DNA of 64,000 bases, taken from NCBI RefSeq assembly GCF_900109225.1, contig NZ_FNZK01000001.1:310001-374000 (forward strand), read 5' to 3'. Every line of letters begins with the position of its first letter. Position 1 is the first letter of the stretch. Below are positions 1 to 64,000 of this stretch, in pieces. The notes under the pieces were generated by a model, which had not been told where the DNA came from, searched no databases, and saw only the letters and a list, made by a program, of their open reading frames with translations. Origin of the DNA: Propionispira arboris (lineage in GTDB: Bacteria; Bacillota; Negativicutes; Selenomonadales; Selenomonadaceae). The position numbers were made by a program, and so were the translations under genes.

Positions 1-252
1 CTTTTAGCCAATGAGTGGTCTAAACATGGCATTAACGTGAATGCGATTGCACCAGGGTATATGGCTACGGATAATACGACAGCATTGCGGGCGGATGCAA
101 AACGTAATGCGGAAATTCTCGATCGTATTCCAGCTGGCCGCTGGGGAACACCTTCTGATTTAGCTGGTCCGGTTGTTTTCTTAGCATCGGATGCAGCAAA
201 TTACGTGAGTGGGTATACGATTGCAGTCGATGGCGGCTGGCTGGCACGGTAA
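1..252 (+). CDS. kduD: 2-deoxy-D-gluconate 3-dehydrogenase (KduD), 3' end only
   Basis: The reading frame is open from the first base of the window, so only the last 83 codons are present. The product is the C-terminal third of a short-chain dehydrogenase/reductase. The segment with [10 protein letters not shown], then [13 protein letters not shown], then the ending [12 protein letters not shown] is very close to KduD, which reduces or oxidises 2,5-diketo-3-deoxygluconate and 2-keto-3-deoxygluconate in pectin breakdown. The Rossmann fold and the catalytic Ser-Tyr-Lys lie outside the window. The following genes, a KDG permease and KDPG aldolase, fit the same pathway. The in-frame GTG at 37 is an internal valine, not a start. 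Confidence 0.9.
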
Positions 253-275
253 GGTTAACGTAAAGTAAAGTTTGG

Positions 276-300
276 CACTGACTGGGAAAACCAGTCAGTG
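276..300 (+). terminator. hairpin after kduD
   Basis: A perfect 10-bp inverted repeat (CACTGACTGG / CCAGTCAGTG) with a 5-nt loop lies 24 nt after the kduD stop. It is followed by an A/T-rich stretch rather than a clean T run, so termination may be partial and allow some read-through into kdgT. Confidence 0.6.
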
Positions 301-413
301 TAATTTAAAAAAAATTTTTGCCAATGGTGACATATTGTCTAAAATGAGCTGTGAGTTGAAATTATAACATTCTTAATTGTTGGAAAATTATAATAATTAA
401 AGGGGCGATTCCA

Positions 414-1415
414 TTGAAAATTAAACAAACCGTAGAGCGCATTCCTGGCGGATTGATGTTAGTTCCATTATTTCTGGGAGCTTTATGTCATACATTTACA
501 CCGGAAGCCGGTAAGTATTTTGGTTCTTTTACGAATGGGTTAATTACGGGAACCGTGCCAATTCTTTCTGTATGGTTTTTTTGTATGGGGGCTGGTATCG
601 ATATCAAATCGACCGGAGTAGTTTTACGTAAATCGGGAACGATTGTTTTGACGAAAATATTGGTTGCCTGGCTTGTGGGTATGATTTGTGTCAGCTTTAT
701 GCCTGAAGGTATGATTCAGACGGGATTTTTTGCGGGGCTCTCCACGCTCGCGATTGTTACTTCGATGGATATGACGAATGGCGGCCTGTATGCTTCCATT
801 ATGCAGCAGTATGGGACAAAAGAAGAAGCTGGTGCATTTGTATTGACTTCCATTGAATCGGGTCCTTTGGTGACTATGATGATTTTAGGAAGTACAGGAG
901 CGGCATATTTTGAACCACGCTTATTTGTGGGTGCAGTTTTGCCTTTTGTTATTGGCTTTGCTTTAGGTAATCTGGATAAAGAACTACGTGTATTTTTTGG
1001 CAGTGCATCGATGACGATGATTCCTTTCTTTGGCTTTGCCTTAGGAAATACAATTAATTTGGCAGTACTTGGGCAGACCGGATTGCTCGGGATTTGTTTG
1101 GGAATTGGTGTTATAATTGTAACAGGTATTCCTTTGATACTTGCAGATAAATACATTGGCGGCGGGCATGGCGGTGCGGGACTGGCGGCCTCAAGTACGG
1201 CTGGGGCAGCTGTTACGAATCCAGTTATTATTGCGCAGATGGTTCCGGCGTTTGAACCGATTGTAGCCGCGGCAACTGCACTTGTGGCAACGGCGGTTAT
1301 TATTACTTCGATCATAGTACCAATTATTACAGCCTATTGGTGTAACCACTTTAATGGAAAATCGAAAAATCGGCAAGACAAGGTGATGCCGGGGATGAAA
1401 CAGGCTCATGGTTGA
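414..1415 (+). CDS. kdgT: 2-keto-3-deoxygluconate permease
   Basis: This 333-residue, very hydrophobic protein has about ten predicted membrane segments and matches the KdgT family of KDG:H+ symporters (E. coli KdgT is about 327 residues). It begins with [19 protein letters not shown], typical of the family, and contains the glycine-rich [18 protein letters not shown] segment near residue 245. The start is TTG, supported by AAGGGGCG about 9 nt upstream; no better ATG is available. It would sit in the inner membrane and import KDG released by pectin breakdown. It lies between kduD and KDPG aldolase, so the three form a uronate catabolic cluster. Confidence 0.93.
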
Positions 1416-1478
1416 TTTTAGCTAAGTTTGAGCTAAGTAGTTTTCGTTTGGTATCAATACAAATTGGGAGGTTTTTTT

Positions 1479-2123
1479 ATGGAAAAAGAAAAAATTATTG
1501 CAAAAATCAAAGAATTAGGTGTTGTAGCGGTTATTCGCGGCAAGGATGCAGAAGATGGCATTAAAATTTCAGAGGCTTGTATCAAAGGCGGTGTGACAGC
1601 GATTGAAGTTGCTTTTACAACTCCTGGAGCGCAGGAAACCATCAAGGTGCTGGCGGATAAATATAAAGATAATCCAGAAGTTGTTATCGGTGCTGGTACA
1701 GTTCTGGATCCTGAAACGGCAAGGATTGCTATGCTGAACGGGGCTGAATTTATTGTTTCACCATCCATTAATTTAGAAACGATTCGTCTTTGTAACCGAT
1801 ATCGTGTAGCCTGTATGCCGGGGACGACTACGTTAGATGGCGTGGTTATGGCTTTGGAAGCTGGTGCGGATATTATTAAGATTTTCCCAGGTGAGATTGT
1901 CGGACTCAAGATGATTAAAGCGATTAAAGGGCCGCTTCCACAGGCACAGTTAATGCCAACAGGTGGTGTTACAGTTGAGAATGTTGCCGAGTGGCTTCAT
2001 GCAGGCTGTGTGGCAGTTGGTGCCGGCGGCAGCCTGACTGGTGCTGCGAAAACTGGTGATTTTGCTAAAATAACAGCAACGGCCATTGAGTTTGTTAATG
2101 CAGTGAAAGCTGCAAGACAATAA
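1479..2123 (+). CDS. eda: KDPG aldolase (2-dehydro-3-deoxyphosphogluconate aldolase)
   Basis: The 214-residue product has the length and motifs of class I KDPG/KHG aldolase, which splits 2-keto-3-deoxy-6-phosphogluconate into pyruvate and glyceraldehyde 3-phosphate. The Schiff-base lysine is Lys134 in ADIIKIFPGE and the catalytic glutamate is Glu43 in AIEVAFTT. The start is ATG 1479, with GGGAGG at 1466-1471; an in-frame TTG at 1464 overlaps that ribosome site and is rejected. It is the last gene of the uronate cluster and is followed by a strong terminator. No KDG kinase is visible here, so phosphorylation must be encoded elsewhere. Confidence 0.93.
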   Translation: MEKEKIIAKIKELGVVAVIRGKDAEDGIKISEACIKGGVTAIEVAFTTPGAQETIKVLADKYKDNPEVVIGAGTVLDPETARIAMLNGAEFIVSPSINLETIRLCNRYRVACMPGTTTLDGVVMALEAGADIIKIFPGEIVGLKMIKAIKGPLPQAQLMPTGGVTVENVAEWLHAGCVAVGAGGSLTGAAKTGDFAKITATAIEFVNAVKAARQ

Positions 2124-2142
2124 ATCATTTACCCTCTTTTTT

Positions 2143-2205
2143 AGAGAAAGCATTATTAAATGTTGCGTTTGAGCAATTCATTTAGTCGTGCTTTCTCTTT
2201 TTTTC
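2143..2205 (+). terminator. Rho-independent terminator after eda
   Basis: A 10-bp stem (AGAGAAAGCA / TGCTTTCTCT) with a long loop is followed directly by a T-rich run. It ends the uronate catabolic cluster. Confidence 0.75.
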
Positions 2206-2303
2206 CTTTTCATAAAAAAGGAAAAATCGCTTTATATAACGAATAAGTTTATGAGATAGTAAGAAGTGTAATATTTTAAAATATGAAAAATGGAGTGATT
2301 TAT

Positions 2304-3659
2304 ATGGAATTAAAACGGGATGCATTTAAAGCCTATGACATTCGGGGGAAATATCCAGAAGAAGTCAATGAGGAACTGGCGTATCGTATCGGACGTTCTT
2401 TTGTTGAATTGTTCAAAGCTAAAAAAGTCGCGGTCGGTCATGATATTCGTCTTTCCGGTCCAAGCGTGCAAGCTGCTTTGGTACGTGGTTTAACGGAAAT
2501 GGGCTGCGATGTAGTGGATATCGGTCAGTGTGGTACGGAAATGATTTATTTTGCTACAGCTTATTTGAAAATTGATGGCGGCATTATGATTACAGCCAGT
2601 CATAATCCGAAAGAATATAATGGCATGAAACTTGTTCGTGAACAGTCAAAACCAATCAGCAGTGATACAGGGCTTAAAGATATTGAAGAACGTGCGATCA
2701 CAGGTGTGTTTGAGCCAGTGATCGGTGTTACTGCCGGAACCGTTGAAGCGGTTGATATCATGCCGGAATACATCAAACATTTGCTTACATATGTTGATAT
2801 CAGTGCGTTGAAACCGCTCAAAATTGTGGCAAATACTGGCAATGGTGCGGCAGGACCGATTATTAATGAACTGGAAAAACATTTACCGTTTCAATTTATT
2901 AAAGTGTTTAATGAACCGGATGGCAATTTCCCGAATGGTGTACCAAATCCAATTCTCGAAGAAAATCGCGAAGCAACGGCTAAGGTGATTCGTGAAACGA
3001 AAGCGGATATTGGCATTGCCTGGGATGGTGATTTTGATCGCTGTTTTATGTTTGATGAAAACGGTGAATTTATCGAAGGGTATTATATGGTTGGATTCCT
3101 TGCCAAAGCTTTCTTAAGGAAATTGCCTGGATCGAAGATTATTTATGATCCACGCCTTACTTGGAACACCATTGAACTTGTCGAAGCCGATGGCGGTACA
3201 CCGGTAATGTGTAAGAGCGGTCATGCTTTTATTAAGGAACGGATGCGTAAAGAAGGCGCTGTTTATGGTGGTGAAATGTCAGCCCATCATTATTTCAAAG
3301 ATTTTTCCTATTGTGACAGTGGTATGATTCCTTGGCTTTTGGTATTGGAACTGATTTCGCGAGCTGGCAAACCATTCTCGCATTTGATGTCAGAACGCAT
3401 GAATCGTTATCCGATCAGTGGGGAAATTAACAGCAAGGTCGTTGATGCCAAAGCTGTTATTGCTAAAATCGAAGCACAATATGGTCCCAGTGGTACGGTT
3501 ACAAAAGTCGATGGACTCAGTATTGAATATCCACAGTGGAGATTCAATCTTCGCATGTCGAATACAGAACCGGTTATTCGTTTGAATGTTGAAACACGGG
3601 AAGATGCAGCATTATTAAAAGAAAAAACCGATGAATTATTAGCAATTATTCGCGGCTGA
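2304..3659 (+). CDS. manB: phosphomannomutase/phosphoglucomutase
   Basis: This 451-residue protein is an alpha-D-phosphohexomutase that interconverts 6-phospho and 1-phospho forms of mannose or glucose. It carries the phosphoserine loop TASHNP (97-102, Ser99), the metal loop DGDFDR (241-246), the sugar-binding loop GGEMSAHHYF, and the phosphate-binding loop RMSNTEP near the C terminus. ATG 2304 is chosen because GGAGTG lies just upstream; the ATG at 2283 would place that ribosome site inside the gene. GalU follows 31 nt downstream, so the pair probably supplies nucleotide sugars for LPS or other surface polysaccharide. Mannose versus glucose preference cannot be read from the sequence. Confidence 0.9.
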   Translation: MELKRDAFKAYDIRGKYPEEVNEELAYRIGRSFVELFKAKKVAVGHDIRLSGPSVQAALVRGLTEMGCDVVDIGQCGTEMIYFATAYLKIDGGIMITASHNPKEYNGMKLVREQSKPISSDTGLKDIEERAITGVFEPVIGVTAGTVEAVDIMPEYIKHLLTYVDISALKPLKIVANTGNGAAGPIINELEKHLPFQFIKVFNEPDGNFPNGVPNPILEENREATAKVIRETKADIGIAWDGDFDRCFMFDENGEFIEGYYMVGFLAKAFLRKLPGSKIIYDPRLTWNTIELVEADGGTPVMCKSGHAFIKERMRKEGAVYGGEMSAHHYFKDFSYCDSGMIPWLLVLELISRAGKPFSHLMSERMNRYPISGEINSKVVDAKAVIAKIEAQYGPSGTVTKVDGLSIEYPQWRFNLRMSNTEPVIRLNVETREDAALLKEKTDELLAIIRG

Positions 3660-3690
3660 ATGAATTCATTTATAGATAGGATGAAACTTT

Positions 3691-4602
3691 ATGCAGAAAA
3701 TTCGCAAGGCCATTATTCCAGCAGCGGGACTGGGAACGCGGTTTTTACCAGCGACAAAAGCTCAGCCAAAAGAAATGCTGCCGATTGTTGATAAACCAGC
3801 AATTCAATTTATTGTTGAAGAAGCAATTGCTTCTGGAATTGAAGAAATTCTCATCATTACCGGACGTAATAAACGGTCCATTGAAGATCATTTTGATCGC
3901 TCAATTGAACTCGAAATGCAGTTAAAAGAGCAGGGAAAATATGAATTACTGGGTACGATTGAAGAAATATCCAATATTACCATTCATTTTATTCGGCAAA
4001 AAGAAGCAAAAGGGCTGGGACACGCGGTTCTTTGTGCCAAACAGTTCGTGGGCAATGAACCTTTTGCTGTTATGCTGGGGGATGATATTGTCGATGCAAA
4101 AGTTCCTTGTTTGGCGCAGCTTATCGATGTTTATGATGATTTGGGCGGCAGCGTGCTTGGCGTACAGCGTGTGCCTAAATCACAGGTGCCGAATTATGGA
4201 ATCATTGACCCGACTCCTATTAAACAAAATGTTTGGCAGGCGCTTAAATTAATTGAAAAACCATCGATCGAAGAAGCACCATCTGATTTAGCTGTTTTAG
4301 GCCGCTATATTTTGACACCGGAAATTTTTGAAATTCTGGAACATACAAAACCAGGTCGTGGCGGTGAGATACAATTGACAGATGCTATTGGTGAATTGGC
4401 AAAAATTCAGCGTGTGTATGCATATAATTTTTATGGACGGCGTTATGATATTGGCGATAAGGAAGGTTTTCTCGAAGCAACAGTTGAATATGCTTTGAAA
4501 AGACCAGAACTTAGGGATCGTTTTTTGGCCTATATGGTCAAAACGGTTGGACCACTTCTGGAAAAACATTCCGAACTGGCTGAAAACGACCACAAAGAAT
4601 AA
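3691..4602 (+). CDS. galU: UTP-glucose-1-phosphate uridylyltransferase
   Basis: The 303-residue product is a GalU-type nucleotidyltransferase that makes UDP-glucose and pyrophosphate from UTP and glucose 1-phosphate. The N-terminal [19 protein letters not shown] motif binds the nucleotide; [14 protein letters not shown] and the later VMLGDDIV and LIEKP segments are family hallmarks. The start ATG is preceded by a GGATG-type ribosome site. It sits 31 nt after the phosphohexomutase and is probably cotranscribed with it, giving a route from glucose 6-phosphate to UDP-glucose for envelope sugars. Confidence 0.95.
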
Positions 4603-4615
4603 TCTTAAATCGGAC

Positions 4616-4644
4616 TTAACAGTCAAACGTCTGCGTGCTATAAT
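4616..4644 (+). promoter_or_regulatory. sigma-A-type promoter for pgi
   Basis: TTAACA (4616-4621) and TATAAT (4639-4644) are separated by 17 bp, upstream of pgi. Transcription would begin near 4651, about 60 nt before the start codon. Confidence 0.65.
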
Positions 4645-4710
4645 ATTTTATACCACCAATTGTTTGAGGTGTTGCATGTTTTATAAATTTTAAAAATGAA
4701 GGTGTAATAA

Positions 4711-6165
4711 ATGAGTTTAGAATTAAAATCTGGATTTTCGTTTGATTATGAAAATTTATTTGGTGAAGGTAAAGTAACAGCAGCAGATCTGAAGAGTTTT
4801 GAAGCAGATTTGAAAAAGGCCCATGAAGCAATGAAAGTGATGCGTAAAACTGGTTTTGTTGCTGGTCATCTTTCGAAAGACGGGGAACCGGAGAAAGTTT
4901 TATTTAGTGAACTTCCTTATATTGAAGAAGGTCATTTGAATTCACCAAAATCAATCGCTCGCTTAAGTAAGCTAACTGCATCCGTACAAAATCGCGTGGA
5001 TGCGGTTGTGTCGCTTGGTATAGGCGGTTCATTCCTCGGCAATAAAGTTTTGTTTGATGTTCATTGCGGTGAGTTCTGGAACAGTAAATCAAAAGCAGAA
5101 CGTGACGGATTCCCAAGAGTTTATTTTAGTGGCAATAATATTGATCCAAGAAGGACTACCGATTTGATCGAACATATTAATGCTTCGGCTAAAGTGGCGA
5201 GCTGCCATGGCGAAAAACGTCCATACCATGTTATGCTGCTTTTGATTTCAAAGTCTGGCGGTACGCTTGATACGATGTCTAATTTCATGGTTATTTATGA
5301 AGCCCTGAAAAAAAATCCTGAAGTTGAAGTTGAAGTAATTGCTGTAACAGATCCGAATGAAAAACAGCCAACACTTTTAAAGAAATTGGCCACGGAACAA
5401 AAATGGCCTACGTATAGTGTTCCTGATGGTGTTGGGGGAAGATTCACTATTTTTTGTGAAGTTGGTCTCACTTTGGCGGCTTGCATTGGTTTTGATATTG
5501 AAGCATTTCTTGCTGGTGCAAAAGCAATGGACCAGGTTTGTCAAAATGATGATATCTGGCAGAATCCAGCAATGCTTAATGCAGCACTTAAATTTATTGC
5601 ATCAGAAAAACATGGTCGTGATATTGAAGTTATGATGCCATATGGTGATTATCTGAAATCTGTTTCGGAATGGTATATTCAACTGCTAGCTGAATCGCTT
5701 GGTAAACAGTTTGATAAACAGGGCAATGAAGTTTGTTATGGGAGAACGCCAGTTGTTGCGGTGGGAACAACGGATATGCATGCACAAACACAGCAGCATC
5801 AAGAAGGCAAACTCAATAAAATCGTTCAATTTATTCGTATCCAAAAATGGGATGTTGATCCTGTTATCCCGGATGCTTTTCCATCCGCACCTAAATTATC
5901 CGATATTTCGGGCGTTACGATGAGTCAAGCCTTAGATGTAGCGTTGCAGTCTAATGCAGATGCTTTGGCGTCGAATCAGCGTTTTAGTGCCGTATTTAAT
6001 TTACCAGAACTCACTCCATATCATTTGGGTGAACTGCTTTATATGCTGGCAATGTCCATTGCGTATGAAGGTGAACTTGCCAATGTTGATGCATTTAATC
6101 AGCCGGGGGTTGAAGGGTATAAACGGATTATGGGACCTAAACTGCAAGCTCTTAAAAATAAATAA
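4711..6165 (+). CDS. pgi: glucose-6-phosphate isomerase
   Basis: This 484-residue protein is a phosphoglucose isomerase, interconverting glucose 6-phosphate and fructose 6-phosphate. The two SIS-type sugar-phosphate regions are visible as SLGIGGSFLGNKV and ISKSGGTLDTMSNF; the C-terminal block NVDAFNQPGVEGYKR holds the family's conserved Gln/Lys region. It is shorter than the 549-residue E. coli enzyme but in the range of Firmicutes forms. AAGGTG precedes the ATG. The gene has its own promoter and a terminator, so it is probably a single-gene unit beside galU. Confidence 0.95.
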   Translation: MSLELKSGFSFDYENLFGEGKVTAADLKSFEADLKKAHEAMKVMRKTGFVAGHLSKDGEPEKVLFSELPYIEEGHLNSPKSIARLSKLTASVQNRVDAVVSLGIGGSFLGNKVLFDVHCGEFWNSKSKAERDGFPRVYFSGNNIDPRRTTDLIEHINASAKVASCHGEKRPYHVMLLLISKSGGTLDTMSNFMVIYEALKKNPEVEVEVIAVTDPNEKQPTLLKKLATEQKWPTYSVPDGVGGRFTIFCEVGLTLAACIGFDIEAFLAGAKAMDQVCQNDDIWQNPAMLNAALKFIASEKHGRDIEVMMPYGDYLKSVSEWYIQLLAESLGKQFDKQGNEVCYGRTPVVAVGTTDMHAQTQQHQEGKLNKIVQFIRIQKWDVDPVIPDAFPSAPKLSDISGVTMSQALDVALQSNADALASNQRFSAVFNLPELTPYHLGELLYMLAMSIAYEGELANVDAFNQPGVEGYKRIMGPKLQALKNK

Positions 6166-6178
6166 AATATATACTTTA

Positions 6179-6209
6179 AATCCTGTCGGAATTCGACAGG
6201 ATTTTTTTT
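6179..6209 (+). terminator. Rho-independent terminator after pgi
   Basis: A perfect 8-bp stem (TCCTGTCG / CGACAGGA) with loop GAATT is followed by a run of eight or nine T. Confidence 0.9.
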
Positions 6210-6270
6210 ATTTAAGGAGAAGAGTATACTTAATCATTTTTATGAGAATCTGAAAAAAGGTGGACTGTAT

Positions 6271-6819
6271 ATGAAGATAGAATTGAAAAAATTTTTCGGT
6301 ATCCGTAAAAATCAAGGCTGCCTGCTCGTTTTATTGCTTGTGCTTTTATATGCAGGCTGGGGAAATACAGACGAGACGATAGCAAATAGTACATATAACG
6401 GATCAAAAGATAGCGAACATAGTCAGGTTCAAAAGAATCTGGTGCAGGCCGTGCAGGGCAGTGAAGAAAAAATGCAGGGGCGCGATCCCTTTACTTTAGC
6501 AGAAAAAGACAGAAAAATGGAATTGGTTGACAATGTAGCAAAAATTTCTAATCTAGGTAAATCTACGGTAAACGTTATGGAGCAGCTGCCGGGTATAAAA
6601 AAGATTATAGAAAAGAAAAAGGTAATGGCAGATAAGCTTGTCTTAAAAGGGATTTTAGCTGGATCTGAGCAAAAAATTGCTTTAATTGAATCAGGTAAAG
6701 AAAGCTTTTCCTGCCAAATTGGTACAATCATTAAAAATTATGAAGTTTTGGCAATTACGGATACAGCTGTAAGACTTAAAGGGCTTGACGGAGAGCAGCT
6801 GCTGCAGCTTGAACAATAA
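6271..6819 (+). CDS. PilP/GspC-like inner-membrane partner of the secretin
   Basis: The 182-residue product has one N-terminal membrane segment (about residues 17-34, LLVLLLVLLYAGW) and a soluble C terminus. A DPF motif (around residue 71) and a final domain of about 60 residues with LVLKGILAG, ALIESG, IGTIIKNYEVLAI and VRLKGLDGEQLLQL match the PilP/GspC homology region, which contacts the secretin periplasmic domains. It lies 33 nt before a secretin gene and is certainly its operon partner. The usual pilM, pilN and pilO genes are absent on both sides. Assignment to PilP rather than GspC is an inference from the neighbour. Confidence 0.65.
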   Translation: MKIELKKFFGIRKNQGCLLVLLLVLLYAGWGNTDETIANSTYNGSKDSEHSQVQKNLVQAVQGSEEKMQGRDPFTLAEKDRKMELVDNVAKISNLGKSTVNVMEQLPGIKKIIEKKKVMADKLVLKGILAGSEQKIALIESGKESFSCQIGTIIKNYEVLAITDTAVRLKGLDGEQLLQLEQ

Positions 6820-6852
6820 AAATTATCCCCAAAAAGAGAAACAGGAGATGAC

Positions 6853-8223
6853 ATGATGCTGTCTGGAAATAAGATCCAGATTTTGCTGCTTTGTTTTAGT
6901 TTATTTTTGCTAGGCAGTCCAGTTTATGCTGCCGAAACAATTTCTTTAAATGTATATAATGGTGAAGTTCGCGATGTTTTGACGTCATTGGCCATATTGG
7001 GACATGTTGATATTGTAGCGGATGATTTAGTGACAGGAAAGATTACGGTGCAGATGGAGTCGATAGATTTTGATACGGCTCTGAATGTTATTACAAAAAT
7101 GAAAGGTTTGGTCTATCAAAAACAAGGCAATGTTATTCTTATTGGCAAAAAGGATACGATGCAAAATAATTTTGGCACATTGCATGTTATGAAGTTAAAG
7201 TTTATCGATTGGCGCTGTGCAGGGGAGGCGGCAACTTTAGTACTCGGTGAAGCAGGAATCAATCCAATTATGCAGAATACTAAAGATATTGCAAAAAATA
7301 ATGTGCATGAAGTAGATAATGCAAAAAATCGAATAAGTAAACGTTTAATGATTGATGAACAAACCAATTCACTGCTTTTTTATGGAACGGATGAAGAGGC
7401 AGCAAATATTATGCAGATGTTAGAAAAAATTGATATACCGGCACAGCAAGTTTCATTGGAAGCCAAAGTTATTGCAATCAATAAAGATGCGGCGAAGAAC
7501 CTCGGTGTGGAGTGGGAGTGGTCTAAAGTGCCGCAATATCCTGCTTATACGACGGAATATGAAACTTTAGAAAATACGGTTGTTTTGCCTGATGGGACAC
7601 TGAAGAAAATAACGGAGGATATTCCTAAGCAGAATGTGCAGAGACAATGGAAAAATGGTGAATCAATTCCGGGAATTATTAAATTTGGTCATGGCCCGGA
7701 GGGACATCCATTTGAATTTTATTATGCGGCGACACTCAATGCACTGATTAGTGATGGCAAAGCCAATGTTTTGGCAAGGCCAAATATTATGACGATTCAG
7801 GGAAAAGAAGCTGTAATTAATATTGGTGGTGAAGTTCCTGTGCCAACGGTATCTACAACGAATTCGACGACAACTACGTCGATTGTGTATCGTGAGGCAG
7901 GTATTATTTTACGTTATACGCCGCGGATAAATAAAGATGGGTTTATTACAGCGGAGGTTCATACTGAGGTGAGTTCACCGATGTATGTGGAAGATTTAAA
8001 AGCCTACCGATTCAGTAAAAGGTCCGCAGATACGAACATCCGGCTTAAAGATGGTCAAACTATGGTGATTGGCGGTTTGATTGGCAGTGAAGACTCAAAA
8101 TCAATCAGTAAGATTCCTTTTTTAGGGGATATTCCAATTTTGGGACGTTTTTTTCGAAATGAAAAGCAGAGCAAAAGTGAATCGGAAGTGATGATCTTTT
8201 TGACTGCACATATTGTAGATTGA
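6853..8223 (+). CDS. type IV pilus / type II secretion secretin (PilQ/GspD family)
   Basis: The 456-residue precursor has a Sec signal peptide (residues 1-27, ending PVYAAE), then an STN domain (about 30-85), a secretin N1-type domain with ERLMIDEQTNSLLFYG-like sequence (NRISKRLMIDEQTN here, near 155), and a C-terminal secretin domain ending RFFRNEKQSKSESEVMIFLT. Secretins form large outer-membrane gates, so the gene is direct evidence for an outer membrane. It is shorter than Proteobacterial PilQ (about 700 residues) because AMIN domains are missing. CAGGAGA precedes tandem ATGs at 6853 and 6856. A response regulator follows 15 nt downstream. Pilus versus secretion function is not decided by the sequence. 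Confidence 0.85.
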   Translation: MMLSGNKIQILLLCFSLFLLGSPVYAAETISLNVYNGEVRDVLTSLAILGHVDIVADDLVTGKITVQMESIDFDTALNVITKMKGLVYQKQGNVILIGKKDTMQNNFGTLHVMKLKFIDWRCAGEAATLVLGEAGINPIMQNTKDIAKNNVHEVDNAKNRISKRLMIDEQTNSLLFYGTDEEAANIMQMLEKIDIPAQQVSLEAKVIAINKDAAKNLGVEWEWSKVPQYPAYTTEYETLENTVVLPDGTLKKITEDIPKQNVQRQWKNGESIPGIIKFGHGPEGHPFEFYYAATLNALISDGKANVLARPNIMTIQGKEAVINIGGEVPVPTVSTTNSTTTTSIVYREAGIILRYTPRINKDGFITAEVHTEVSSPMYVEDLKAYRFSKRSADTNIRLKDGQTMVIGGLIGSEDSKSISKIPFLGDIPILGRFFRNEKQSKSESEVMIFLTAHIVD

Positions 8224-8238
8224 CAGGGAAGTGTAAAA

Positions 8239-8910
8239 ATGGCAATAAAAATACTAATAGCAGATGATCATGCGCTTTTACGACAAGGCATAAAAAAAGT
8301 TTTGAATTTTGAAGAGGATTTAGAGGTGATTGGTGAAGCCGAAGATGGTCAGGATGCTTTGGCAAAAACAATGGTTTTACAGCCGGATATTTTGCTTTTG
8401 GATCTGAATATGCCGATTTTGAGCGGTCTTGATGTGACACGTCAATTGCAGATGGCTAAGGTGAAAACCAAAATCATTGTGCTTACGATTCATGATAGCG
8501 ATAATTATGTAATTGAACTTTTAAAAAGTGGTGCGGATGGGTATTTATTGAAAGATGTAGAACCTTCTATGCTGATAAAGGCAATTCATGTCGTTTATGC
8601 AGGCAATGCTTTTGTTTATCCCAAATTGGAAGAAAAATTATTTGGTGATTTGAATTCAGATGATGATGTTAATGAGAAGGCTCGTGAAATGTGGCGGCAA
8701 TTTCGTCCAGAACGATTAACAACACGCGAAATGGACGTATTGCGTTGTATTGCAAGAGGGTTTAACAATCAGGAAATTTCACAGGCACTTTTTGTGAGTG
8801 AAAAAACAGTTAAAAATCATTTGACGAATATTTTTCGTAAAATCAATGTGAATGATCGTACCCAAGCCTTAATTTATGTACTTAAAAATAAAATAATGAC
8901 ATTAGATTAA
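8239..8910 (+). CDS. NarL/LuxR-type response regulator
   Basis: This 223-residue protein has an N-terminal receiver domain with acidic pocket Asp9-Asp10, phospho-acceptor Asp55 in LLLDLNMPI, the switch Thr in VLTIHD and Lys in YLLKDVEP, and a C-terminal LuxR helix-turn-helix (RLTTREMDVLRCIARGFNNQE, then SEKTVKNHLTNIFRKI). The layout and linker resemble DegU. No histidine kinase is adjacent, so it is an orphan here. It starts 15 nt after the secretin stop and is followed by a terminator, so it is cotranscribed with the PilP-like and secretin genes; whether it controls them is unknown. Confidence 0.9.
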   Translation: MAIKILIADDHALLRQGIKKVLNFEEDLEVIGEAEDGQDALAKTMVLQPDILLLDLNMPILSGLDVTRQLQMAKVKTKIIVLTIHDSDNYVIELLKSGADGYLLKDVEPSMLIKAIHVVYAGNAFVYPKLEEKLFGDLNSDDDVNEKAREMWRQFRPERLTTREMDVLRCIARGFNNQEISQALFVSEKTVKNHLTNIFRKINVNDRTQALIYVLKNKIMTLD

Positions 8911-8916
8911 GGCAAA

Positions 8917-8946
8917 GCTCTCAAATTTAAATTTGGGAGCTTTTTT
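8917..8946 (+). terminator. Rho-independent terminator after the response regulator
   Basis: A 10-bp stem (GCTCTCAAAT / ATTTGGGAGC, one G-U pair) with a 4-nt loop is followed by six T. Confidence 0.88.
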
Positions 8947-8949
8947 GAT

Positions 8950-8977
8950 TTGCAATGTGTTAGAAGCAGTGTATAAT
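8950..8977 (+). promoter_or_regulatory. promoter of the tetrapyrrole operon
   Basis: TTGCAA (8950-8955) and TATAAT (8972-8977) are 16 bp apart, just after the preceding terminator. A leader of about 155 nt would separate it from the first gene. A second TATAAT at 9038-9043 lacks a good -35 box. No known riboswitch was recognised in the leader. Confidence 0.55.
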
Positions 8978-9139
8978 TATTTTATGTGTTTTTTTGAAAA
9001 TATGACGATAAAAATGGAATTTAGGAGAATAATATTATATAATGGTAAGAGAAAGTGAATGTCATTCGTATTTGATGAACTTTCATTCTTACTTATAGAG
9101 TAAACGAAGTTGGTTATAGGTTTTAAAGAGGTGCAAAAA

Positions 9140-9784
9140 TTGTCTCTATATCCGATTAATTTAGATTTAAAACGTAAAAAGTGTGTAGTTATCGGCGGTG
9201 GCAAAGTGGCAATGCGTAAAGTTAAGACATTGCTGAAGGCACAGGCACAGGTTACCGTGATTGCACCGAGTTTGGCTGCTTCCTTAGTAGAGCTCGCACA
9301 AGCGGAAGTAATTGTTTACAAACAAAAAGAATATAAGTCTGGAGATATGACTGGATTTTTTTTGGCCATCTGCGCGACCGATTCTTCTTTTGTAAATGCT
9401 GAGGCAGCGAAGGAAGCGAAGTTGAAGCATATATTAGTTAATGTAGTGGATCATTCTTTTCCTGGTGATTTTACAGTACCGGCTCAAGTTAGCCGGGGCG
9501 ATTTACTGCTTACGGTTTCAACGGGCGGCAAATCTCCCGCATTGGCGCGTCAGCTGCGAATTGAACTTGAAAAAGAATATGGCGATACATATGGAATATT
9601 ATTGGATATTATTGAAAAAGTTCGCTTGGAACTTAAAATGGTTCTGCCCAAAAGCAAAGAGCGAGAACAGTTTTGGCAGCAAGCGATGAATACCAAGATC
9701 CTTGCATTCGTAAAACAAGGAAAGTTAGAAGAGGCGGAGGCTGAAGTTAGAAATGCAATTGATAGTTTTAGGTCTAAATCATAA
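9140..9784 (+). CDS. precorrin-2 dehydrogenase / sirohydrochlorin ferrochelatase-type protein
   Basis: The 214-residue product matches the N-terminal half of CysG and SirC/Met8: an NAD-binding Rossmann domain (VVIGGGKVAMRKVKTLL, residues 15-31), followed by NVVDHSFPGDFTVPAQVSRGDLLLTVSTGGKSPALA with the conserved Asp and Gly-Lys-Ser-Pro. It oxidises precorrin-2 to sirohydrochlorin. TTG 9140 is chosen because AAAGAGG (9125-9131) lies 8 nt upstream; in-frame GTG 9131 and TTG 9110 are less well placed. It opens a tetrapyrrole operon and overlaps hemA by 32 nt. The partner methyltransferase is the CobA half of the fusion at 12051. Confidence 0.85.
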   Translation: MSLYPINLDLKRKKCVVIGGGKVAMRKVKTLLKAQAQVTVIAPSLAASLVELAQAEVIVYKQKEYKSGDMTGFFLAICATDSSFVNAEAAKEAKLKHILVNVVDHSFPGDFTVPAQVSRGDLLLTVSTGGKSPALARQLRIELEKEYGDTYGILLDIIEKVRLELKMVLPKSKEREQFWQQAMNTKILAFVKQGKLEEAEAEVRNAIDSFRSKS

Positions 9785-11066
9785 GACGGCACCAGTGGAT
9801 GTGCGTGAACGTTTTTCGATTCCGGAAGAGAAAATCCGGAGGGGGCTCAGACATATCGATGAATATGATGCAATGAATGAAGTAGTCATTCTTTCGACTT
9901 GTAATCGCAGTGAGGTGTATGCGGTTGTGGAAGATGCAGATGAAGATTTGCCGATGCTAAAACAGTTTTTATTTGATTTGGCGGGCAATGAAGAAGATAT
10001 TGATGATTATTTATTTTATTATGGCGGTGAAGAGTGCATTTCACATTTATTTGAAGTTTCATCCAGTCTGGATTCTTTAGTGATTGGTGAAGGCCAGATT
10101 TTGAGTCAGGTCAAAAAAGCTTATGCGATTGCACGTGAAGAGGGAACAACGAGTACCGTTTTAAATACATTATTCCATAGGGCGATTGCAACTGGTAAAC
10201 GTGTTCGAACAGAAACACGGATTGCCTATAATGCAGTTTCCGTCAGTTATGCAGCGGTTGAACTGGCCAAAAATATTTTTGGCGATCTTACGAAGGCACG
10301 GGTACTTTTGCTGGGAGCCGGCCAGATGGGGGAACTTACCGCACAGCATCTTGTGGATAAAGGCGTTGAAAAAGTTTATGTGGCCAACCGCAGCTATGAA
10401 AGAGCCGCAGAACTGGCGGAGAAATTTCATGGCGAACCAGTTGTGTTTGAACAGGCTATGAAGCAGGCTGTGGGGGTTGATATTATTATTACATCAACAG
10501 GAGCGCCGCATTATATTGTGAATACCTGGGAAACTCAGCAGCTTATGACAAAGCGGAAAGGTCGTCAAATCGTGTTTATCGATATTGCTGTACCGCGTGA
10601 TGTGGAACCAGAAGTTGCTGATATCAAAGGTGTGCAGCTCTATAATATTGATGATCTGGAAGCCGTTGTTGATGAGAATATTAAAGTTCGTGAACAAGAA
10701 GCAGAACAGGCGCGTGATATTATCGAAGAAGAAGTATATGAATTGGTCAATAAATTCCGTTATTTGTCATTTCGTCCCGTTATGGCACTTTTGGCGGATA
10801 AAGCGGATCGGATTCGCTGTCGTGAAGTGAAACGAGCTATGGCAAAACTTTCGGACATTACACCAGATCAGCGCAAAGTCATGGAAAATATGACGAAAAT
10901 GATTGTACGCAAATTGCTGCGGGAACCGATGACAAAAATCAATGGGTCAGCGGGTAGTGCCAATGAGCAGTATTATATTGATGCAATGCGCAATTTATTT
11001 AAACTTGATACGGTAAGGGAGCAGAGCAGTGAAGAAAAACATCATTATCGGTACGCGCAGCAGTAA
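9753..11066 (+). CDS. hemA: glutamyl-tRNA reductase
   Basis: This 437-residue enzyme reduces glutamyl-tRNA to glutamate 1-semialdehyde, the first committed step of C5-pathway tetrapyrrole synthesis. The N terminus MQLIVLGLNHKTAPVDVRER and the catalytic Cys50 in ILSTCNRSEVY are diagnostic; ESSSLDSLVIGEGQILSQVK-type sequence (SSSLDSLVIGEGQILSQVK, near 105-123) and the NADPH site LLGAGQMGELTA follow. GGCGGAGG lies 12 nt before the ATG. It overlaps the preceding gene by 32 nt and hemC by 38 nt, so translation of the three is probably coupled. Confidence 0.96.
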   Translation: MQLIVLGLNHKTAPVDVRERFSIPEEKIRRGLRHIDEYDAMNEVVILSTCNRSEVYAVVEDADEDLPMLKQFLFDLAGNEEDIDDYLFYYGGEECISHLFEVSSSLDSLVIGEGQILSQVKKAYAIAREEGTTSTVLNTLFHRAIATGKRVRTETRIAYNAVSVSYAAVELAKNIFGDLTKARVLLLGAGQMGELTAQHLVDKGVEKVYVANRSYERAAELAEKFHGEPVVFEQAMKQAVGVDIIITSTGAPHYIVNTWETQQLMTKRKGRQIVFIDIAVPRDVEPEVADIKGVQLYNIDDLEAVVDENIKVREQEAEQARDIIEEEVYELVNKFRYLSFRPVMALLADKADRIRCREVKRAMAKLSDITPDQRKVMENMTKMIVRKLLREPMTKINGSAGSANEQYYIDAMRNLFKLDTVREQSSEEKHHYRYAQQ

Positions 11067-11958
11067 GCTGGCGCTTTGGCAGGCAGAGCATATCGCAGCT
11101 TGCTTGAAAAAACAATATCCGGGCCTTACGGTTGAATTGAAACATGTCATGACCACGGGGGATAAGATACTTGATACACCGCTGGCTAAAATTGGCGGTA
11201 AGGGGCTTTTTACGAAAGAATTGGAAACGGAAATGCTGGCGGGTGATATTGATTTTGCTGTACATAGTTTAAAAGATATGCCGACGCAAATACCGGATGG
11301 CCTTTGTCTTGCTGTTATTACGAAACGTTTTGATTCAGGAGATGCTTTGGTCAGTCCAAAATATAAAACGCTACAGGCACTGCCGCAAGGGGCCAAAGTT
11401 GGCACATCGAGCCTTAGACGTAAGGCTCAGCTTTTGCATGTTCGCCCAGATCTCAATATTTGTGATTTGCGCGGTAATGTTAATACGCGGTTAAAGAAAC
11501 TTGAAACAGAAAATTTTGCGGCGATTGTACTGGCAGTGGCTGGTCTAAAAAGACTGGGGCTTGCCGATTTGATTACGGATATTATTTTGCCGGAAATTTG
11601 TTTACCGGCTGTTGGACAGGGTGCGTTGGCGATTGAAGCACGGGCCGGAGACGCAGCAGTTTTAGAACTTCTGGCTTTTTTAAATGACGCAGAGTCTGTA
11701 CAAAATTCTACGGCGGAACGAGCTTTTTTAGCGGCGGTCGAAGGTGGCTGTCAGGTTCCGGTGGGCGTTTATGCAGAAACGAAAGAAAATCAGCTGCATG
11801 TTGAAGCAGTTATTGCCTCGGTAGATGGCAAACGCTTGCTTCGTGATTCAATTACGGGCGCTGGTGTCGATGCCGATAAACTTGGGTTTGCTTTGGCACA
11901 GCGCCTGTTAGATGCTGGTGGTCGGCAGATTATGCAGGAATTAGGACTTTTATTGTAA
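11029..11958 (+). CDS. hemC: porphobilinogen deaminase (hydroxymethylbilane synthase)
   Basis: The 309-residue product polymerises four porphobilinogens into hydroxymethylbilane. It shows IGTRSSKLALWQAE at the N terminus, KIGGKGLFTKELE, the catalytic aspartate region FAVHSLKDMPT, and Cys241 in GGCQVPVG, which carries the dipyrromethane cofactor. The start is GTG 11029, inside the 3' end of hemA, with AAGGGAG 8 nt upstream. A 92-nt gap containing a long stem-loop separates it from the next gene of the operon. Confidence 0.96.
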   Translation: MKKNIIIGTRSSKLALWQAEHIAACLKKQYPGLTVELKHVMTTGDKILDTPLAKIGGKGLFTKELETEMLAGDIDFAVHSLKDMPTQIPDGLCLAVITKRFDSGDALVSPKYKTLQALPQGAKVGTSSLRRKAQLLHVRPDLNICDLRGNVNTRLKKLETENFAAIVLAVAGLKRLGLADLITDIILPEICLPAVGQGALAIEARAGDAAVLELLAFLNDAESVQNSTAERAFLAAVEGGCQVPVGVYAETKENQLHVEAVIASVDGKRLLRDSITGAGVDADKLGFALAQRLLDAGGRQIMQELGLLL

Positions 11959-11970
11959 AATTTTTTATAA

Positions 11971-12030
11971 AGAGGGTGCTTCAATATCGAGTTTCTGTTT
12001 TGTAAAAGCAGAAAACGAGAGGCAGCCTCT
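11971..12030 (+). other. imperfect stem-loop inside the hem operon
   Basis: Two nested arms pair: AGAGGGTGCTT with AGGCAGCCTCT, and CGAGTTTCTG with CAGAAAACGAG, giving a roughly 60-nt imperfect hairpin between hemC and the cobA-hemD fusion. It ends 12 nt before the AGGAGG ribosome site of the next gene. It lacks a proper T run (TTATTTATA follows), so it may be an mRNA-stability or partial attenuation element rather than a full terminator. Confidence 0.5.
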
Positions 12031-12050
12031 TATTTATAGGAGGATATATA

Positions 12051-13574
12051 ATGGCAGGTATGGTGTATTTGGTCGGAGCAGGTCCTGGAGATTATCAATT
12101 GATTAGTGTGAAGGCTTGTGAATATTTAAAAAATGCCGATACGGTTGTTTACGATCGTTTAGCGGATGAAAGAATTTTAAGTTATGCACCAAAGGGCGCA
12201 GAATTTATTTATGTTGGTAAGGCATCAAGTCAGCATACCATGAAACAGGATGATATTAATCAACTTTTGGTAGACAAAGCCAAAGAAGGTAAGGTTGTTG
12301 TCCGTCTAAAGGGCGGCGATCCATTTGTTTTTGGCCGTGGTGGCGAAGAAGCATTACTGCTATATGAAAATAAACTCCCTTTTGAAATTGTACCAGGGAT
12401 TACATCAGCGATTTCTGTGCCAGCTTATGCGGGAATTCCCGTTACACATCGGGCGGTTGCAACTTCATTTGCTGTTATTACGGGGCATGAAGATCCAACA
12501 AAAGGAAATTCCAATATGCGTTGGGATAAATTATCGACAGCGGTTGATACACTGGTATTTTTGATGGGGGTCGAAAATCTGCCGCATATTACGGCGAAGC
12601 TCATTGAAAATGGCCGCAGTGCGGACACACCGGCGGCTGTTATTCGCTGGGGAACCAAACCAGAGCAGCGTGTACTTGTAACGACGGTTGGTGAAGCTGC
12701 TGAAGCGGTGCGGAAAAACAATCTTAAGCCGCCAGCCATTTTTATTGTGGGTGATGTGGTCAATTTGCGAGAAAAATTGGCCTGGTTTGATAATCGATTA
12801 TTGTTTGGTAAAACGGTATTGGTAACGAGAGCTCGTGAGCAGGCCTCAAAATTAACCAGTCGATTAGAAGCACTGGGGGCACGCTGTATCGAAGCACCAT
12901 CCATTAAAATGGCAGCACCAGCCGATGCTTATCGTGGTGTTGATCAGGCAATGGATGACTTGGCAGGTTATGATTGGCTGATGTTTACAAGTACCAATGG
13001 TGTGGAACATTTTTTTGATCGACTTTTTTCCAAGGGCTTTGATACACGTCGTTTGGGAACCGCTAAAATTGCAGCGATCGGTGCAGCAACGGCGCAAAAA
13101 CTTCGTGAATACGGGATTATAGCGGATGTGGTACCCGTTGAGTTTAGAGCTGAAGGTATTATTGAGGCAGTCAAAGAGCAGATTACAGCAGGCATGAAGA
13201 TACTCATTCCACGGGCGCAGGAAGCACGTGAAATCCTGCCAGAAAAATTGCGTGAACTGGGAGCTGTTGTCACGGTTGTGCCAGTGTATCAAACCATAGA
13301 AGGTGACTTGAATGGTCAAGAAATCAAAACGATGTTAAAAAATGGTGAAATTGATTTGGTTACGTTTACTAGTTCATCGACGGTAAAAAATTTGCTCAAT
13401 ATTTTAGGTACTGATGGTTCCGCGTTGGTCAATCAAGTTAAAACAGCTTGTATTGGCCCAATTACGGCGCAGACTTGCCTGGAACATACAATCAATCCGG
13501 CAATTGTTGCTGAAACGTATACAATTGCTGGACTTGTGGAAGCGATCGAAGCCGATTTTTCAGCAAAAGCATGA
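12051..13574 (+). CDS. fused uroporphyrinogen-III C-methyltransferase / uroporphyrinogen-III synthase
   Basis: The 507-residue protein joins two enzymes. Residues 1-245 are a SUMT (CobA) domain with [36 protein letters not shown] and [20 protein letters not shown]; it methylates uroporphyrinogen III to precorrin-2 using SAM. Residues about 255-507 are HemD, which cyclises hydroxymethylbilane, with [24 protein letters not shown] and [13 protein letters not shown]. This CobA-HemD fusion is common in Firmicutes. AGGAGG lies 9 nt before the ATG. The fusion sits at the branch point between heme and siroheme/corrinoids. Confidence 0.95.
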
Positions 13575-13614
13575 TCTGGATTTTTAGATAAATATAATAT
13601 ATGGGGTGGAAAAA

Positions 13615-14589
13615 ATGATGAAGCAAACATTACGACCACGCAGAATGCGTATTTCAGAAGGTGTACGGTCCATGGTACAAGAAACGACATTATCGGCGAA
13701 AGATTTTGTATATCCGATTTTTGTTGTGCCGGGCGAAAATGTTAAAACAGAAATTCCCAGCATGCCAAATTGTTATCATTTATCAGTCGATAATGCGGTT
13801 AAATTAGCCAAAGAAATTTATGAATTAGGGATTCCAGCGGTTGAAATATTTGGCCTGCCTGAATATAAAGATGAAATAGGATCCAGTGCCTGGGATGCGA
13901 CGAGCCCTGTACAAAGAGCCATGAAAGCTATAAAAACAGAATTACCAAAACTTGTTATTATTGGTGATGTATGTATGTGCCAATATACAAGTCATGGACA
14001 TTGTGGGAAATTGTGCGGTGAATATGTCGATAATGATGCTACGCTTGAACTGCTGGCTAAAGTTGCGGTAAGTCAGGCTGAGGCTGGGGCAGATATGATC
14101 GCACCATCGGATATGATGGATGGACGCGTGGCCGCAATTCGTGAGGCTCTGGATGCGGCGGGCTTTATTAATGTATCGATTATGTCATATGCGGTAAAAT
14201 ATGCATCGGGATATTATGGACCATTCCGTGATGCGGCTGATTCTGCACCGCAGTTTGGTGATCGTCGTTCTTATCAGATGGACCCGGCCAATTCTCGCGA
14301 GGCGATGAAGGAAGTAGAACTCGACCTTGCTGAAGGTGCTGATATTATTATGGTAAAACCAGCTTTGGCGTATTTAGATATTGTGCGTCAGGTTCGCGAT
14401 AATATTGATCATCCGATTGCTGTATACAATGTAAGCGGTGAATATGCAATGGTCAAAGCAGCTGCTGCAAATGGCTGGATTGATGAAAAACGTATCGTTT
14501 TGGAAACGTTGACGAGTATGAAACGGGCGGGAGCAGATATCATTATTACATATCATGCCATTGATGCTGCCAGATGGCTCAAAGAATAG
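13615..14589 (+). CDS. hemB: delta-aminolevulinic acid dehydratase (porphobilinogen synthase)
   Basis: This 324-residue enzyme condenses two aminolevulinates into porphobilinogen. The Schiff-base lysines are Lys195 ([15 protein letters not shown]) and Lys248 ([10 protein letters not shown]). The cysteines of the zinc site are Cys120, Cys122 and Cys130 in [14 protein letters not shown], so it is a zinc-type enzyme. ATG 13615 is chosen over a GTG at 13606, which lies inside the GGGGTGG ribosome site. The gene follows the cobA-hemD fusion in the operon. A 75-nt gap with a copy of a dispersed repeat separates it from hemL. Confidence 0.95.
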
Positions 14590-14599
14590 GGGTTATGGT

Positions 14600-14645
14600 G
14601 TCCTGACGATTGCCATATAAAATGTTTAATGCGTTCTATATAATT
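14600..14645 (+). repeat. dispersed intergenic repeat, copy A
   Basis: The core TCCTGACGATTGCCATATA followed by AATGTTTAATGC is nearly identical to the copy at 63701-63805 and the left arm of the copy at 56667-56809. It lies inside the operon, between hemB and hemL, just before the hemL ribosome site. Confidence 0.65.
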
Positions 14646-14664
14646 AGAAAAGGAGGATTTTGAA

Positions 14665-15987
14665 ATGGCTCTTAATTTAGCGAAATCAGCGGAAGCGTTT
14701 GCTGAAGCGAAACAATATATGCCCGGTGGGGTAAACAGTCCAGTGCGCTCTTACCGGAGTGTGGATTGTGATCCGCCGTTTATTGCGAAGGCAAAAGGAA
14801 GTAAAATTTATGATATTGATGGTAATGAATATATAGATTATGTAGGGTCCTGGGGTCCAATGGTCATTGGACATGCGCATGAAGCGGTTGTTAAGGCTCT
14901 CCAAAAGGCAGTGGAACTGGGAACAAGTTATGGGGCGCCAACGCTTTTGGAAACAGAACTGGCAAAACGGGTCAAACATCTTATGCCATCGATTGAAATG
15001 ATCCGCATGGTAAATTCTGGTACGGAAGCAACGATGAGTGCGCTGCGTTTGGCTCGTGGCTTTACCGGACGGGAAAAAATCGTAAAATTCATTGGCTGTT
15101 ATCATGGACATCATGACAGTTTACTGGTAAAAGCCGGTTCTGGTATGGCTACGTTTGGTGTTCCTGACAGCCCTGGCGTGCCGAAAAGTGTGGCAGAAAA
15201 TACGATTACGGTTCCGTATAATGATGTTGAAGCCATCCGTAAGGTTATGGCGGAAAGCGGCAAGGAGATTGCGGCGATTATTGTTGAGCCAGTTGCGGGG
15301 AATATGGGGCTTGTTTTGCCAAAACAAGGCTATTTGAAAGAGCTTCGAGTTTTGACGGAAGAGGCCGGAGCTCTGTTGATCTTTGATGAAGTTATGTGTG
15401 GGTTCCGTGCTTCTTTGGGCGGTGCGCAGGCTGCATATGGCATCGTGCCGGATTTGACTTGTCTGGGTAAAATTATCGGCGGTGGTCTTCCCGTTGCGGC
15501 TTATGGCGGACGTAAGGATATCATGCTGCAAATTTCACCAGCAGGTCCAGTCTATCAGGCAGGAACACTTAGCGGGAATCCTTTGGCGATGACAGCGGGG
15601 ATTGAAACGTTAAAAATTATGACGGCAATACCGGAAGATGGTCAGCCGGATTATAGTCGTGTGCTGACTCTTAAAACGAAAAAACTACTTTTAGGTTTGC
15701 AAGTCGAAGCGAAAAAAGCCGGATTAAAATTGCAATTTCATCAGGCTGGCTCTATGTTTGGTATTTTCTTTAATGAAAATCCAGTTTATGACTATGAAAC
15801 AGCCGCGGCTTCGGATGCGGAAGCTTTTAAGGTTTATTTCAAATCGATGCTGGAACAGGGCATATATTTAGCTCCATCGCCATTTGAAACTGCATTTATG
15901 TCTGGGGCTCATAGTGATGCTGATATTGAAAAAACAATACAGGCTGCAGCCATTGCTTTCGCAAAAGTGGCAGCAATGACGAAATAA
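14665..15987 (+). CDS. hemL: glutamate-1-semialdehyde 2,1-aminomutase
   Basis: The 440-residue PLP enzyme converts glutamate 1-semialdehyde to 5-aminolevulinate. Hallmarks are [15 protein letters not shown] near the start, [34 protein letters not shown], the PLP-aspartate region [12 protein letters not shown], and the PLP lysine Lys269 in [23 protein letters not shown] precedes the ATG. It is the last gene of the tetrapyrrole operon; no ferrochelatase or hemE is seen, so the operon makes uroporphyrinogen III and precorrin-2 rather than finished heme. Confidence 0.96.
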
Positions 15988-16097
15988 AAGGTGAGACGCA
16001 ATACTTACCTAAGAAAAAGCTTGTCAATTAAAAGATTGTAAGTTATAATAATGTACATTCAAGTACGCCTTAAAAAAACATATGTATACCGAATGAA

Positions 16098-16270
16098 GTT
16101 TGCGGAAGAGAGGCCAAGGCCCGCCGAAGGAGTAACACTCTCAGGCATTCACAATGGTGTGAATAGAACCGCAAGTGGACGGGACTCTGGAGAGTGCTCT
16201 TAATTGAGACGCCGAAGGTGAAAGCGGATTGTAATCTGTAAATCTCTCAGGCAAATGGACAGAGACAGGC
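16098..16270 (+). promoter_or_regulatory. tandem glycine riboswitch
   Basis: Two glycine aptamers lie in a row. The first (about 16101-16183) has GGAAGAGAGG, CCGCCGAAGGAGTAA and CTCTCAGGC. The second (about 16184-16268) has GGACTCTGGAGAG, GACGCCGAAGGTGAAA and CTCTCAGGCAAATGGACAGA. These are the conserved elements of the gcvT-class glycine switch, including the short linker between aptamers. A terminator hairpin lies 65 nt downstream and the regulated gene starts at 16450. Glycine switches usually turn expression on when glycine is bound, but the direction here is not proven. Confidence 0.95.
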
Positions 16271-16334
16271 ATGCTTTAACAAGCGAATTTTCGATTGTTG
16301 AAGTCTGTTTTGCCTATGCAATTTTTGATATCCA

Positions 16335-16366
16335 GAGTCAAATCATTTATGATTTGACTCTTTTTT
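16335..16366 (+). terminator. expression-platform terminator of the glycine riboswitch
   Basis: A perfect 11-bp stem (GAGTCAAATCA / TGATTTGACTC) with a 4-nt loop and a T run lies between the aptamers and the downstream gene. It is the probable regulated terminator. The competing antiterminator strand was not identified with confidence. Confidence 0.85.
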
Positions 16367-16449
16367 ATTGAGGGTTTAGCAGATTTTTCAATTCGTCATA
16401 TATTTTTTACTGGAGATTGAAAATGATATGGTTGGAAAGAGGTTTTTTT

Positions 16450-17607
16450 ATGCGTAATACGTTTAAAGCAATGATTGTTATGATACTGGTAGGTTTGATG
16501 GGAACATTAGCTGGCTGTGGCGGCGAATCAAACACGATTAAGATTGGTCTATTAAATGAAATGACAGGCGGCAATGCAACACTCGGCACATCTTCGGCAA
16601 ATGGTGCGAAAATGGCCTTTAAAGAATATAATGACAAGGGCGGTCTTTTAGGCAAACAAATTGAGGCAGTTGTGGCCGACAATAAATCGGAGCCGGCTGA
16701 AGCTTCTAATGCTATGACAAAACTGGTTACGCAAGATAAAGTAGTGGCTGTTACCGGAACTTTTTCGAGTTCCAATGCAATTGCAGCTGCAAGTGTAGCT
16801 GCGGCGTCGAAAGTTCCTTATCTTGTATCGGGAGCGACGAATCCGAAAGTTACAGTGGATGAAAAAACGGGTAAAGTAAATGATTATGTATTTAGGGTTT
16901 GCTTTATTGATCCTTTTCAGGGAACCGTAGCAGCTAATTTTGCCTTGAATAATCTTCATTTAAAAAAAGCAGTTGTTCTGGTTGATAATAGTAGTGATTA
17001 CAGCAAGGGGTTGTCGGATTTCTTTAAGGACGCCATGAAGCAGGGTGGTGGCGAAATTTTGGGTGAAGAAGCGTATTTGCAAAAAGATCAGGATTTTAAA
17101 GCAATTTTAACGAAAATAAAAACATTAAATCCAGACATTGTTTATATCCCAGGGTATTATGAAGAAGTTGGCAAGATTGTCAAACAAGCTCGTGAACTTG
17201 GTATTACAGCAGTCATGATTGGTGCTGATGGATGGGATTCTCCTAAACTAGCTGAAATAGCAGGTGCTGATGCACTGAACCATACTTTTTTCACGAATCA
17301 TTATGCCGTTGATTCCAAAGAACCTGTAGCACAGGCTTTTGCTGAGGCTTATGAAAAAGAATATGGACAAAAACCGGATGCGTTAGCGGTTCTTGGTTAT
17401 GATGCAGCGAAAGTCTTGATTGATGCGATTGAACGGGCTAATAGTACAGATCCGGCAAAAATAACGGAAGCACTGGCTGTGACTAAAGATTTCAATGGTA
17501 TAACGGGAGCGATTACTTTAAATGAAACACATGATGCAATTAAAAGCGCGGTTGTTATTGAAATGATTGATGGCAAACAAACTTTTAAAGCAAATGTAAA
17601 ACCTTGA
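16450..17607 (+). CDS. amino-acid ABC transporter substrate-binding lipoprotein (Leu/Ile/Val-binding type)
   Basis: The 385-residue precursor has a lipoprotein signal peptide with lipobox LAGC (Cys23), so the mature protein is lipid-anchored. The rest is a periplasmic-binding-protein type I fold of the LivJ/LivK class: IKIGLLNEMTGGNATLGTSSANGAKMA at its start (read from residue 29), VAVTGTFSSSNAIAAASVA, and PDIVYIPGYYEEVGKIVKQA. ATG 16450, with AGAGG upstream, gives the proper signal peptide; the TTG at 16417 and ATG at 16423 add residues before it. It is a lone gene, without permease or ATPase genes. The glycine riboswitch upstream suggests glycine or a glycine-derived ligand, but that is inference. 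Confidence 0.9.
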   Translation: MRNTFKAMIVMILVGLMGTLAGCGGESNTIKIGLLNEMTGGNATLGTSSANGAKMAFKEYNDKGGLLGKQIEAVVADNKSEPAEASNAMTKLVTQDKVVAVTGTFSSSNAIAAASVAAASKVPYLVSGATNPKVTVDEKTGKVNDYVFRVCFIDPFQGTVAANFALNNLHLKKAVVLVDNSSDYSKGLSDFFKDAMKQGGGEILGEEAYLQKDQDFKAILTKIKTLNPDIVYIPGYYEEVGKIVKQARELGITAVMIGADGWDSPKLAEIAGADALNHTFFTNHYAVDSKEPVAQAFAEAYEKEYGQKPDALAVLGYDAAKVLIDAIERANSTDPAKITEALAVTKDFNGITGAITLNETHDAIKSAVVIEMIDGKQTFKANVKP

Positions 17608-17634
17608 GAATTGTTTTTTAAAAGATGACATAAC

Positions 17635-17682
17635 AAAAAACCTCTAAGTATAGATTTACATCTATGCTTGGAGGTTTTTTTA
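17635..17682. terminator. bidirectional terminator between the binding protein and the FtsA-like gene
   Basis: A 15-bp stem (CCTCTAAGTATAGAT / ATCTATGCTTGGAGG, with G-U pairs) has A runs on the left and T runs on the right, so it can serve both convergent genes. Confidence 0.85.
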
Positions 17683-17695
17683 TAAGAACTTTATT

Positions 17696-19849
17696 TTAAA
17701 TAGTCACTTTGTGCTCAATCGGTGTAATTAAAACGTCAATCTTGTCACCATTTTTGACGGGGGTGATAAACTCAGCGGATTTACCGTTGACGAGAATTTT
17801 AAACGTTACTTGACTTAAAGCACTTGGTGGATGAAAATCCGCCGCGAGCAGTACATCACTGACAATTGTTGTTTTGCGTTCGGATAGAGTGTATTCTATT
17901 TCGCTGCCATCATAGACAATTGTATTGGCTGTAGCAGATTTGCCGTTGACTGTCATTTGGCAGTTGGCCGCTGGCATTTTACATTCTGATTTATTAAAGT
18001 AGATAATCATATGCGTATCGAGTTCCGATAGTTTTATAACGTCGCCGAGTTTTGGGGATGTGGGTTCAATAAAATCAATTTCATCATTTGGAAAAACTTC
18101 AGTGGAAAGAGTGGCTGGATTTCCATTGATGGTGATGGTCGGTGATACGCTGAACATGGATTGTGCTCCATTTAGAAGATATTTAAATTTGCGCGCAGTG
18201 GGAGTGTAGCCAGCTTTTAGTAAGACTTCACCGAGAGTTTTTGTTTCATGCCAAGTGATTTCATCATGATCGACTAGAAGCTGCTGCATATCAGCGGATT
18301 GACCGTTGATGAGCGCGGTAGGGGGGATGCTTGTTTTACTGCCATTGATAAAAAGCATGACTGGCGGCATTGGTTTTATAATTGTTTGCAGCTTAACTTC
18401 AGGCGCCATGCCATCACAGCCATTTTCAATCGTTATTTTATCGCCATGTTTGATCGGGTCTTTGAGGGCGGCGATTTCTTCATTTAGCGTTATTTTAGCA
18501 TTTGTTCCCATGGTTCCAGCAAGATATTTTTTTTCGCCATTTAATGTAATCATGAGACCAAGGCCTGGTTTTCCACCGAGCTTTTTCAGATTGATACCAG
18601 CGGTCAAAAGTGCATCTGATACCGTCAAATGACCAAAGTTGAACAGACGGAATTCCTGTTCATTTACGGAAATACTTAAAAAGTGTAAGGCATTTAATGA
18701 AGCTATTTTGAGTATACCGAGTGGGGTGACAGCATCAGGAGATTTTAGTTCTTCGGGTATACTTTCGATTCCCTCAATTGTTTCTGGCTTACGGACAGCC
18801 ACCCGTGGGGAAGGAATATCCAGTGCCTGTGCGACCATTTCAGGCAGTTCAGGCGTTAGGGAACCACCGCCAACTAAAAGTACGGCTTGTGGCGCACCAC
18901 TATTTAATTCTAAAATCTGTTTAGCGATCGCCTGTGCAAGATCTAATATATTGGGCATGACACTGTCAATGACTTCTTTGGGGCTCAGTTTATATTCAAC
19001 GCCCAGAATGTCCTGGAAGGTTACTTTTCCTGCTTTGTCAGCCGAAATATCGCGCTTTACGGTTTCGGCAATGTTAAAGTCCAGCAGATATTTTTGGGAG
19101 ATGGCTTCGGTTATTTCGTCGCCGGCAAGTGGAACCATTCCATATCCGGTCACGGAACCATCTTTTGTTACAGCTACATCGGAAGTACCGGCACCAATAT
19201 CGACTAAGACCAGGTTTAAATGACGCATGGTTGGTGGAATCAATACGTTGATTGCGGCAATCGGTTCCAATGTAAGTGCACTCATTTCCAACTTTGCTGT
19301 ATCAAGTGCTGACTGCATCGAATCAATGACTTGACGCGGTAGAAATGTAGCAATAACAGTAGCTGTTGCCAGCTTGCCGCGTTGACCGACTAGCGTCTTA
19401 AGCTGGGTACCATCTAAGGTATATTTGACGGTACTATATCCTACACAATAATATAGAGTCGGGTCGGCAACTGTATTTGAGGTGGCAAGCTTGTGCTGCG
19501 CGGTTTGGATAGCAATAAAATCAAGGCTTCGTTCCGTTTCTGCTGTAATGACTTCGTTAATTTCAAGTTCCGCTTCGGAAGTCATTGTATATAAAGCACG
19601 TCCAGCTGCAGCGACGGCAACTTGTTTCAATGGTCCGGTTTTGACCTCCAAAGCATTTTTAACATCTTCCAAGATGGCTGCAACTTGTGGTACATCATGA
19701 ATCTGTCCATCAAGCATGGCTCTGGTGCGATGTTCTTTCCGTTCGGTGGCAATGATTTTTAATTGGCTGCCGTTTTGTTCGGCAACAATACCAATGACAC
19801 TTCTGGTGCCGATATCCAAAGAAAATAATAATTTATTTTTTGTAGCCAT
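17696..19849 (-). CDS. FtsA-like ATPase with a C-terminal beta-grasp-like repeat tail
   Basis: This 717-residue protein has an actin-like ATPase domain (about 1-385): LDIGTRSVIGIVAE (phosphate 1), LVDIGAGTSDVAV (214-226, phosphate 2), and AVLLVGGGSLTPEL (322-335, adenosine), with an SHS2/1C-like insertion near 30-105. Residues 390-717 are a tail of repeats, each with an NG turn and a later GD-I or DE-I motif, spaced about 60 residues apart (469, 528, 588, 648, 701). ATG 19849 is chosen because GGAGAT lies 5 nt upstream. It stands alone, away from any dcw cluster, so it is not the usual division FtsA. Its function is unknown. Confidence 0.8.
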   Translation of the reverse strand: MATKNKLLFSLDIGTRSVIGIVAEQNGSQLKIIATERKEHRTRAMLDGQIHDVPQVAAILEDVKNALEVKTGPLKQVAVAAAGRALYTMTSEAELEINEVITAETERSLDFIAIQTAQHKLATSNTVADPTLYYCVGYSTVKYTLDGTQLKTLVGQRGKLATATVIATFLPRQVIDSMQSALDTAKLEMSALTLEPIAAINVLIPPTMRHLNLVLVDIGAGTSDVAVTKDGSVTGYGMVPLAGDEITEAISQKYLLDFNIAETVKRDISADKAGKVTFQDILGVEYKLSPKEVIDSVMPNILDLAQAIAKQILELNSGAPQAVLLVGGGSLTPELPEMVAQALDIPSPRVAVRKPETIEGIESIPEELKSPDAVTPLGILKIASLNALHFLSISVNEQEFRLFNFGHLTVSDALLTAGINLKKLGGKPGLGLMITLNGEKKYLAGTMGTNAKITLNEEIAALKDPIKHGDKITIENGCDGMAPEVKLQTIIKPMPPVMLFINGSKTSIPPTALINGQSADMQQLLVDHDEITWHETKTLGEVLLKAGYTPTARKFKYLLNGAQSMFSVSPTITINGNPATLSTEVFPNDEIDFIEPTSPKLGDVIKLSELDTHMIIYFNKSECKMPAANCQMTVNGKSATANTIVYDGSEIEYTLSERKTTIVSDVLLAADFHPPSALSQVTFKILVNGKSAEFITPVKNGDKIDVLITPIEHKVTI

Positions 19850-20044
19850 AGGAAATCTCCTTAACAATAAAGAATTCAATAAAACAATACTACTTGTAAT
19901 ATTTCGCTGGTTTTAGGAAAGAATCCTTTTTCCGGCTGAAAAAACATGTTTAATTATAGAGAAAATTTACCGAATTGCTTTTTTATTGAAAAATTGAGTA
20001 TAATATAGTAAATAACAGGAAAAATAAGATAGGTAGTGGTAAAT

Positions 20045-21316
20045 ATGACCAGTAATAAAGAAATTATTACCAGCAGTGATTTTAGAAGAATGATTGCCGG
20101 TGCTTATAGTGAATTTTTACTTGAATATGAAAATTTGAATCAATTGAATGCAGCTTCTTTATCCGATAGTGGTGAAATAGGTACAAACTTGCTGCGTACG
20201 ATGGGCGCGGCGGCGGCAGCACTTGTGGATGCCAAAGAAGAAGGTATTGGACCTTTGGCAAAACGTACGTCTGATAGTGCTATTTTGGGGGCCAGAGGTA
20301 ATTCAGGGGTTGTTCTATCGCAGATTTTCCGCGGCTTAAGTAAAGGTCTTTCTGGTAAATATGATGCGAGATCTTCTGATATAGGTAAAGCATTCCAGTA
20401 TGGTATCTTATATGCACATCGCAGTATTCCGGATTCAAAAGAGCGTCCGATTATAACAGTGGCAAAAGGTGTGGCAAAGGGGGCCTATTATGCGGTAAGG
20501 GCCAATCTGCCGATATCCGAAATTTTAGAAGCAGCCCTGATTGCAGGTGAAAAAGAACTCCAGCGAACGAAGGCTCAGTATGGTTTTATCGATGCCGGTG
20601 GACAGGGAATGATGGTTTTACTTACAGGATGTATGAAGGGGCTTGATGGTAATTTTGTTTCGCCAAGCCTTAGCTTGTCGACGAATTTTAAAACCTCTAA
20701 TCAGGTTCCGAAGCCAGAAGTTGATTTGGTGCGGCCATATTGTGTAAGTTTTTTGGTCAAACATTCAAAAGTGGATGTATATGATGTGGAGCGAATCCTG
20801 CAAAAAATAGGTAATGCTGTTATTGTGCAAAAACATGGCAATAATACGCGTGTTCATCTGCATACAGATCATCCCGGCTTGATTATTGAACAGGCTGTCG
20901 GCTGGGGAAACTTGCACGATGTGAAAATTGATAATATGGCACAATACCACGAATCATCTGTTATGACAGAACAGGCAGAAGCACTTGCGATTATTGCCGT
21001 TGCCTCTGATGCAGTTATGTCTGAAAAAATGAAAAAAGCTGGTGCAGGTTTAATCATCACTGGCGGCAAGGGCATGAATCCTTCTGTTGGTGATTTTGTG
21101 AATGCTGTGCATAGCGATTTTGCTAAGCAGTACATTATTTTGCCAAACAGTAAAAATCTCGTCCTTGTAGTAGAACAGGTACAAGAACTTTTAGGTGATC
21201 GAGTTGCCAATTTGAAGACACCAGATATGCAGTCGGGTCTGCAGGCACTAAAGCTCTATAAGAAAGAGCAGTCTCTAGCTGAAAATGTTAGAAATATGCA
21301 GCCACTTGTAAAATAG
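20045..21316 (+). CDS. DAK2/FakA-like protein with altered catalytic motif
   Basis: The 423-residue protein belongs to the DhaL/FakA (YloV) family, whose active members phosphorylate fatty acids bound by FakB. Family motifs present are GARGNSGVVLSQIFRGL, FIDAGGQGMMVLL, RPYCVSFLVK and VHLHTDHPG. The N-terminal nucleotide/metal motif normally read as PDGDTGTN is here SDSGEIGTN (40-48), so two catalytic aspartates appear replaced by Ser42 and Glu44. It is also about 120 residues shorter than typical FakA. ATG 20045 fits the AGGT site upstream better than GTG 20036. A cyclodeaminase-family gene follows 25 nt downstream. Kinase activity is doubtful. Confidence 0.75.
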   Translation: MTSNKEIITSSDFRRMIAGAYSEFLLEYENLNQLNAASLSDSGEIGTNLLRTMGAAAAALVDAKEEGIGPLAKRTSDSAILGARGNSGVVLSQIFRGLSKGLSGKYDARSSDIGKAFQYGILYAHRSIPDSKERPIITVAKGVAKGAYYAVRANLPISEILEAALIAGEKELQRTKAQYGFIDAGGQGMMVLLTGCMKGLDGNFVSPSLSLSTNFKTSNQVPKPEVDLVRPYCVSFLVKHSKVDVYDVERILQKIGNAVIVQKHGNNTRVHLHTDHPGLIIEQAVGWGNLHDVKIDNMAQYHESSVMTEQAEALAIIAVASDAVMSEKMKKAGAGLIITGGKGMNPSVGDFVNAVHSDFAKQYIILPNSKNLVLVVEQVQELLGDRVANLKTPDMQSGLQALKLYKKEQSLAENVRNMQPLVK

Positions 21317-21341
21317 TTTGAGTTTTTAGGAGGATGAAGTG

Positions 21342-21929
21342 ATGTTGAAAGAGTTATCAGTGGGGGAGTTCCTTAGTAAACTATCGGGTGAAAAAGCACC
21401 GGGAAGCGGCAGTGCCGCTGCACTAGTTGGTGCTTGTGGTGTAAGCCTTTTGATGTTAGCACTGCATTTATGTTCAGCAAACAGTAAATATGATAGTGAG
21501 CCACCAATTCAGCGTTGGCAAGACGAATTGGCATCGATAAAAGAAACCTTAGAGAAATTGATCGATGAGGATGCTGTGGTGATGGAACGAGTTTTACCGC
21601 TTTTTCTGAGCCCTATTGAGCTTGAGACGAAGGAGTGGAATCGCTTACTTGCTGAAGCAATGTCGGTTTCTTTTGCGACAGCAGATGCCTGCTTTGCTGC
21701 AATGGGCATTGCCAAGGATATGATTCAACTGGCTGAGCCTAATCTGGTTTGTGATATACGGTTTGCAGCGCTAAACTGCCATACTGCGTTACAGGGGAGT
21801 ATGATGCTCAATCAAACGAATATTGACTTAATACGTGAGCAGGGTGACCTTAAGGCACATCTCAATGAGCGCGTATCGGTTTTGCTTGTTAAAACAAAAT
21901 GTCTTGTTGATTTAATTTTAGATGAGTAA
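21342..21929 (+). CDS. cyclodeaminase/cyclohydrolase family protein (FTCD C-terminal domain)
   Basis: The 195-residue product is a stand-alone FTCD_C-type domain, as in formimidoyl-tetrahydrofolate cyclodeaminase and the FchA methenyl-THF cyclohydrolase of anaerobes. The N-terminal folate-binding stretch FLSKLSGEKAPGSGSAAALVGACG is clear; the family usually has PGGGS where this has PGSGS. The rest is all alpha-helical. TAGGAGG lies 8 nt before ATG 21342; a GTG 3 nt upstream is in frame. It is transcribed with the FakA-like gene and ends in a long terminator. Which folate reaction it performs cannot be told from the sequence. Confidence 0.8.
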   Translation: MLKELSVGEFLSKLSGEKAPGSGSAAALVGACGVSLLMLALHLCSANSKYDSEPPIQRWQDELASIKETLEKLIDEDAVVMERVLPLFLSPIELETKEWNRLLAEAMSVSFATADACFAAMGIAKDMIQLAEPNLVCDIRFAALNCHTALQGSMMLNQTNIDLIREQGDLKAHLNERVSVLLVKTKCLVDLILDE

Positions 21930-21991
21930 AATAAAACAACCTATGACGAGCTGCTGTAATTTGGCAGTTTTTGTCATAGGTTGTTTTATTT
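21929..21991. terminator. bidirectional terminator with 19-bp perfect stem
   Basis: The arms AAATAAAACAACCTATGAC and GTCATAGGTTGTTTTATTT are perfect complements and enclose a smaller hairpin (CTGC / GCAG). It serves the convergent cyclodeaminase and CobT-like genes. Confidence 0.9.
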
Positions 21992-21995
21992 CTTC

Positions 21996-23960
21996 TTATA
22001 TTTTTTGCCGTCCAGCTCCTGGCCCATCATTGGCAACTGCTACAGAAGCCTCTGTGAAGGTTTTCATATCGTTTAGCATATGTAGACTGGCATCGACTAG
22101 TTTCATACCAAGGGCAGCAATACAGCCGCCACCTGTCGTCATATTGAGGTTTAGATAAGATGGAATATCCCAATCCAAGGCAGAAACAGGTGGTGTTTCC
22201 GTACGTAAGATATAGTCTTTTACATTGGGGGCCAGATCAATCGCAATTTTTGCGGCAATTTCAGAAATGAAATTATCGAGTACGATGAGTGCCCCACCGT
22301 GGGCTGCACCCAAAATGAGACCAATCATGTATGCCAATTCTATATCGTTGGCCGCAGGTGTTTCGGAAGCTGGGGTATGAGGCTTAAGCAGACGATCTTT
22401 GAAGATTGTCAGTTCTATATAATTTGTGGTCAAAAGTTTTTGCAGTGCTTGTTTTACTTTCGTTCCACATATATCATGTCGCTGGTTTTCAGTTGTGGCA
22501 ATCCCAATGATTTGAGTACCTTGTCGGATTTCTTTCTCAGCCAAAAGCATACCGCCTTTGATCGCCGTCAATAAATCTTGTGACGGTTTAGGCAGTTCAA
22601 TCAGAGTGACCTTAGCATTTGCATGCTGGGCAAATGCTGCCGTGAGTTTTTGCTGCGTGCTTGACATATTGGCTTTTGAACCAAAACACAGAATTCTTTT
22701 TTGCAAGATATTCGGTTTTGCTGAGGCTGTAATGCCGGCAATTTTTACAGCAATTTCTTCTAATCGACCCAGGCTGTAAATTGGTTTGCAGAGATTATCA
22801 ATGCGAAGCTGACACTTTTCCATCGAAGATAGATGCAAGGGACGGATGGTGTCATTGTATTCTTGCAGTTCCTGTGTGGTTAGGGGTAACATAGCTTTTT
22901 CTGACTGACAGCAAAAAAGATCGGGTATATGGTCTTTTGTGAGTGCTGTATAGGCGAGGAGCATGCCATCCAGAAGATTAACGATGATGGAGGAACCGGT
23001 AGCTTCGCCAAGGCGAAAATGCATATCCATATAAGGCTGGAGGTTGAGTTTTTCTAAGATTGCTTGATGGGCGGGTTCTGCTGCTAAATGTGACCCCATT
23101 AGGTATTCTTTTACCGTGGGGCAGAGCGTAGCTGCGATAAGGGCGGCTGCACCAGTATTGAAGCCGTCGAGGACAACAAAAGCACGATTTGCTGCTGCAC
23201 CTAAAATGATGCCGGCAATACAACCAAGTTCAAATCCACCGAGTTTCATGAGGACATCGATTCCATCAGCTGGATTGGGCTGATTGACCGCCAGAGTTTG
23301 ACGAACGACATCAATTTTGACTTTAAGGCGTTCATCCGAGATGTTGGTGCCGCGGCCGGTCGCTTCTTCAGGGCTTAGATCGCATAGACAAGCTACGATA
23401 GCGGCACTTGATGTGGTATTGGCAATTCCCATTTCACCAGGTAAAAAGCAATGATAACCTTGCGCAGTATATTTTTGTACAAGTTCAATTCCGGTGTGCA
23501 AAGACTGAAGTGCCTCAAGCCTTGACATGGCAGCTCCTTTGGCACAATTTTTTGTTCCAAGGGCAATCTTACGATCAAGCAGCCCCGGTATTTTACCCAT
23601 CGGAGCTGCGATACCCATATCAACAACCACCATATGGGATTTTGAGAAATTAGCGAGGGCATTGGCTACTGCGCCTTTTGAAATCAGATAGTTTTTTGTC
23701 ATGTGTACGGTTGTTTCAGGTGGATAGGCACTGACTTTCATTTCGGCAACACCATGATCGGCACAGCTGATAATCGTACATTTTTTTGGCTCACTGGGAA
23801 TTTTTTCACCACTGATGCCGGCATAATTTAATAAAATACTTTTCAAATACCCCAAGCCTTCTACATTGGTCATTGTATCAGATAGTTTTTTTTGCACGTC
23901 GTGTATTGCTTTTTTATCGAGGGGCTTAATGTTTTTTATGGTTTGTGTCAGTAAATTCAT
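21996..23960 (-). CDS. fused CobT-CobT protein, probable ArsAB-type cobamide lower-ligand phosphoribosyltransferase
   Basis: One 654-residue frame contains two CobT-like domains. CobT makes the alpha-ribotide of the cobamide lower ligand from nicotinate mononucleotide. Domain 1 (1-345) has SCADHGVAEM (65-74), FLPGEMGIANTTSSAA (172-187), VLDGFNTGAAA and the catalytic Glu319 in RLGEATGS, but lacks the N-terminal PPGSLG motif. Domain 2 (about 385-640) starts with KPIYSLGRLEEIA (392-404) yet has lost the DHG region and has NMTTGGGC where LGEGTG should be, so it has no catalytic glutamate. In Sporomusa, ArsA and ArsB are separate CobT homologues that act together on phenolic bases. GGATCG-type site precedes the ATG; tex lies 13 nt upstream. 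Confidence 0.85.
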   Translation of the reverse strand: MNLLTQTIKNIKPLDKKAIHDVQKKLSDTMTNVEGLGYLKSILLNYAGISGEKIPSEPKKCTIISCADHGVAEMKVSAYPPETTVHMTKNYLISKGAVANALANFSKSHMVVVDMGIAAPMGKIPGLLDRKIALGTKNCAKGAAMSRLEALQSLHTGIELVQKYTAQGYHCFLPGEMGIANTTSSAAIVACLCDLSPEEATGRGTNISDERLKVKIDVVRQTLAVNQPNPADGIDVLMKLGGFELGCIAGIILGAAANRAFVVLDGFNTGAAALIAATLCPTVKEYLMGSHLAAEPAHQAILEKLNLQPYMDMHFRLGEATGSSIIVNLLDGMLLAYTALTKDHIPDLFCCQSEKAMLPLTTQELQEYNDTIRPLHLSSMEKCQLRIDNLCKPIYSLGRLEEIAVKIAGITASAKPNILQKRILCFGSKANMSSTQQKLTAAFAQHANAKVTLIELPKPSQDLLTAIKGGMLLAEKEIRQGTQIIGIATTENQRHDICGTKVKQALQKLLTTNYIELTIFKDRLLKPHTPASETPAANDIELAYMIGLILGAAHGGALIVLDNFISEIAAKIAIDLAPNVKDYILRTETPPVSALDWDIPSYLNLNMTTGGGCIAALGMKLVDASLHMLNDMKTFTEASVAVANDGPGAGRQKI

Positions 23961-23973
23961 ACGATCCTCCCTG

Positions 23974-26151
23974 TCAGGCTTCTTTGGGTACTTGTTTTAG
24001 GCTGAGGCCGATCCGGTGACGGTCGGCATCAATGCTGATGACCATTACATCAATAATATCACCAACGGATACTACATCGAGTGGATGGTTGACTCGTTTA
24101 TAGCTGAGTTCAGAGCGATGGATGAGTCCGGCTGTCTTGATGCCGATATCAACAAAAGCGCCGAAATCAGTTACATTGTGAACTGTGCCGCGCATAATTG
24201 TGCCGACAGCGATATCCGTTAACTTTACAATCGATTTACGCGTAAGCGGAGCGGGGAAATCTTCACGTGGATCACGTCCAGGTTTTGCTAAGGCATCAAG
24301 GATATCACGGATGGTTGGTACACCAGCATCAAGGCTGGCGGCCAGCTGATTGATATCGATCAATTTCATTTTTGCCTGCAAAATTTCAAGCTGGTGTTTA
24401 TCTTTCAAGTCTTGCAGCGTAAAACCGAGTTTTGCTAAAATACTTTCGGCTAGTTTGTAAGATTCAGGATGGACGGGGGTATTGTCCAGTGGTGATTTTG
24501 CCATACCAATACGAAGAAAGCCAGCACATTGCGTGAAAGCTGCCTGACCAAGGCGGGCTACTTTTAAGAGTTCTTTCCGCGCGGTAAATTCACCATTTTC
24601 ATTTCGGTACGTAACAATGTTTTTGGCTACGGTGGCATTGATTCCAGAAACATGTTTTAATAGCTCAATCGAAGCGGTATTGAGTTCAACGCCGACATGA
24701 TTCACAGCGGATTCAATGACATGATCCAGGGCTGTTGTTAGTCCTTTTTGATTCACATCATGCTGATATTGACCAACACCAATGGATTGTGGATCGATTT
24801 TAACGAGTTCGGCTAATGGATCTTGGACGCGCCTGGCAATTGATACCGCGCCGCGAATTGTGACATCATAGTCAGGCAGTTCCTCTTTTGCTAGTTTTGA
24901 AGCTGAATAAACAGAGGCACCAGCTTCGTTCGTGATAATATAATGGACATTGAGTTGATTTTCAGCAATCAAGTTTGCGGTAAATTCTTCCGTTTCATAA
25001 GAGGCCGTACCATTGCCAATTGAAATGAGGGTAACATTGTATTTTTTGATTAGAGCCAGCGTGGTTTCAGCGGCTTTAGCTTTCGCGTCATCGCTCATTG
25101 TAAGATAAAGGACACCATGGTCGAGTACATGCCCGGTTGCATCGATAACAGCCATTTTACAGCCGGTGCGATAGCCGGGGTCAAGTCCCATGACGACATT
25201 TCCCGATAATGGAGCTTGGAGTAAAAGCTGTTTAAGATTCATACCAAATACATGAATGGCCTGGGTTTCTGCATTTTCAGTCAGCAAAGAACGGATTTCA
25301 CGATCCAGTGCCGGAAACAAGAGGCGCTTGTAACCATCAGAAACGGCGGCGGTTATGATTTCGCTAAAAATTGATGGCTTTGTTATAACTTTATTTAAAA
25401 TTAAGCTGAGATTTTTTTCATGGTCGGTATCAAGCCGGACTTTGAGAAAGTTTTTCTTTTCACCGCGATTGATTGCCAATATGCGATGAGATGGTAATGT
25501 TTTGAGTGGTTCACTGTATTCTTTGTACATTAAAAATGCCTGACTGGCTTCATTTTCTTCAGGAAGTTCGGTCTGGATACGGGCATTTTGCCATAGGTAT
25601 TTTCGCAGCATTGAGCGGATGTCAGCTCGTTCACAGACTATTTCAGCGATAATATCCATCGCTGCCGCAAAAACAAGTTCAGTAGAATCAATTTCGTTTT
25701 CTGCATTTATATATTGTGCTGCGTATTCTAGTGGATTTCCACTGGTGATTTCTTGTGCCATGATCAGATCGGCGAATGGTTCAAGACCTTTTTCACGGGC
25801 AATCTGAGCGCGGGTACGTTTTTTCTGTTTATAAGGAAGATATAAATCCTCCAGATCCTGGAGTTTTATCGTACGCTCAATGGCTGTTTTTAATTCGGGC
25901 GTGAGCTTTCCCTGTTCTTCAATATTATTTAGTATGTCATCTTGTCTTTTGATGAGGTTGCGCAGATAGGCCAGGCGTTCTTCAATCGTACGGATTTGTT
26001 CTTCATCGAGTTCACCAGTTACTTCTTTTCGATAACGAGATATAAAGGGAACCGTATTTCCTTCATCTAATAATTTTATCGTTGCATCAATTTGATATTT
26101 TTTAACTTTCAGTTCATTGGCAAGATAAGCGCCAATTTCTTCTAAAATCAT
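23974..26151 (-). CDS. tex: Tex family transcription accessory / RNA-binding protein
   Basis: The 725-residue protein has the full Tex layout: N-terminal helix-turn-helix region (VPFISRYRKEVTGELDEEQIR, 34-54), the YqgF/RNase H-like domain (VVMGLDPGYRTGCKMAVID), the helix-hairpin-helix region (LLKHVSGINATVAKNIV), and a C-terminal S1 domain (GTIMRGTVHNVTDFGAFVDIG). Tex is a conserved cytoplasmic nucleic-acid-binding protein linked to transcription and RNA decay. It is 13 nt upstream of the CobT fusion on the same strand and is probably cotranscribed with it; a functional link is not implied. Confidence 0.95.
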   Translation of the reverse strand: MILEEIGAYLANELKVKKYQIDATIKLLDEGNTVPFISRYRKEVTGELDEEQIRTIEERLAYLRNLIKRQDDILNNIEEQGKLTPELKTAIERTIKLQDLEDLYLPYKQKKRTRAQIAREKGLEPFADLIMAQEITSGNPLEYAAQYINAENEIDSTELVFAAAMDIIAEIVCERADIRSMLRKYLWQNARIQTELPEENEASQAFLMYKEYSEPLKTLPSHRILAINRGEKKNFLKVRLDTDHEKNLSLILNKVITKPSIFSEIITAAVSDGYKRLLFPALDREIRSLLTENAETQAIHVFGMNLKQLLLQAPLSGNVVMGLDPGYRTGCKMAVIDATGHVLDHGVLYLTMSDDAKAKAAETTLALIKKYNVTLISIGNGTASYETEEFTANLIAENQLNVHYIITNEAGASVYSASKLAKEELPDYDVTIRGAVSIARRVQDPLAELVKIDPQSIGVGQYQHDVNQKGLTTALDHVIESAVNHVGVELNTASIELLKHVSGINATVAKNIVTYRNENGEFTARKELLKVARLGQAAFTQCAGFLRIGMAKSPLDNTPVHPESYKLAESILAKLGFTLQDLKDKHQLEILQAKMKLIDINQLAASLDAGVPTIRDILDALAKPGRDPREDFPAPLTRKSIVKLTDIAVGTIMRGTVHNVTDFGAFVDIGIKTAGLIHRSELSYKRVNHPLDVVSVGDIIDVMVISIDADRHRIGLSLKQVPKEA

Positions 26152-26572
26152 GAAGTCACCAACTTTTCTTTATTTTTCAGAAACATAATCTTTAACGTAA
26201 ATTTAAAATCATTTCGTATTCAAATATTATAGCATAAATTTGCCCGTTTGCTAAAATGGATAAAGATGCAGTTTGAAAAAACAAAAAAATCTCATTGAAT
26301 CTTGACAAAGATGGATCTAAATCTATATACTGGATACTGTTGATATTGAATCCTTTTTAAAAATCAGAACTATGGAAAATGCTTCTTAATAGAATATTGG
26401 TTTTTAATTGTTGTAATAGATCTATTGACAAAAATCATTTTAATCAGTAAGATAATAAGTATCTGTATATATTTATCCTTTGTTAGGAATATATAAGAAT
26501 AAAGAACGAATCTAGTTTATTTTCCAATGAATGAGTAGACGAAGAAATGTTCATGTAAGGTGGCGGATTGTA
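26152..26572 (+). promoter_or_regulatory. A/T-rich divergent region between tex and perR with two promoter candidates
   Basis: Two good sigma-A-type promoters face perR: TTGACA (26302-26307) with TATACT (26326-26331), 18 bp apart, and TTGACA (26425-26430) with TAAGAT (26448-26453), 17 bp apart. No convincing PerR box or coding sequence was found in the rest. Confidence 0.5.
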
Positions 26573-27007
26573 ATGGATGCAAAAGAAGTAACAGCATTAT
26601 TAAGAGAAAAAGGCTTTAAGGTAACGCCACAGCGTTTGGCAATTTACAATGTGTTAAGTAACACAACGGAACATCCGAGTGCTGAAATGATATTCAGTAA
26701 ACTGCAAGAATTTTATCCGACGATGAGTTTGGCAACGGTCTATAAAACAATTGAAATTTTAAAGGAAATAGAATTGGTTCAAATCTTAAATGTTGGTGAA
26801 GAAAGTTTTCGTTATGATGCGAATACGGATACACACCCGCATGTACGCTGCTTAGTTTGTAATCGGGTTGATGATATTTACGGTGTGGATGAATCAGCTT
26901 ATGTGAATCAGATCAGTGAAAAAACAGCATATCGCCTGTCAGGGCAGCAGTTCTATTTTTATGGAGTTTGTCCTGAGTGCCAGTCGAAAGCAGGGAAAAT
27001 GCACTAA
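26573..27007 (+). CDS. perR: Fur family regulator, PerR type
   Basis: The 144-residue product has an N-terminal winged helix (GFKVTPQRLAIYNVL, SLATVYKTIEIL) and a C-terminal metal-binding dimerisation domain. Structural zinc cysteines are Cys93, Cys96, Cys133 and Cys136. By alignment with Bacillus PerR, the regulatory site is His34, Asp82, His88, His90 and Asp101; the aspartate at 101, where Fur normally has glutamate, favours PerR, a peroxide sensor that uses iron-catalysed histidine oxidation. AAGGTGG supports ATG 26573. It has its own terminator. PerR identity is inferred from residues, not from a visible regulon. Confidence 0.82.
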   Translation: MDAKEVTALLREKGFKVTPQRLAIYNVLSNTTEHPSAEMIFSKLQEFYPTMSLATVYKTIEILKEIELVQILNVGEESFRYDANTDTHPHVRCLVCNRVDDIYGVDESAYVNQISEKTAYRLSGQQFYFYGVCPECQSKAGKMH

Positions 27008-27039
27008 TTCTATTTTTATGTGTTGTCAACGGTTGATAA

Positions 27040-27086
27040 TTCGCAAATGTTCTGTGAGAATACAGGGTGTTTGCGATTTTTTTTTA
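27040..27086 (+). terminator. Rho-independent terminator after perR
   Basis: Stem TCGCAAA / TTTGCGA, extended by TTCTGT / ACAGGG pairing, is followed by nine or ten T. Confidence 0.8.
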
Positions 27087-27283
27087 TTTCAGCTGTGTTT
27101 GTTGCAGTGGATTGTTGTTTTTAGGGATAAAGAATAGTATGATATAAATAGAATTTTGCTATGATTTCAGATGCTTTACAGGATTCTTTGCTACCTTTAT
27201 AAACAGAAACTTGTTTGGTTAAAAGAGCAGAGTTCATGTGTGTCGTGTGGAATGTATTGGATATAAATGAGGTAGAAAAATAT

Positions 27284-28051
27284 ATGCAGGTTTCGGTATT
27301 GGCAAGCGGTAGTAAGGGCAATTCAATCTTCATTGAAATGAATGGCACAAAAATATTAGTGGATGCAGGAATTAGTGCTCTTCGAATCAAAAAAAGTCTT
27401 TTTGCTATTGGGGTTGAGATTGAGGAATTAGATGGGGTTTTAATTACGCATGAGCATCGTGATCATATTGGCGGGTTAACGACGTTGTCTCGCAAATATA
27501 GTTTGCCGATTTATACACGGTCTGATACCTTTGCATCCATGTATTGTCGTGATACAATTCCTGATCAGTGCTGCAATGCGATTGGTGAGGACTTTTGTAT
27601 TGGCAATCTTAAAATTGGGGCATTTAATATTTCGCATGATGCGGCTGACCCGGTTGGTTTCACGATTTTGGATCGGGATATAAAATGTACGGTGGCAACA
27701 GATTTGGGATTTGTTACCAGCAGTGTACAAGCAGCTTTGGATTATTCGGATGTTTTGGTATTGGAGGCCAATCATGATACGGAGTTATTGAAAAAAGGCG
27801 CTTATCCCTGGTATCTTAAACAACGTATTTTGAGCAATCGCGGTCATTTATCGAATGAGGATGCTGCATGGGCTTTAGTTCGTATGAAAAAACAAAAAAC
27901 GAAAGTTTTTTTAGCCCATTTAAGTGCTGAGAATAATGATCCGCATGTTGCACATGCTACTGTTTGCGGGATCGTGGAGCAGCAAGGTTATGACCTGGGC
28001 ATTGATTTGGATATACGTTTGACAAAACAAAATGAAATTGTAAGTCTATAG
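27284..28051 (+). CDS. walJ: WalJ/YycJ metallo-beta-lactamase-fold hydrolase
   Basis: The 255-residue product begins VSVLASGSKGNSIFIE, the signature of the YycJ/WalJ family, and has the metal motif THEHRDHIGG (His56, His58, Asp60, His61) plus later His and Asp ligands (ISHDAADPVGF, ATDLGF). WalJ proteins are thought to be 5'-3' exonucleases linked to mismatch repair and to the WalRK cell-wall system. ATG 27284 follows GAGGTAG and gives the family N terminus; upstream in-frame starts add 23 residues unlike the family. HtrA and RlmH follow, the conserved 3' half of the walRKHIJ-htrA-rlmH block, but walRK is absent here. Confidence 0.88.
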   Translation: MQVSVLASGSKGNSIFIEMNGTKILVDAGISALRIKKSLFAIGVEIEELDGVLITHEHRDHIGGLTTLSRKYSLPIYTRSDTFASMYCRDTIPDQCCNAIGEDFCIGNLKIGAFNISHDAADPVGFTILDRDIKCTVATDLGFVTSSVQAALDYSDVLVLEANHDTELLKKGAYPWYLKQRILSNRGHLSNEDAAWALVRMKKQKTKVFLAHLSAENNDPHVAHATVCGIVEQQGYDLGIDLDIRLTKQNEIVSL

Positions 28052-28062
28052 GAGGTTTTTTT

Positions 28063-29184
28063 ATGAAAGCATTATATAAAAATGTGAATCCATATTTTGT
28101 GGTGATGATAAGTATGCTGCTGGTTGTTTCAGCCTTGTTTTCAGGCTGTACAGCTTTTGGTAATAAACAGGAATCTGCGGCAAAAGTGCAGGAGAGTACA
28201 TCGAATCTAACGCCTCCGGCCGCGAATGATAAACTTTCTGATGCAAGAAATACAGCCCTTGTCAGAGCTGCTAAAAGTGTAGGACCAGCTGTTGTTGGTA
28301 TAACGAATAAAGCTGTGGCACGTGATTGGTTTAATCATCAGGTGATGATCAATCAGGGGACCGGTTCAGGGGTTATTTTTGACAGTAATGGTTATATTGT
28401 AACGAACAATCATGTGGTCGATGGGGCAAAAGAAATCACCGTGGCACTTTCTGATGGCAGGACTTTGGCGGGGAAAATTGTCGGTACCGATCCTGTTACG
28501 GATATTGCTGTTGTTAAAGTGGATGCGACAGGTCTGCCAACTGTGACGTTTGGCAATTCAGATGAAATCATGGTCGGAGAACCAGCACTTGCCATTGGTA
28601 ATCCGTTGGGATTGGAATTTCAAGGCAGCGTAACAGCTGGGGTAATCAGTGCCTTGAATCGCAGCATGGAAATCGGTGAACGTAGATTTAAATTGATTCA
28701 AACGGATGCAGCAATCAATCCAGGCAATTCCGGTGGAGCACTGGTGAATGCTGATGGCATGGTAATTGGCATCAATAGTGCAAAAGTTTCAGCAGCTGGT
28801 GTTGAAGGCATGGGTTTTTCAATTCCGATTAATGCAGTACGGCCGATTATTGAAGATATTATTAAAACAGGTCATGTAGTGCGTCCTTATTTAGGCGTGG
28901 GTGTTTTCGATAAAGCAACAGCGGCTAGTCAGGGTTATTCTTTGAATATTGATAAAGGTATCTATGTTGCTCAAGTGACAGCAGGCGGTCCTGGTGAAAA
29001 AGCGGGTATCCAAAAAGGTGATATTATTCTCAAGATAGCAAATACGGAAACCAACACGGTGGTTGATCTCAGAACAGCCATTGTTAACTACAACGTGGGT
29101 GACACAGTGAAAGTAGAATTCACCCGGAATGGTGAAAAACACAGCGTTGATGTGGCACTTGAAGAAATGCCGGATAGCCAATGA
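28063..29184 (+). CDS. htrA: HtrA/DegP-type serine protease, lipoprotein form
   Basis: The 373-residue precursor has a lipoprotein signal peptide with lipobox LFSGC (Cys29) instead of the usual Firmicutes HtrA transmembrane anchor. The trypsin-like domain carries His117 (TNNHVVDGA), Asp147 (TDIAVV) and Ser223 (NPGNSGGAL). One PDZ domain follows (about 280-365, ending VALEEMP). It would degrade or refold misfolded envelope proteins in the periplasm. AGGAGG lies 7 nt before the ATG. It is 11 nt after walJ and overlaps rlmH by 4 nt. Confidence 0.93.
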   Translation: MKALYKNVNPYFVVMISMLLVVSALFSGCTAFGNKQESAAKVQESTSNLTPPAANDKLSDARNTALVRAAKSVGPAVVGITNKAVARDWFNHQVMINQGTGSGVIFDSNGYIVTNNHVVDGAKEITVALSDGRTLAGKIVGTDPVTDIAVVKVDATGLPTVTFGNSDEIMVGEPALAIGNPLGLEFQGSVTAGVISALNRSMEIGERRFKLIQTDAAINPGNSGGALVNADGMVIGINSAKVSAAGVEGMGFSIPINAVRPIIEDIIKTGHVVRPYLGVGVFDKATAASQGYSLNIDKGIYVAQVTAGGPGEKAGIQKGDIILKIANTETNTVVDLRTAIVNYNVGDTVKVEFTRNGEKHSVDVALEEMPDSQ

Positions 29185-29660
29185 AGATAAACATTGTTGC
29201 AGCAGGCAAAATTAAAGAAAAATATCTTTCAGCCGGAATCGCTGAATTTACCAAACGCATGACAACGTTTGCGAATCTTAAAATCATTGAAATACATGAA
29301 GAAAAAATGCCGGATAATCCATCCGAAGCAGAAAAGAAAAAGACGCTGACTATTGAAGGTGAGCGTCTTTTGAAGCAAGTGTCGGAGGGGAGTTATCTCA
29401 TTGTTTTAGATGTGTATGGCAAAGAGTCTTCATCAGAAGACCTTGCTAAAAATATTGCTCAGTTAGGGCTCAAAGGGCAAAGTAATATTACATTTTTAAT
29501 CGGAGGGGCTTTTGGTTTGTCGGAAGAAGTCCGCCAAGCCGCTGCCGAAAAACTCAGTTTCTCCCGCATGACATTTACCCATCAAATGGTAAGACTGCTG
29601 CTCGTGGAGCAAATCTATAGAGCCTTTAAAATTAATCGAGGCGAGAAGTATCACTGGTAA
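29181..29660 (+). CDS. rlmH: 23S rRNA (pseudouridine1915-N3)-methyltransferase
   Basis: The 159-residue SPOUT methyltransferase matches RlmH over its full length: MKINIVAAGKIKEKYL at the start, LIVLDVYGKESSSEDLA, FLIGGAFGLSEEV (SAM knot), and the invariant C terminus MTFTHQMVRLLLVEQIYRA then INRGEKYHW. It methylates N3 of pseudouridine 1915 in 23S rRNA on assembled ribosomes. The ATG overlaps the htrA stop (ATGA), so translation is coupled. Confidence 0.97.
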   Translation: MKINIVAAGKIKEKYLSAGIAEFTKRMTTFANLKIIEIHEEKMPDNPSEAEKKKTLTIEGERLLKQVSEGSYLIVLDVYGKESSSEDLAKNIAQLGLKGQSNITFLIGGAFGLSEEVRQAAAEKLSFSRMTFTHQMVRLLLVEQIYRAFKINRGEKYHW

Positions 29661-29664
29661 TAGC

Positions 29665-29712
29665 GAAAGCACCCTTAACCCATCAAATACAATGGTTAAG
29701 GGTGCTTTCTTT
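29665..29712 (+). terminator. Rho-independent terminator after rlmH
   Basis: A perfect 16-bp stem (GAAAGCACCCTTAACC / GGTTAAGGGTGCTTTC) with a 13-nt loop precedes TTT. Confidence 0.85.
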
Positions 29713-29785
29713 AGACAACGGGGCAGGGGTTTGATGCGGTTCGTTTCTAGCAAGATTTAAAGTGATTAGGAATATAGCGCTTTAG

Positions 29786-30736
29786 TTATTGTATGCTATC
29801 TGTTTTTTGAGATATTTTAATAAATTCTTCCATGGCTTTGGTGAAATATTTATTTTGTTTGTTGTAGAAAAATACGTTGCGTAATGTGTGAGTACTATTT
29901 ACTTTGTAATATAGCATATTGGAATTATAGTTTGCTTTTTGGGCTAGGGTATCACTAATGAAGGTAATTCCCATGCCGGAACAAGCAACATTATAAGCTG
30001 TAGCCAACTGATCTAATTCTAAAATAATTTTTGGTGTTATGCCATTTTCTTGTATAATCTTATCTACACGCATTCGCGTATCGTTTCCAGCTCTCAAGAA
30101 AATGAATGGATCATGGGCGAATATCGACAAAGGCACGGACTCTGTCGCTGGGTTTAAGTGTATTCCTTGGCGGATATCGTCGATTGATAACTGATATTTT
30201 TGGACGAAACTGTTTGAAGAAAATTTCCGAGGCACGGTAAGAATAAGACTCTCACAGCAGAATAAGTGCTTTTCATAGATTGCTTCATTTAGGGGGTAAT
30301 TATCAATTACAAAATCAAGTGCGCCTAAAAATAGCTGATTTTCTAAATGGGCACTATTGGCTTCAACTAGATTTACTTTGATGGAAGGGTATTTATTGGT
30401 GTATTTTGTGATTATTTCAGGAAGAATAAATGAAGCAAAAACATTGCTTGCACCAATAGAAAGGTGTCCTGTTTTCAGTTGATTTAAATTACTGAGATAG
30501 TTTTCAAATCGATTTTCAATATCCATAACTTTTTCTATGGATTTTATATATTCTGAACCGGCTTCTGTCAATTGAATAGGATTACTGCTTCGATCAAAGA
30601 TACAGCACCCGAGGCGTTTTTCATTTTTTTTAATTGCAGCACTCAAAGCTGGTTGGCTGATATAGAGATTTTGTGCTGCTTTTGAAAAGCTTTTTTCTTT
30701 GTATACTTCATAAATATATTCTTTTCCTTTAAACAT
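29786..30736 (-). CDS. LysR-type regulator beside the racemase gene
   Basis: The 316-residue protein has an N-terminal LysR helix-turn-helix (SFSKAAQNLYISQPALSAAIK, about 16-36) and a C-terminal substrate-binding effector domain (HLSIGASNVFASFILPEII onward). It is divergent from an Asp/Glu racemase-family gene, with 130 bp between them that hold a GATATAA / TTATATC palindrome. LysR proteins usually control the divergent neighbour in response to a small effector, so regulation of the racemase gene is likely. The effector is unknown. Confidence 0.88.
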   Translation of the reverse strand: MFKGKEYIYEVYKEKSFSKAAQNLYISQPALSAAIKKNEKRLGCCIFDRSSNPIQLTEAGSEYIKSIEKVMDIENRFENYLSNLNQLKTGHLSIGASNVFASFILPEIITKYTNKYPSIKVNLVEANSAHLENQLFLGALDFVIDNYPLNEAIYEKHLFCCESLILTVPRKFSSNSFVQKYQLSIDDIRQGIHLNPATESVPLSIFAHDPFIFLRAGNDTRMRVDKIIQENGITPKIILELDQLATAYNVACSGMGITFISDTLAQKANYNSNMLYYKVNSTHTLRNVFFYNKQNKYFTKAMEEFIKISQKTDSIQ

Positions 30737-30747
30737 GATGCCTCCAT

Positions 30748-30769
30748 GATATAACCAAATGATTATATC
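30748..30769. promoter_or_regulatory. probable LysR operator upstream of the racemase gene
   Basis: GATATAA and TTATATC form perfect 7-bp arms around an 8-bp spacer, with a third GATATAA half-site at 30779-30785. The location just upstream of the lysR start fits autorepression and activation of the divergent gene. Confidence 0.5.
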
Positions 30770-30866
30770 ATTTATGTTGATATAAATATTTGATTCTATT
30801 ATACTTGAGATTTATAATGAAATCAAGTAAAGAGTAAGGTGTTGTTATAAAAGGGGGGAAGATAAA

Positions 30867-31571
30867 ATGCAAAAGTCAATCGGAATTATCGGTGGCATGG
30901 GACCGACAGCTACATACGATTTGTTTAAAAAAATTATAGATATGACTGATGCCAAGTCTGACCAAGAACACATCCATATTTGTATAGATTGTAATACCAA
31001 TATTCCAGACAGAACGAAAGCCATATTAGGAGGGGGAGAGAGCCCCATTCCTGAAATGGTGAGAAGTGGTATTAGATTGCAGTCCATGGGGGCGGACGTA
31101 TTAGTCATGCCATGCAATACCGCGCATTATTTTTATGGTGAAATTACGCCTTTTTTTGATATTCCTCTTTTAAATATGTTGAAAGAAACGGTTCTAGAAA
31201 TTAAAAAGAAAAAAATAAGAAAAATCGGGTTGCTGGCAACTGATGGAACAATTGAGTCAAGAGTTTATCATATGGCCTTAGCGGATGCGGAAATAGATTT
31301 GGTTATTCCTTCGCCAATCAAGCAGATGAGTGTAATGGATGTAATTTATAATGGGATAAAGGCGTCAAATAAGAATATCAACCTTAATGAGTTTTATGGA
31401 ACAGTCGATGAACTTTTTGAGGAAGGGGCAGAGATATTGGTATTAGGATGTACAGAGCTTCCGGTTGCATTTGAACTATTTCATATTGATCGACCGGTAA
31501 TTGACCCAACCTCAGTATTGGCGGCAGCGGCAATTCGATTTGTTGATAAATCGTTATATAATAAGCTATAG
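30867..31571 (+). CDS. aspartate/glutamate racemase family protein
   Basis: The 234-residue product belongs to the cofactor-independent Asp/Glu racemase superfamily. It begins SIGIIGGMGPTATYDLF, and the two catalytic cysteines are Cys83 (MPCNTAHYF) and Cys195 (VLGCTELPV). Members racemise aspartate, glutamate or other amino acids, or act on hydantoin-type compounds, so the substrate is not certain. AAGGGGGG precedes the ATG. It is divergent from a LysR gene that probably regulates it. Confidence 0.88.
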   Translation: MQKSIGIIGGMGPTATYDLFKKIIDMTDAKSDQEHIHICIDCNTNIPDRTKAILGGGESPIPEMVRSGIRLQSMGADVLVMPCNTAHYFYGEITPFFDIPLLNMLKETVLEIKKKKIRKIGLLATDGTIESRVYHMALADAEIDLVIPSPIKQMSVMDVIYNGIKASNKNINLNEFYGTVDELFEEGAEILVLGCTELPVAFELFHIDRPVIDPTSVLAAAAIRFVDKSLYNKL

Positions 31572-31702
31572 GATAAACAGATTTATACTCAAGTTTTCAT
31601 GAATATAATCTCAAAACTTCAGGACAATGAGGTCGGAAAGATAATCAAAAATCTGCACGGTTAGAAGTGATACGCAGAGAAATATTACTTGGCAATTAGA
31701 GA

Positions 31703-31746
31703 AAAAATCCTGTCCATTTGTTTTACAACAAGTGGACAGGATTTTT
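31703..31746 (+). terminator. terminator-like hairpin after the racemase gene
   Basis: Arms AAAAATCCTGTCCA and TGGACAGGATTTTT pair around a 15-nt spacer and are T-rich at the 3' side. It lies 130 nt after the racemase stop. Confidence 0.75.
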
Positions 31747-31797
31747 GTTATTATACAAGGGTTAAGTTTACATCATGCATGAAAGCGATTACATTTA

Positions 31798-31885
31798 GCC
31801 TGTCAGTCTGCCAGAGGTGTAACGCTACTGAAACCTACCCCATTCTTGACGATTGTCATGTGAAATATTTAATATACAAACATCT
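31798..31885 (+). repeat. dispersed intergenic repeat, copy B
   Basis: It starts CCTGTCAGTCTGCC and continues to TACCCCATTCTTGACGATTG and GAAATATTTAAT. The same two blocks occur in the same order and direction in the copy at 63701-63805. The copy is next to the left end of an ISLre2 remnant. Confidence 0.65.
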
Positions 31886-31923
31886 TAGTGTAAAATAGTT
31901 CTCGGTAGAAGTTGCAAAATAAA

Positions 31924-31984
31924 AGGAAGACCTTTATTATAATATAAGCTTCGCAGGCAAATATATTACAAAGAAGGTCTTCCT
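31924..31984. repeat. 11-bp inverted repeat at the left end of the ISLre2 remnant
   Basis: AGGAAGACCTT (31924-31934) and AAGGTCTTCCT (31974-31984) are perfect complements that flank the stretch just before the transposase start codon. It is probably part of the transposase leader or element end. Confidence 0.55.
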
Positions 31985-32195
31985 ATGGATTCAATTGTAG
32001 CAGAAATCGTGAAAATAATGAAGGACTCTAAAGACGCAATTTCTCGTGAAGAGTGTATATGGCGTTATTTTACAGATAAGTTAAGTCAATCTGTAGCGGA
32101 AGCATTGGAAATTATTGATGCAGACGTAGCGGAGAAATATAAACAGAAAGGCTATGAGATAGCGCGGTGCGACTGGCGAACAATCCAGTTTCACA
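31985..32195 (+). pseudogene. ISLre2-family (UPF0236) transposase, N-terminal remnant
   Basis: The first about 70 codons read like the start of an ISLre2 transposase: a helical, acidic N terminus, then EKYKQKGYEIARCDWRTIQF, which matches the family stretch ending in the RTIQ motif. An intact enzyme has over 400 residues with DDE catalysis, none of which is present. Similarity stops near 32195; beyond it the frame runs a few codons to a stop at 32242 within an AraC-like sequence. It is a broken element end, not a functional gene. The family call rests on pattern recognition only. Confidence 0.6.
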
Positions 32196-32664
32196 ATTTG
32201 ATACACTTTTTCAGCGTTACTGTCCACGTGATACAGAATTAATGAATACAGAGGCTTTTGCGTTATTCTTTATGTTGTTTTTAAGCACCTTAAAGGACCA
32301 ATGGACTGCCAAAAATCAAGCTGACAAAGAGACTAAACTTCGCCATATCTGCTATGCGGAACACGTCATGCAATGGATCGAAGCCCATTACTATGAGGAA
32401 TTTACTCTGGTTGCTCTAGCAAATGAAATTCATCTTTCGAGTTTTCATATATCTCATCTGTTCCACAAAGCTACCGGTAGTACCATCACTGAATATCTTA
32501 TTTACCATCGTTTGCGCGAAGCATATCTGCTGCTAAGAACAACATTCCTGTCCTTACAGGAAATCTGCGACAGGATTGGCATCAGCAATATCTCTTATTT
32601 TTGCCAGTTATTTAAAAAACGATTAGGTATAAGTCCGGCCCAGTATCGAGGCAAACCAAGCTGA
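32196..32664 (+). pseudogene. AraC family regulator, C-terminal remnant
   Basis: From about 32196 an open frame encodes roughly 155 residues of an AraC-type regulator: a short piece of the effector domain, then a complete C-terminal DNA-binding domain with two helix-turn-helix units (FTLVALANEIHLSSFHISHLFH and LSLQEICDRIGISNISYFCQLF, ending KKRLGISPAQYRG). About 110-130 N-terminal residues are missing, replaced by the ISLre2 remnant, and the frame has no convincing ribosome site (an in-frame GTG at 32167 lies inside the transposase remnant; an ATG occurs at 32242). A strong terminator follows. It is probably inactive, although a DNA-binding fragment could still be made. Confidence 0.65.
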
Positions 32665-32698
32665 ATTATAGTATATGAATAAGTCATTTTGTCAATTA

Positions 32699-32750
32699 AA
32701 AATGCAGCCTAGACTCTTACTAAAATAAGGGATCAGGCTGCATTTTATTT
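32699..32750 (+). terminator. terminator after the AraC remnant
   Basis: A perfect 12-bp stem (AAAATGCAGCCT / AGGCTGCATTTT) with a 24-nt loop is followed by ATTTTTG. Confidence 0.8.
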
Positions 32751-32809
32751 TTGTAGGAGGTATCCATTAGCAAAACAGGAATTGTAGATTTCATTCAACA
32801 TAATAAAAT

Positions 32810-33676
32810 TTAGTGGCAGTTACGTATTATATCAATGAAATTAGCCATGGCTATTGTTGGGACTGTGTTTTTTCGCTGTATCAGCATTGTTGTACAGTTT
32901 CGCAGATGTGCGGGCAATTTATAAGCCGTTAGAGCACCTGATTGAAGCTTTTCCGCTATAACGGACTTAGGTAATAGAGATATTCCAATACCAGAAGCTA
33001 CTCCGCCAATAATAGCTTCTAATGAACCAAACTCAAAACGTTTTAAGGAAATCGATTTATTCTCTAATAGATATCGCTCCAGTAATGCCCGATAAGAGCA
33101 GCCAGCACGGAAAACTAAGATGATTCTACTTTTCAGGATTTCCTCCATGCTTTTTGGGTGTTGTCCGCCTTCAGCAATCAAGACCATTTCTTCTTTAAAT
33201 GCTTCAATTTCAATGATGTCGGGGTGATTAATGGGCGCTGCAACAAAGGCAAAGTCAAGATTATAATTCAGAACTTGATTGATTAAGTATTCCGTAGTTC
33301 CGGTTTGAAGTGATAATTCAACCTTATCATATAATGAATGATATTTTTTGAGCAAGGATGGAAGATGAATTGCGGCTGTCGTTTCCATAGAACCAATTCG
33401 CAATAAACCGCCCATAGATTCATCGGGATTTAACAGAAAAGATAACTCATCCAGCAATTGAGTTATCTTTGCCCCCTGTTCTAAGAATATTTTGCCGGCA
33501 GGGGTGAGGTGAACCCCTTTTGCGTTCCGATAGAACAAGTTCACATTCAGATTTGCTTCTAGTTTTCGTATGCGTGTAGTAACGCTAGATTGTGCATAGC
33601 CAAGATTTTCGGCAGCTTTGGTCATAGAACGGTATGAAGCGACTTCACGAAATACTTTTATATCATCAAAATCCAT
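32810..33676 (-). CDS. LysR-type regulator beside the MFS transporter
   Basis: The 288-residue product begins MDFDDIKVFREVASYRSMTKAAENLGYAQSS with the LysR helix-turn-helix, followed by an effector-binding domain of the CysB/YbhD type. ATG 33676 is chosen because GGAGTGG lies 8 nt upstream; a further upstream start would add 34 residues that cross the operator region. It is divergent from an MFS transporter, with 115 bp between them that contain a near-perfect palindrome, so it probably controls that transporter. The inducer is unknown. Confidence 0.88.
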   Translation of the reverse strand: MDFDDIKVFREVASYRSMTKAAENLGYAQSSVTTRIRKLEANLNVNLFYRNAKGVHLTPAGKIFLEQGAKITQLLDELSFLLNPDESMGGLLRIGSMETTAAIHLPSLLKKYHSLYDKVELSLQTGTTEYLINQVLNYNLDFAFVAAPINHPDIIEIEAFKEEMVLIAEGGQHPKSMEEILKSRIILVFRAGCSYRALLERYLLENKSISLKRFEFGSLEAIIGGVASGIGISLLPKSVIAEKLQSGALTAYKLPAHLRNCTTMLIQRKNTVPTIAMANFIDIIRNCH

Positions 33677-33701
33677 TTTTAATTCCACTCCGATCGATAA
33701 A

Positions 33702-33730
33702 AGCGATTGCTGTAATAGAAAGTAATCGCT
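33702..33730. promoter_or_regulatory. probable LysR operator between regulator and MFS gene
   Basis: AGCGATTGCT and AGTAATCGCT form a 10-bp inverted repeat with one mismatch around a 9-bp spacer, midway between the divergent starts. Confidence 0.55.
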
Positions 33731-33791
33731 TCTATAAATAATAACTTTATAGTAACATAAAACTATATTCTTTGACAAGGAGATGAATACA

Positions 33792-34964
33792 TTGAATAAT
33801 CAGCGTAGTATTTCTATTCTTATCGGTGGGGTTTGTGCCTTGAGCTTGGCAATGGGGCTTTCTCGATTTGGTTTTACGCCAATTATTCCTCTGATGCAAA
33901 GAGATATTGGGGTAACCGAATGGTCTATAGCCGTGCTTGCTTCTGCAAACAATTTAGGCTATCTTATCGGAGCATATATTTCAAGAAAACAATGTATTAG
34001 AAAGAATTTGCTTATCTGGTTAGGCGTCGGAATAGTTTCCAGCATAGTTACGTTGGCAGCTATGTCGCTCACGCTAAGTGAAACATTTTGGCTGTTTTTA
34101 AGACTACTTGCTGGATTCTTAAGTGCCATTTTATTCGTTGTTGCATCAAGCGTTACTTTAGGGAAAGGACGAAGCGAGTGGGCTGGATATCTATATAGCG
34201 GAGTTGGTGTTGGCATTGCATTTAGCGGCATATTTACCCCGATGTTTGATCGTATAGGCGGTTGGCAAGCCTCGTGGCAGGGATTAGCATTAGGCGGAAG
34301 TATTTTCGGAATTACGGCGTGGTGTACTCTATCAAAGGCATTGCGTTTGGAAGCTGAAGGATCAGCGAAAATGCGAAAATCAGAGCATCTTATTAGAGAT
34401 TACAGGTGGTATGTTCTTCTCGTTAGTTATGGACTGGAGGGGATTGGCTATATCATCACTGCTACATTTATTGTACAAATGATAAAAGCAATGCCTGAAC
34501 TCAGTCATATTGCAAACCAAAGTTGGATATTAATTGGCTTGGCGGCAGTACCGTCCACACTCCTGTGGGCACAAATTGCAAAAATGACAGATATCAAAGT
34601 GAGCCTGATGCTGGCTTTTGGAATGCAGGCATTGGGGATTTTATTAACCGTTGCAATACCAAATCAAATTAGTATCTTGGTCGGAGGTATTTTGTTTGGT
34701 GGAACTTTTATGGGAATAACCAGCCTAACGATGACCTTAGCATCCCAAATGAAGCCAGAAGCTCAAATGCAGGCTATCGGAGAATTAACTACGGTATATG
34801 CTCTGGGTCAGATTATCGGTCCGATTGTAGCAGCATATCTTCAAAAAAACGTCAATATTTTAGCTCCTAGCTTCTTTGCTGTATCAGTTTTAATACTGGC
34901 ATTAGGTGCGTTGATGGTACTCCGCGTGAAAGATATTATATTGAAAGACTGCAAAAGTGAATAA
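33792..34964 (+). CDS. MFS transporter, YbfB/YjiJ type
   Basis: The 390-residue protein has about 12 membrane segments and the N-terminal family block CALSLAMGLSRFGFTPIIPLMQ typical of YbfB/YjiJ major-facilitator proteins. Export of a small molecule such as a drug or metabolite is likely but the substrate is unknown. TTG 33792 is chosen since AAGGAGA (33777-33783) lies 8 nt before it; the ATG at 33783 overlaps that site. It is divergent from a LysR gene and probably regulated by it. Confidence 0.85.
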   Translation: MNNQRSISILIGGVCALSLAMGLSRFGFTPIIPLMQRDIGVTEWSIAVLASANNLGYLIGAYISRKQCIRKNLLIWLGVGIVSSIVTLAAMSLTLSETFWLFLRLLAGFLSAILFVVASSVTLGKGRSEWAGYLYSGVGVGIAFSGIFTPMFDRIGGWQASWQGLALGGSIFGITAWCTLSKALRLEAEGSAKMRKSEHLIRDYRWYVLLVSYGLEGIGYIITATFIVQMIKAMPELSHIANQSWILIGLAAVPSTLLWAQIAKMTDIKVSLMLAFGMQALGILLTVAIPNQISILVGGILFGGTFMGITSLTMTLASQMKPEAQMQAIGELTTVYALGQIIGPIVAAYLQKNVNILAPSFFAVSVLILALGALMVLRVKDIILKDCKSE

Positions 34965-35007
34965 ATAATGCTTATGCACCAATGTATCATTTATCATAAC
35001 GAAAGAA

Positions 35008-35045
35008 TTCCTGCCAAATTTTGGACGAAGCTGGCAGGAGTTTTG
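35008..35045 (+). terminator. terminator after the MFS gene
   Basis: Stem CCTGCCA / TGGCAGG with a 15-nt loop is followed by GTTTTGTGTTTTT. Confidence 0.7.
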
Positions 35046-35173
35046 TGTTTTTAATGGAAAATAAAATTATAATGCAGTAAATATAGAAACAAAAATGACA
35101 CACTAGAAACATAGCTGCGTTATCTTAGTGTTCGTAACAAACTAAAATAGCGTAAAAAAGGAGTAATTATAGT

Positions 35174-35567
35174 ATGAAACCTGTTATTGCCATAGTTAGT
35201 TGTTATAATCAAGGCGAAATAATAATAATGGAAACTTTATATTGCTGTCACTTCAAAGGGCTGGAGAGTTTCCATTATAAAAGAGCCTCTTATTAATTAT
35301 CGTATTACAACAAAATCTGGAAATATCGAAGGGTATAAGAAGCGTCTTGAGCTGATAGTATATATAGTGAAAAAAATCAATCTGTATATGAAAAATACTT
35401 ACTGGATGTTATTTTAGAAAAAGAAAAAGCATTTCAGGAAAAAATCTGGAAGTTTTGAAGCGAGCTAGAAGTATCGATGACCTGCCAGAAGTCACTTTTG
35501 GTGATGGTGGAATGGCGTTCGCGATTACGGCTTTTTCTCTGCTGGATGCAGGAAAAAATAAAAACTA
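35174..35567 (+). pseudogene. decayed family 2 glycosyltransferase
   Basis: The first frame reads MKPVIAIVSCYNQGEIIIM, the nucleotide-binding start of a GT2 glycosyltransferase. It then shifts directly to a different frame reading DWKLYIAVTSKGW then KEPLINYRI, a C-terminal GT2 block, so the middle of the gene, including the DXD region, is deleted. Two more frame changes follow (KNQSVYEKYLLDVILEKEKA, then SIDDLPEVTFGDGG) before a stop at 35567. The 3' part ends GMAFAITAFSLLDAGKNKN. It is clearly not functional. Identification rests on motif reading only. Confidence 0.55.
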
Positions 35568-35601
35568 ATACTCCTTACAAAGTCAGGGGATTGGTATAAA
35601 T

Positions 35602-35641
35602 AAAAACGGTCGGTCAAATTTTAATTTGACCGACCGTTTTT
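35602..35641. terminator. bidirectional terminator at the purB 3' end
   Basis: A perfect long stem (AAAACGGTCGGTCAAAT / ATTTGACCGACCGTTTT) flanked by A and T runs lies 15 nt beyond the purB stop, on the 3' side of purB. Confidence 0.9.
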
Positions 35642-35656
35642 GAGCTTCTAGTGTAC

Positions 35657-37015
35657 TTATTTTATATGGTTTACCAATTCTGGTGCTAAACCAACATATT
35701 TTGCTGGAGTGAGGGCCAGCAGGCGTTTTTTGTCTGCTTCAGGTAAATCGACACTTTTAATGAAAGCTTTGATATCTTCTTCACTGATGCCTTTTCCACG
35801 GGTAATGGCTTTCAGTTTATCATAGGAATTCGCATGACCATTTTTACGCATTACAGTTTGTACTGCTTCGGAGAGAACTTCCCAAGCATGGTTAAGGTCA
35901 CCAGCAAGAGCTTCGCGATTCACTCCTGTTTTGCGGAGACCTTTTAAAGTATAGGTGATCGCGATAAGAGAATGGGCGATACCAGTGCCAATATTGCGAA
36001 GAGCAGAAGAATCGCTGAGATCACGTTGCAAACGGGAAATTGGCAGCTTGTTTGCCAGATGATCCAGGATAGCATCACTTAAACCTAAGTTTGCTTCTGA
36101 GTTTTCAAAATCAATTGGATTTATTTTATGAGGCATAGTAGAAGAGCCAACTTCTCCCGCAACAGCTTTTTGTTTGAAGTAACCAAGGGAAATGTAAAGC
36201 CACATGTCACGATCAAAATCCAGCAGAATATTATTGAAACGCGTAAGCGTGTGGAACGTTTCAGCGACATAGTCATGGGATTCAATCTGTGTGGTCAGCG
36301 GGTTGAAAGTCAATCCTAAACTTTCAACAAATGTACGAGAAACAGCTTCCCAGTCTATTTCTGGATAGGCGATACTATGGGCGTTAAAGTTGCCGACAGC
36401 ACCGTTGAATTTCCCCAGATATTCCTGCGAACGAAGCTGTTTTAACTGGCGGTTCCAACGATAGACAAACACGGCGAGTTCCTTGCCGGCAGTGGTTGGT
36501 GAAGCGGATTGTCCATGTGTATGAGCAAGCATCGGTATGGATTTTTCCTCTTCGGCCATCGTCGTAACGCTTTCAATCAGTTTTTCTGCTTCTGGCAGCC
36601 AGACTTTTTCAATACCATGTTTCAGCATCAACGCATAGGAAAGATTGTTGATATCTTCTGAAGTACAGGCAAAATGGATGAATTCGAGTATATCAGACAG
36701 TGACATGGTTCCCAGGGTTTCGCGGAGAAAGTATTCGATTGCCTTTACATCATGATTGGTTGTGCGTTCGATTTCTTTGATCTTAAGGGCAGCGGTTTCA
36801 TCAAAATTGTTGACGATATTGCGCAAAAAAGCAATTTCTTCTGTTGTGAATTCACGAATTTCACCAAAAGCAGGGTTGCTGGCCATTGTAATAAGCCACT
36901 CTACTTCTACATGAATCCGGTATTTTATTAAAGCCCATTCCGAAAAATAGTCTTCCAAAGGTTCAGTGATGGCTCCATAGCGTCCTTCTAGCGGCGTAAG
37001 TGATTTAATACTCAT
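35657..37015 (-). CDS. purB: adenylosuccinate lyase
   Basis: The 452-residue enzyme acts twice in purine synthesis, splitting SAICAR to AICAR and adenylosuccinate to AMP. It is the E. coli PurB type (LTPLEGRYGAITEPLEDYFSEW at the start). The signature loop GSSTMPHKINPIDFENSEAN and the histidine regions NHDVKAIEY and AHTHGQSASPTTAGKE are intact. GAGGT precedes the ATG. It is flanked by accessory genes and stands alone with its own terminator. Confidence 0.96.
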   Translation of the reverse strand: MSIKSLTPLEGRYGAITEPLEDYFSEWALIKYRIHVEVEWLITMASNPAFGEIREFTTEEIAFLRNIVNNFDETAALKIKEIERTTNHDVKAIEYFLRETLGTMSLSDILEFIHFACTSEDINNLSYALMLKHGIEKVWLPEAEKLIESVTTMAEEEKSIPMLAHTHGQSASPTTAGKELAVFVYRWNRQLKQLRSQEYLGKFNGAVGNFNAHSIAYPEIDWEAVSRTFVESLGLTFNPLTTQIESHDYVAETFHTLTRFNNILLDFDRDMWLYISLGYFKQKAVAGEVGSSTMPHKINPIDFENSEANLGLSDAILDHLANKLPISRLQRDLSDSSALRNIGTGIAHSLIAITYTLKGLRKTGVNREALAGDLNHAWEVLSEAVQTVMRKNGHANSYDKLKAITRGKGISEEDIKAFIKSVDLPEADKKRLLALTPAKYVGLAPELVNHIK

Positions 37016-37124
37016 TTTTATACCTCATATCCTTTAAAATTTAGCAGTCTCTATGCTGTTGTTGTGCAAAAGCTATGCTTATTATACTACATTACAGGCT
37101 TACAATGCCACATTCTAAAGTGAA

Positions 37125-38081
37125 TTATAAGGTATTGTCTGTTTGAATTAAATTTTTCACCGAAGATAACGTGATGTTTTTACCAGTTGCTTCAATAGTC
37201 GGTAATGGCATTGATTTTTTTTGTGGCAAGCTAATGCAGCAAATGCCGCCGAGAACGAGGATTCCACCAACGAGCTGTGACATTTGGAAGGATTGACCGA
37301 GAAACAGTGAAATCACGACCGTATAGAGCGGAATGAGATTCATTGAAATGCTTGCCGCCGTTATTGTAACGCGCTGCAGGGCAAAATTCCATAGGATAAA
37401 AGCACAAACTGAAGCACCAAGGCTGATATAGATAATACTGGAAATACCGGCGCTGGTGATTGCTTCTGTGGGAAGCGGGATAAAAGGTGCAAAAGGAAGC
37501 AGAAAAAGTACGCCAAGCAAGGAAGAAAGGGCTGTTGTCATAAGCGGTGGGAGTGTGGTGACATTTTTCCCGGTTACAGTATAGAGAACCCATGACATAT
37601 CAGCCAGCAGCATTAAGAGATCTCCTTTGTTGAATTGGATGGATGCGATACTTGTAAGGTTGCCTTGCGATATAATCGTTAATACGCCGATAATAGCGAG
37701 CAGTAGTCCTAAGTACTGCCGAGGGAATGTGCGGACTTTGAGGAAGAGGGCGGTAAACAGCATCGCAAAGGCTGGTGTCAATGTACTAATCAGTGATACA
37801 TTGACGGGAGAACTATATTGGAGTGCTGAATACGTGAAGAGGGTGAAAAGATCAATGCCAAAAATCCCCATGCCAGCAAGATTCAACCAGGTTTTCCGGT
37901 CAATTGATTTTAAATTTATTTTTTTTGCCCAAAAGGCAAGGGGAAGTAAAATGATCACAGCAATACTCCACCGTAGCAGACTTATCCAAAATGGCGGAAA
38001 TTCACCAGCGGCAATTTTACCGGAAATAAAATTACCCGCCCATAACAAATTACAGAGTAAGAGAAATATCCAAGTTTGCAT
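37125..38081 (-). CDS. EamA/DMT family transporter
   Basis: The 318-residue protein has ten predicted membrane segments in two EamA halves (LLCNLLWAGNFISGKIAAGEFPP at the start; GASVCAFILWNFALQRVTITAAS in the second half). Family members export amino acids or other metabolites. ATG 38081 is chosen since GAGGTG lies 9 nt upstream; a GTG at 38093 overlaps that site. It is divergent from a LysR gene with 114 bp between starts, so the two probably form a regulated pair. The substrate is unknown. Confidence 0.88.
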   Translation of the reverse strand: MQTWIFLLLCNLLWAGNFISGKIAAGEFPPFWISLLRWSIAVIILLPLAFWAKKINLKSIDRKTWLNLAGMGIFGIDLFTLFTYSALQYSSPVNVSLISTLTPAFAMLFTALFLKVRTFPRQYLGLLLAIIGVLTIISQGNLTSIASIQFNKGDLLMLLADMSWVLYTVTGKNVTTLPPLMTTALSSLLGVLFLLPFAPFIPLPTEAITSAGISSIIYISLGASVCAFILWNFALQRVTITAASISMNLIPLYTVVISLFLGQSFQMSQLVGGILVLGGICCISLPQKKSMPLPTIEATGKNITLSSVKNLIQTDNTL

Positions 38082-38118
38082 AATATATAACACCTCGATT
38101 TACTTTTAAATTCACTAT

Positions 38119-38135
38119 ATCATGCAAAAAATGAT
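38119..38135. promoter_or_regulatory. candidate LysR operator between EamA and lysR genes
   Basis: ATCAT-N7-ATGAT is a short inverted repeat midway between the divergent starts, with the T-N11-A pattern of LysR sites. Confidence 0.4.
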
Positions 38136-38195
38136 TGTTCAATTGCGATTTTTCGATTATTATAATAGGCATAGACTATGAATGGGGGAGAAATA

Positions 38196-39077
38196 ATGGA
38201 ACTTAGACATTTACAATACTTTGTTGCTGTCTGTAAACATCTTCATTTTACCAAAGCTGCCGAAAGCCTTGGTATTGCGCAACCGACACTCAGTCAACAG
38301 ATTCACGTACTGGAACAGGAAGTCAATACGCCACTGTTTGATCGTGTTGGGAAACGGATTTTGCTTACCGAGGCAGGAGAGATTCTGTTTAAATATAGCA
38401 TGCGAGTTTTTGATACTTTGGAACAGGCGGCAACCGATATCAGCCAATTGAAGGGGCTGGAACGCGGTCATATAAAAATAGCTTGTCTGGGGACGTATCT
38501 GGCAATGGAGACGGTTATGGATTTTCATCAACGTTACCCTAAAATTCAAATTGCGGTTGAGCAGCTGTCAACAGAACAAATTCGGCATAAGCTGTTACAA
38601 AATGAATTGGACTTTGGTGTTGTATTTTTGCCTCTGGCTGATAAAGAGCTCGAGAGTATTCCCCTTTATTCGGAGACTTTGGTTTTTGTGACTTCACAGA
38701 CCCATGAATTGGCGCAGCTAAAGCGAATTGGTTTTGCCCAGCTGAAAGAAGTGCCGTTGATTCTTATGTCACGAAAATATTTGGTTCGACAAATGTTTGA
38801 TCAGGCGTGTCAGGAAAACGGGTATGATTTTACGCCAACGATTGAACTAAGCGAAATGGACGATTTGCGTGAAATGGTAGAAAAAAATATTGGAGTCAGT
38901 GTTTTGCCACGGCTCTATGTACGTAGTATGTGCAAGCACAGTATAAAATCAATACCACTATTGGATATTCCGATTAAAAGAACGATTGGCATTGTATATC
39001 GAAAAGGTCGTCATATGTCGGCTGCGGCCCTTTCCCTTATGGAGGAGTTGGAAACATTTTTTTCGAAATTGCATTGA
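38196..39077 (+). CDS. LysR-type regulator, CynR-like
   Basis: The 293-residue product begins MELRHLQYFVAVCKHLHFTKAAE and QPTLSQQIHVLEQEV, the classic LysR helix-turn-helix, then an effector domain with IKIACLGTYLAMETVMDFHQ. It most resembles the CynR/CbbR branch. ATG 38196 follows GGGGGAG; ATG 38178 lies upstream of that site. It is divergent from an EamA transporter and probably regulates it. A copy of the dispersed repeat overlaps its stop codon. Confidence 0.9.
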   Translation: MELRHLQYFVAVCKHLHFTKAAESLGIAQPTLSQQIHVLEQEVNTPLFDRVGKRILLTEAGEILFKYSMRVFDTLEQAATDISQLKGLERGHIKIACLGTYLAMETVMDFHQRYPKIQIAVEQLSTEQIRHKLLQNELDFGVVFLPLADKELESIPLYSETLVFVTSQTHELAQLKRIGFAQLKEVPLILMSRKYLVRQMFDQACQENGYDFTPTIELSEMDDLREMVEKNIGVSVLPRLYVRSMCKHSIKSIPLLDIPIKRTIGIVYRKGRHMSAAALSLMEELETFFSKLH

Positions 39078-39115
39078 ATATATATAATGCAACTTATATA
39101 GTATTTGTCAGCTGC
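39070..39115 (+). repeat. dispersed intergenic repeat, short copy F
   Basis: TTGCATTGAATAT (shared with the left arm at 56667-56721) is followed by ATAATGCAACTTATATA, so the two outer tips of the element lie side by side without the central part. It overlaps the end of the lysR gene. Confidence 0.45.
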
Positions 39116-39126
39116 CGAAAATAAGT

Positions 39127-39168
39127 AAAAGCCCAAAACCTGTTTTCGTTGGTTTTGGGCTTTTGTTT
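39127..39168 (+). terminator. terminator after the lysR gene
   Basis: A perfect 14-bp stem (AAAAGCCCAAAACC / GGTTTTGGGCTTTT) with a 10-nt loop and T run. It could also serve the convergent methyltransferase gene. Confidence 0.88.
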
Positions 39169-39196
39169 TTAAGTAGAATTCGTCAGGCAAATAAAT

Positions 39197-40261
39197 TTAT
39201 GATTTGATTGCCCACCGCAATTTCGCAGAATGTGCACGAGGATTGACATGACATTCTTCTGCTGATGGACGAATCGGATCGGGTGCTATTTCGCGGTAAA
39301 CACCTTCACCAAAAAAACGTTTGAAAGATTTTTTTACGCGCCGATCTTCGCCTGAATGAAATGAAAGTATGGCAACCCGACCGCCTTTAGTCAGGGCATT
39401 TGGCAGCTTTTCTAAAAATAAATCCAAGACTTCAAATTCATTATTAACGTCAATACGTAAGGATTGAAAAGATCGTTGGCAGGATTTTTTAATTTCGGCT
39501 TCTGTGATTTGTGGAATGTTAATTAAAGCATCTTTAATGATATTTCTAAGCTGGGTTGTTGTTTGTATAGCATTGCCTTTTTTTAACTGAGAAACAATTG
39601 CTTGTGCGATTGCTTTATGATGTGGCTCATCTGCGTTTTCAATCAGCATATCTTGTAATTCATCTTGCGTCATTTCTTTTAGACGAATTGCGGCAGAGGT
39701 CCCTTTTTGGGGATTTAGCCTTAAGTCCAACGGGCCTTCCGCTTTAAAGGAAAAACCTCTGTCTGGATTGTCTATTTGCATCGAGGAAACACCTAAATCT
39801 GCCAATATAAAATGAAAATTACCTGTTTTTGTTCTGATTTGATCTATTTGAGAAAAATTCCTTTGCTGGATTTCTAAAATTTCGGAACCATAACCAAGCT
39901 GTTCTAAACGTTCTTTGGTGCGCGGTAATTCAATAGGATCTACGTCAATTGCATATAGGCGTCCTTTTTCATGTAAACATTGAAGCATTGCCAAGCTATG
40001 ACCGCCATAGCCGAGTGTTGCATCTAAGCCAGTCTGACCGGCTTTTATTTGCAGAAAATCCAATATTTCTTTGACACAAATGGGAATGTGCATCCCGGCA
40101 GGTGTATTACCTTTTTCGATAATTTTTGCCACAGCATCCTTATATTGATCAGGGTGCAGTTCTTTGTATTTTTCTTTAAAATTTTTGGGGTGAGTGCCTT
40201 TATAGCGAATACGTCGTTGATGTTTGGGCGCTTGCTCATCCAATGTATGATCTAGACCCAT
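39197..40261 (-). CDS. RsmH-type 16S rRNA methyltransferase, long form
   Basis: The 354-residue protein has the RsmH (MraW) fold: MHIPICVKEILDFLQI, the SAM loop LDATLGYGGHSLAML, LADLGVSSMQIDNPDRGFSF, and FHSGEDRRVKKSFKRF near the end. RsmH methylates N4 of C1402 in 16S rRNA. It is about 40 residues longer than usual because of a basic N-terminal extension (HQRRIRYKGTHPKNFKEKY). It is not in a dcw cluster (no ftsL or pbp next door), so it is probably a second RsmH-like enzyme beside the standard one. Its target may differ. Confidence 0.82.
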   Translation of the reverse strand: MGLDHTLDEQAPKHQRRIRYKGTHPKNFKEKYKELHPDQYKDAVAKIIEKGNTPAGMHIPICVKEILDFLQIKAGQTGLDATLGYGGHSLAMLQCLHEKGRLYAIDVDPIELPRTKERLEQLGYGSEILEIQQRNFSQIDQIRTKTGNFHFILADLGVSSMQIDNPDRGFSFKAEGPLDLRLNPQKGTSAAIRLKEMTQDELQDMLIENADEPHHKAIAQAIVSQLKKGNAIQTTTQLRNIIKDALINIPQITEAEIKKSCQRSFQSLRIDVNNEFEVLDLFLEKLPNALTKGGRVAILSFHSGEDRRVKKSFKRFFGEGVYREIAPDPIRPSAEECHVNPRAHSAKLRWAIKS

Positions 40262-40464
40262 GATTTTCCCTCATTTTTAGTATTATTTTTGTATTTTTCT
40301 TATAAATTATATGATAGCAGGTGCAATCTATTAAAGCAACGACATGAACGTGAGTTCTGGATATTTGTCAAAATGCTTTATATAGTTTATTATGGATCTT
40401 ATGCACTTTATGACATTTTGCGGGATGAAATGTTTAGGTGGTTAAGTAAGGATCGGGGTACTTT

Positions 40465-41385
40465 ATGAAAAAATTTACAACATATAAAATCGAAAAAGAA
40501 CAGGATGGTTTTGTACTGGAAACATATTTGAAACAGACTTTACAGTATTCTGGCAGAAAAATTCAAAAATTAACCAGAAAAAAGGGCATTTTATTAAATG
40601 GAAAAGCTGTTTTTTTACAAAAAAAAGTGAAATTTGGTGATACGCTGCGAATTCTGAATGTTGAAGATGCTGCTTATGGTGTTGAGCCGGAAGACGGAAA
40701 TATTGCTATACTGTATGAAGATGAATATATGCTGGTACTCAACAAACCAGCACGACAGCTCGTGCATCCTACGGGTCAAACAACGAGTGGCACTTTGGCT
40801 AATTATCTAGCCTGTGAACTGCAAAAACGTAATATTGTGACGACAATTCGTCCTGTGCACAGATTGGATAGAGAAACTTCCGGGTGTATTATTTTTGCCA
40901 AAGATTCGCGAAGCCAATTTATATTGGAACAGCAATTAAAGGAAAAAACATTAAAACGAACCTATTGGGCCTTGGTCAGCGGCATCGTTGGTCCTGCTTC
41001 AGGAACGATTGATGCACCCATTGGAGCTCATCCAAGTAAACCAAATCGACGTGCGATCAATCAACTAGGGGAGCCGGCAATTACGCATTATCGAACCGTC
41101 GCGCATTATACGGATACTTCTTTGGTGGAACTCAACTTAGATACGGGTAGAACGCATCAGATTCGGCTGCATTTGGCCCATCTGGGGTATCCAATTCTTG
41201 GCGACGGCATGTATGGAGTTCGTTTTTCTGGTATGTTAAGGCAGGCTTTACATGCAACTTATATTACGTTTCGGCGATTGCAGGATGATACTGAAATCAA
41301 GGTGCAGGCTCCACTTCCGCAGGATTTTATAGATGCTATGGAGGTTTGCAAAAAAAAGGAAAAGGCGATACTTCCCAATCAGTAA
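40465..41385 (+). CDS. RluA-family pseudouridine synthase
   Basis: The 306-residue product has an N-terminal S4 RNA-binding domain (GRKIQKLTRKKGILLNGKAV) and an RluA catalytic domain with the active-site aspartate in RPVHRLDRETSGCII and the later LDTGRTHQIRLHLAHLGYPI motif. It isomerises uridine in 23S rRNA or tRNA; the exact site cannot be assigned, and several paralogues are usual. GGGGT precedes the ATG. It is divergent from the RsmH-type gene. Confidence 0.9.
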   Translation: MKKFTTYKIEKEQDGFVLETYLKQTLQYSGRKIQKLTRKKGILLNGKAVFLQKKVKFGDTLRILNVEDAAYGVEPEDGNIAILYEDEYMLVLNKPARQLVHPTGQTTSGTLANYLACELQKRNIVTTIRPVHRLDRETSGCIIFAKDSRSQFILEQQLKEKTLKRTYWALVSGIVGPASGTIDAPIGAHPSKPNRRAINQLGEPAITHYRTVAHYTDTSLVELNLDTGRTHQIRLHLAHLGYPILGDGMYGVRFSGMLRQALHATYITFRRLQDDTEIKVQAPLPQDFIDAMEVCKKKEKAILPNQ

Positions 41386-41405
41386 GCATCGTCTTTTCTT
41401 TTTTT
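41359..41405 (+). terminator. terminator overlapping the RluA-type stop codon
   Basis: Stem GAAAAGGCGAT / ATCGTCTTTTC, one G-U pair, encloses the stop codon and runs into TTTTTTT. It may also act on the convergent cytX transcript. Confidence 0.7.
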
Positions 41406-42627
41406 ATTTGTTATTTAGGCAGTACGACCATTCTTTTGTATAAACCCAAATACTTCGATAGAGAAGACTCGTAATAACGAAGACAGGGATAGTGGCACCC
41501 AGGATAAATTGTATGTCCATAAATTGATAATACAAGTAGATGCCCAGCAGCCAAACTGCTAAAGCACGCCAATTCACAAGCAGTTCGGGGCGCAGACGAC
41601 GATTTTTGATTATAAAATATTCGGTGAGCAAGATCGCAAATAATGGTGCAAAAACAGAACCAAGGGCGATCAGAAAGTTTTCGTATTGTTCAATATCGAC
41701 GAATAAGGCAGTGAGCGTGCCGATTATGGTCATAATTAAAGCAACGCGTTTTTCATTGAGCTTGGGAAAAATATTAGCAAAACTCACTCCGGCTGAATAG
41801 GCATCGAGAAACGTCGTTGTCAGGGTTGCCAGCACAACGATGCCTAAAGCGGCTAGTCCTAAATTTGCGGCTAACATCATCGCAGATGGTTCTGGGTTGT
41901 CGGCAGCAATGGCAGCCCCAAGTCCAATGATATACATCCAGCAGCTGCCGACAAAATACCCGATTCCGCTGCCTAAGGCAGCACTTTTTTTGTCCTTGGC
42001 AAAGCGGGTGTAATCCGCAATTAATGGCAGCCATGAAAGCGGCATGATGACGCTGAGCTCCAATGCTTCACCGAATGACATTCCACCCTGTGCTGGTGCA
42101 CTGAGGAGGCTTGTGTCTTTGAATACAACCTGGCTTAATACAAGAGTGATGCCAAATAAAAGGAAAACAGCAGCCATATTGGCTTTTTTTAAGCCGCTAT
42201 CGCGTCCGAGGGCAATCCATAAAAGAACTAATCCGCCTAGTATAAGGCTCCAAAGTGATTGCTGATCGAATCCCCAAAGCACTTTACTAATTTCATTTGC
42301 GGATCGGGACGCGGCAAGAATCATGACAGCTGTCCAGCCGACGAGCTGTAATACATTTAATATGGAAAAGATATAAGAGCCATATTGGCCAAACGAGATA
42401 CGTGTTGATACGATAGCGGGAATCCGCTCATCGGTACCAATTATGCCACCTGCTATTAAGATAATCGTACCTACGATATGGCCAAGTACGATGGCAGCTA
42501 CGCCGGTTTGAAAACCGAGTGGAGCTAACAAGCCGCCAGTCAATATTTCAGCAATTGAAACCGCGGCACCAAACCATAAAAACAAATAATGATTAAATCC
42601 AAGGGTTGTGTTTTTGTTATGTATCAT
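41404..42627 (-). CDS. cytX: CytX-type putative hydroxymethylpyrimidine transporter
   Basis: The 407-residue protein is a 12-segment NCS1 (nucleobase:cation) transporter of the CytX subgroup, with TLGFNHYLFLWFGAAVSIAEILTGG at the start and MPLSWLPLIADYTRFAKD in the middle. The TPP riboswitch directly upstream strongly supports import of the thiamin precursor hydroxymethylpyrimidine. ATG 42627 follows AAGGAGT; longer frames read into the riboswitch terminator and are rejected. It is a single-gene unit in the inner membrane. Confidence 0.92.
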   Translation of the reverse strand: MIHNKNTTLGFNHYLFLWFGAAVSIAEILTGGLLAPLGFQTGVAAIVLGHIVGTIILIAGGIIGTDERIPAIVSTRISFGQYGSYIFSILNVLQLVGWTAVMILAASRSANEISKVLWGFDQQSLWSLILGGLVLLWIALGRDSGLKKANMAAVFLLFGITLVLSQVVFKDTSLLSAPAQGGMSFGEALELSVIMPLSWLPLIADYTRFAKDKKSAALGSGIGYFVGSCWMYIIGLGAAIAADNPEPSAMMLAANLGLAALGIVVLATLTTTFLDAYSAGVSFANIFPKLNEKRVALIMTIIGTLTALFVDIEQYENFLIALGSVFAPLFAILLTEYFIIKNRRLRPELLVNWRALAVWLLGIYLYYQFMDIQFILGATIPVFVITSLLYRSIWVYTKEWSYCLNNK

Positions 42628-42663
42628 TTTTAATCGACTCCTTGTACTGAAATTTATACAAAT

Positions 42664-42693
42664 AAAAGCGCACCCCGAAGGATGCGCTTTTGC
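42664..42693 (-). terminator. expression-platform terminator of the TPP riboswitch
   Basis: On the minus strand, AAAAGCGCA and TGCGCTTTT pair around a TTCGGGG-type loop and are followed by TTATTTG. It lies between the aptamer and cytX and would stop transcription when TPP is bound. Confidence 0.8.
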
Positions 42694-42715
42694 AAGACAC
42701 AAAAATCATGCAACA

Positions 42716-42803
42716 TCCCTACGCTGGCATTATCCAGATCAGGTTAAAGGGTCATAGATTTCATCAGATCTATATCTCAGCCAGCTTTTCCAGCTCCCCT
42801 GGT
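42716..42803 (-). promoter_or_regulatory. TPP riboswitch (THI element) controlling cytX
   Basis: Read on the minus strand it has AGGGGAGCTGG, GCTGGCTGAGA, GACCCTTTAACCTGATCTGG and ATGCCAGCGTAGGGA, the conserved THI-box blocks in order. It is expected to repress cytX when thiamin pyrophosphate is plentiful. Confidence 0.97.
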
Positions 42804-42837
42804 GACTTTTTTATTTAACTCATCGTATCATATTTAT

Positions 42838-43068
42838 TTGTTGTTTACAACTAAGTCATTTTTCACAAGGATACTGGTCAAAATTTTAATTTGTTATAGG
42901 TAACGTGTTTTTGCATGATCTTTTAAGAAAGGTACAGGGAAGAACGGACGCCGTGTCGAATGGTTTCTTAACTTGGTATTGTTTGTTGCTGGTTTAATTA
43001 TGGCAATGTTCAGGTAAATTTGCGGGGCTGGCAATTTATATAAACTATGGCGGAAAGGAGTCAGAGCA
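42838..43068 (+). other. leader region before the hemerythrin diguanylate cyclase
   Basis: No gene, known riboswitch or clear promoter was recognised in this 230-nt stretch. In particular the c-di-GMP riboswitch core was looked for and not seen. AAAGGAG at the end is the ribosome site of the next gene. Confidence 0.4.
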
Positions 43069-44427
43069 ATGAATACACTTTTATGGAAAGCGTTATTTAT
43101 AAAATCACCTGTTCCTTATTTGGTGCAGGAACTTTTTCGTGATGCAAAAGGTCAGGTGCAGGACGTAAAAATTTTAGAAATCAATCAAGCTTTTTCTAAA
43201 GCGTCCGGATTAAAGGCTGCATCTGTCAAAAATAAGCTGCTGACGCAAATATACAAGGTGCATACAGAACCAATACAGCAGTGGATAGAGCTTTGCGGTG
43301 AGGCTGTTTTGTGTAATAAAATTTTGCACTCTGAGATGTCGTTTGGTTTTTCTCCAATATTACAGAAGGTCCTGCTTGTTCCGTTGATTAAAGATGCTTG
43401 TGCGATGATTCTTCTCAAACAGGAACAGACTATGTTTTCAACAATTAGTAGTGCGACAGATTTAACACAAATCAATGAAGACTTAGCAAAAGCAAACGAT
43501 AAGCTTAAACTGCTGGCAATTACGGATGAATTGACGGGTTTATACAATCGTTGCTTTTTTGAGCAAAAAATAGACAACGAGATGAACTATGCAGATCTTC
43601 ATAAAGAAAAATTTTCGATGATTAGTTTTGACATTGATCATTTTAAAGATATAAATGATACCTGGGGACATCCAGCTGGCGATGATGTTTTGAAACAGGC
43701 TGCTAAAATTGCGCGGGCAGCGATTCCTAATACGGCAATGTTGATTCGGTTTGGCGGCGATGAATTTATCGTCTTAATGCCGCATGCATCAATGCAGGAG
43801 GCGGCTGAAACGGCTGAACAAATTCGTGCTGCGATAGAAGGTGAGATGTTTCATGGCGTTGGAAGTATTACGGCAAGTTTTGGTGTTGCGGAACGAAAGG
43901 CAAAGGAGTCTTTCAAGTTCTGGTATAAAAGGGTAGATGAAGCTTTGTATCGTGCGAAAGAGCTAGGTCGGAATCAGGTGGCTCATTCTAGTGAAAATTC
44001 AAAGCCAATTGCATCTGTGCATATTGAATGGATAGAAGATTGGGAATGTGGTAATTTGGAAATTGATCGGCAGCATAAAAAATTATTGGAAATATCGCAA
44101 GGACTTATGACGATGACGCTGCTTACAAAACTCCAGTCGTCAAATATTTTGCAGCAATTGGATCGGTTAGTTGAACATATTGTTTACCACTTTGCTTGTG
44201 AAGAGCATCTTTTAGAAAAAATGTCATATCGAAAGGCACATGAGCATGCCTTGGTGCATAAGAAACTGGTAAAAAAAGTTTTGGAAGTCAAGGAACATTA
44301 TAGTCGGGGCGATATTAAAGCATCTGTGTTTTTTTCTTTTTTGGTCGATGATGTGGTTCTTGGTCATTTACTACGAGAGGATATTAAATTTTTTCCTTAC
44401 ATTCAAATGAAAAGCAAAAAAACTTAA
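43069..44427 (+). CDS. diguanylate cyclase with C-terminal bacteriohemerythrin domain
   Basis: The 452-residue protein has a PAS-like N terminus (about 1-120), a short coiled linker, a GGDEF domain (about 145-305) with intact FGGDEF (228-233), and a hemerythrin domain (about 320-445). The di-iron ligands appear complete: His336, His370, His374, Glu378, His393, His397, His433 and Asp438. GGDEF domains make c-di-GMP from two GTP. The RxxD inhibitory site normally found five residues before GGDEF is absent. The hemerythrin part probably senses oxygen or redox state. No membrane segment is seen, so it is cytoplasmic. Confidence 0.9.
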   Translation: MNTLLWKALFIKSPVPYLVQELFRDAKGQVQDVKILEINQAFSKASGLKAASVKNKLLTQIYKVHTEPIQQWIELCGEAVLCNKILHSEMSFGFSPILQKVLLVPLIKDACAMILLKQEQTMFSTISSATDLTQINEDLAKANDKLKLLAITDELTGLYNRCFFEQKIDNEMNYADLHKEKFSMISFDIDHFKDINDTWGHPAGDDVLKQAAKIARAAIPNTAMLIRFGGDEFIVLMPHASMQEAAETAEQIRAAIEGEMFHGVGSITASFGVAERKAKESFKFWYKRVDEALYRAKELGRNQVAHSSENSKPIASVHIEWIEDWECGNLEIDRQHKKLLEISQGLMTMTLLTKLQSSNILQQLDRLVEHIVYHFACEEHLLEKMSYRKAHEHALVHKKLVKKVLEVKEHYSRGDIKASVFFSFLVDDVVLGHLLREDIKFFPYIQMKSKKT

Positions 44428-44468
44428 AATTTTGAAGTATATTCTGAATAATTTGCATTCCGATTTTA

Positions 44469-44496
44469 TTGAAAAAATAGCAGAAGAGCGTATAAT
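44469..44496 (+). promoter_or_regulatory. promoter of the small transcript before the FtsZ paralogue
   Basis: TTGAAA (44469-44474) and a perfect TATAAT (44491-44496) are 16 bp apart. They lie 27 nt before a strong ribosome site at 44523. Confidence 0.6.
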
Positions 44497-44536
44497 AAAA
44501 ATAGATGTTTTATAGATAATTAAAGGAGTGCTTTTT

Positions 44537-44602
44537 TTGAAGAGTGATGGTGTCAAAATTATTCTCGTGTGTCTATCTATATTATTTCTAAATATTATGT
44601 AG
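44537..44602 (+). CDS. possible 21-residue hydrophobic peptide
   Basis: AAGGAG (44523-44528) lies 8 nt before a TTG codon that opens a short frame of 21 residues, MKSDGVKIILVCLSILFLNIM, preceded by a good promoter. The last 14 residues are hydrophobic, so a tiny membrane peptide or a leader peptide is possible. It resembles nothing I recognise. The ribosome site and promoter are the only support; no conservation can be tested here. Confidence 0.35.
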   Translation: MKSDGVKIILVCLSILFLNIM

Positions 44603-44690
44603 AGTTAAATTTGGTATAGTGGATGTTTTACGGCCTTCAGTTTGCTGCTGGCGGAGTTTTATCTTCCCCCAATTGACTCGGATTTTTATA

Positions 44691-44738
44691 ATACAAGGTT
44701 TGTGGGGTAATGTCCATAAAGACCTTGTGTTTTTTTTA
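44691..44738 (+). terminator. terminator of the small transcript
   Basis: ACAAGGT and GACCTTGT pair around a 20-nt loop (with TGTGG / CCATA inner pairing) and are followed by eight T. Together with the promoter at 44469 it defines a transcript of about 235 nt. Confidence 0.8.
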
Positions 44739-44870
44739 TAGATAATATGAAAATAAATAGAAGGAATACTCCGACGAATCTTGAAATAATAATATCATTA
44801 TGCTTTGTTTTTTTTAGATTACATGCTGAGAAAGGAGATCCCAGTATATAACGAGAGAGGACGCGGTTTT

Positions 44871-45953
44871 ATGGCGGAAAATGCAATAAATGAAGCAGTT
44901 ATCAAGATCAAAGTAATCGGTGTCGGCGGCGGTGGTAATAGTGTTTTACAAAGAATCGCCCAAGAACAATTATTAAATATAGAATTGATTGGTATAAATA
45001 CGGATGCGAAACAATTAGAAAAATTAAAAGCATTTAATATACAGACGCTGCAGATTGGTGCTTCCTTAACGAAAGGTCTCGGCACTGGGGCGAAACATGA
45101 ATTGGGCGAACTTGCTGCACAAAAGAATGAAGAGCAGATCAAAGAACTATTCAATGGGGCGGATCTGGTTTTCATTACGGCTGCTATGGGTGGTGGAACG
45201 GGTACGGGGGCCGCGCCCGTTATTGCGGCGATTGCTAAAAAAATGGGTGCGTTGACAATTGGTGTTGTGACTATGCCATTTTCGTTTGAAGGGTCACGCA
45301 AGAAAAAAATTGCCCAGATCGGTATAGAAAAATTGCAGGAGCATATTGATGCTTTGATTTCTGTAAAAAATGATAATTTATTAAGGCTGACCGGCAGTCA
45401 AAAATTATCCTTGATAGATGCATTTGCCGCAGCCGACGGTATACTCAAACAGGCCATTCGCTGCATTGTAGAATTAATTATGACAATCGGCGTCATCAAT
45501 GTGGATTTTGCTGACGTGAAGTCAATTTTTCAGCAAAGTACGAGTCCTGAGGCACTGATTGGTATTGGGGAGGGGGATTCCAGTCCAATTATAGCTGTGC
45601 AGCAGGCTATTTCGAGTCCCCTGATTGAAAAGTCCTTAGAGGGGGCGCGCGGCATTATTTTGAATGTCAGTGGCGGTGATAATTTGAGCTTGTATGAAGT
45701 GAATGAGGCCACACAATATATTTATGCACATACGCACCCGGATGTGAATATTATTTTTGGGACAGTCATTGATGATACTTTAGGTGATACGGTTCGAGCC
45801 ACAATTATAGCAACAGATTTTGTGGGTGGTGGTAAAGTATTGGGCAATCCGGAGGAGCTGTTTGTGCAAAAAGCCGAAACAATGGATGTGCCTAAATTTG
45901 CTTCAGTGGATTTAGCAGAGAGAATTCCGATTTTTCATCGCTCTAAAACCTAG
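44871..45953 (+). CDS. divergent FtsZ paralogue
   Basis: The 360-residue protein has the tubulin/FtsZ GTPase signature GGGTGTG (107-113), the N-terminal nucleotide loop VIGVGGGGNSVL, and the T7 catalytic loop NVDFADV (210-216) with both acidic residues. Several core positions differ from ordinary FtsZ: MTIGVINVDF replaces the usual LITxPGLINLDF, and EALIGIGEGDSSPI replaces the AMMGIG segment. The C-terminal linker is very short but ends ERIPIFHR, like the FtsZ tail that binds FtsA. ATG 44871 is chosen with AGAGG 10 nt upstream. It is not beside ftsA or other dcw genes, so it is probably a second FtsZ. Confidence 0.82.
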   Translation: MAENAINEAVIKIKVIGVGGGGNSVLQRIAQEQLLNIELIGINTDAKQLEKLKAFNIQTLQIGASLTKGLGTGAKHELGELAAQKNEEQIKELFNGADLVFITAAMGGGTGTGAAPVIAAIAKKMGALTIGVVTMPFSFEGSRKKKIAQIGIEKLQEHIDALISVKNDNLLRLTGSQKLSLIDAFAAADGILKQAIRCIVELIMTIGVINVDFADVKSIFQQSTSPEALIGIGEGDSSPIIAVQQAISSPLIEKSLEGARGIILNVSGGDNLSLYEVNEATQYIYAHTHPDVNIIFGTVIDDTLGDTVRATIIATDFVGGGKVLGNPEELFVQKAETMDVPKFASVDLAERIPIFHRSKT

Positions 45954-45978
45954 GATCGCGTAAGCTTTCTGCCGCAGC

Positions 45979-46022
45979 AAGCATATTCATTCAATTTATT
46001 TTTATGAATGGATATGCTTTTT
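45979..46022 (+). terminator. terminator after the FtsZ paralogue
   Basis: A 15-bp stem (AAGCATATTCATTCA / TGAATGGATATGCTT, one G-U pair) is followed by TTT. Confidence 0.8.
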
Positions 46023-46166
46023 ACCTATGGTTGCAGATAATGGCTATTCATATTAAAATATATAGAACGAATAAAAAACATCGCTATCGAGAATTGCCAA
46101 TGTATAAAGGTTTTGATTCGTTATAGAGACACATGATTAAGTTGAAAAATAGAGGAGATTCATTTT

Positions 46167-46916
46167 ATGTTACATAGATTTTCACGCACAGAACTTTTGC
46201 TGGGGGTAAGTGGTTTAGAAAAATTAACCCATAGCAAAGTTGCAGTATTTGGTATAGGCGGTGTTGGTTCTTTTGTTGTTGAGGGGCTTGCCCGCAGCGG
46301 GGTCGGTAATTTGGTGCTGATCGATGATGATGCGATTTGCTTAACAAATATCAATCGGCAGATTCATGCGACAAGTAAGACGGTTGGCCGGCCTAAAGTT
46401 GAAGTCATGAAGGAACGGATACTGGATATTAATCCGGATGTTGAGGTTACTACGATTCAAAAATTTTATTTGCCGGAAAATGCCAAAGAGTTTATTATGG
46501 ATGATTATGACTATATTGTGGATGCGATTGATACTGTAACGGGGAAAATTGATTTAGTGGTAAAAGCACAAGAAAAAAATATTCCAATTATCAGCAGCAT
46601 GGGGGCGGGAAATAAATTGGATCCTGCGGCTTTTCAGGTTGCTGATATTTATAAGACGAGTGTCTGTCCGCTGGCTAAAGTGATGCGTAAAGAATTAAAA
46701 GCGCGCCACATAAAATCATTGAAAGTGGTATATTCAAAAGAACAGCCAATTAAAACGGCTGCGCCAGGCGGTTGTGGCACAGAATGTATCTGCCCGCCGG
46801 GCAGTGCGCGCAATTGTGATGCGCGCCGATCTGTTCCTGGCAGTGTTTCTTTTGTACCATCGGTTGTAGGACTTATTATCGCTGGTGAAGTAATCAAAGA
46901 TTTGATTGCAGAATAA
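46167..46916 (+). CDS. tcdA: tRNA threonylcarbamoyladenosine dehydratase
   Basis: The 249-residue ThiF/E1-like enzyme uses ATP to convert t6A37 in tRNA to its cyclic form. The nucleotide loop GIGGVGSFVVEGLARSGVG, the LIDDDAICLTNINRQIHA segment with the conserved Asn-Arg-Gln, and the cysteine-rich GGCGTECICPPGSARNC block match TcdA (CsdL/YgdL). GAGGAGA precedes the ATG. It is followed after about 65 nt by a gpsA-like gene. Confidence 0.93.
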   Translation: MLHRFSRTELLLGVSGLEKLTHSKVAVFGIGGVGSFVVEGLARSGVGNLVLIDDDAICLTNINRQIHATSKTVGRPKVEVMKERILDINPDVEVTTIQKFYLPENAKEFIMDDYDYIVDAIDTVTGKIDLVVKAQEKNIPIISSMGAGNKLDPAAFQVADIYKTSVCPLAKVMRKELKARHIKSLKVVYSKEQPIKTAAPGGCGTECICPPGSARNCDARRSVPGSVSFVPSVVGLIIAGEVIKDLIAE

Positions 46917-46981
46917 AATATGAAAGTTGGTATGGTGGGAAAATATTGTTCACACCATCCTTTTTGAACGGGGTTGAGTAT

Positions 46982-47941
46982 TTGAAAATTTCGGTTTTGG
47001 GATGTGGCCGCTGGGCTGCTTTTTTGGCATGGTATACGGAGTCCTTGGGAAATCAGGTCATGGTATGGGGTCGGGAAACATCAAAACGGTACCAACGGTT
47101 ACAAGATACACGTAAAAATGATTTTTTGATGCTGCCAAAGCAGGTTTCATTGAGCCATTCTCTGGATGAAACGATTTCGTTTGGTGAAATTGTGATTATT
47201 TCTATTAGTTCGCAGTCGCTGCGATCTTTAGGCAAACAATTGCATGCATTAGGCAATATAGAGAATAAAACCTTTGTGCTTTGCATGAAAGGTTTGGAAA
47301 TTGGTACAGGAGAAAGGCTATCCAGAATATTATTGGAAGAACTTGGAGCAGGTATTAAGGTGGCTGTTTGGGTGGGACCCGGACATGTACAGGATTTTAT
47401 AAAAGGAATACCAAACTGCATGGTAATTGGCTCGGATGATATTGCGGTAACAAGGCAGATTGTTGATGAATTTAGCAGTAATTTGATTCGTTTTTATTAT
47501 GGGACAGATTTGCTTGGCATTGAAATTGGTGCGGCAGCGAAGAATGTCGTGGGAATTGCAGCGGGGATGTTAGACGGTCTTCAATATACCAGCTTAAAAG
47601 GGGCGCTTATGGCACGGGGGACCAAAGAACTATCCAATCTGATTGAAGCTATGGGCGGAGATCCTATGACGGTTTATGGGCTTAGTCATCTGGGCGATTA
47701 TGAGGCAACCTTGTTTTCATTGCATAGCAACAACCGACGCTTTGGTGAAGACTTTGTTCGAGGTGAAGTTTCGGATACACTGGCCGAAGGTGTATACACA
47801 GTAGAAGCCTTGATGGATTTGGCAAGGATATACAAAATTGAATTGCCGATTTGTCAGGCTGTTTACAATATCATTAAGGGTAGCCAAGATATAAAAGGCG
47901 AACTGCTTTCTTTATTTTTACGTCCGGTTAAAGCCGAATGA
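46982..47941 (+). CDS. glycerol-3-phosphate dehydrogenase-like protein (GpsA family)
   Basis: The 319-residue product matches NAD(P)-dependent glycerol-3-phosphate dehydrogenase: a Rossmann loop KISVLGCGRWAAFLA, WVGPGHVQDF near the middle, the catalytic-lysine block GIEIGAAAKNVVGIAAGMLDG and the substrate loop GLSHLGDYEATLFS. Deviations from typical GpsA, such as GCGRWAAFLA for GAGSWGTALA and GPGHVQDF for GPSHAEEV, suggest a divergent paralogue. The start is TTG 46982 with GGGG 9 nt upstream; longer starts at 46946 lack the family N terminus. If active, it supplies glycerol 3-phosphate for phospholipids. Confidence 0.8.
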   Translation: MKISVLGCGRWAAFLAWYTESLGNQVMVWGRETSKRYQRLQDTRKNDFLMLPKQVSLSHSLDETISFGEIVIISISSQSLRSLGKQLHALGNIENKTFVLCMKGLEIGTGERLSRILLEELGAGIKVAVWVGPGHVQDFIKGIPNCMVIGSDDIAVTRQIVDEFSSNLIRFYYGTDLLGIEIGAAAKNVVGIAAGMLDGLQYTSLKGALMARGTKELSNLIEAMGGDPMTVYGLSHLGDYEATLFSLHSNNRRFGEDFVRGEVSDTLAEGVYTVEALMDLARIYKIELPICQAVYNIIKGSQDIKGELLSLFLRPVKAE

Positions 47942-47993
47942 GGGCTGAGATCAAGACGGTTGTATCAATGAAATTAAAATTTTCGAATTTACA

Positions 47994-48036
47994 AAAAAAG
48001 AAGCTGCATATTTATTATAGGGCAGCTTCTTTTTTA
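47994..48036. terminator. bidirectional terminator overlapping the lacI 3' end
   Basis: AAAAGAAGCTGC and GCAGCTTCTTTT pair around a 14-nt loop with A and T runs on the two sides. It includes the final codons of the lacI-type gene. Confidence 0.82.
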
Positions 48037-49034
48037 TTCGGTTTATTGTGTGAAAAACTTTCTCGTTCAACGAGTAAGGAAGGAAAAATTGTTTTTGATG
48101 GGGCAGCAGCAAAATCACCATTGAGAATTTGTGCCAGAATCGTAACAGCCGCTGGGCATAGTACATCTAAGCGGTTATCGATACTTGTGAGTGAAGGTGT
48201 AGAACATTCAGCTAGAATTGAATTGTTAAAGCCGATGACTGGTAAAATAATTCCACGTGCCGATAGAGCTTTTTGTGCACCAACAGCGAGCAGGTCTTCT
48301 GAGGCGGTAATGGCAGAAAGTTCGACTCCACTATCCAGGAGTTTCGTTGTAATGGCTTCTGCTGCTTCGAGTGTTCGTGGTATTCTTTGGATTAAGTGCG
48401 GTACTTGCTTTAAATTATATTCTTGCATCCCTGCTTTGTAACCAGCCAGTTTTTGCTGTCCACTATAAGATAATGAATCATACAGATATAAAATATTATC
48501 ACAGTGTTGTTTCGCCAAAAGCTCGATGGCTTTTTGCATGCCCTCTTTTTCATCACAGAGGACGCAATAAATATTTGGTACATCCAAAAGACTGTTGATT
48601 GTAATAATTGGAATTTGTTTCGCGATTTTTTCAATATGCGAATTATCTTGTTCTTCACGAAATGGTGAGCCGATTAGGATAATGGCATCAACATGTTTAT
48701 CGAGAAACAATTGCAAATATTTTTTTTTGTCTGATAATTCATTGCCAGTGCAGCCTAAAATAACATCAAGTCCGCGTTTTCTGAGATCATGTTCAACTAA
48801 AGACACGGCTTTGGCAAAAAATGCATCGGATACATCGGTGCAGAGAATACCGATCATTTTCATCGAATTTAAGCCAAGTCCACGGGCAAATGGGTTTGGC
48901 TTATAATTGTGCTCGTTCATGGCTGCCAAGACTTTTTCACGTGTTTTAGGACTGACTTTTGGACTGCCATTTAGAACGCGTGAAACCGTAGCAATCGAAA
49001 CGGCACAGGATTTTGCTATATCGTAAATAGTCAT
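48015..49034 (-). CDS. LacI family regulator of the galacturonate locus
   Basis: The 339-residue protein begins MTIYDIAKSCAVSIATVSRVLNG, a standard LacI helix-turn-helix, followed by a periplasmic-binding-like effector domain (MIGILCTDVSDAFFAKAVSLVE) and a final VERESF segment. GAGGTG precedes the ATG. It is divergent from uxaA and the GH28 gene. Two TGTAAGC-type operators lie in the intergenic region, one directly after a strong promoter, so it probably represses these genes until a uronate or its product appears. The effector is inferred only from context. Confidence 0.9.
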   Translation of the reverse strand: MTIYDIAKSCAVSIATVSRVLNGSPKVSPKTREKVLAAMNEHNYKPNPFARGLGLNSMKMIGILCTDVSDAFFAKAVSLVEHDLRKRGLDVILGCTGNELSDKKKYLQLFLDKHVDAIILIGSPFREEQDNSHIEKIAKQIPIITINSLLDVPNIYCVLCDEKEGMQKAIELLAKQHCDNILYLYDSLSYSGQQKLAGYKAGMQEYNLKQVPHLIQRIPRTLEAAEAITTKLLDSGVELSAITASEDLLAVGAQKALSARGIILPVIGFNNSILAECSTPSLTSIDNRLDVLCPAAVTILAQILNGDFAAAPSKTIFPSLLVERESFSHNKPNKKEAAL

Positions 49035-49109
49035 AATTCACCTCTGATTTTAGTATATATTTAAGTATAGCGAATTTTTATACAATAGCAATAGAAAATG
49101 TAAGATTCT

Positions 49110-49123
49110 TGTTTGCGCTTACA
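49110..49123. promoter_or_regulatory. LacI-type operator near the lacI start
   Basis: TGTTTGCGCTTACA differs at two positions from the palindrome TGTAAGCGCTTACA. It lies 76 bp upstream of the lacI start and 175 bp from the second operator, so autoregulation or looping is possible. Confidence 0.5.
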
Positions 49124-49253
49124 TAAAAGAAGGAAATTTGATTAAAATTATAGCAAATAGTCAATAAATACTGAGCTCGAAGGAAAAGAAAGCGGTATCA
49201 TATATTTATAAAAGAATGTGAAAATGAAAACTTTCAAATCAATACAAATTATG

Positions 49254-49300
49254 TTGACATATACATTACAAATGCTAAAATGAATTGTAAGCAATTACAA
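49254..49300 (+). promoter_or_regulatory. promoter with LacI operator over the start site
   Basis: TTGACA (49254-49259) and TAAAAT (49276-49281) are 16 bp apart. The palindrome TTGTAAGCAATTACAA (49285-49300) begins 4 bp after the -10 box and covers the expected transcription start, a classical repression layout. It drives the transcript reaching uxaA at 49731. Confidence 0.65.
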
Positions 49301-49372
49301 ACAAGACATAAATATATATTTTACATAAATATTCATTATCATATTTCTTGTTTGATATAAGAATTAACAATG

Positions 49373-49679
49373 ACAGAATATTTTGCGATAAAGCAATTTT
49401 GCGGCATTATTATGGTTTCAAACCTTATGAAATGAAAGATCCAAATTTAACTTAGTAAGGAGTCGATTGACTATGAAAAGTTCTGATGATTTTCGTCAAC
49501 AGTTTCAAGAGCCTTCGGCAATACTATCGCTCATGAGACTCACATTTGGTTCAAGTATTATTTTAATTGCAAAAAGACGCTTGTTCGTACAACGATTGAA
49601 ACAATGTACCATTGGGAGAGTGGGGATTTGTCGGCAAAAAATATGTTTGGTTTTTGCTAATATCCGATTACTAAAGTAA
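49373..49679 (+). pseudogene. gene remnants between the LacI-controlled promoter and uxaA
   Basis: Two coding scraps are visible. From about 49389 a frame reads DKAILRHYYGFKPYEMKDPNLT and stops at 49455, like a protein C terminus without its body. After AAGGAG (49457-49462), ATG 49473 opens a 68-codon frame (MKSSDDFRQQFQEPS first) ending at 49679; alternate frames inside it also look coding (TTIETMYHWESGDLSAKNMF), suggesting frameshifts. I recognise neither. The region would be transcribed from the LacI-controlled promoter. It is probably what is left of lost uronate genes, but the short frame could be real. Confidence 0.35.
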
Positions 49680-49730
49680 GTCATGTAAAGTCTAGATACA
49701 AGTATATGAGTTTTTTAAGGGGATGTCTTT

Positions 49731-51218
49731 ATGAAAAAAATGATTCGTATTCATGACAAAGATAATGTTGCTGTAGCGTTACAGGCAGTAGAACAGGGTG
49801 AAAAAATCGAGGTGGATGGTTTTCATGTTACGGCAGAAGAAGTGGTTTTGCCAGGGCATAAGATGGCTTTACTGCCGATTGATGCGGGTTTACCGGTTGT
49901 CAAATATGGTTCGCCGATTGGTTTTGCCAAAAAGGATATCAGAGTTGGCCAATGGGTTCATACCCATAATGTGAAATCAGGACTGGGAGAAATTTTAGAG
50001 TATCATTATACACCTGACTTTGAAACGATAAAAAAACAAAAGTCACATACGTTTATGGGCTATAAACGTAAAAATGGTAGTGTGGGTATCCGTAATGAAG
50101 TTTGGATCGTGCCTACAGTGGGGTGTGTCAATGCGATTGCCAGATGTATTGAAACAGCGGCGCAACAGGAATTTATGACCGATACAATTGATGGAATTTA
50201 TGCTTACAGTCATCCGTATGGCTGTTCACAGCTGGGGGATGACCATCATAATACACAAAAAATCTTAAGTGGTTTGATCAAACATCCAAATGCTGGCGCA
50301 GTGCTTGTTTTGGGTTTGGGGTGTGAAAATAACCAAATTGATTCGATGAAGGAAATACTGGGTGATTATGATGAAACCCGTGTGAAATTTCTGGTCTGTC
50401 AGGAACATGAAGATGAAGTTGCCGCCGCACTTTCGTTGATGAAAGAACTTTGTGCATACGCGGCTTCGTTCAAACGTGAATCTTGCAGTGTAGATCAATT
50501 GGTTATTGGCCTTAAATGCGGCGGGTCGGATGGTTTTTCGGGTATTTCGGCGAATCCGCTTGTGGGGCAGCTGTCGAATCAGATTATCGCCGAAGGCGGC
50601 ACATCTATTTTGACTGAGGTGCCGGAAATGTTTGGTGCGGAAACACTTTTGATGAATCGCTGTAAAGACCAAGTCGTTTTTGATAAGACTGTGCAGCTGA
50701 TTAATCATTTTAAAGAATATTTTATGCGTTATGGTGAAAAAATCAATGAAAATCCATCACCGGGAAATAAAAAAGGCGGGATTACGACGTTGGAAGACAA
50801 ATCGCTGGGCTGTGTCCAAAAAGGCGGCAGTGCCGTGATTGAAGATGTCCTTGGCTACGGAGAAACTGTGACCAGCAAGGGCCTTAATCTATTGCAGGCG
50901 CCAGGGAACGATTTGGTGGCAGCGAATGCTTTAGCTGCATCAGGGGCGCATATGGTTCTTTTTACAACTGGCCGCGGAACACCATTTGCCTGTCCGGTAC
51001 CAACGATCAAAATTTCCAGCAATTCAGTTTTGGCAAAGTTTAAAAAGAATTGGATTGATTTTGATGCAGGGGTGCTTTTACAAGGTGAAAAAATGGTGGA
51101 GGTAGAAGCGGACTTTTTTGAGTTTGTTTTACAGATCGCATCCGGCACAAAACGGGCTAAATCGGAAGCGCTTGATAAGCATGAGCTGGTAATTTTTAAA
51201 GATGGTGTGACACTCTGA
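49731..51218 (+). CDS. uxaA: altronate dehydratase
   Basis: The 495-residue protein has the UxaA layout: an N-terminal SAF domain (MIRIHDKDNVAVAL to about residue 100, with the VHTHNVKSGLG hinge) and the large catalytic domain with GYKRKNGSVGIRNEVWIVPTVGCVN, YAYSHPYGCSQLGDDH, GLKCGGSDGFSGISANPL and TTGRGTPFACPVPTIKISSN. The enzyme dehydrates D-altronate to 2-keto-3-deoxygluconate in galacturonate catabolism. AAGGGGAT precedes the ATG. UxaB and UxaC, which precede it in the pathway, are missing from the window. The GH28 gene follows 36 nt downstream. Confidence 0.93.
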   Translation: MKKMIRIHDKDNVAVALQAVEQGEKIEVDGFHVTAEEVVLPGHKMALLPIDAGLPVVKYGSPIGFAKKDIRVGQWVHTHNVKSGLGEILEYHYTPDFETIKKQKSHTFMGYKRKNGSVGIRNEVWIVPTVGCVNAIARCIETAAQQEFMTDTIDGIYAYSHPYGCSQLGDDHHNTQKILSGLIKHPNAGAVLVLGLGCENNQIDSMKEILGDYDETRVKFLVCQEHEDEVAAALSLMKELCAYAASFKRESCSVDQLVIGLKCGGSDGFSGISANPLVGQLSNQIIAEGGTSILTEVPEMFGAETLLMNRCKDQVVFDKTVQLINHFKEYFMRYGEKINENPSPGNKKGGITTLEDKSLGCVQKGGSAVIEDVLGYGETVTSKGLNLLQAPGNDLVAANALAASGAHMVLFTTGRGTPFACPVPTIKISSNSVLAKFKKNWIDFDAGVLLQGEKMVEVEADFFEFVLQIASGTKRAKSEALDKHELVIFKDGVTL

Positions 51219-51254
51219 TTCGTTGTTTGGCAGATAAATGGGGAGGAAATAGTG

Positions 51255-52772
51255 ATGCAGTTTGAGTGGAATGAAGATTTGTATGCAAGAATTGACAATA
51301 AGGTAGATCGGGCAATGCCGGAATTTAAAGACAGAAAGACATATTGCATAACGGATGCTAAATACAAAAAGCTTATTCGAAAAATCACGGAAATTTATTT
51401 TACACATCCGGATGGGCCTTATCCGGGAACGAAAGCAGAGCTTAAAACCGATCTTGTTTATAATCAGAAAAAGTTAAAAAAACATGCGCATATGATTTCG
51501 TATTATGGTGAAGTCATTCAGGCAGCTATTGATGAAGCAAGTGCCGCTGGGGGCGGCATTGTCGTAGTGCCGGATGATGGGCAGGACTGTTATTATACGG
51601 GCGCGATTTATCTGCGAAGTAATGTGGAGCTGCATATTGAAGAACATGCTGTGCTGAAATTTGTCCGCAATAAAACCAATGAATATTATCCTTTGCGTTA
51701 TAGTCGCTGGGAAGGCGTCGAATGTATGAACTTTTCACCGTTTGTTTATTGTTATGAAGAGGAAAATATTGCAATTACCGGCAAAGGCACGCTGGATGGT
51801 GCGGCGGATGAATTTAACTGGATGCCATGGAAATTTGCTTACTTTGGTCAAACGGATCAACAGATTCAACGCGAACGTCTTTTTGAACTGGGCGAACTGG
51901 GTCGTGATACGCAAACAGAACGTATTTTTGAGGGGAGTATTTCAACCCTGCGTCCGCCTTTTATTCAGCCTTATAAATCAAAAAATATATTAATCGAAGA
52001 TATTAATATAATAAATTCACCATTTTGGGAAATTAATCCCGTATTATGTGAAAATATCAAGATAAGACATATTTCTATCGATACAGATTTATATAATAAT
52101 GATGGCGTTGATCCTGAATCATGCCGCAATATGATTATTGAAAATTGTTCGTTTCTAACTGGCGACGACTGCATTGCCATAAAATCTGGACGTAATAATG
52201 AAGGCCGACGGATTGCGGTGCCAACAGAAAATATTATTATCCGTCATAATCATTTTAGTAATGGTCATGGCGGGATCACGATTGGCAGTGAAATTTCAGG
52301 TGGCGTGCATGATATTTTTGCGCATGATAATTATTTTGATAGCACGGAACTTGATTATCCAATCCGTTTTAAAACCAATGCAAAACGAGGCGGATGCCTG
52401 GAGAATATTTACATAAAAAACAGTGTAGTGAATAAGTCAAAAGTTGCTGTGGTATATGCGGATTTCTTTTATGAAGAAGGTGAAAATGGTACATTTATGC
52501 CAAGTTTGAAAAACATTACCTTGTCAAATATAAAAACCGCCGCAGGTGGCAGCATTGATGCTGAAAATGCTTTGTACTTAAAAGGTTTTGCGAAGTCACC
52601 GATTGAAAATGTTACGATTGAAGATGCTGTATTGAATGGGGTTGAGAAAAAATCTGTTTTGCGTAATGTAAAGGGACTGCGCTTTAAAAATGTTTCTATC
52701 AATGGACAAAAGATAGAAGATTCTCTTATGAATGTTGACAATGGGTCTATAGTTGAGTATTTGTCATTTTAA
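51255..52772 (+). CDS. GH28 polygalacturonase-type glycoside hydrolase, cytoplasmic
   Basis: The 505-residue protein is a parallel beta-helix GH28 enzyme. The four catalytic motifs are present: YNNDGVDPESC (NTD-type), TGDDCIAIKSG, NGHGGITIGSE and PIRFKTN (RIK-type). There is no signal peptide, so it is expected to stay in the cytoplasm and remove galacturonate units from short imported oligogalacturonides, as an exo-acting form. GGGGAGG lies 9 nt before ATG 51255. It is the second gene of the LacI-controlled unit after uxaA, whose substrate derives from galacturonate. The exact oligosaccharide is not known. Confidence 0.9.
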   Translation: MQFEWNEDLYARIDNKVDRAMPEFKDRKTYCITDAKYKKLIRKITEIYFTHPDGPYPGTKAELKTDLVYNQKKLKKHAHMISYYGEVIQAAIDEASAAGGGIVVVPDDGQDCYYTGAIYLRSNVELHIEEHAVLKFVRNKTNEYYPLRYSRWEGVECMNFSPFVYCYEEENIAITGKGTLDGAADEFNWMPWKFAYFGQTDQQIQRERLFELGELGRDTQTERIFEGSISTLRPPFIQPYKSKNILIEDINIINSPFWEINPVLCENIKIRHISIDTDLYNNDGVDPESCRNMIIENCSFLTGDDCIAIKSGRNNEGRRIAVPTENIIIRHNHFSNGHGGITIGSEISGGVHDIFAHDNYFDSTELDYPIRFKTNAKRGGCLENIYIKNSVVNKSKVAVVYADFFYEEGENGTFMPSLKNITLSNIKTAAGGSIDAENALYLKGFAKSPIENVTIEDAVLNGVEKKSVLRNVKGLRFKNVSINGQKIEDSLMNVDNGSIVEYLSF

Positions 52773-52849
52773 ATAATGGGTAAAATGGCTTATATTTGTT
52801 GAGGCGATTTTATAGTTCTATGAAAACAGTTGATAATACTATACGAAGC

Positions 52850-52883
52850 AAGACTATTGTCTTAGGATAATAGTCTTATTTTT
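52850..52883 (+). terminator. terminator after the GH28 gene
   Basis: Stem AGACTATT / AATAGTCT with a 10-nt loop is followed by TATTTTTG. Confidence 0.7.
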
Positions 52884-53019
52884 GCTGTATTTAAAGCTGT
52901 ATGGCAATTATTTTAATTATATGATTGAATAAAGGCTGGATTTTGTATATTATTTAAATAGGATCAATTGATTTTGTTTGAATGATTAGAAAAAAATCAG
53001 AACATGGATGGAATAAAAA

Positions 53020-54735
53020 ATGAAACAGCATATAAAAATTCCGCCTGAAAGCATGCTGGGAAAAGGTAAATTCTTATTTGACATTTTAAAAGAAACTTGT
53101 GAAGAATATCTTTTCGCTTATGATGCAAAGGCAAATATTACAATGCTTTCACCAAAGTTAGTGCAAGAGTTTGATTTGCCAGGAGACATTTTGCCGGATA
53201 TAATCAAGTCTTGGTCGCAGTTGATTCATCCTGATGACGTAGCGAATTACGTAACGAGTACGCGAGAAATTCTAGAACATAAGACGGATGAATATAAGCT
53301 GGAATATCGTATTAAAAATAGACAGCATGAATATGTATGGATGCATTGCCATGGTAAAGTGATCTGTGACTCATCTGGAGAGCGTGCCCTATTTGTTGGG
53401 ACATTGTCTCGGCTGGTACGGAGAAGTCGGGCCGATATAGTAACCGGACTTTTAAATAAGTATCAGTTTGAAATAGATGTCAAGGCAGCCTTGGATAATT
53501 TTCGGAGCACAGGTGAAGGTGGATCACTGGTGATATTTGGTGTTGATAATTTTAAAATCATTAATGAAACGTATAATCGTTTTTTTGGTGATCTGGTGCT
53601 CAATCGAATTGGTCGTAAGATTGAAAATATCCTGCCCGCGGGTGTTAAACTTTATAAGCTGGATGGTGATGAGTTTGCGATTATTTATTCGAAAGCCATC
53701 AACGTGGATGTTGTGGATTTGTTTCAGTCGTTGCAACGCTATACCAATAGTCAGCATGAGCTTGATAAACGGAAATATCTTTGTACAATTTCAGCCGGTA
53801 CTGTATTTTTCCCAAAAGATGGAAAAAATTATTTATCACTGCATAAACATGCTGAGGTGGCCTTGGAACTTGCAAAACAAAGCGGTAAAAACAAGCTGTG
53901 CTTTTTCTCAAAAGAAACTTACAATCGATGGGTTAAATCAATTTCGCTTAGGGATGAACTAAAAGTGAGTGTTGAAAACGGCTGCAAAGAATTCGAATTA
54001 TTTTTCCAGCCACAGGTTGATGCGGTTGATCGTACTTTAAAAGGTGCGGAAGCTTTGCTGCGTTGGCATAATAGCCGGGGGAAGATGGTGGCTCCCATGA
54101 ATTTTATACCACTGCTGGAAGAGACGAAACTAATTATTCCAGTAGGAAAATGGGTTTTTGAAGAGGCTGTGAAGGTTTGCAAAGAGTGGCAAGAATTAGT
54201 GCCCGATATTACGATGAGCATTAATGTATCGTATGAGCAACTGAAGGATGTTACCTTCAAGGAATTTGTTCAAGACTGTATGGCTCGATACAATATAGCA
54301 GCAAAGTCGATTACATTAGAACTTACGGAGAGCTGTATTGTTTCGGATTGGGAATTTGTGAATCGAGAGTTTGATTTTTTTCGCAAACAAGGTGTTAATA
54401 TCGCGATGGATGATTTTGGAACAGGCTATTCATCACTTAGTTATCTTAAAAATTTATCAACGGATATTGTGAAGATTGATCGTGAATTTGTTAAGAAAAT
54501 CTTACAAAATGATTTTGATAAAATGTTGATTGAATATACGGTTAAACTATGTCATAGTGTTGGTATGACTGTTTGTATTGAAGGTGTAGAAGAGAAGGAG
54601 GAATATCAGCTCTTACTTGATCAATGCAAGGCAGATACGATTCAGGGCTATTTATTTGGTCGACCGGCACCTAAAGCGGATTTTGTCCGAAAATTTATTA
54701 TTGATCAAGAAAATTTAAAAGTAAAAGTAATTTAG
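53020..54735 (+). CDS. PAS-GGDEF-EAL protein, probable c-di-GMP phosphodiesterase
   Basis: The 571-residue protein has a PAS domain with PAC extension (about 20-135), a GGDEF domain (about 138-300) whose signature reads LDGDEF (214-219), and an EAL domain (about 310-565). The first glycine of GGDEF is replaced, so cyclase activity is doubtful. The EAL motifs are kept: EAL (344-346), [16 protein letters not shown] (464-473) and VKIDREF; AEGVE reads IEGVE. The likely role is c-di-GMP breakdown, with the altered GGDEF perhaps as a GTP sensor. No membrane segment is seen. queF follows 14 nt downstream. Confidence 0.88.
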
Positions 54736-54749
54736 AGGAAGCGAGACTT

Positions 54750-55250
54750 ATGGTAGAGAGAAAAAAAGAAGAGATGTCTGACATTACGTTATTAGGACAA
54801 AAAAATGTGCAATATGGATATGATTATGTGCCAGGAATTTTAGAAACTTTTGACAATAAACATCCGATGAATGATTATTGGGTCAAGTTTAACTGCCCTG
54901 AGTTTACAAGTCTTTGTCCGATTACAGGACAGCCGGATTTTGCTACGATTTATATTTCATATATTCCTGAGCGAAAAATGGTGGAAAGCAAGTCACTTAA
55001 ATTGTATTTGGTGAGTTTTCGAAATCATGGAGATTTTCATGAAGATGTCGTGAATATTATCATGAAAGATTTGATTAAATTGATGGATCCACGTTATATT
55101 GAGGTATGGGGTAAATTTTTGCCGCGCGGGGGCATTTCGATTGATCCGTATGCAAATTATGGAAAAATGGGAACGAAGTATGAAGCATTAGCCTGGGATC
55201 GTTTTAAACAGCATGATTTGATGGGGATGGATCGTGTAGATAATCGGTGA
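54750..55250 (+). CDS. queF: NADPH-dependent 7-cyano-7-deazaguanine reductase
   Basis: The 166-residue product is a unimodular QueF, which reduces preQ0 to preQ1 in queuosine synthesis. The catalytic Cys56 and Asp63 lie in [17 protein letters not shown], and the QueF substrate motif appears as [26 protein letters not shown] precedes the ATG. It follows a PAS-GGDEF-EAL gene closely and may be cotranscribed. No preQ1 riboswitch and no queC, queD or queE lie nearby. Confidence 0.96.
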
Positions 55251-55401
55251 AATAATTTTTCTTTTACATGCCAGGATAGGGAATACATCTTTTCATTAAA
55301 TAAGCTCTATAGTATAATGTTTCTATAGGAACGTGAAACATTGCCGGGGGTTTCTTGCATCATATTATGGGATGTTTGAAGAGTATGGGAGTTGGATTTT
55401 T

Positions 55402-55965
55402 ATGAATAATTTATTGAGAAATGTATTGACCAGACGCAGCATTCATAGTTTTGATACGCGACAGATTAAGGACGAGGAACTTACAGAAATCCTGGAGTCG
55501 GGTAAATTAATTTCAACTGCAGTAAAAAATCAACCGTGGCATTTTACAGTGATTCAAAATAAAAGTGTACTCAGCAAAATCAATGCTAAAAATAGTGAGG
55601 CTTTTTTGGCTTATGGGCATGATTTATTTAAAGACAGGCAAAGTGAAGAGCCTTTTAATTTTCTAAAAAATGCGCCGACCTTGCTCATTATCTCTGGTAA
55701 AAATGATATCAAATATGCGCAGGATGCCGCCAACACTGTTTTTGGCAGTATGATGCTCGCTGCTGAGAAATTTGGCATCGGTTCGTGTTGGACTCATTCG
55801 CTGAAAATTTTATTTGATTCGCAGGAAGGCAAAGAAATTGTGGATGAAATTAGTCTTCCTCCGTTGTATACTCCTTTGTGTGCAGGTGTTTTTGGTTATA
55901 AAGAAGCGATTAGTTCACCTGGGGCGGTTTGTTTAAATGATGATATTGTGCACATTATCCGTTAG
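55402..55965 (+). CDS. nitroreductase family protein
   Basis: The 187-residue flavoprotein-type enzyme begins LLRNVLTRRSIHSFDTRQI and has PWHFTVIQNKSVL and the later GIGSCWTHSL block typical of the NADH-dependent, FMN-binding nitroreductase family. The natural substrate is unknown. ATG 55402 follows GGGAGT by 9 nt; in-frame upstream starts at 55333 are outside the family N terminus. A TATAAT at 55313-55318 may be its promoter -10 box. A terminator follows. Confidence 0.85.
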   Translation: MNNLLRNVLTRRSIHSFDTRQIKDEELTEILESGKLISTAVKNQPWHFTVIQNKSVLSKINAKNSEAFLAYGHDLFKDRQSEEPFNFLKNAPTLLIISGKNDIKYAQDAANTVFGSMMLAAEKFGIGSCWTHSLKILFDSQEGKEIVDEISLPPLYTPLCAGVFGYKEAISSPGAVCLNDDIVHIIR

Positions 55966-55990
55966 GGGAAATAAAGTATCATAATAAAAA

Positions 55991-56025
55991 AAGAACGACG
56001 TTTTCGTTAAGAAAGCGTCGTTTTT
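55991..56025 (+). terminator. terminator after the nitroreductase gene
   Basis: AACGACGTTTT and AAAGCGTCGTT pair, with one G-U, around a 7-nt loop and run into TTTTT. The next gene starts 18 nt later. Confidence 0.82.
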
Positions 56026-56042
56026 GGGGAGATAGAAGAATT

Positions 56043-56615
56043 ATGATTCAAATCTATACCGGTACTGGCAAGGGGAAGACGACAGCTGCTATTGGTCTTA
56101 CAATTCGTGCTCTTGGAGCTGATAAACGGATTTTTTTTATGCAGTTCATGAAGGGTCTGGCTTATAGTGAACAGAATATACTAAAAAATCTTTCGAAAAA
56201 TCTGGTATTGAAGACAACGGGAAAACCTTTTTTTATTGCCGAGGAAGGCATGCTGCCAGAGAAACAAAAAAAGGACTGGGGTGATGAAGTGGTCATTTTC
56301 CCAGCAGGAAAACCGCCAGCTGATTATATTGCGTTAATGGAAGCAGGCTTTCAAGAAGTAGTTGAAGCAGCACTGGCAAAGAAATATGACATGTTAATTC
56401 TTGATGAAATCAATGTAGCTCTTTTTTTTAAGCTTCTTTCACGTAAAACAGTAGAACAGTTCTTGCTAATTTGTCCGCCGGAAATAGAGATTGTCATGAC
56501 AGGGCGTAATGCTCCAGCATGGCTCATAGCTAGAGCCGATCTCGTTACCGAAATGCAGGAGATTAAGCATTATTATACAAAAGGGATACAAGCTCGCCTG
56601 GGAATTGAAAATTAA
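56043..56615 (+). CDS. cob(I)yrinic acid a,c-diamide adenosyltransferase (CobA/BtuR/CobO type)
   Basis: The 190-residue product has the Walker A loop IYTGTGKGKTTAAIG (residues 4-18) at its N terminus and the LILDEINVAL Walker B-like stretch, as in BtuR/CobO corrinoid adenosyltransferases, which add the 5'-deoxyadenosyl group to cobalt. An internal insertion between about 65 and 105 is longer than in typical members. GGAGA precedes the ATG. It fits the CobT-type fusion at 21996, since both work late in cobamide synthesis. A terminator follows. Confidence 0.85.
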   Translation: MIQIYTGTGKGKTTAAIGLTIRALGADKRIFFMQFMKGLAYSEQNILKNLSKNLVLKTTGKPFFIAEEGMLPEKQKKDWGDEVVIFPAGKPPADYIALMEAGFQEVVEAALAKKYDMLILDEINVALFFKLLSRKTVEQFLLICPPEIEIVMTGRNAPAWLIARADLVTEMQEIKHYYTKGIQARLGIEN

Positions 56616-56621
56616 AAATCA

Positions 56622-56663
56622 TAAAAGAATGAGGAGCGCATAACAATAGCGCGCCTCATTTTT
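56622..56663 (+). terminator. terminator after the adenosyltransferase gene
   Basis: AATGAGGAGCGC and GCGCGCCTCATT pair imperfectly, giving AATGAGG / CCTCATT plus GCGC / GCGC, followed by TTTTT. Confidence 0.78.
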
Positions 56664-56666
56664 TAC

Positions 56667-56809
56667 TATATAAGTTGCATTGAATATTTTATATGGAAAT
56701 CGTCAAAAATGGGGTATAGGGTTGAGTGGCGTTACGGAGGAAGCAAGCGATGCCCTATACCCCATTTTTGGCAGCCTAATAGACTATCGTGAATTTAATG
56801 CATTATATA
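56667..56809. repeat. dispersed intergenic repeat, palindromic copy C
   Basis: Two copies of the repeat face each other. The inner 17 bp are perfect (AAAAATGGGGTATAGGG at 56705-56721 with CCCTATACCCCATTTTT at 56753-56769), around a 31-nt loop. The outer tips both contain TGCATTnAAT-like sequence. The whole 143-bp element lies between the convergent adenosyltransferase and recQ genes. Confidence 0.75.
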
Positions 56810-56819
56810 TAAGAAATTT

Positions 56820-58976
56820 TTAATGGATTTTATATTTTGCGATAACTGCTTGAATCGCACCATACGATGTATCGGGTAAAGCAGTTTTAATAGCGGATAC
56901 GGCTTTTATTGAGCCGATTTTTTTGATGGCATTGAGGATATTTATTTCTGATCCTTCAGGAATAAATTGATCGAGATTGATGTTTTCTTCGGGTCTTTCA
57001 AGCGATAATCGACAAAAATGCTGGATGATTGTGTCGAGTTTTAGCTTACGGGAAGCGGCTATTTCTTTAGCCGTGAAGCCTTGTTTATATAAAGCATAAG
57101 TCTGTTCATACGTAGATACTTTTTCCTGTTTGTTCGTGGTGGTCTTTTTCTTTTTTGTTTCGGTGTTCATTTCCTCGTGGCGGGGAAGCTGCAAATTGGA
57201 AACTGTTTCAGACGATGTTTGTTCTATAATAACCCGTAAAAAAAGGTCGCCGTATTTTTCTAATTTACGTTCGCCAATCCCTTTTACCTGACGCATATCT
57301 TGTAAGGTAAGGGGAAGCTGGCTGCACATGTCCTGCAAGGTAGCATCAGAAAATACAAGATAAGGTGGAACATTGTCTTTGGCAGCCAGTTCTTTACGCA
57401 GTGTACGCAGGGTTTGAAATAATGAAGAATCAATATTGGCTTTGCGTTCTTTACTGATTTTTTGCCATACAGAGGATTGACCTTTCATGACAGCATAGGC
57501 ATTTTGTGTCAATTTGACAACAGGGTATTCGCTTTCTGTTAAGGTTAAATATTGTGTGGCAGCGAGGCGCTGAATAATGAGTTTAATATCTTTTACAGTG
57601 CGTTCACTGAGAATCCCATAAGTGGAGATTGTATCAAAGTGAAATTTTAATACATTTTTGTTTTGTGATCCTTTTAATACATCTGCAATCATGGTGATAC
57701 CAAAACGTTCATTCATCCGATAGATACAAGAAAAAATTTTCTGGGCATCAACGGTGATGTCTACGAGTTCTGATTCATCATTACAATTGCTGCAATTATC
57801 ACAAGTGTCAGGTGCTTTTGTTTCGCCAAAATACTGGACTATGAATTTACGCAAGCAGTCAGGGGTATGACAATAATCCACCATGGTTTGCAGCTTGCCA
57901 AATTCATGTGCCTTACGTTCTTCGTTTTCAGTTGAGACATCAATAAGAAATTTTTGTGTCATCGTATCTTGGGGACTAAATAGCAGGATGCATTCACCAG
58001 GTTCACCGTCACGCCCGCTGCGCCCTGCTTCTTGATAATAGGCTTCAATATTTTTTGGCATATTATAATGAATGACATAGCGTACATTTGATTTATCAAT
58101 ACCCATACCAAAGGCGTTGGTTGCAACCATAACCTGAATATTATCATAGAGATAATCATCTTGCTGGCGAGTTCGTTCCATATCGGAAATTCCGGCATGG
58201 TAATGACCGGCTTTTAATCCTTTTTGCGACAAAAGTTCATAAATAGAGTCGACCTCTTTACGGGTGGCTGCATAAATAATGCCGGATTGATCGGCATGGT
58301 TTTTGACATAATTAATAATATATTTCTTTTTATCTTCACCGCGCAATACGCTGAAATACAGATTGGGGCGATCAAAACCATTAACTTGTACGTTAGGGTG
58401 ATCCAAACCCAGCAGCATAATAATATCGTCTTTTACTTCAGGGGTAGCTGTCGCTGTAAAAGCACTGATGATTGGTCGACTTTTGAGGGAATGGATAAAG
58501 GGGGTGATTTGTTGATAACTGGGCCGGAAATCATGGCCCCATTGCGAAAGACAATGCGCTTCGTCAATTGCCAGCATGCTGATTGTTATTTTATTTAAAA
58601 TGGATTGGAAATAATCAGTAGAAAGGCGTTCCGGGGCTACATAAACCAGTTTGTATCTATTTTCACTGATATCGTAAAGCCGACGGCTGACTTCGCTGCT
58701 GGCAAGGGAACTGTTAATATAGGTTGCCGGGATTCCCTGCTGCGCGAGTGCATCTACCTGATCTTTCATTAGTGAGATGAGAGGTGATACAACGAGTGTA
58801 ATGCCGGGCAGGATCAGGGCTGGTATCTGAAAACAAATTGATTTTCCCGCTCCGGTAGGCATGATCGCTACAGTATCTTTACCTTGCAGCAAATTGACTA
58901 TAATATTTTCCTGGCCGGGACGAAAGGCGTCATAACCATAGAATTTTTTTAAGATTGTAAGAGCTTGTTTAAGCAT
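56820..58976 (-). CDS. recQ: ATP-dependent DNA helicase RecQ
   Basis: The 718-residue protein is a superfamily 2 helicase that unwinds 3'-tailed DNA during repair and recombination. It shows FRPGQENII (motif 0), MPTGAGKS (39-46), DEAH (138-141), TATATPEVKDDI, QEAGRSGRDGEPGECILL, the zinc cysteines around CDNCSNC, an RQC domain, an HRDC domain (KERKANIDSSLFQTLRTLR, DMRQVKGIGERKLEKYG), and a C-terminal helix-turn-helix (YALYKQGFTAKEIAASR). ATG 58976 gives the usual RecQ start; ATG 58991, which follows AAAGG too closely, is also possible and would give 723 residues. Confidence 0.95.
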   Translation of the reverse strand: MLKQALTILKKFYGYDAFRPGQENIIVNLLQGKDTVAIMPTGAGKSICFQIPALILPGITLVVSPLISLMKDQVDALAQQGIPATYINSSLASSEVSRRLYDISENRYKLVYVAPERLSTDYFQSILNKITISMLAIDEAHCLSQWGHDFRPSYQQITPFIHSLKSRPIISAFTATATPEVKDDIIMLLGLDHPNVQVNGFDRPNLYFSVLRGEDKKKYIINYVKNHADQSGIIYAATRKEVDSIYELLSQKGLKAGHYHAGISDMERTRQQDDYLYDNIQVMVATNAFGMGIDKSNVRYVIHYNMPKNIEAYYQEAGRSGRDGEPGECILLFSPQDTMTQKFLIDVSTENEERKAHEFGKLQTMVDYCHTPDCLRKFIVQYFGETKAPDTCDNCSNCNDESELVDITVDAQKIFSCIYRMNERFGITMIADVLKGSQNKNVLKFHFDTISTYGILSERTVKDIKLIIQRLAATQYLTLTESEYPVVKLTQNAYAVMKGQSSVWQKISKERKANIDSSLFQTLRTLRKELAAKDNVPPYLVFSDATLQDMCSQLPLTLQDMRQVKGIGERKLEKYGDLFLRVIIEQTSSETVSNLQLPRHEEMNTETKKKKTTTNKQEKVSTYEQTYALYKQGFTAKEIAASRKLKLDTIIQHFCRLSLERPEENINLDQFIPEGSEINILNAIKKIGSIKAVSAIKTALPDTSYGAIQAVIAKYKIH

Positions 58977-59009
58977 AGATGTAAAAAACATCCTTTCTAT
59001 TTTATGTAT

Positions 59010-59070
59010 ATATACAAGTTACATTAAATATTATATATCCCATTCCTGGCAGACTGATAAGCTAGCCACA
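59010..59070 (+). repeat. dispersed intergenic repeat, short copy D
   Basis: TACAAGTTACATTAAATATT matches the left tip of the copy at 56667, and CCCATTCCTGGCAGACTG matches the inner part of the right arm. The centre is missing. It lies just upstream of recQ. Confidence 0.5.
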
Positions 59071-59206
59071 ATTTTTTTAAAATGCATTCTACAGTATCTA
59101 TTTCTTTATTAGTATAGCAGAAACCTTCTAATTTGTAGCCGGATGCTTGATTTTGTACTATACTGTAAGAAAGAGTAGATAGGAGCAGAACAAATATTTT
59201 TAACAG

Positions 59207-59234
59207 GCAATGTAATCCGTTCAGTTTACATTGC
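59207..59234. promoter_or_regulatory. palindrome upstream of the tolC operon
   Basis: GCAATGTAA and TTACATTGC are perfect 9-bp arms with a 10-nt spacer, followed by AATTTTTA. It may be a repressor operator or weak attenuator. A TATACT box lies upstream at 59159-59164; its -35 box is unclear. Nothing else is recognised in 59071-59343. Confidence 0.4.
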
Positions 59235-59343
59235 AATTTTTATGAGTATTTCTAATAACAGTCAAAGGCGTTTCAAAGAAATGCGCTTTAGAATAGTAGC
59301 GTATTGGTAATTGTAAACGGGAAGCGAAGGGGTGTAAGAAAAG

Positions 59344-60624
59344 ATGATGAGGAAATCATGTTTAAAACGAGTCGTGCTGTTATTTGCGGGTTGTTTTTTG
59401 TGGAATATATCATTAGGTGCATGTGCAGCTTTGTCATTAGATGAAGCGGTAGCCATGGCATTGAATCAAAATCCACAAATTAAGATTGCCGCCAAAGGGG
59501 AAGAAAAAGCAGCGGCTAATCTGAATGCTGCCAAAGGGGCGAATGGATTTTCTATTTCAGCCAGCAGTAAATTTAGCATCAGCGATGGTGCTGATCAAAT
59601 TTATACCAATGGAAATAGCAATGGCATTACCGCATCTATGCCGCTTTATACAGGCGGGAAAAATGAACTAAATATTGATAGCAAGAAAGATGCGATTACG
59701 ACCAGTGAACTAAATACGGCGCGTACTCAAGAAAATATCGTACTTGATACGATTAAGGCATACTATGATATTCTTGAAGCAAAAAAAACAGTAGATGTGG
59801 ATCAAGAATCTGTCGACAATTATCAAGCTCATCTAACGAATGTACAGCAGCTTTATGCGGCTGGCAGTAAAGCCCGGGTGGAAGTACTTCGTTCGGATGT
59901 AGAATTGTCTAATGCCAGGCAAACTTTGATCAAGGCCCAAAATTCTTATGACATTGCTGTAAGTACATTAAAAAATATAATCAAGATGGATCGCGATGAA
60001 CCGCTAAGTCTTACGGATGACTTTTCGTATCGTGTTTTTGATAAAGACCTGTATAGTTGTTTGGATTATGCTATGGTAAATCGTAAAGATCTGCAAGCGG
60101 CGAAGCTTGCAGTTAGTGTAGCTGAACGGGATATTGATATCGCCGCAGCGGATAAAAAGCCGCAAGTTGACGTATCGGTTAGCACGAGCTGGGATAAACA
60201 GGTTTTGCCGAGTTCTAGTGATTATAATTATACAGCTGGTGTATCAGCAAGCTGGAATTTATTTGATAGCAACGTAACCAATTCAAATATAAAAGCAGCA
60301 AAAGTTGCGGTGGAAGAAGCAACACTTGAACTGGAAAAAGAACAAGATGATGTGGATCTTGCCGTTCGGCAGGCATACCTAAATATGAAAGAAGCTGAAA
60401 AACGTTTCACGTCTACTGCGAATGCAATAAAACAGGCCCAAGAAGACAATTATATTGCTAATGAAAAATATAAAGCTGGTGAAGGTTTAATGCTGGATAT
60501 CATTGATGCGCAGCTGGCATTATCAACAGCGCAACTCAATTATATAAGTGCCCAATATGATTATGCACGATATAAAGCAACGTTGGAAAATGTTATGGGA
60601 TTACGTGATGGGGTGACAAAATGA
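59344..60624 (+). CDS. TolC family outer-membrane efflux protein
   Basis: The 426-residue precursor has a Sec signal peptide (about 1-29, ending ACAA) and two TolC repeats: LSLDEAVAMALNQNPQIKIA (30-49) then long coiled-coil helices, and a second half beginning near DYAMVNRKDLQAAKL. The last helix ends ALENVMGL-like (TLENVMGLRDG). It forms an outer-membrane channel, so the cell has an outer membrane. The MacA-like gene overlaps its stop by 4 nt (ATGA), and MacB-like genes follow, so this is a complete tripartite efflux operon. Confidence 0.92.
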   Translation: MMRKSCLKRVVLLFAGCFLWNISLGACAALSLDEAVAMALNQNPQIKIAAKGEEKAAANLNAAKGANGFSISASSKFSISDGADQIYTNGNSNGITASMPLYTGGKNELNIDSKKDAITTSELNTARTQENIVLDTIKAYYDILEAKKTVDVDQESVDNYQAHLTNVQQLYAAGSKARVEVLRSDVELSNARQTLIKAQNSYDIAVSTLKNIIKMDRDEPLSLTDDFSYRVFDKDLYSCLDYAMVNRKDLQAAKLAVSVAERDIDIAAADKKPQVDVSVSTSWDKQVLPSSSDYNYTAGVSASWNLFDSNVTNSNIKAAKVAVEEATLELEKEQDDVDLAVRQAYLNMKEAEKRFTSTANAIKQAQEDNYIANEKYKAGEGLMLDIIDAQLALSTAQLNYISAQYDYARYKATLENVMGLRDGVTK

Positions 60625-61751
60625 TGAAAAAAATAAAGTTGAAGTGGATTGTTATTCTTGTTTTCATTTTGCTTATAATAAGTGCTGGCGGGTATTATTA
60701 TTATCAACAGCAGCTGGCAGCTAAAAATAGTTTGGCAGTTGAAACGGTAGCTGTTGCACGAATGAATATGAAGTCCGTGGTTTCGGCAACCGGCACTATA
60801 AAGCCAGTTCAATCCGTAGAGGTTAGTCCCAAGATTACGGCTCGTATCAAGTCGGTTCCGGTCAAAGAAAATGATTTAGTAACCGCTGGACAGACGGTGG
60901 CAATACTGGAAGATAAAGAACTCGAAACGGAAAAAGCCGAAGCGGAATATAAAGTGACAAATACAAGAGCAAAATATAAACGTATTTCTTATCTACAATC
61001 GATTGGTGCAAAGTCTGATGAGGATCTCGAAGATGCCCTGTATAATTATCAGACGGCACAAAGCGCTCTGGAGGGTGTTCAATATAATATTGATGAAACG
61101 ATTATTGTAGCACCGATGGATGGGATGGTAGTCGGTCAGCCAAAAACGCCAGGTACAATGGCTGTTCAGGGCAATAGCAGTCCAACTGTGATTATGAGGA
61201 TTGCTGATTTGTCACAGAAACAAATCAATGCTAAAGTTGATGAAACAGATATCGGTAATATAAAAATTGGGCAAAAGGCAACTTTTACTGTAGATGCGTA
61301 TAGTGGAAAAACATTCACGGGTACGGTGGCTAAAATTTCACAAACCGATACGAGTGATACCTGGGATACGGAATCAAGTAGTACAACAACCTCGTCATCT
61401 TCGACTACAGCCAGTGTAATTTATTACAGTGTTACTTTGGATGTGGATGATTCAGATAATTTATTAAAACCGGCGATGACTGCCAGAGTTGAAATTAATA
61501 CAGCAGACAAAGAAAATACATTGGCTGTACCATTAACCGCATTGAAAACAAACAATAGCGGCTCGTATGTTGTTTTGGTAAAGCCAGATGGCTCAACTGA
61601 AAATAGAACGGTAACAACAGGCATTTACAGTGATGAATTTGTTGAAATTGTCGATGGGCTCGATGAGGGCGACCAGGTGTCGATCGAATATAAAGCAGGC
61701 GCAGCAACAACGACAAAAAAGTCATCAAGCCAAGGACCGCCGCCAATGTAG
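60621..61751 (+). CDS. MacA-like periplasmic adaptor (membrane fusion protein)
   Basis: The 376-residue product has an N-terminal membrane anchor (about 9-27, IVILVFILLIISAGGYYYY) and the HlyD-type lipoyl/beta-barrel layout: SATGTIKPVQSVEVSPKITA, a short helical hairpin, IDETIIVAPMDGMVVG, and a barrel domain with a Ser/Thr-rich insertion (SSSTTTSSSSTTAS, near 255). The C terminus ends in a low-complexity SSSQGPPPM tail. It links the TolC channel to the MacB-like pump. GGGGTG lies 8 nt before the ATG, inside the tolC 3' end. Confidence 0.9.
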   Translation: MMKKIKLKWIVILVFILLIISAGGYYYYQQQLAAKNSLAVETVAVARMNMKSVVSATGTIKPVQSVEVSPKITARIKSVPVKENDLVTAGQTVAILEDKELETEKAEAEYKVTNTRAKYKRISYLQSIGAKSDEDLEDALYNYQTAQSALEGVQYNIDETIIVAPMDGMVVGQPKTPGTMAVQGNSSPTVIMRIADLSQKQINAKVDETDIGNIKIGQKATFTVDAYSGKTFTGTVAKISQTDTSDTWDTESSSTTTSSSSTTASVIYYSVTLDVDDSDNLLKPAMTARVEINTADKENTLAVPLTALKTNNSGSYVVLVKPDGSTENRTVTTGIYSDEFVEIVDGLDEGDQVSIEYKAGAATTTKKSSSQGPPPM

Positions 61752-61770
61752 TAGGGGGGAGAAATAAATT

Positions 61771-62469
61771 ATGACAATTCGTCTTTCTGGCATCAAAAAG
61801 ATTTATCAAATTGGCGATCAGACTGTAGCTGCACTCGATGGCATTGATCTGCATATAAAAAAAGGTGAATTTTCCGCTTTAATGGGACCGTCTGGTTCTG
61901 GTAAATCAACGCTGATGAATATATTAGGCTGTCTTGATCGTCCAACGGTTGGTTCATATGAACTCGACGGGGAAGAAGTTGCTAAACTTGGTGATGATGA
62001 ACTGGCTGTGACGCGTAATAAAAAAATCGGATTTGTATTTCAAAATTTCAATCTTTTATCGAGAATTAGTGCTTGGGAAAATGTTGCGTTACCACTCGTT
62101 TATGCAGGCGTTCCCAAAAAAGAACGTATGGAGAAGGCAGCTTATTTTTTAGATGCGGTTGGTCTTGGATCGCGGCGCGATCATCAACCAAATGAGCTTT
62201 CGGGGGGGCAGCGACAGCGGGTAGCAATTGCTCGGGCGTTGGTAAATGATCCGCGGATTATTATGGCAGATGAACCAACAGGGAATTTGGATACGAAATC
62301 CAGTACGGAAATCATGGAGATATTTCGCAAGCTTCATGCAGAGGGGAAAACGATTATTTTAGTTACACATGAACCAGAAATAGCAACCTATGCAAGTCGT
62401 CAGCTATTAGTGCGTGATGGTAAAATTACACGCGATGAGGGTAAGGGGGTTGTTATGGATGTTGTTTAG
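61771..62469 (+). CDS. MacB/LolD-type ABC transporter ATPase
   Basis: The 232-residue protein is a complete ABC ATPase: Walker [17 protein letters not shown]-loop FVFQNFNLL, signature [15 protein letters not shown], Walker [13 protein letters not shown] and the H-loop VTHEP. In MacB of E. coli the ATPase and permease are one protein; here they are split, as in many Firmicutes. GGGGGGAG precedes the ATG. It overlaps the permease gene by 11 nt. Confidence 0.94.
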
Positions 62470-63676
62470 TGAAAGTATCCGCATAGCAATTACGGCTCTT
62501 TTGGCGAATAAATTACGGTCTATATTGACCATGCTGGGAATTATTATTGGCGTTGGTGCAGTCATTGCTATGGTATCGATTGGCATGGGAGTCCGGCAGC
62601 AAGTTCAGACTTCCATTGCCAGTTTGGGCAGCAATATGTTGATTGTCTCACCAGGATCTTCTTCTTCGGGTGGGGTTCGAGGTGCTGCCGGATCAAATGT
62701 AAAACTTAAATTAGATGATTCAGATGCGATTAAAAATAAAATTAAAAATATAGATTATGTATCGCCAACGGTAAGCAGTTCTTATCAGGTGGTAAATGGC
62801 AATCAGAATTGGAACACGACTGTACAGGGTGTTACACCGGAGTTTTTGCTGATTCGTTCCCTGACAGTTGGATCGGGGTCCTTTATTACAAATGCGGATT
62901 TAACTTCCAGAAATCGAGTTGCCGTGATTGGAAAAACAGTTGCTTCAAATTTATTCAGCGATATGAATCCTGTTGGGCAAAATGTCCGCATTAACAATAC
63001 ACCTTATAAAATTATTGGTGTTCTCGAAAGCAAGGGGCAGTCTTCCATGGGACAGGATCAAGATGATATTGTGATTGTTCCACTTACTACGGGGCAGGAG
63101 CGTCTTATGGGAATTACGTATGTGAAGTCAATTAATATTCAGGTATCTGATCCGGAGAAAATGGATCAGGTACAAAGTGAAATTGAAACACTGCTGCGAC
63201 AACGGCATCGTATTCTTAGTGATAAAGACGATGACTTTACTGTGCGAAACTTAACCAGTCTTATGGAAACTATGACGCAGACTACTACGATGATTACACT
63301 GCTTCTGGGAAGTGTTGCTGCTATTTCACTGCTTGTGGGCGGAATTGGCATTATGAATATCATGATGGTGTCGGTTACTGAAAGAACGAGAGAAATCGGT
63401 ATACGTAAAGCTTTAGGGGCTACATTTCAAAATATTATGATGCAGTTTTTGATTGAATCGGTAGTTATCGGAGTAATTGGCGGAATCATTGGCATTGTTT
63501 TTGGCTGCCTGGCGGCGATGGCAATCTCTAAATTTGGCGGCTTTACAACGGTAATTACAGTTGCTCCAATTTTGTTATCGTTTGGTTTTTCGGTTGGAAT
63601 TGGTTTGTTTTTCGGCATTTATCCGGCCAGAAAAGCAGCTCTTTTAGATCCAATTGATGCACTTCGTTATGAATAA
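62459..63676 (+). CDS. MacB/FtsX-type ABC transporter permease
   Basis: The 405-residue protein has one N-terminal membrane helix (about 15-45, ITALLANKLRSILTMLGIII), a large periplasmic MacB_PCD domain (about 50-260), and three C-terminal FtsX-type helices ending IYPARKAALLDPIDALRYE. ATG 62459 follows AAGGGGGT by about 10 nt and gives the usual [10 protein letters not shown] start; earlier in-frame ATG codons lie inside the ATPase gene. With the other three genes it forms a TolC-MacAB efflux system. The cargo (peptide, drug, lipopeptide) is unknown. Confidence 0.93.
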   Translation: MLFSESIRIAITALLANKLRSILTMLGIIIGVGAVIAMVSIGMGVRQQVQTSIASLGSNMLIVSPGSSSSGGVRGAAGSNVKLKLDDSDAIKNKIKNIDYVSPTVSSSYQVVNGNQNWNTTVQGVTPEFLLIRSLTVGSGSFITNADLTSRNRVAVIGKTVASNLFSDMNPVGQNVRINNTPYKIIGVLESKGQSSMGQDQDDIVIVPLTTGQERLMGITYVKSINIQVSDPEKMDQVQSEIETLLRQRHRILSDKDDDFTVRNLTSLMETMTQTTTMITLLLGSVAAISLLVGGIGIMNIMMVSVTERTREIGIRKALGATFQNIMMQFLIESVVIGVIGGIIGIVFGCLAAMAISKFGGFTTVITVAPILLSFGFSVGIGLFFGIYPARKAALLDPIDALRYE

Positions 63677-63700
63677 GAATGGTTTACAGGCCGATAATCT

Positions 63701-63805
63701 GCCTGTCAGTCTGTTGTAGGGTCATCGTTGGACTTTCTAATCCTCACCCTATACCCCATTCCTGACGATTGCCATATAGAATATTTAATGCAAAAACTTA
63801 TAATA
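63701..63805 (+). repeat. dispersed intergenic repeat, long copy E
   Basis: It starts GCCTGTCAGTCTG and ends after CCCTATACCCCATT, CCTGACGATTGCCATATA and AATATTTAATGC. It is the longest single-orientation copy and the best reference for the family. It lies after the MacB-like permease gene. Confidence 0.7.
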
Positions 63806-63811
63806 GATACA

Positions 63812-63848
63812 AAAAGAAGCCGACCTTCACAGGTCGGCTTCTTTTGTT
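63812..63848. terminator. bidirectional terminator between the efflux operon and the outer-membrane protein gene
   Basis: A perfect 15-bp stem (AAAAGAAGCCGACCT / AGGTCGGCTTCTTTT) with a 4-nt loop serves both convergent genes. Confidence 0.92.
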
Positions 63849-63857
63849 ATGTAGTTA

Positions 63858-64000
63858 TTAAAATTTCATGGTAGCGCCAACACCAATACCGTTTTCATTA
63901 TGGGCATGGTCTGGATTAAAAGAGTGGTAATTGATGTTAAGATCAACATTTGCAACTAAAGCAACATTGACACCAACTTGAGTTTCATTGAAATCAGAAC
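63858..64000 (-). CDS. outer-membrane beta-barrel protein, C-terminal end only
   Basis: On the minus strand a frame runs in from the window edge and ends 47 codons later with NGIGVGATMKF. The alternating hydrophobic pattern (VGVNVALVANVDLNINYHSF) and the final phenylalanine are typical of outer-membrane barrel strands and the signal read by the BAM complex. In Negativicutes such proteins often carry an N-terminal SLH domain, but that part lies outside the window. The exact family is not determined. Confidence 0.7.
   Translation of the reverse strand, partial: SDFNETQVGVNVALVANVDLNINYHSFNPDHAHNENGIGVGATMKF

Follow-up and report, generated by a model that had tools for sequence, protein, structure and literature searches.

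The window (the whole 64-kb stretch of Propionispira arboris DNA analyzed here) contains, on its minus strand, an ATG-initiated frame of 654 codons plus a stop, with no internal stop codons, that begins 13 nt after the tex gene located upstream on the same strand (window 23974-26151). It was found that the 654-residue protein scores 419.9 bits against the TIGR03160 model, for which 319.3 bits are required, and that a Pfam search with PF02277 matches it in three stretches, namely a full copy (residues 11-335) followed by two partial pieces (Table 1). Because these two pieces cover only profile positions 1-83 and 224-329, positions 84-223 are unmatched in the second CobT-like copy. The lid of the first copy is degenerate, reading NVEGLGYL compared to PPGSLG or PVGSLG in the aligned CobTs, and the ArsA catalytic and pocket residues (Tyr79, Met87, Glu176, Met177, and Glu319) are all present. 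The second copy contains the sequence PIYSLGRLEE, and its DHG region and catalytic Glu are absent. The original prediction had described the unbroken 654-codon frame (without giving its strand), a full CobT domain with Glu319 and a missing PPGSLG lid, and a shortened second CobT-like domain that kept PIYSLGRLEE and had lost the catalytic Glu and DHG; these descriptions were borne out by the open reading frame, the PF02277 matches, and the alignment.

Table 1. Positions in the window of the fused arsA-arsB gene and its parts.
Feature	Window positions	Strand	Evidence or remarks
Fused arsA-arsB gene, 654 codons plus stop	21996..23960	minus	frame, PF02277, structure matches, tree
PF02277 stretch 1	22956-23930	minus	profile 1-316
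PF02277 stretch 2	22614-22847	minus	profile 1-83
PF02277 stretch 3	22041-22343	minus	profile 224-329
ArsA half, residues 1-345	22926..23960	minus	phmmer 4hdk_A E 1.4e-105; ArsA group in tree; 4hdm_A superposition
ArsA N-terminal helices, residues 1-56	23793..23960	minus	dN/dS 0.189, CI 0.158-0.220; least constrained segment compared; missing from some relatives
ArsA catalytic core, residues 57-340	22941..23792	minus	dN/dS 0.086
Glu319, equivalent of Salmonella CobT Glu317	23004..23006	minus	E in 128/128 fused and 71/71 split ArsA rows (some genomes twice)
Tyr79, S80Y position of p-cresol-bound CobT variant 4kqj/4kqk	23724..23726	minus	alignment
Met87, Q88M position of CobT variant 4kqj/4kqk	23700..23702	minus	alignment
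Met177, L175M position of CobT variant 4kqj/4kqk	23430..23432	minus	alignment
Linker, residues 341-372	22845..22940	minus	family alignment, whole-chain model
ArsB lid, residues 373-415, contains DNLCKPIYSLGRLEEIA	22716..22844	minus	retained even in Pectinatus; dN/dS 0.095
ArsB large-domain remnant, residues 416-598, without catalytic motifs	22167..22715	minus	alignment; dN/dS
ArsB C-terminal helix and tail, residues 599-654, contains LHMLNDMKTFTEASVAVANDGPGAGRQ	21999..22166	minus	retained even in Pectinatus; dN/dS 0.091

The family to which each half belongs was evaluated by comparison with solved structures and by tree building. In a phmmer search of solved structures, the best match of residues 1-330 was the Sporomusa ovata ArsA (4hdk_A, E 1.4e-105), and the S. 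ovata ArsB chain matched residues 365-442 and 597-652 as well as the homologous stretch in half 1. In a 90-row tree that included S. ovata, V. parvula, and Dialister, the 41 ArsA rows, half 1 among them, came out as a single group (SH-aLRT 99), as did the 35 ArsB rows, half 2 among them (SH-aLRT 100), and the remaining 14 CobT rows belonged to neither group; in an 84-row tree without S. ovata, each half again fell in the ArsA or the ArsB group (SH-aLRT 100). The idea that half 1 is an ordinary CobT is thereby ruled out. Of 15 alignment columns diagnostic of ArsA versus CobT, 14 are ArsA-like in the window protein, 6 of the 15 reflecting the missing C-terminal helix. A one-chain ArsA-ArsB had been proposed, with a grouping of half 1 with ordinary CobT and of half 2 outside ArsB named as the opposing outcome, and the tree groups and the matches to S. 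ovata ArsA and ArsB support that proposal. As far as sequence reaches, the interpretation of the window protein as a natural fusion of ArsA and ArsB homologues is supported.

The S. ovata ArsAB is reportedly a NaMN:phenol/p-cresol phosphoribosyltransferase, and Newmister and colleagues are said to have described in 2012 that its two parts form a pseudosymmetric heterodimer. Compared to this enzyme (structures 4hdk, 4hdm, 4hdn, 4hdr, and 4hds), the fused protein is alike in that each half groups with one S. ovata chain, that the ArsA fold and pocket residues are conserved, and that labor appears to be divided between the halves in the same way. It differs in consisting of one chain and not two, and in its ArsB half, which is shortened in the middle of the domain and has lost the DHG-type region and the catalytic Glu, whereas S. 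ovata ArsB retains DNG and LGEGTG. With the Salmonella CobT homodimer (TIGR03160/PF02277), the window protein shares the fold and the catalytic Glu, and it passes the profile cut-offs. However, in CobT (12 clostridial sequences) the lid, core, and C-terminal helix are conserved to a similar extent, whereas here these elements are divided over two unequal copies, neither of which combines the lid, the core, and the C-terminal MxTF helix. A CobT domain is also fused in the BluB/CobT2 protein of Propionibacterium freudenreichii, as described in the accessible part of PMC4657239, although the partner there is BluB and here it is a second CobT homologue.

Prediction of the whole-chain structure, which had been suggested as a check of the original prediction, gave a confident model (pLDDT 90.5, pTM 0.92), and half 1 of this model superposes on ArsA with p-cresol (4hdm_A; VIA Z 53.0, rmsd 1.3 Å over 331 residues, 50% identity). 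Among the structural matches listed, there was none of half 2 by itself to ArsB. The confidence of the model suggests that the two halves would be held in a fixed arrangement. A Pectinatus form of the protein was modeled with pLDDT 94.4 and pTM 0.94. The chains of archaeal CobT (MjCobT, 6pt8, 6pu6) align from residue 37-55 to residue 634-637 of the window model and to residue 456-477 of the Pectinatus model, and so stop in the C-terminal helix of ArsB, as would be the case with a cap in cis; because the alignments gave residue ranges only, they may hint at such a cap. The archaeal enzyme shares 15-16% identity, and in the part of PMC9561151 that was accessible it has Asp52 as general base and a different dimer.

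The distribution of the fusion was evaluated by inspecting the locus in 127 genomes, which were picked to cover genera and families and are not a random draw. A single ArsA-ArsB frame was found in 96 (the window genome included) and two genes in 31; the single-frame counts omit L094 and L156 (G099), cut by contig ends, and L104, a weak match outside the class, and retain G081, G115, G130, and G134 although contig ends cut them. The fusion is present in all 85 genomes inspected from the window's family, which span 29 genera and whose named members are filed under Selenomonadaceae, and P. raffinosivorans DSM 20765 has the same single frame with 99% identity. Fused genes also occur in seven more families, three of which (f12, f15, and f18) show both the fused and the split states. 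A further 68 named loci comprised 28 fused ones, among them those of Propionispira, Megamonas, Schwartzia, Anaerovibrio, Pectinatus, Massilibacillus, and Propionispora, and 40 split ones, among them those of Sporomusa, Veillonella, Dialister, and Pelosinus. When 398 genomes of the phylum were searched, no frame from outside the Negativicutes, among the matches listed, extended past query residue 360.

Fusion of the two genes has occurred repeatedly. In a 92-row tree of the ArsA core, a single group (SH-aLRT 85) takes in 54 fused rows, and the other 7 fused rows sit among split rows or near the base. Parsimony on this tree needs 7 changes between the fused and split states, of which the starred branches force only 2. 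A single origin of all fused genes was rejected (p-AU 3.7e-6 against one clade, from a quickly built tree affected by long branches). Only one stop codon separates the two genes, which share a frame, at three of the split loci (G215, G241, and G306); therefore, a fusion is one substitution away.

The conservation of the lid and the C-terminus relative to the core was then expressed as ratios of sequence identity. For clostridial CobT the lid/core and C-terminus/core values were 0.91 and 0.85 (n = 12), and they were 0.55 and 0.44 for split ArsA (n = 40) as opposed to 1.45 and 1.65 for split ArsB (n = 37). The fused proteins gave 0.49 and 0.39 for ArsA (n = 60) and 1.66 and 1.83 for ArsB (n = 56). 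The C-terminal MxTF-type motif was present in 11/12 CobTs, 5/40 split ArsAs, and 35/37 split ArsBs, and in 0/60 and 47/56 of the fused ArsA and ArsB halves, respectively. Over 29 fused-gene pairs, the ArsA core (dN/dS 0.086), the ArsB lid (0.095), and the ArsB C-terminus (0.091) had similar values, whereas those of the ArsB middle (0.139) and the ArsA N-terminus (0.189) were higher; the ArsA N-terminus was more variable than the ArsB lid in 24 of the 26 usable pairs. A mirrored constraint, on the core in ArsA and on the lid and C-terminal helix in ArsB, exists already in the two-gene pairs, unlike in ordinary CobT, and the losses in the second copy of the window protein continue a trend seen in separate ArsB genes. 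From the identity ratios, the motif counts, and the dN/dS values, the ArsA/ArsB pair seems to have split the enzyme into a core and a cap ahead of the fusion, with the fused chain keeping one site.

The explanation that we consider quite probable is that the gene encodes a one-chain ArsAB, a NaMN:base phosphoribosyltransferase with one ArsA site that is capped by the ArsB lid and helix and that makes an alpha-ribotide, most likely of p-cresol or phenol. In the CobT dimer, this capping is done by the small domain of the neighboring subunit. For the fused ArsAB we infer a contact between the lid and the site, one active site per chain, and a phenolic substrate: the ArsA half would hold the single working active site, and the ArsB half, its own site lost, would have been retained for the two elements, N-terminal lid and C-terminal helix, with which it caps the site in ArsA. 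An aromatic base, with p-cresol or phenol the most likely, would be converted to its alpha-ribotide, which would supply the lower ligand of the host's own cobamide. That the dead half completes the active site had been proposed originally, and this role is supported by the mirrored conservation and by what erosion has spared (below), and weakly by the structure models.

The base used by the enzyme was evaluated from the pocket residues. The p-cresol-bound CobT variant 4kqj/4kqk carries, according to the structure titles, the changes S80Y, Q88M, and L175M, and alignment to Yersinia CobT identified Tyr79, Met87, and Met177 as the equivalents in the window protein. Tyr79 is present in 121/128 fused and 71/71 split ArsA rows and in 3/17 clostridial CobTs (some genes counted twice), the other 14 clostridial CobTs having Phe at this position. 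Met87 and Met177, however, are also found in 17/17 clostridial CobTs and were discarded as proof of phenol use, and the pocket as a whole is no proof of it since clostridial CobTs share both Met residues and, in 3 cases, the Tyr. Among the far CobTs, 31/31 rows have Gln where the window protein has Met87 (some genes counted twice).

An unlikely alternative is a protein that is a fused, one-site ArsAB by descent and whose natural base is a benzimidazole or purine, so that no phenolyl cobamides are made. It draws on the two Met residues common to clostridial CobTs, on the title of 4hdr, in which S. ovata ArsAB was solved with dimethylbenzimidazole, and on the open-access literature searched, which, in the text accessible, reports no lower ligand for a fusion-bearing bacterium. 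It is opposed by the distribution of Tyr79, by the 14 ArsA-like diagnostic columns, and by the search for benzimidazole synthesis, which covered the anaerobic benzimidazole gene model TIGR04386 only and had its best match in the genome at 630.7 bits, near but below the 700-bit cut-off. ThiH releases p-cresol, and a thiH gene, found above cut-off in the window genome, is a possible p-cresol source. The genome also has a second CobT, which weighs against the main explanation; it lies within a eutA-eutB-eutC-cobT-cobS-cobC cluster and may provide ethanolamine ammonia-lyase with a different cobamide lower ligand. Taken together, the pocket, thiH, the TIGR04386 shortfall, and the eut context of the second CobT favor, short of proof, a phenolic base for the fused ArsAB.

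Erosion of the ArsB half proceeds by degrees. Separate ArsB frames of just 267-327 residues were found at six loci (L175, L176, L181, L182, L183, and L191), and four Pectinatus proteins have 469-478 residues in total, with ArsB reduced to the lid and the C-terminal region (about 115 residues). This pattern bears on the idea that the second half is a mere scaffold for folding or stability that does not shape the active site. Such a role would agree with the drift of the second-half middle and the loss of its catalytic motifs, but it is improbable given that the parts surviving erosion are the lid and C-terminal helix elements of CobT, under a constraint equal to that on the catalytic core. A reading of the second half as decaying sequence, or of the fusion as an assembly error or pseudogene, can be dismissed despite the divergence of this half and its being shorter than ArsB, because dN/dS is 0.09-0.14 in all three of its parts, P. 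raffinosivorans has the 99% identical frame, and the fusion occurs in 85/85 genomes of the family.

The shortest forms have lost parts of both halves. In genus g10, the ArsA match begins at model position at least 50 in 11/11 loci free of contig-end cuts, and the ArsA N-terminus is therefore gone. The N-terminus is likewise lost in genus g14 (3 genomes, 393-394 residues) and in G067 of g10 (385 residues), where ArsB, too, has shrunk to little more than the lid and the C-terminal helix, so that the CobT elements begin with the core, continue with the N-terminal lid, and finish with the C-terminal helix. A permuted order was also detected by Pfam in G120, G091, and G078 (profile 46-48 to 307-312, then 2-5 to 45-54), and in G121, G122, and G067 Pfam detected the core alone. 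The tails of L152-L155 were scored with an ArsB model from which they had been left out, and reached 16.6 to 61 bits in total and 11.9 to 33.3 bits in the best stretch, compared to 4.9 bits for the best stretch among 1400 shuffled tails. A point against the permuted-chain reading is that the C-terminal stretch alone scored no better than the shuffles in L152 (5.3 bits) and L153 (2.3 bits), and so the C-terminal helix in these two is identified by the alignment and an MxSF motif.

A genome search found no second PF02277 frame in G067, G120, G121, or G122. CobS is present in G067 and G122 and was not found in G120 and G121 (genomes 91% and 85% complete). The missing ArsA lid was not found in the 600 bases upstream of the shortest forms, read in three frames with no positive control. 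With somewhat less assurance than for the one-site fused enzyme, we lean toward the view that this family records how an enzyme with two chains and two sites became, in nature, a single chain with one site, the 385-394-residue forms being circular permutations that arose by duplication and decay and probably single-site phenolyl-cobamide enzymes. The route would have started with a duplication and specialization into a core (ArsA) and a cap (ArsB), followed by repeated gene fusion and then by loss of the parts that served the dead site. As a separate observation, the Anaerovibrio-type proteins at L059 and L060 have about 55-60 extra residues after the ArsB lid region, and this insertion is shorter in L096.

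No description of a fused ArsAB was found in the open-access full texts searched, a scope outside which the primary ArsAB papers lie. A genome survey (PMC6461909) defines arsAB, in the accessible part of its text, as two adjacent cobT genes and counts 27 species as phenolyl-cobamide makers; because the rule needs two separate tandem genes and the window locus is one frame, it is blind to fusions. In the accessible part of PMC8123684, a table of 15 genomes includes no genus in which the fusion was found here, S. ovata and V. parvula are named as known producers, and phenolyl cobamides are given as 20-34% in the bovine rumen. Should the fused enzyme turn out to make phenolic alpha-ribotides, a family with rumen and gut bacteria would become a candidate source of these rumen cobamides. 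The succession of forms, from two separate genes to a permuted chain, would also offer an example of a dimeric active site becoming a single-chain one, with every step found in living species.

With regard to the neighborhood of the fused gene, a tex match lies upstream in 14 of the 28 named fused loci, that of P. raffinosivorans included, at 300 nt or less in 13 and at about 1.5 kb in L060; it was not seen in the other 14, several of which are cut by contig ends. No cobalamin riboswitch was found in the 64-kb window, the only matches over threshold being a glycine riboswitch (16177-16272, plus strand), ahead of a frame read as a periplasmic amino-acid-binding protein, and a TPP riboswitch (42699-42810, minus strand), ahead of a frame read as a permease. 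A 727-residue protein encoded at 17696-19879 was read as FtsA-like, with a long extension at its C-terminus, and has a 62% identical counterpart in Massilibacillus (L036). The ethanolamine ammonia-lyase genes at G000:C19 (L259, 3459-9472) are accompanied by their own far CobT, CobS, and phosphatase, and the order eutB-eutC-cobT-cobS recurs in L230 (G243) and L254 (G149). Tetrapyrrole genes (hemA, hemC, cobA/hemD, hemB, and hemL) were read from the sequence at window 9753-15987, and Pfam identified a BtuR-type corrinoid adenosyltransferase at 56043-56615.
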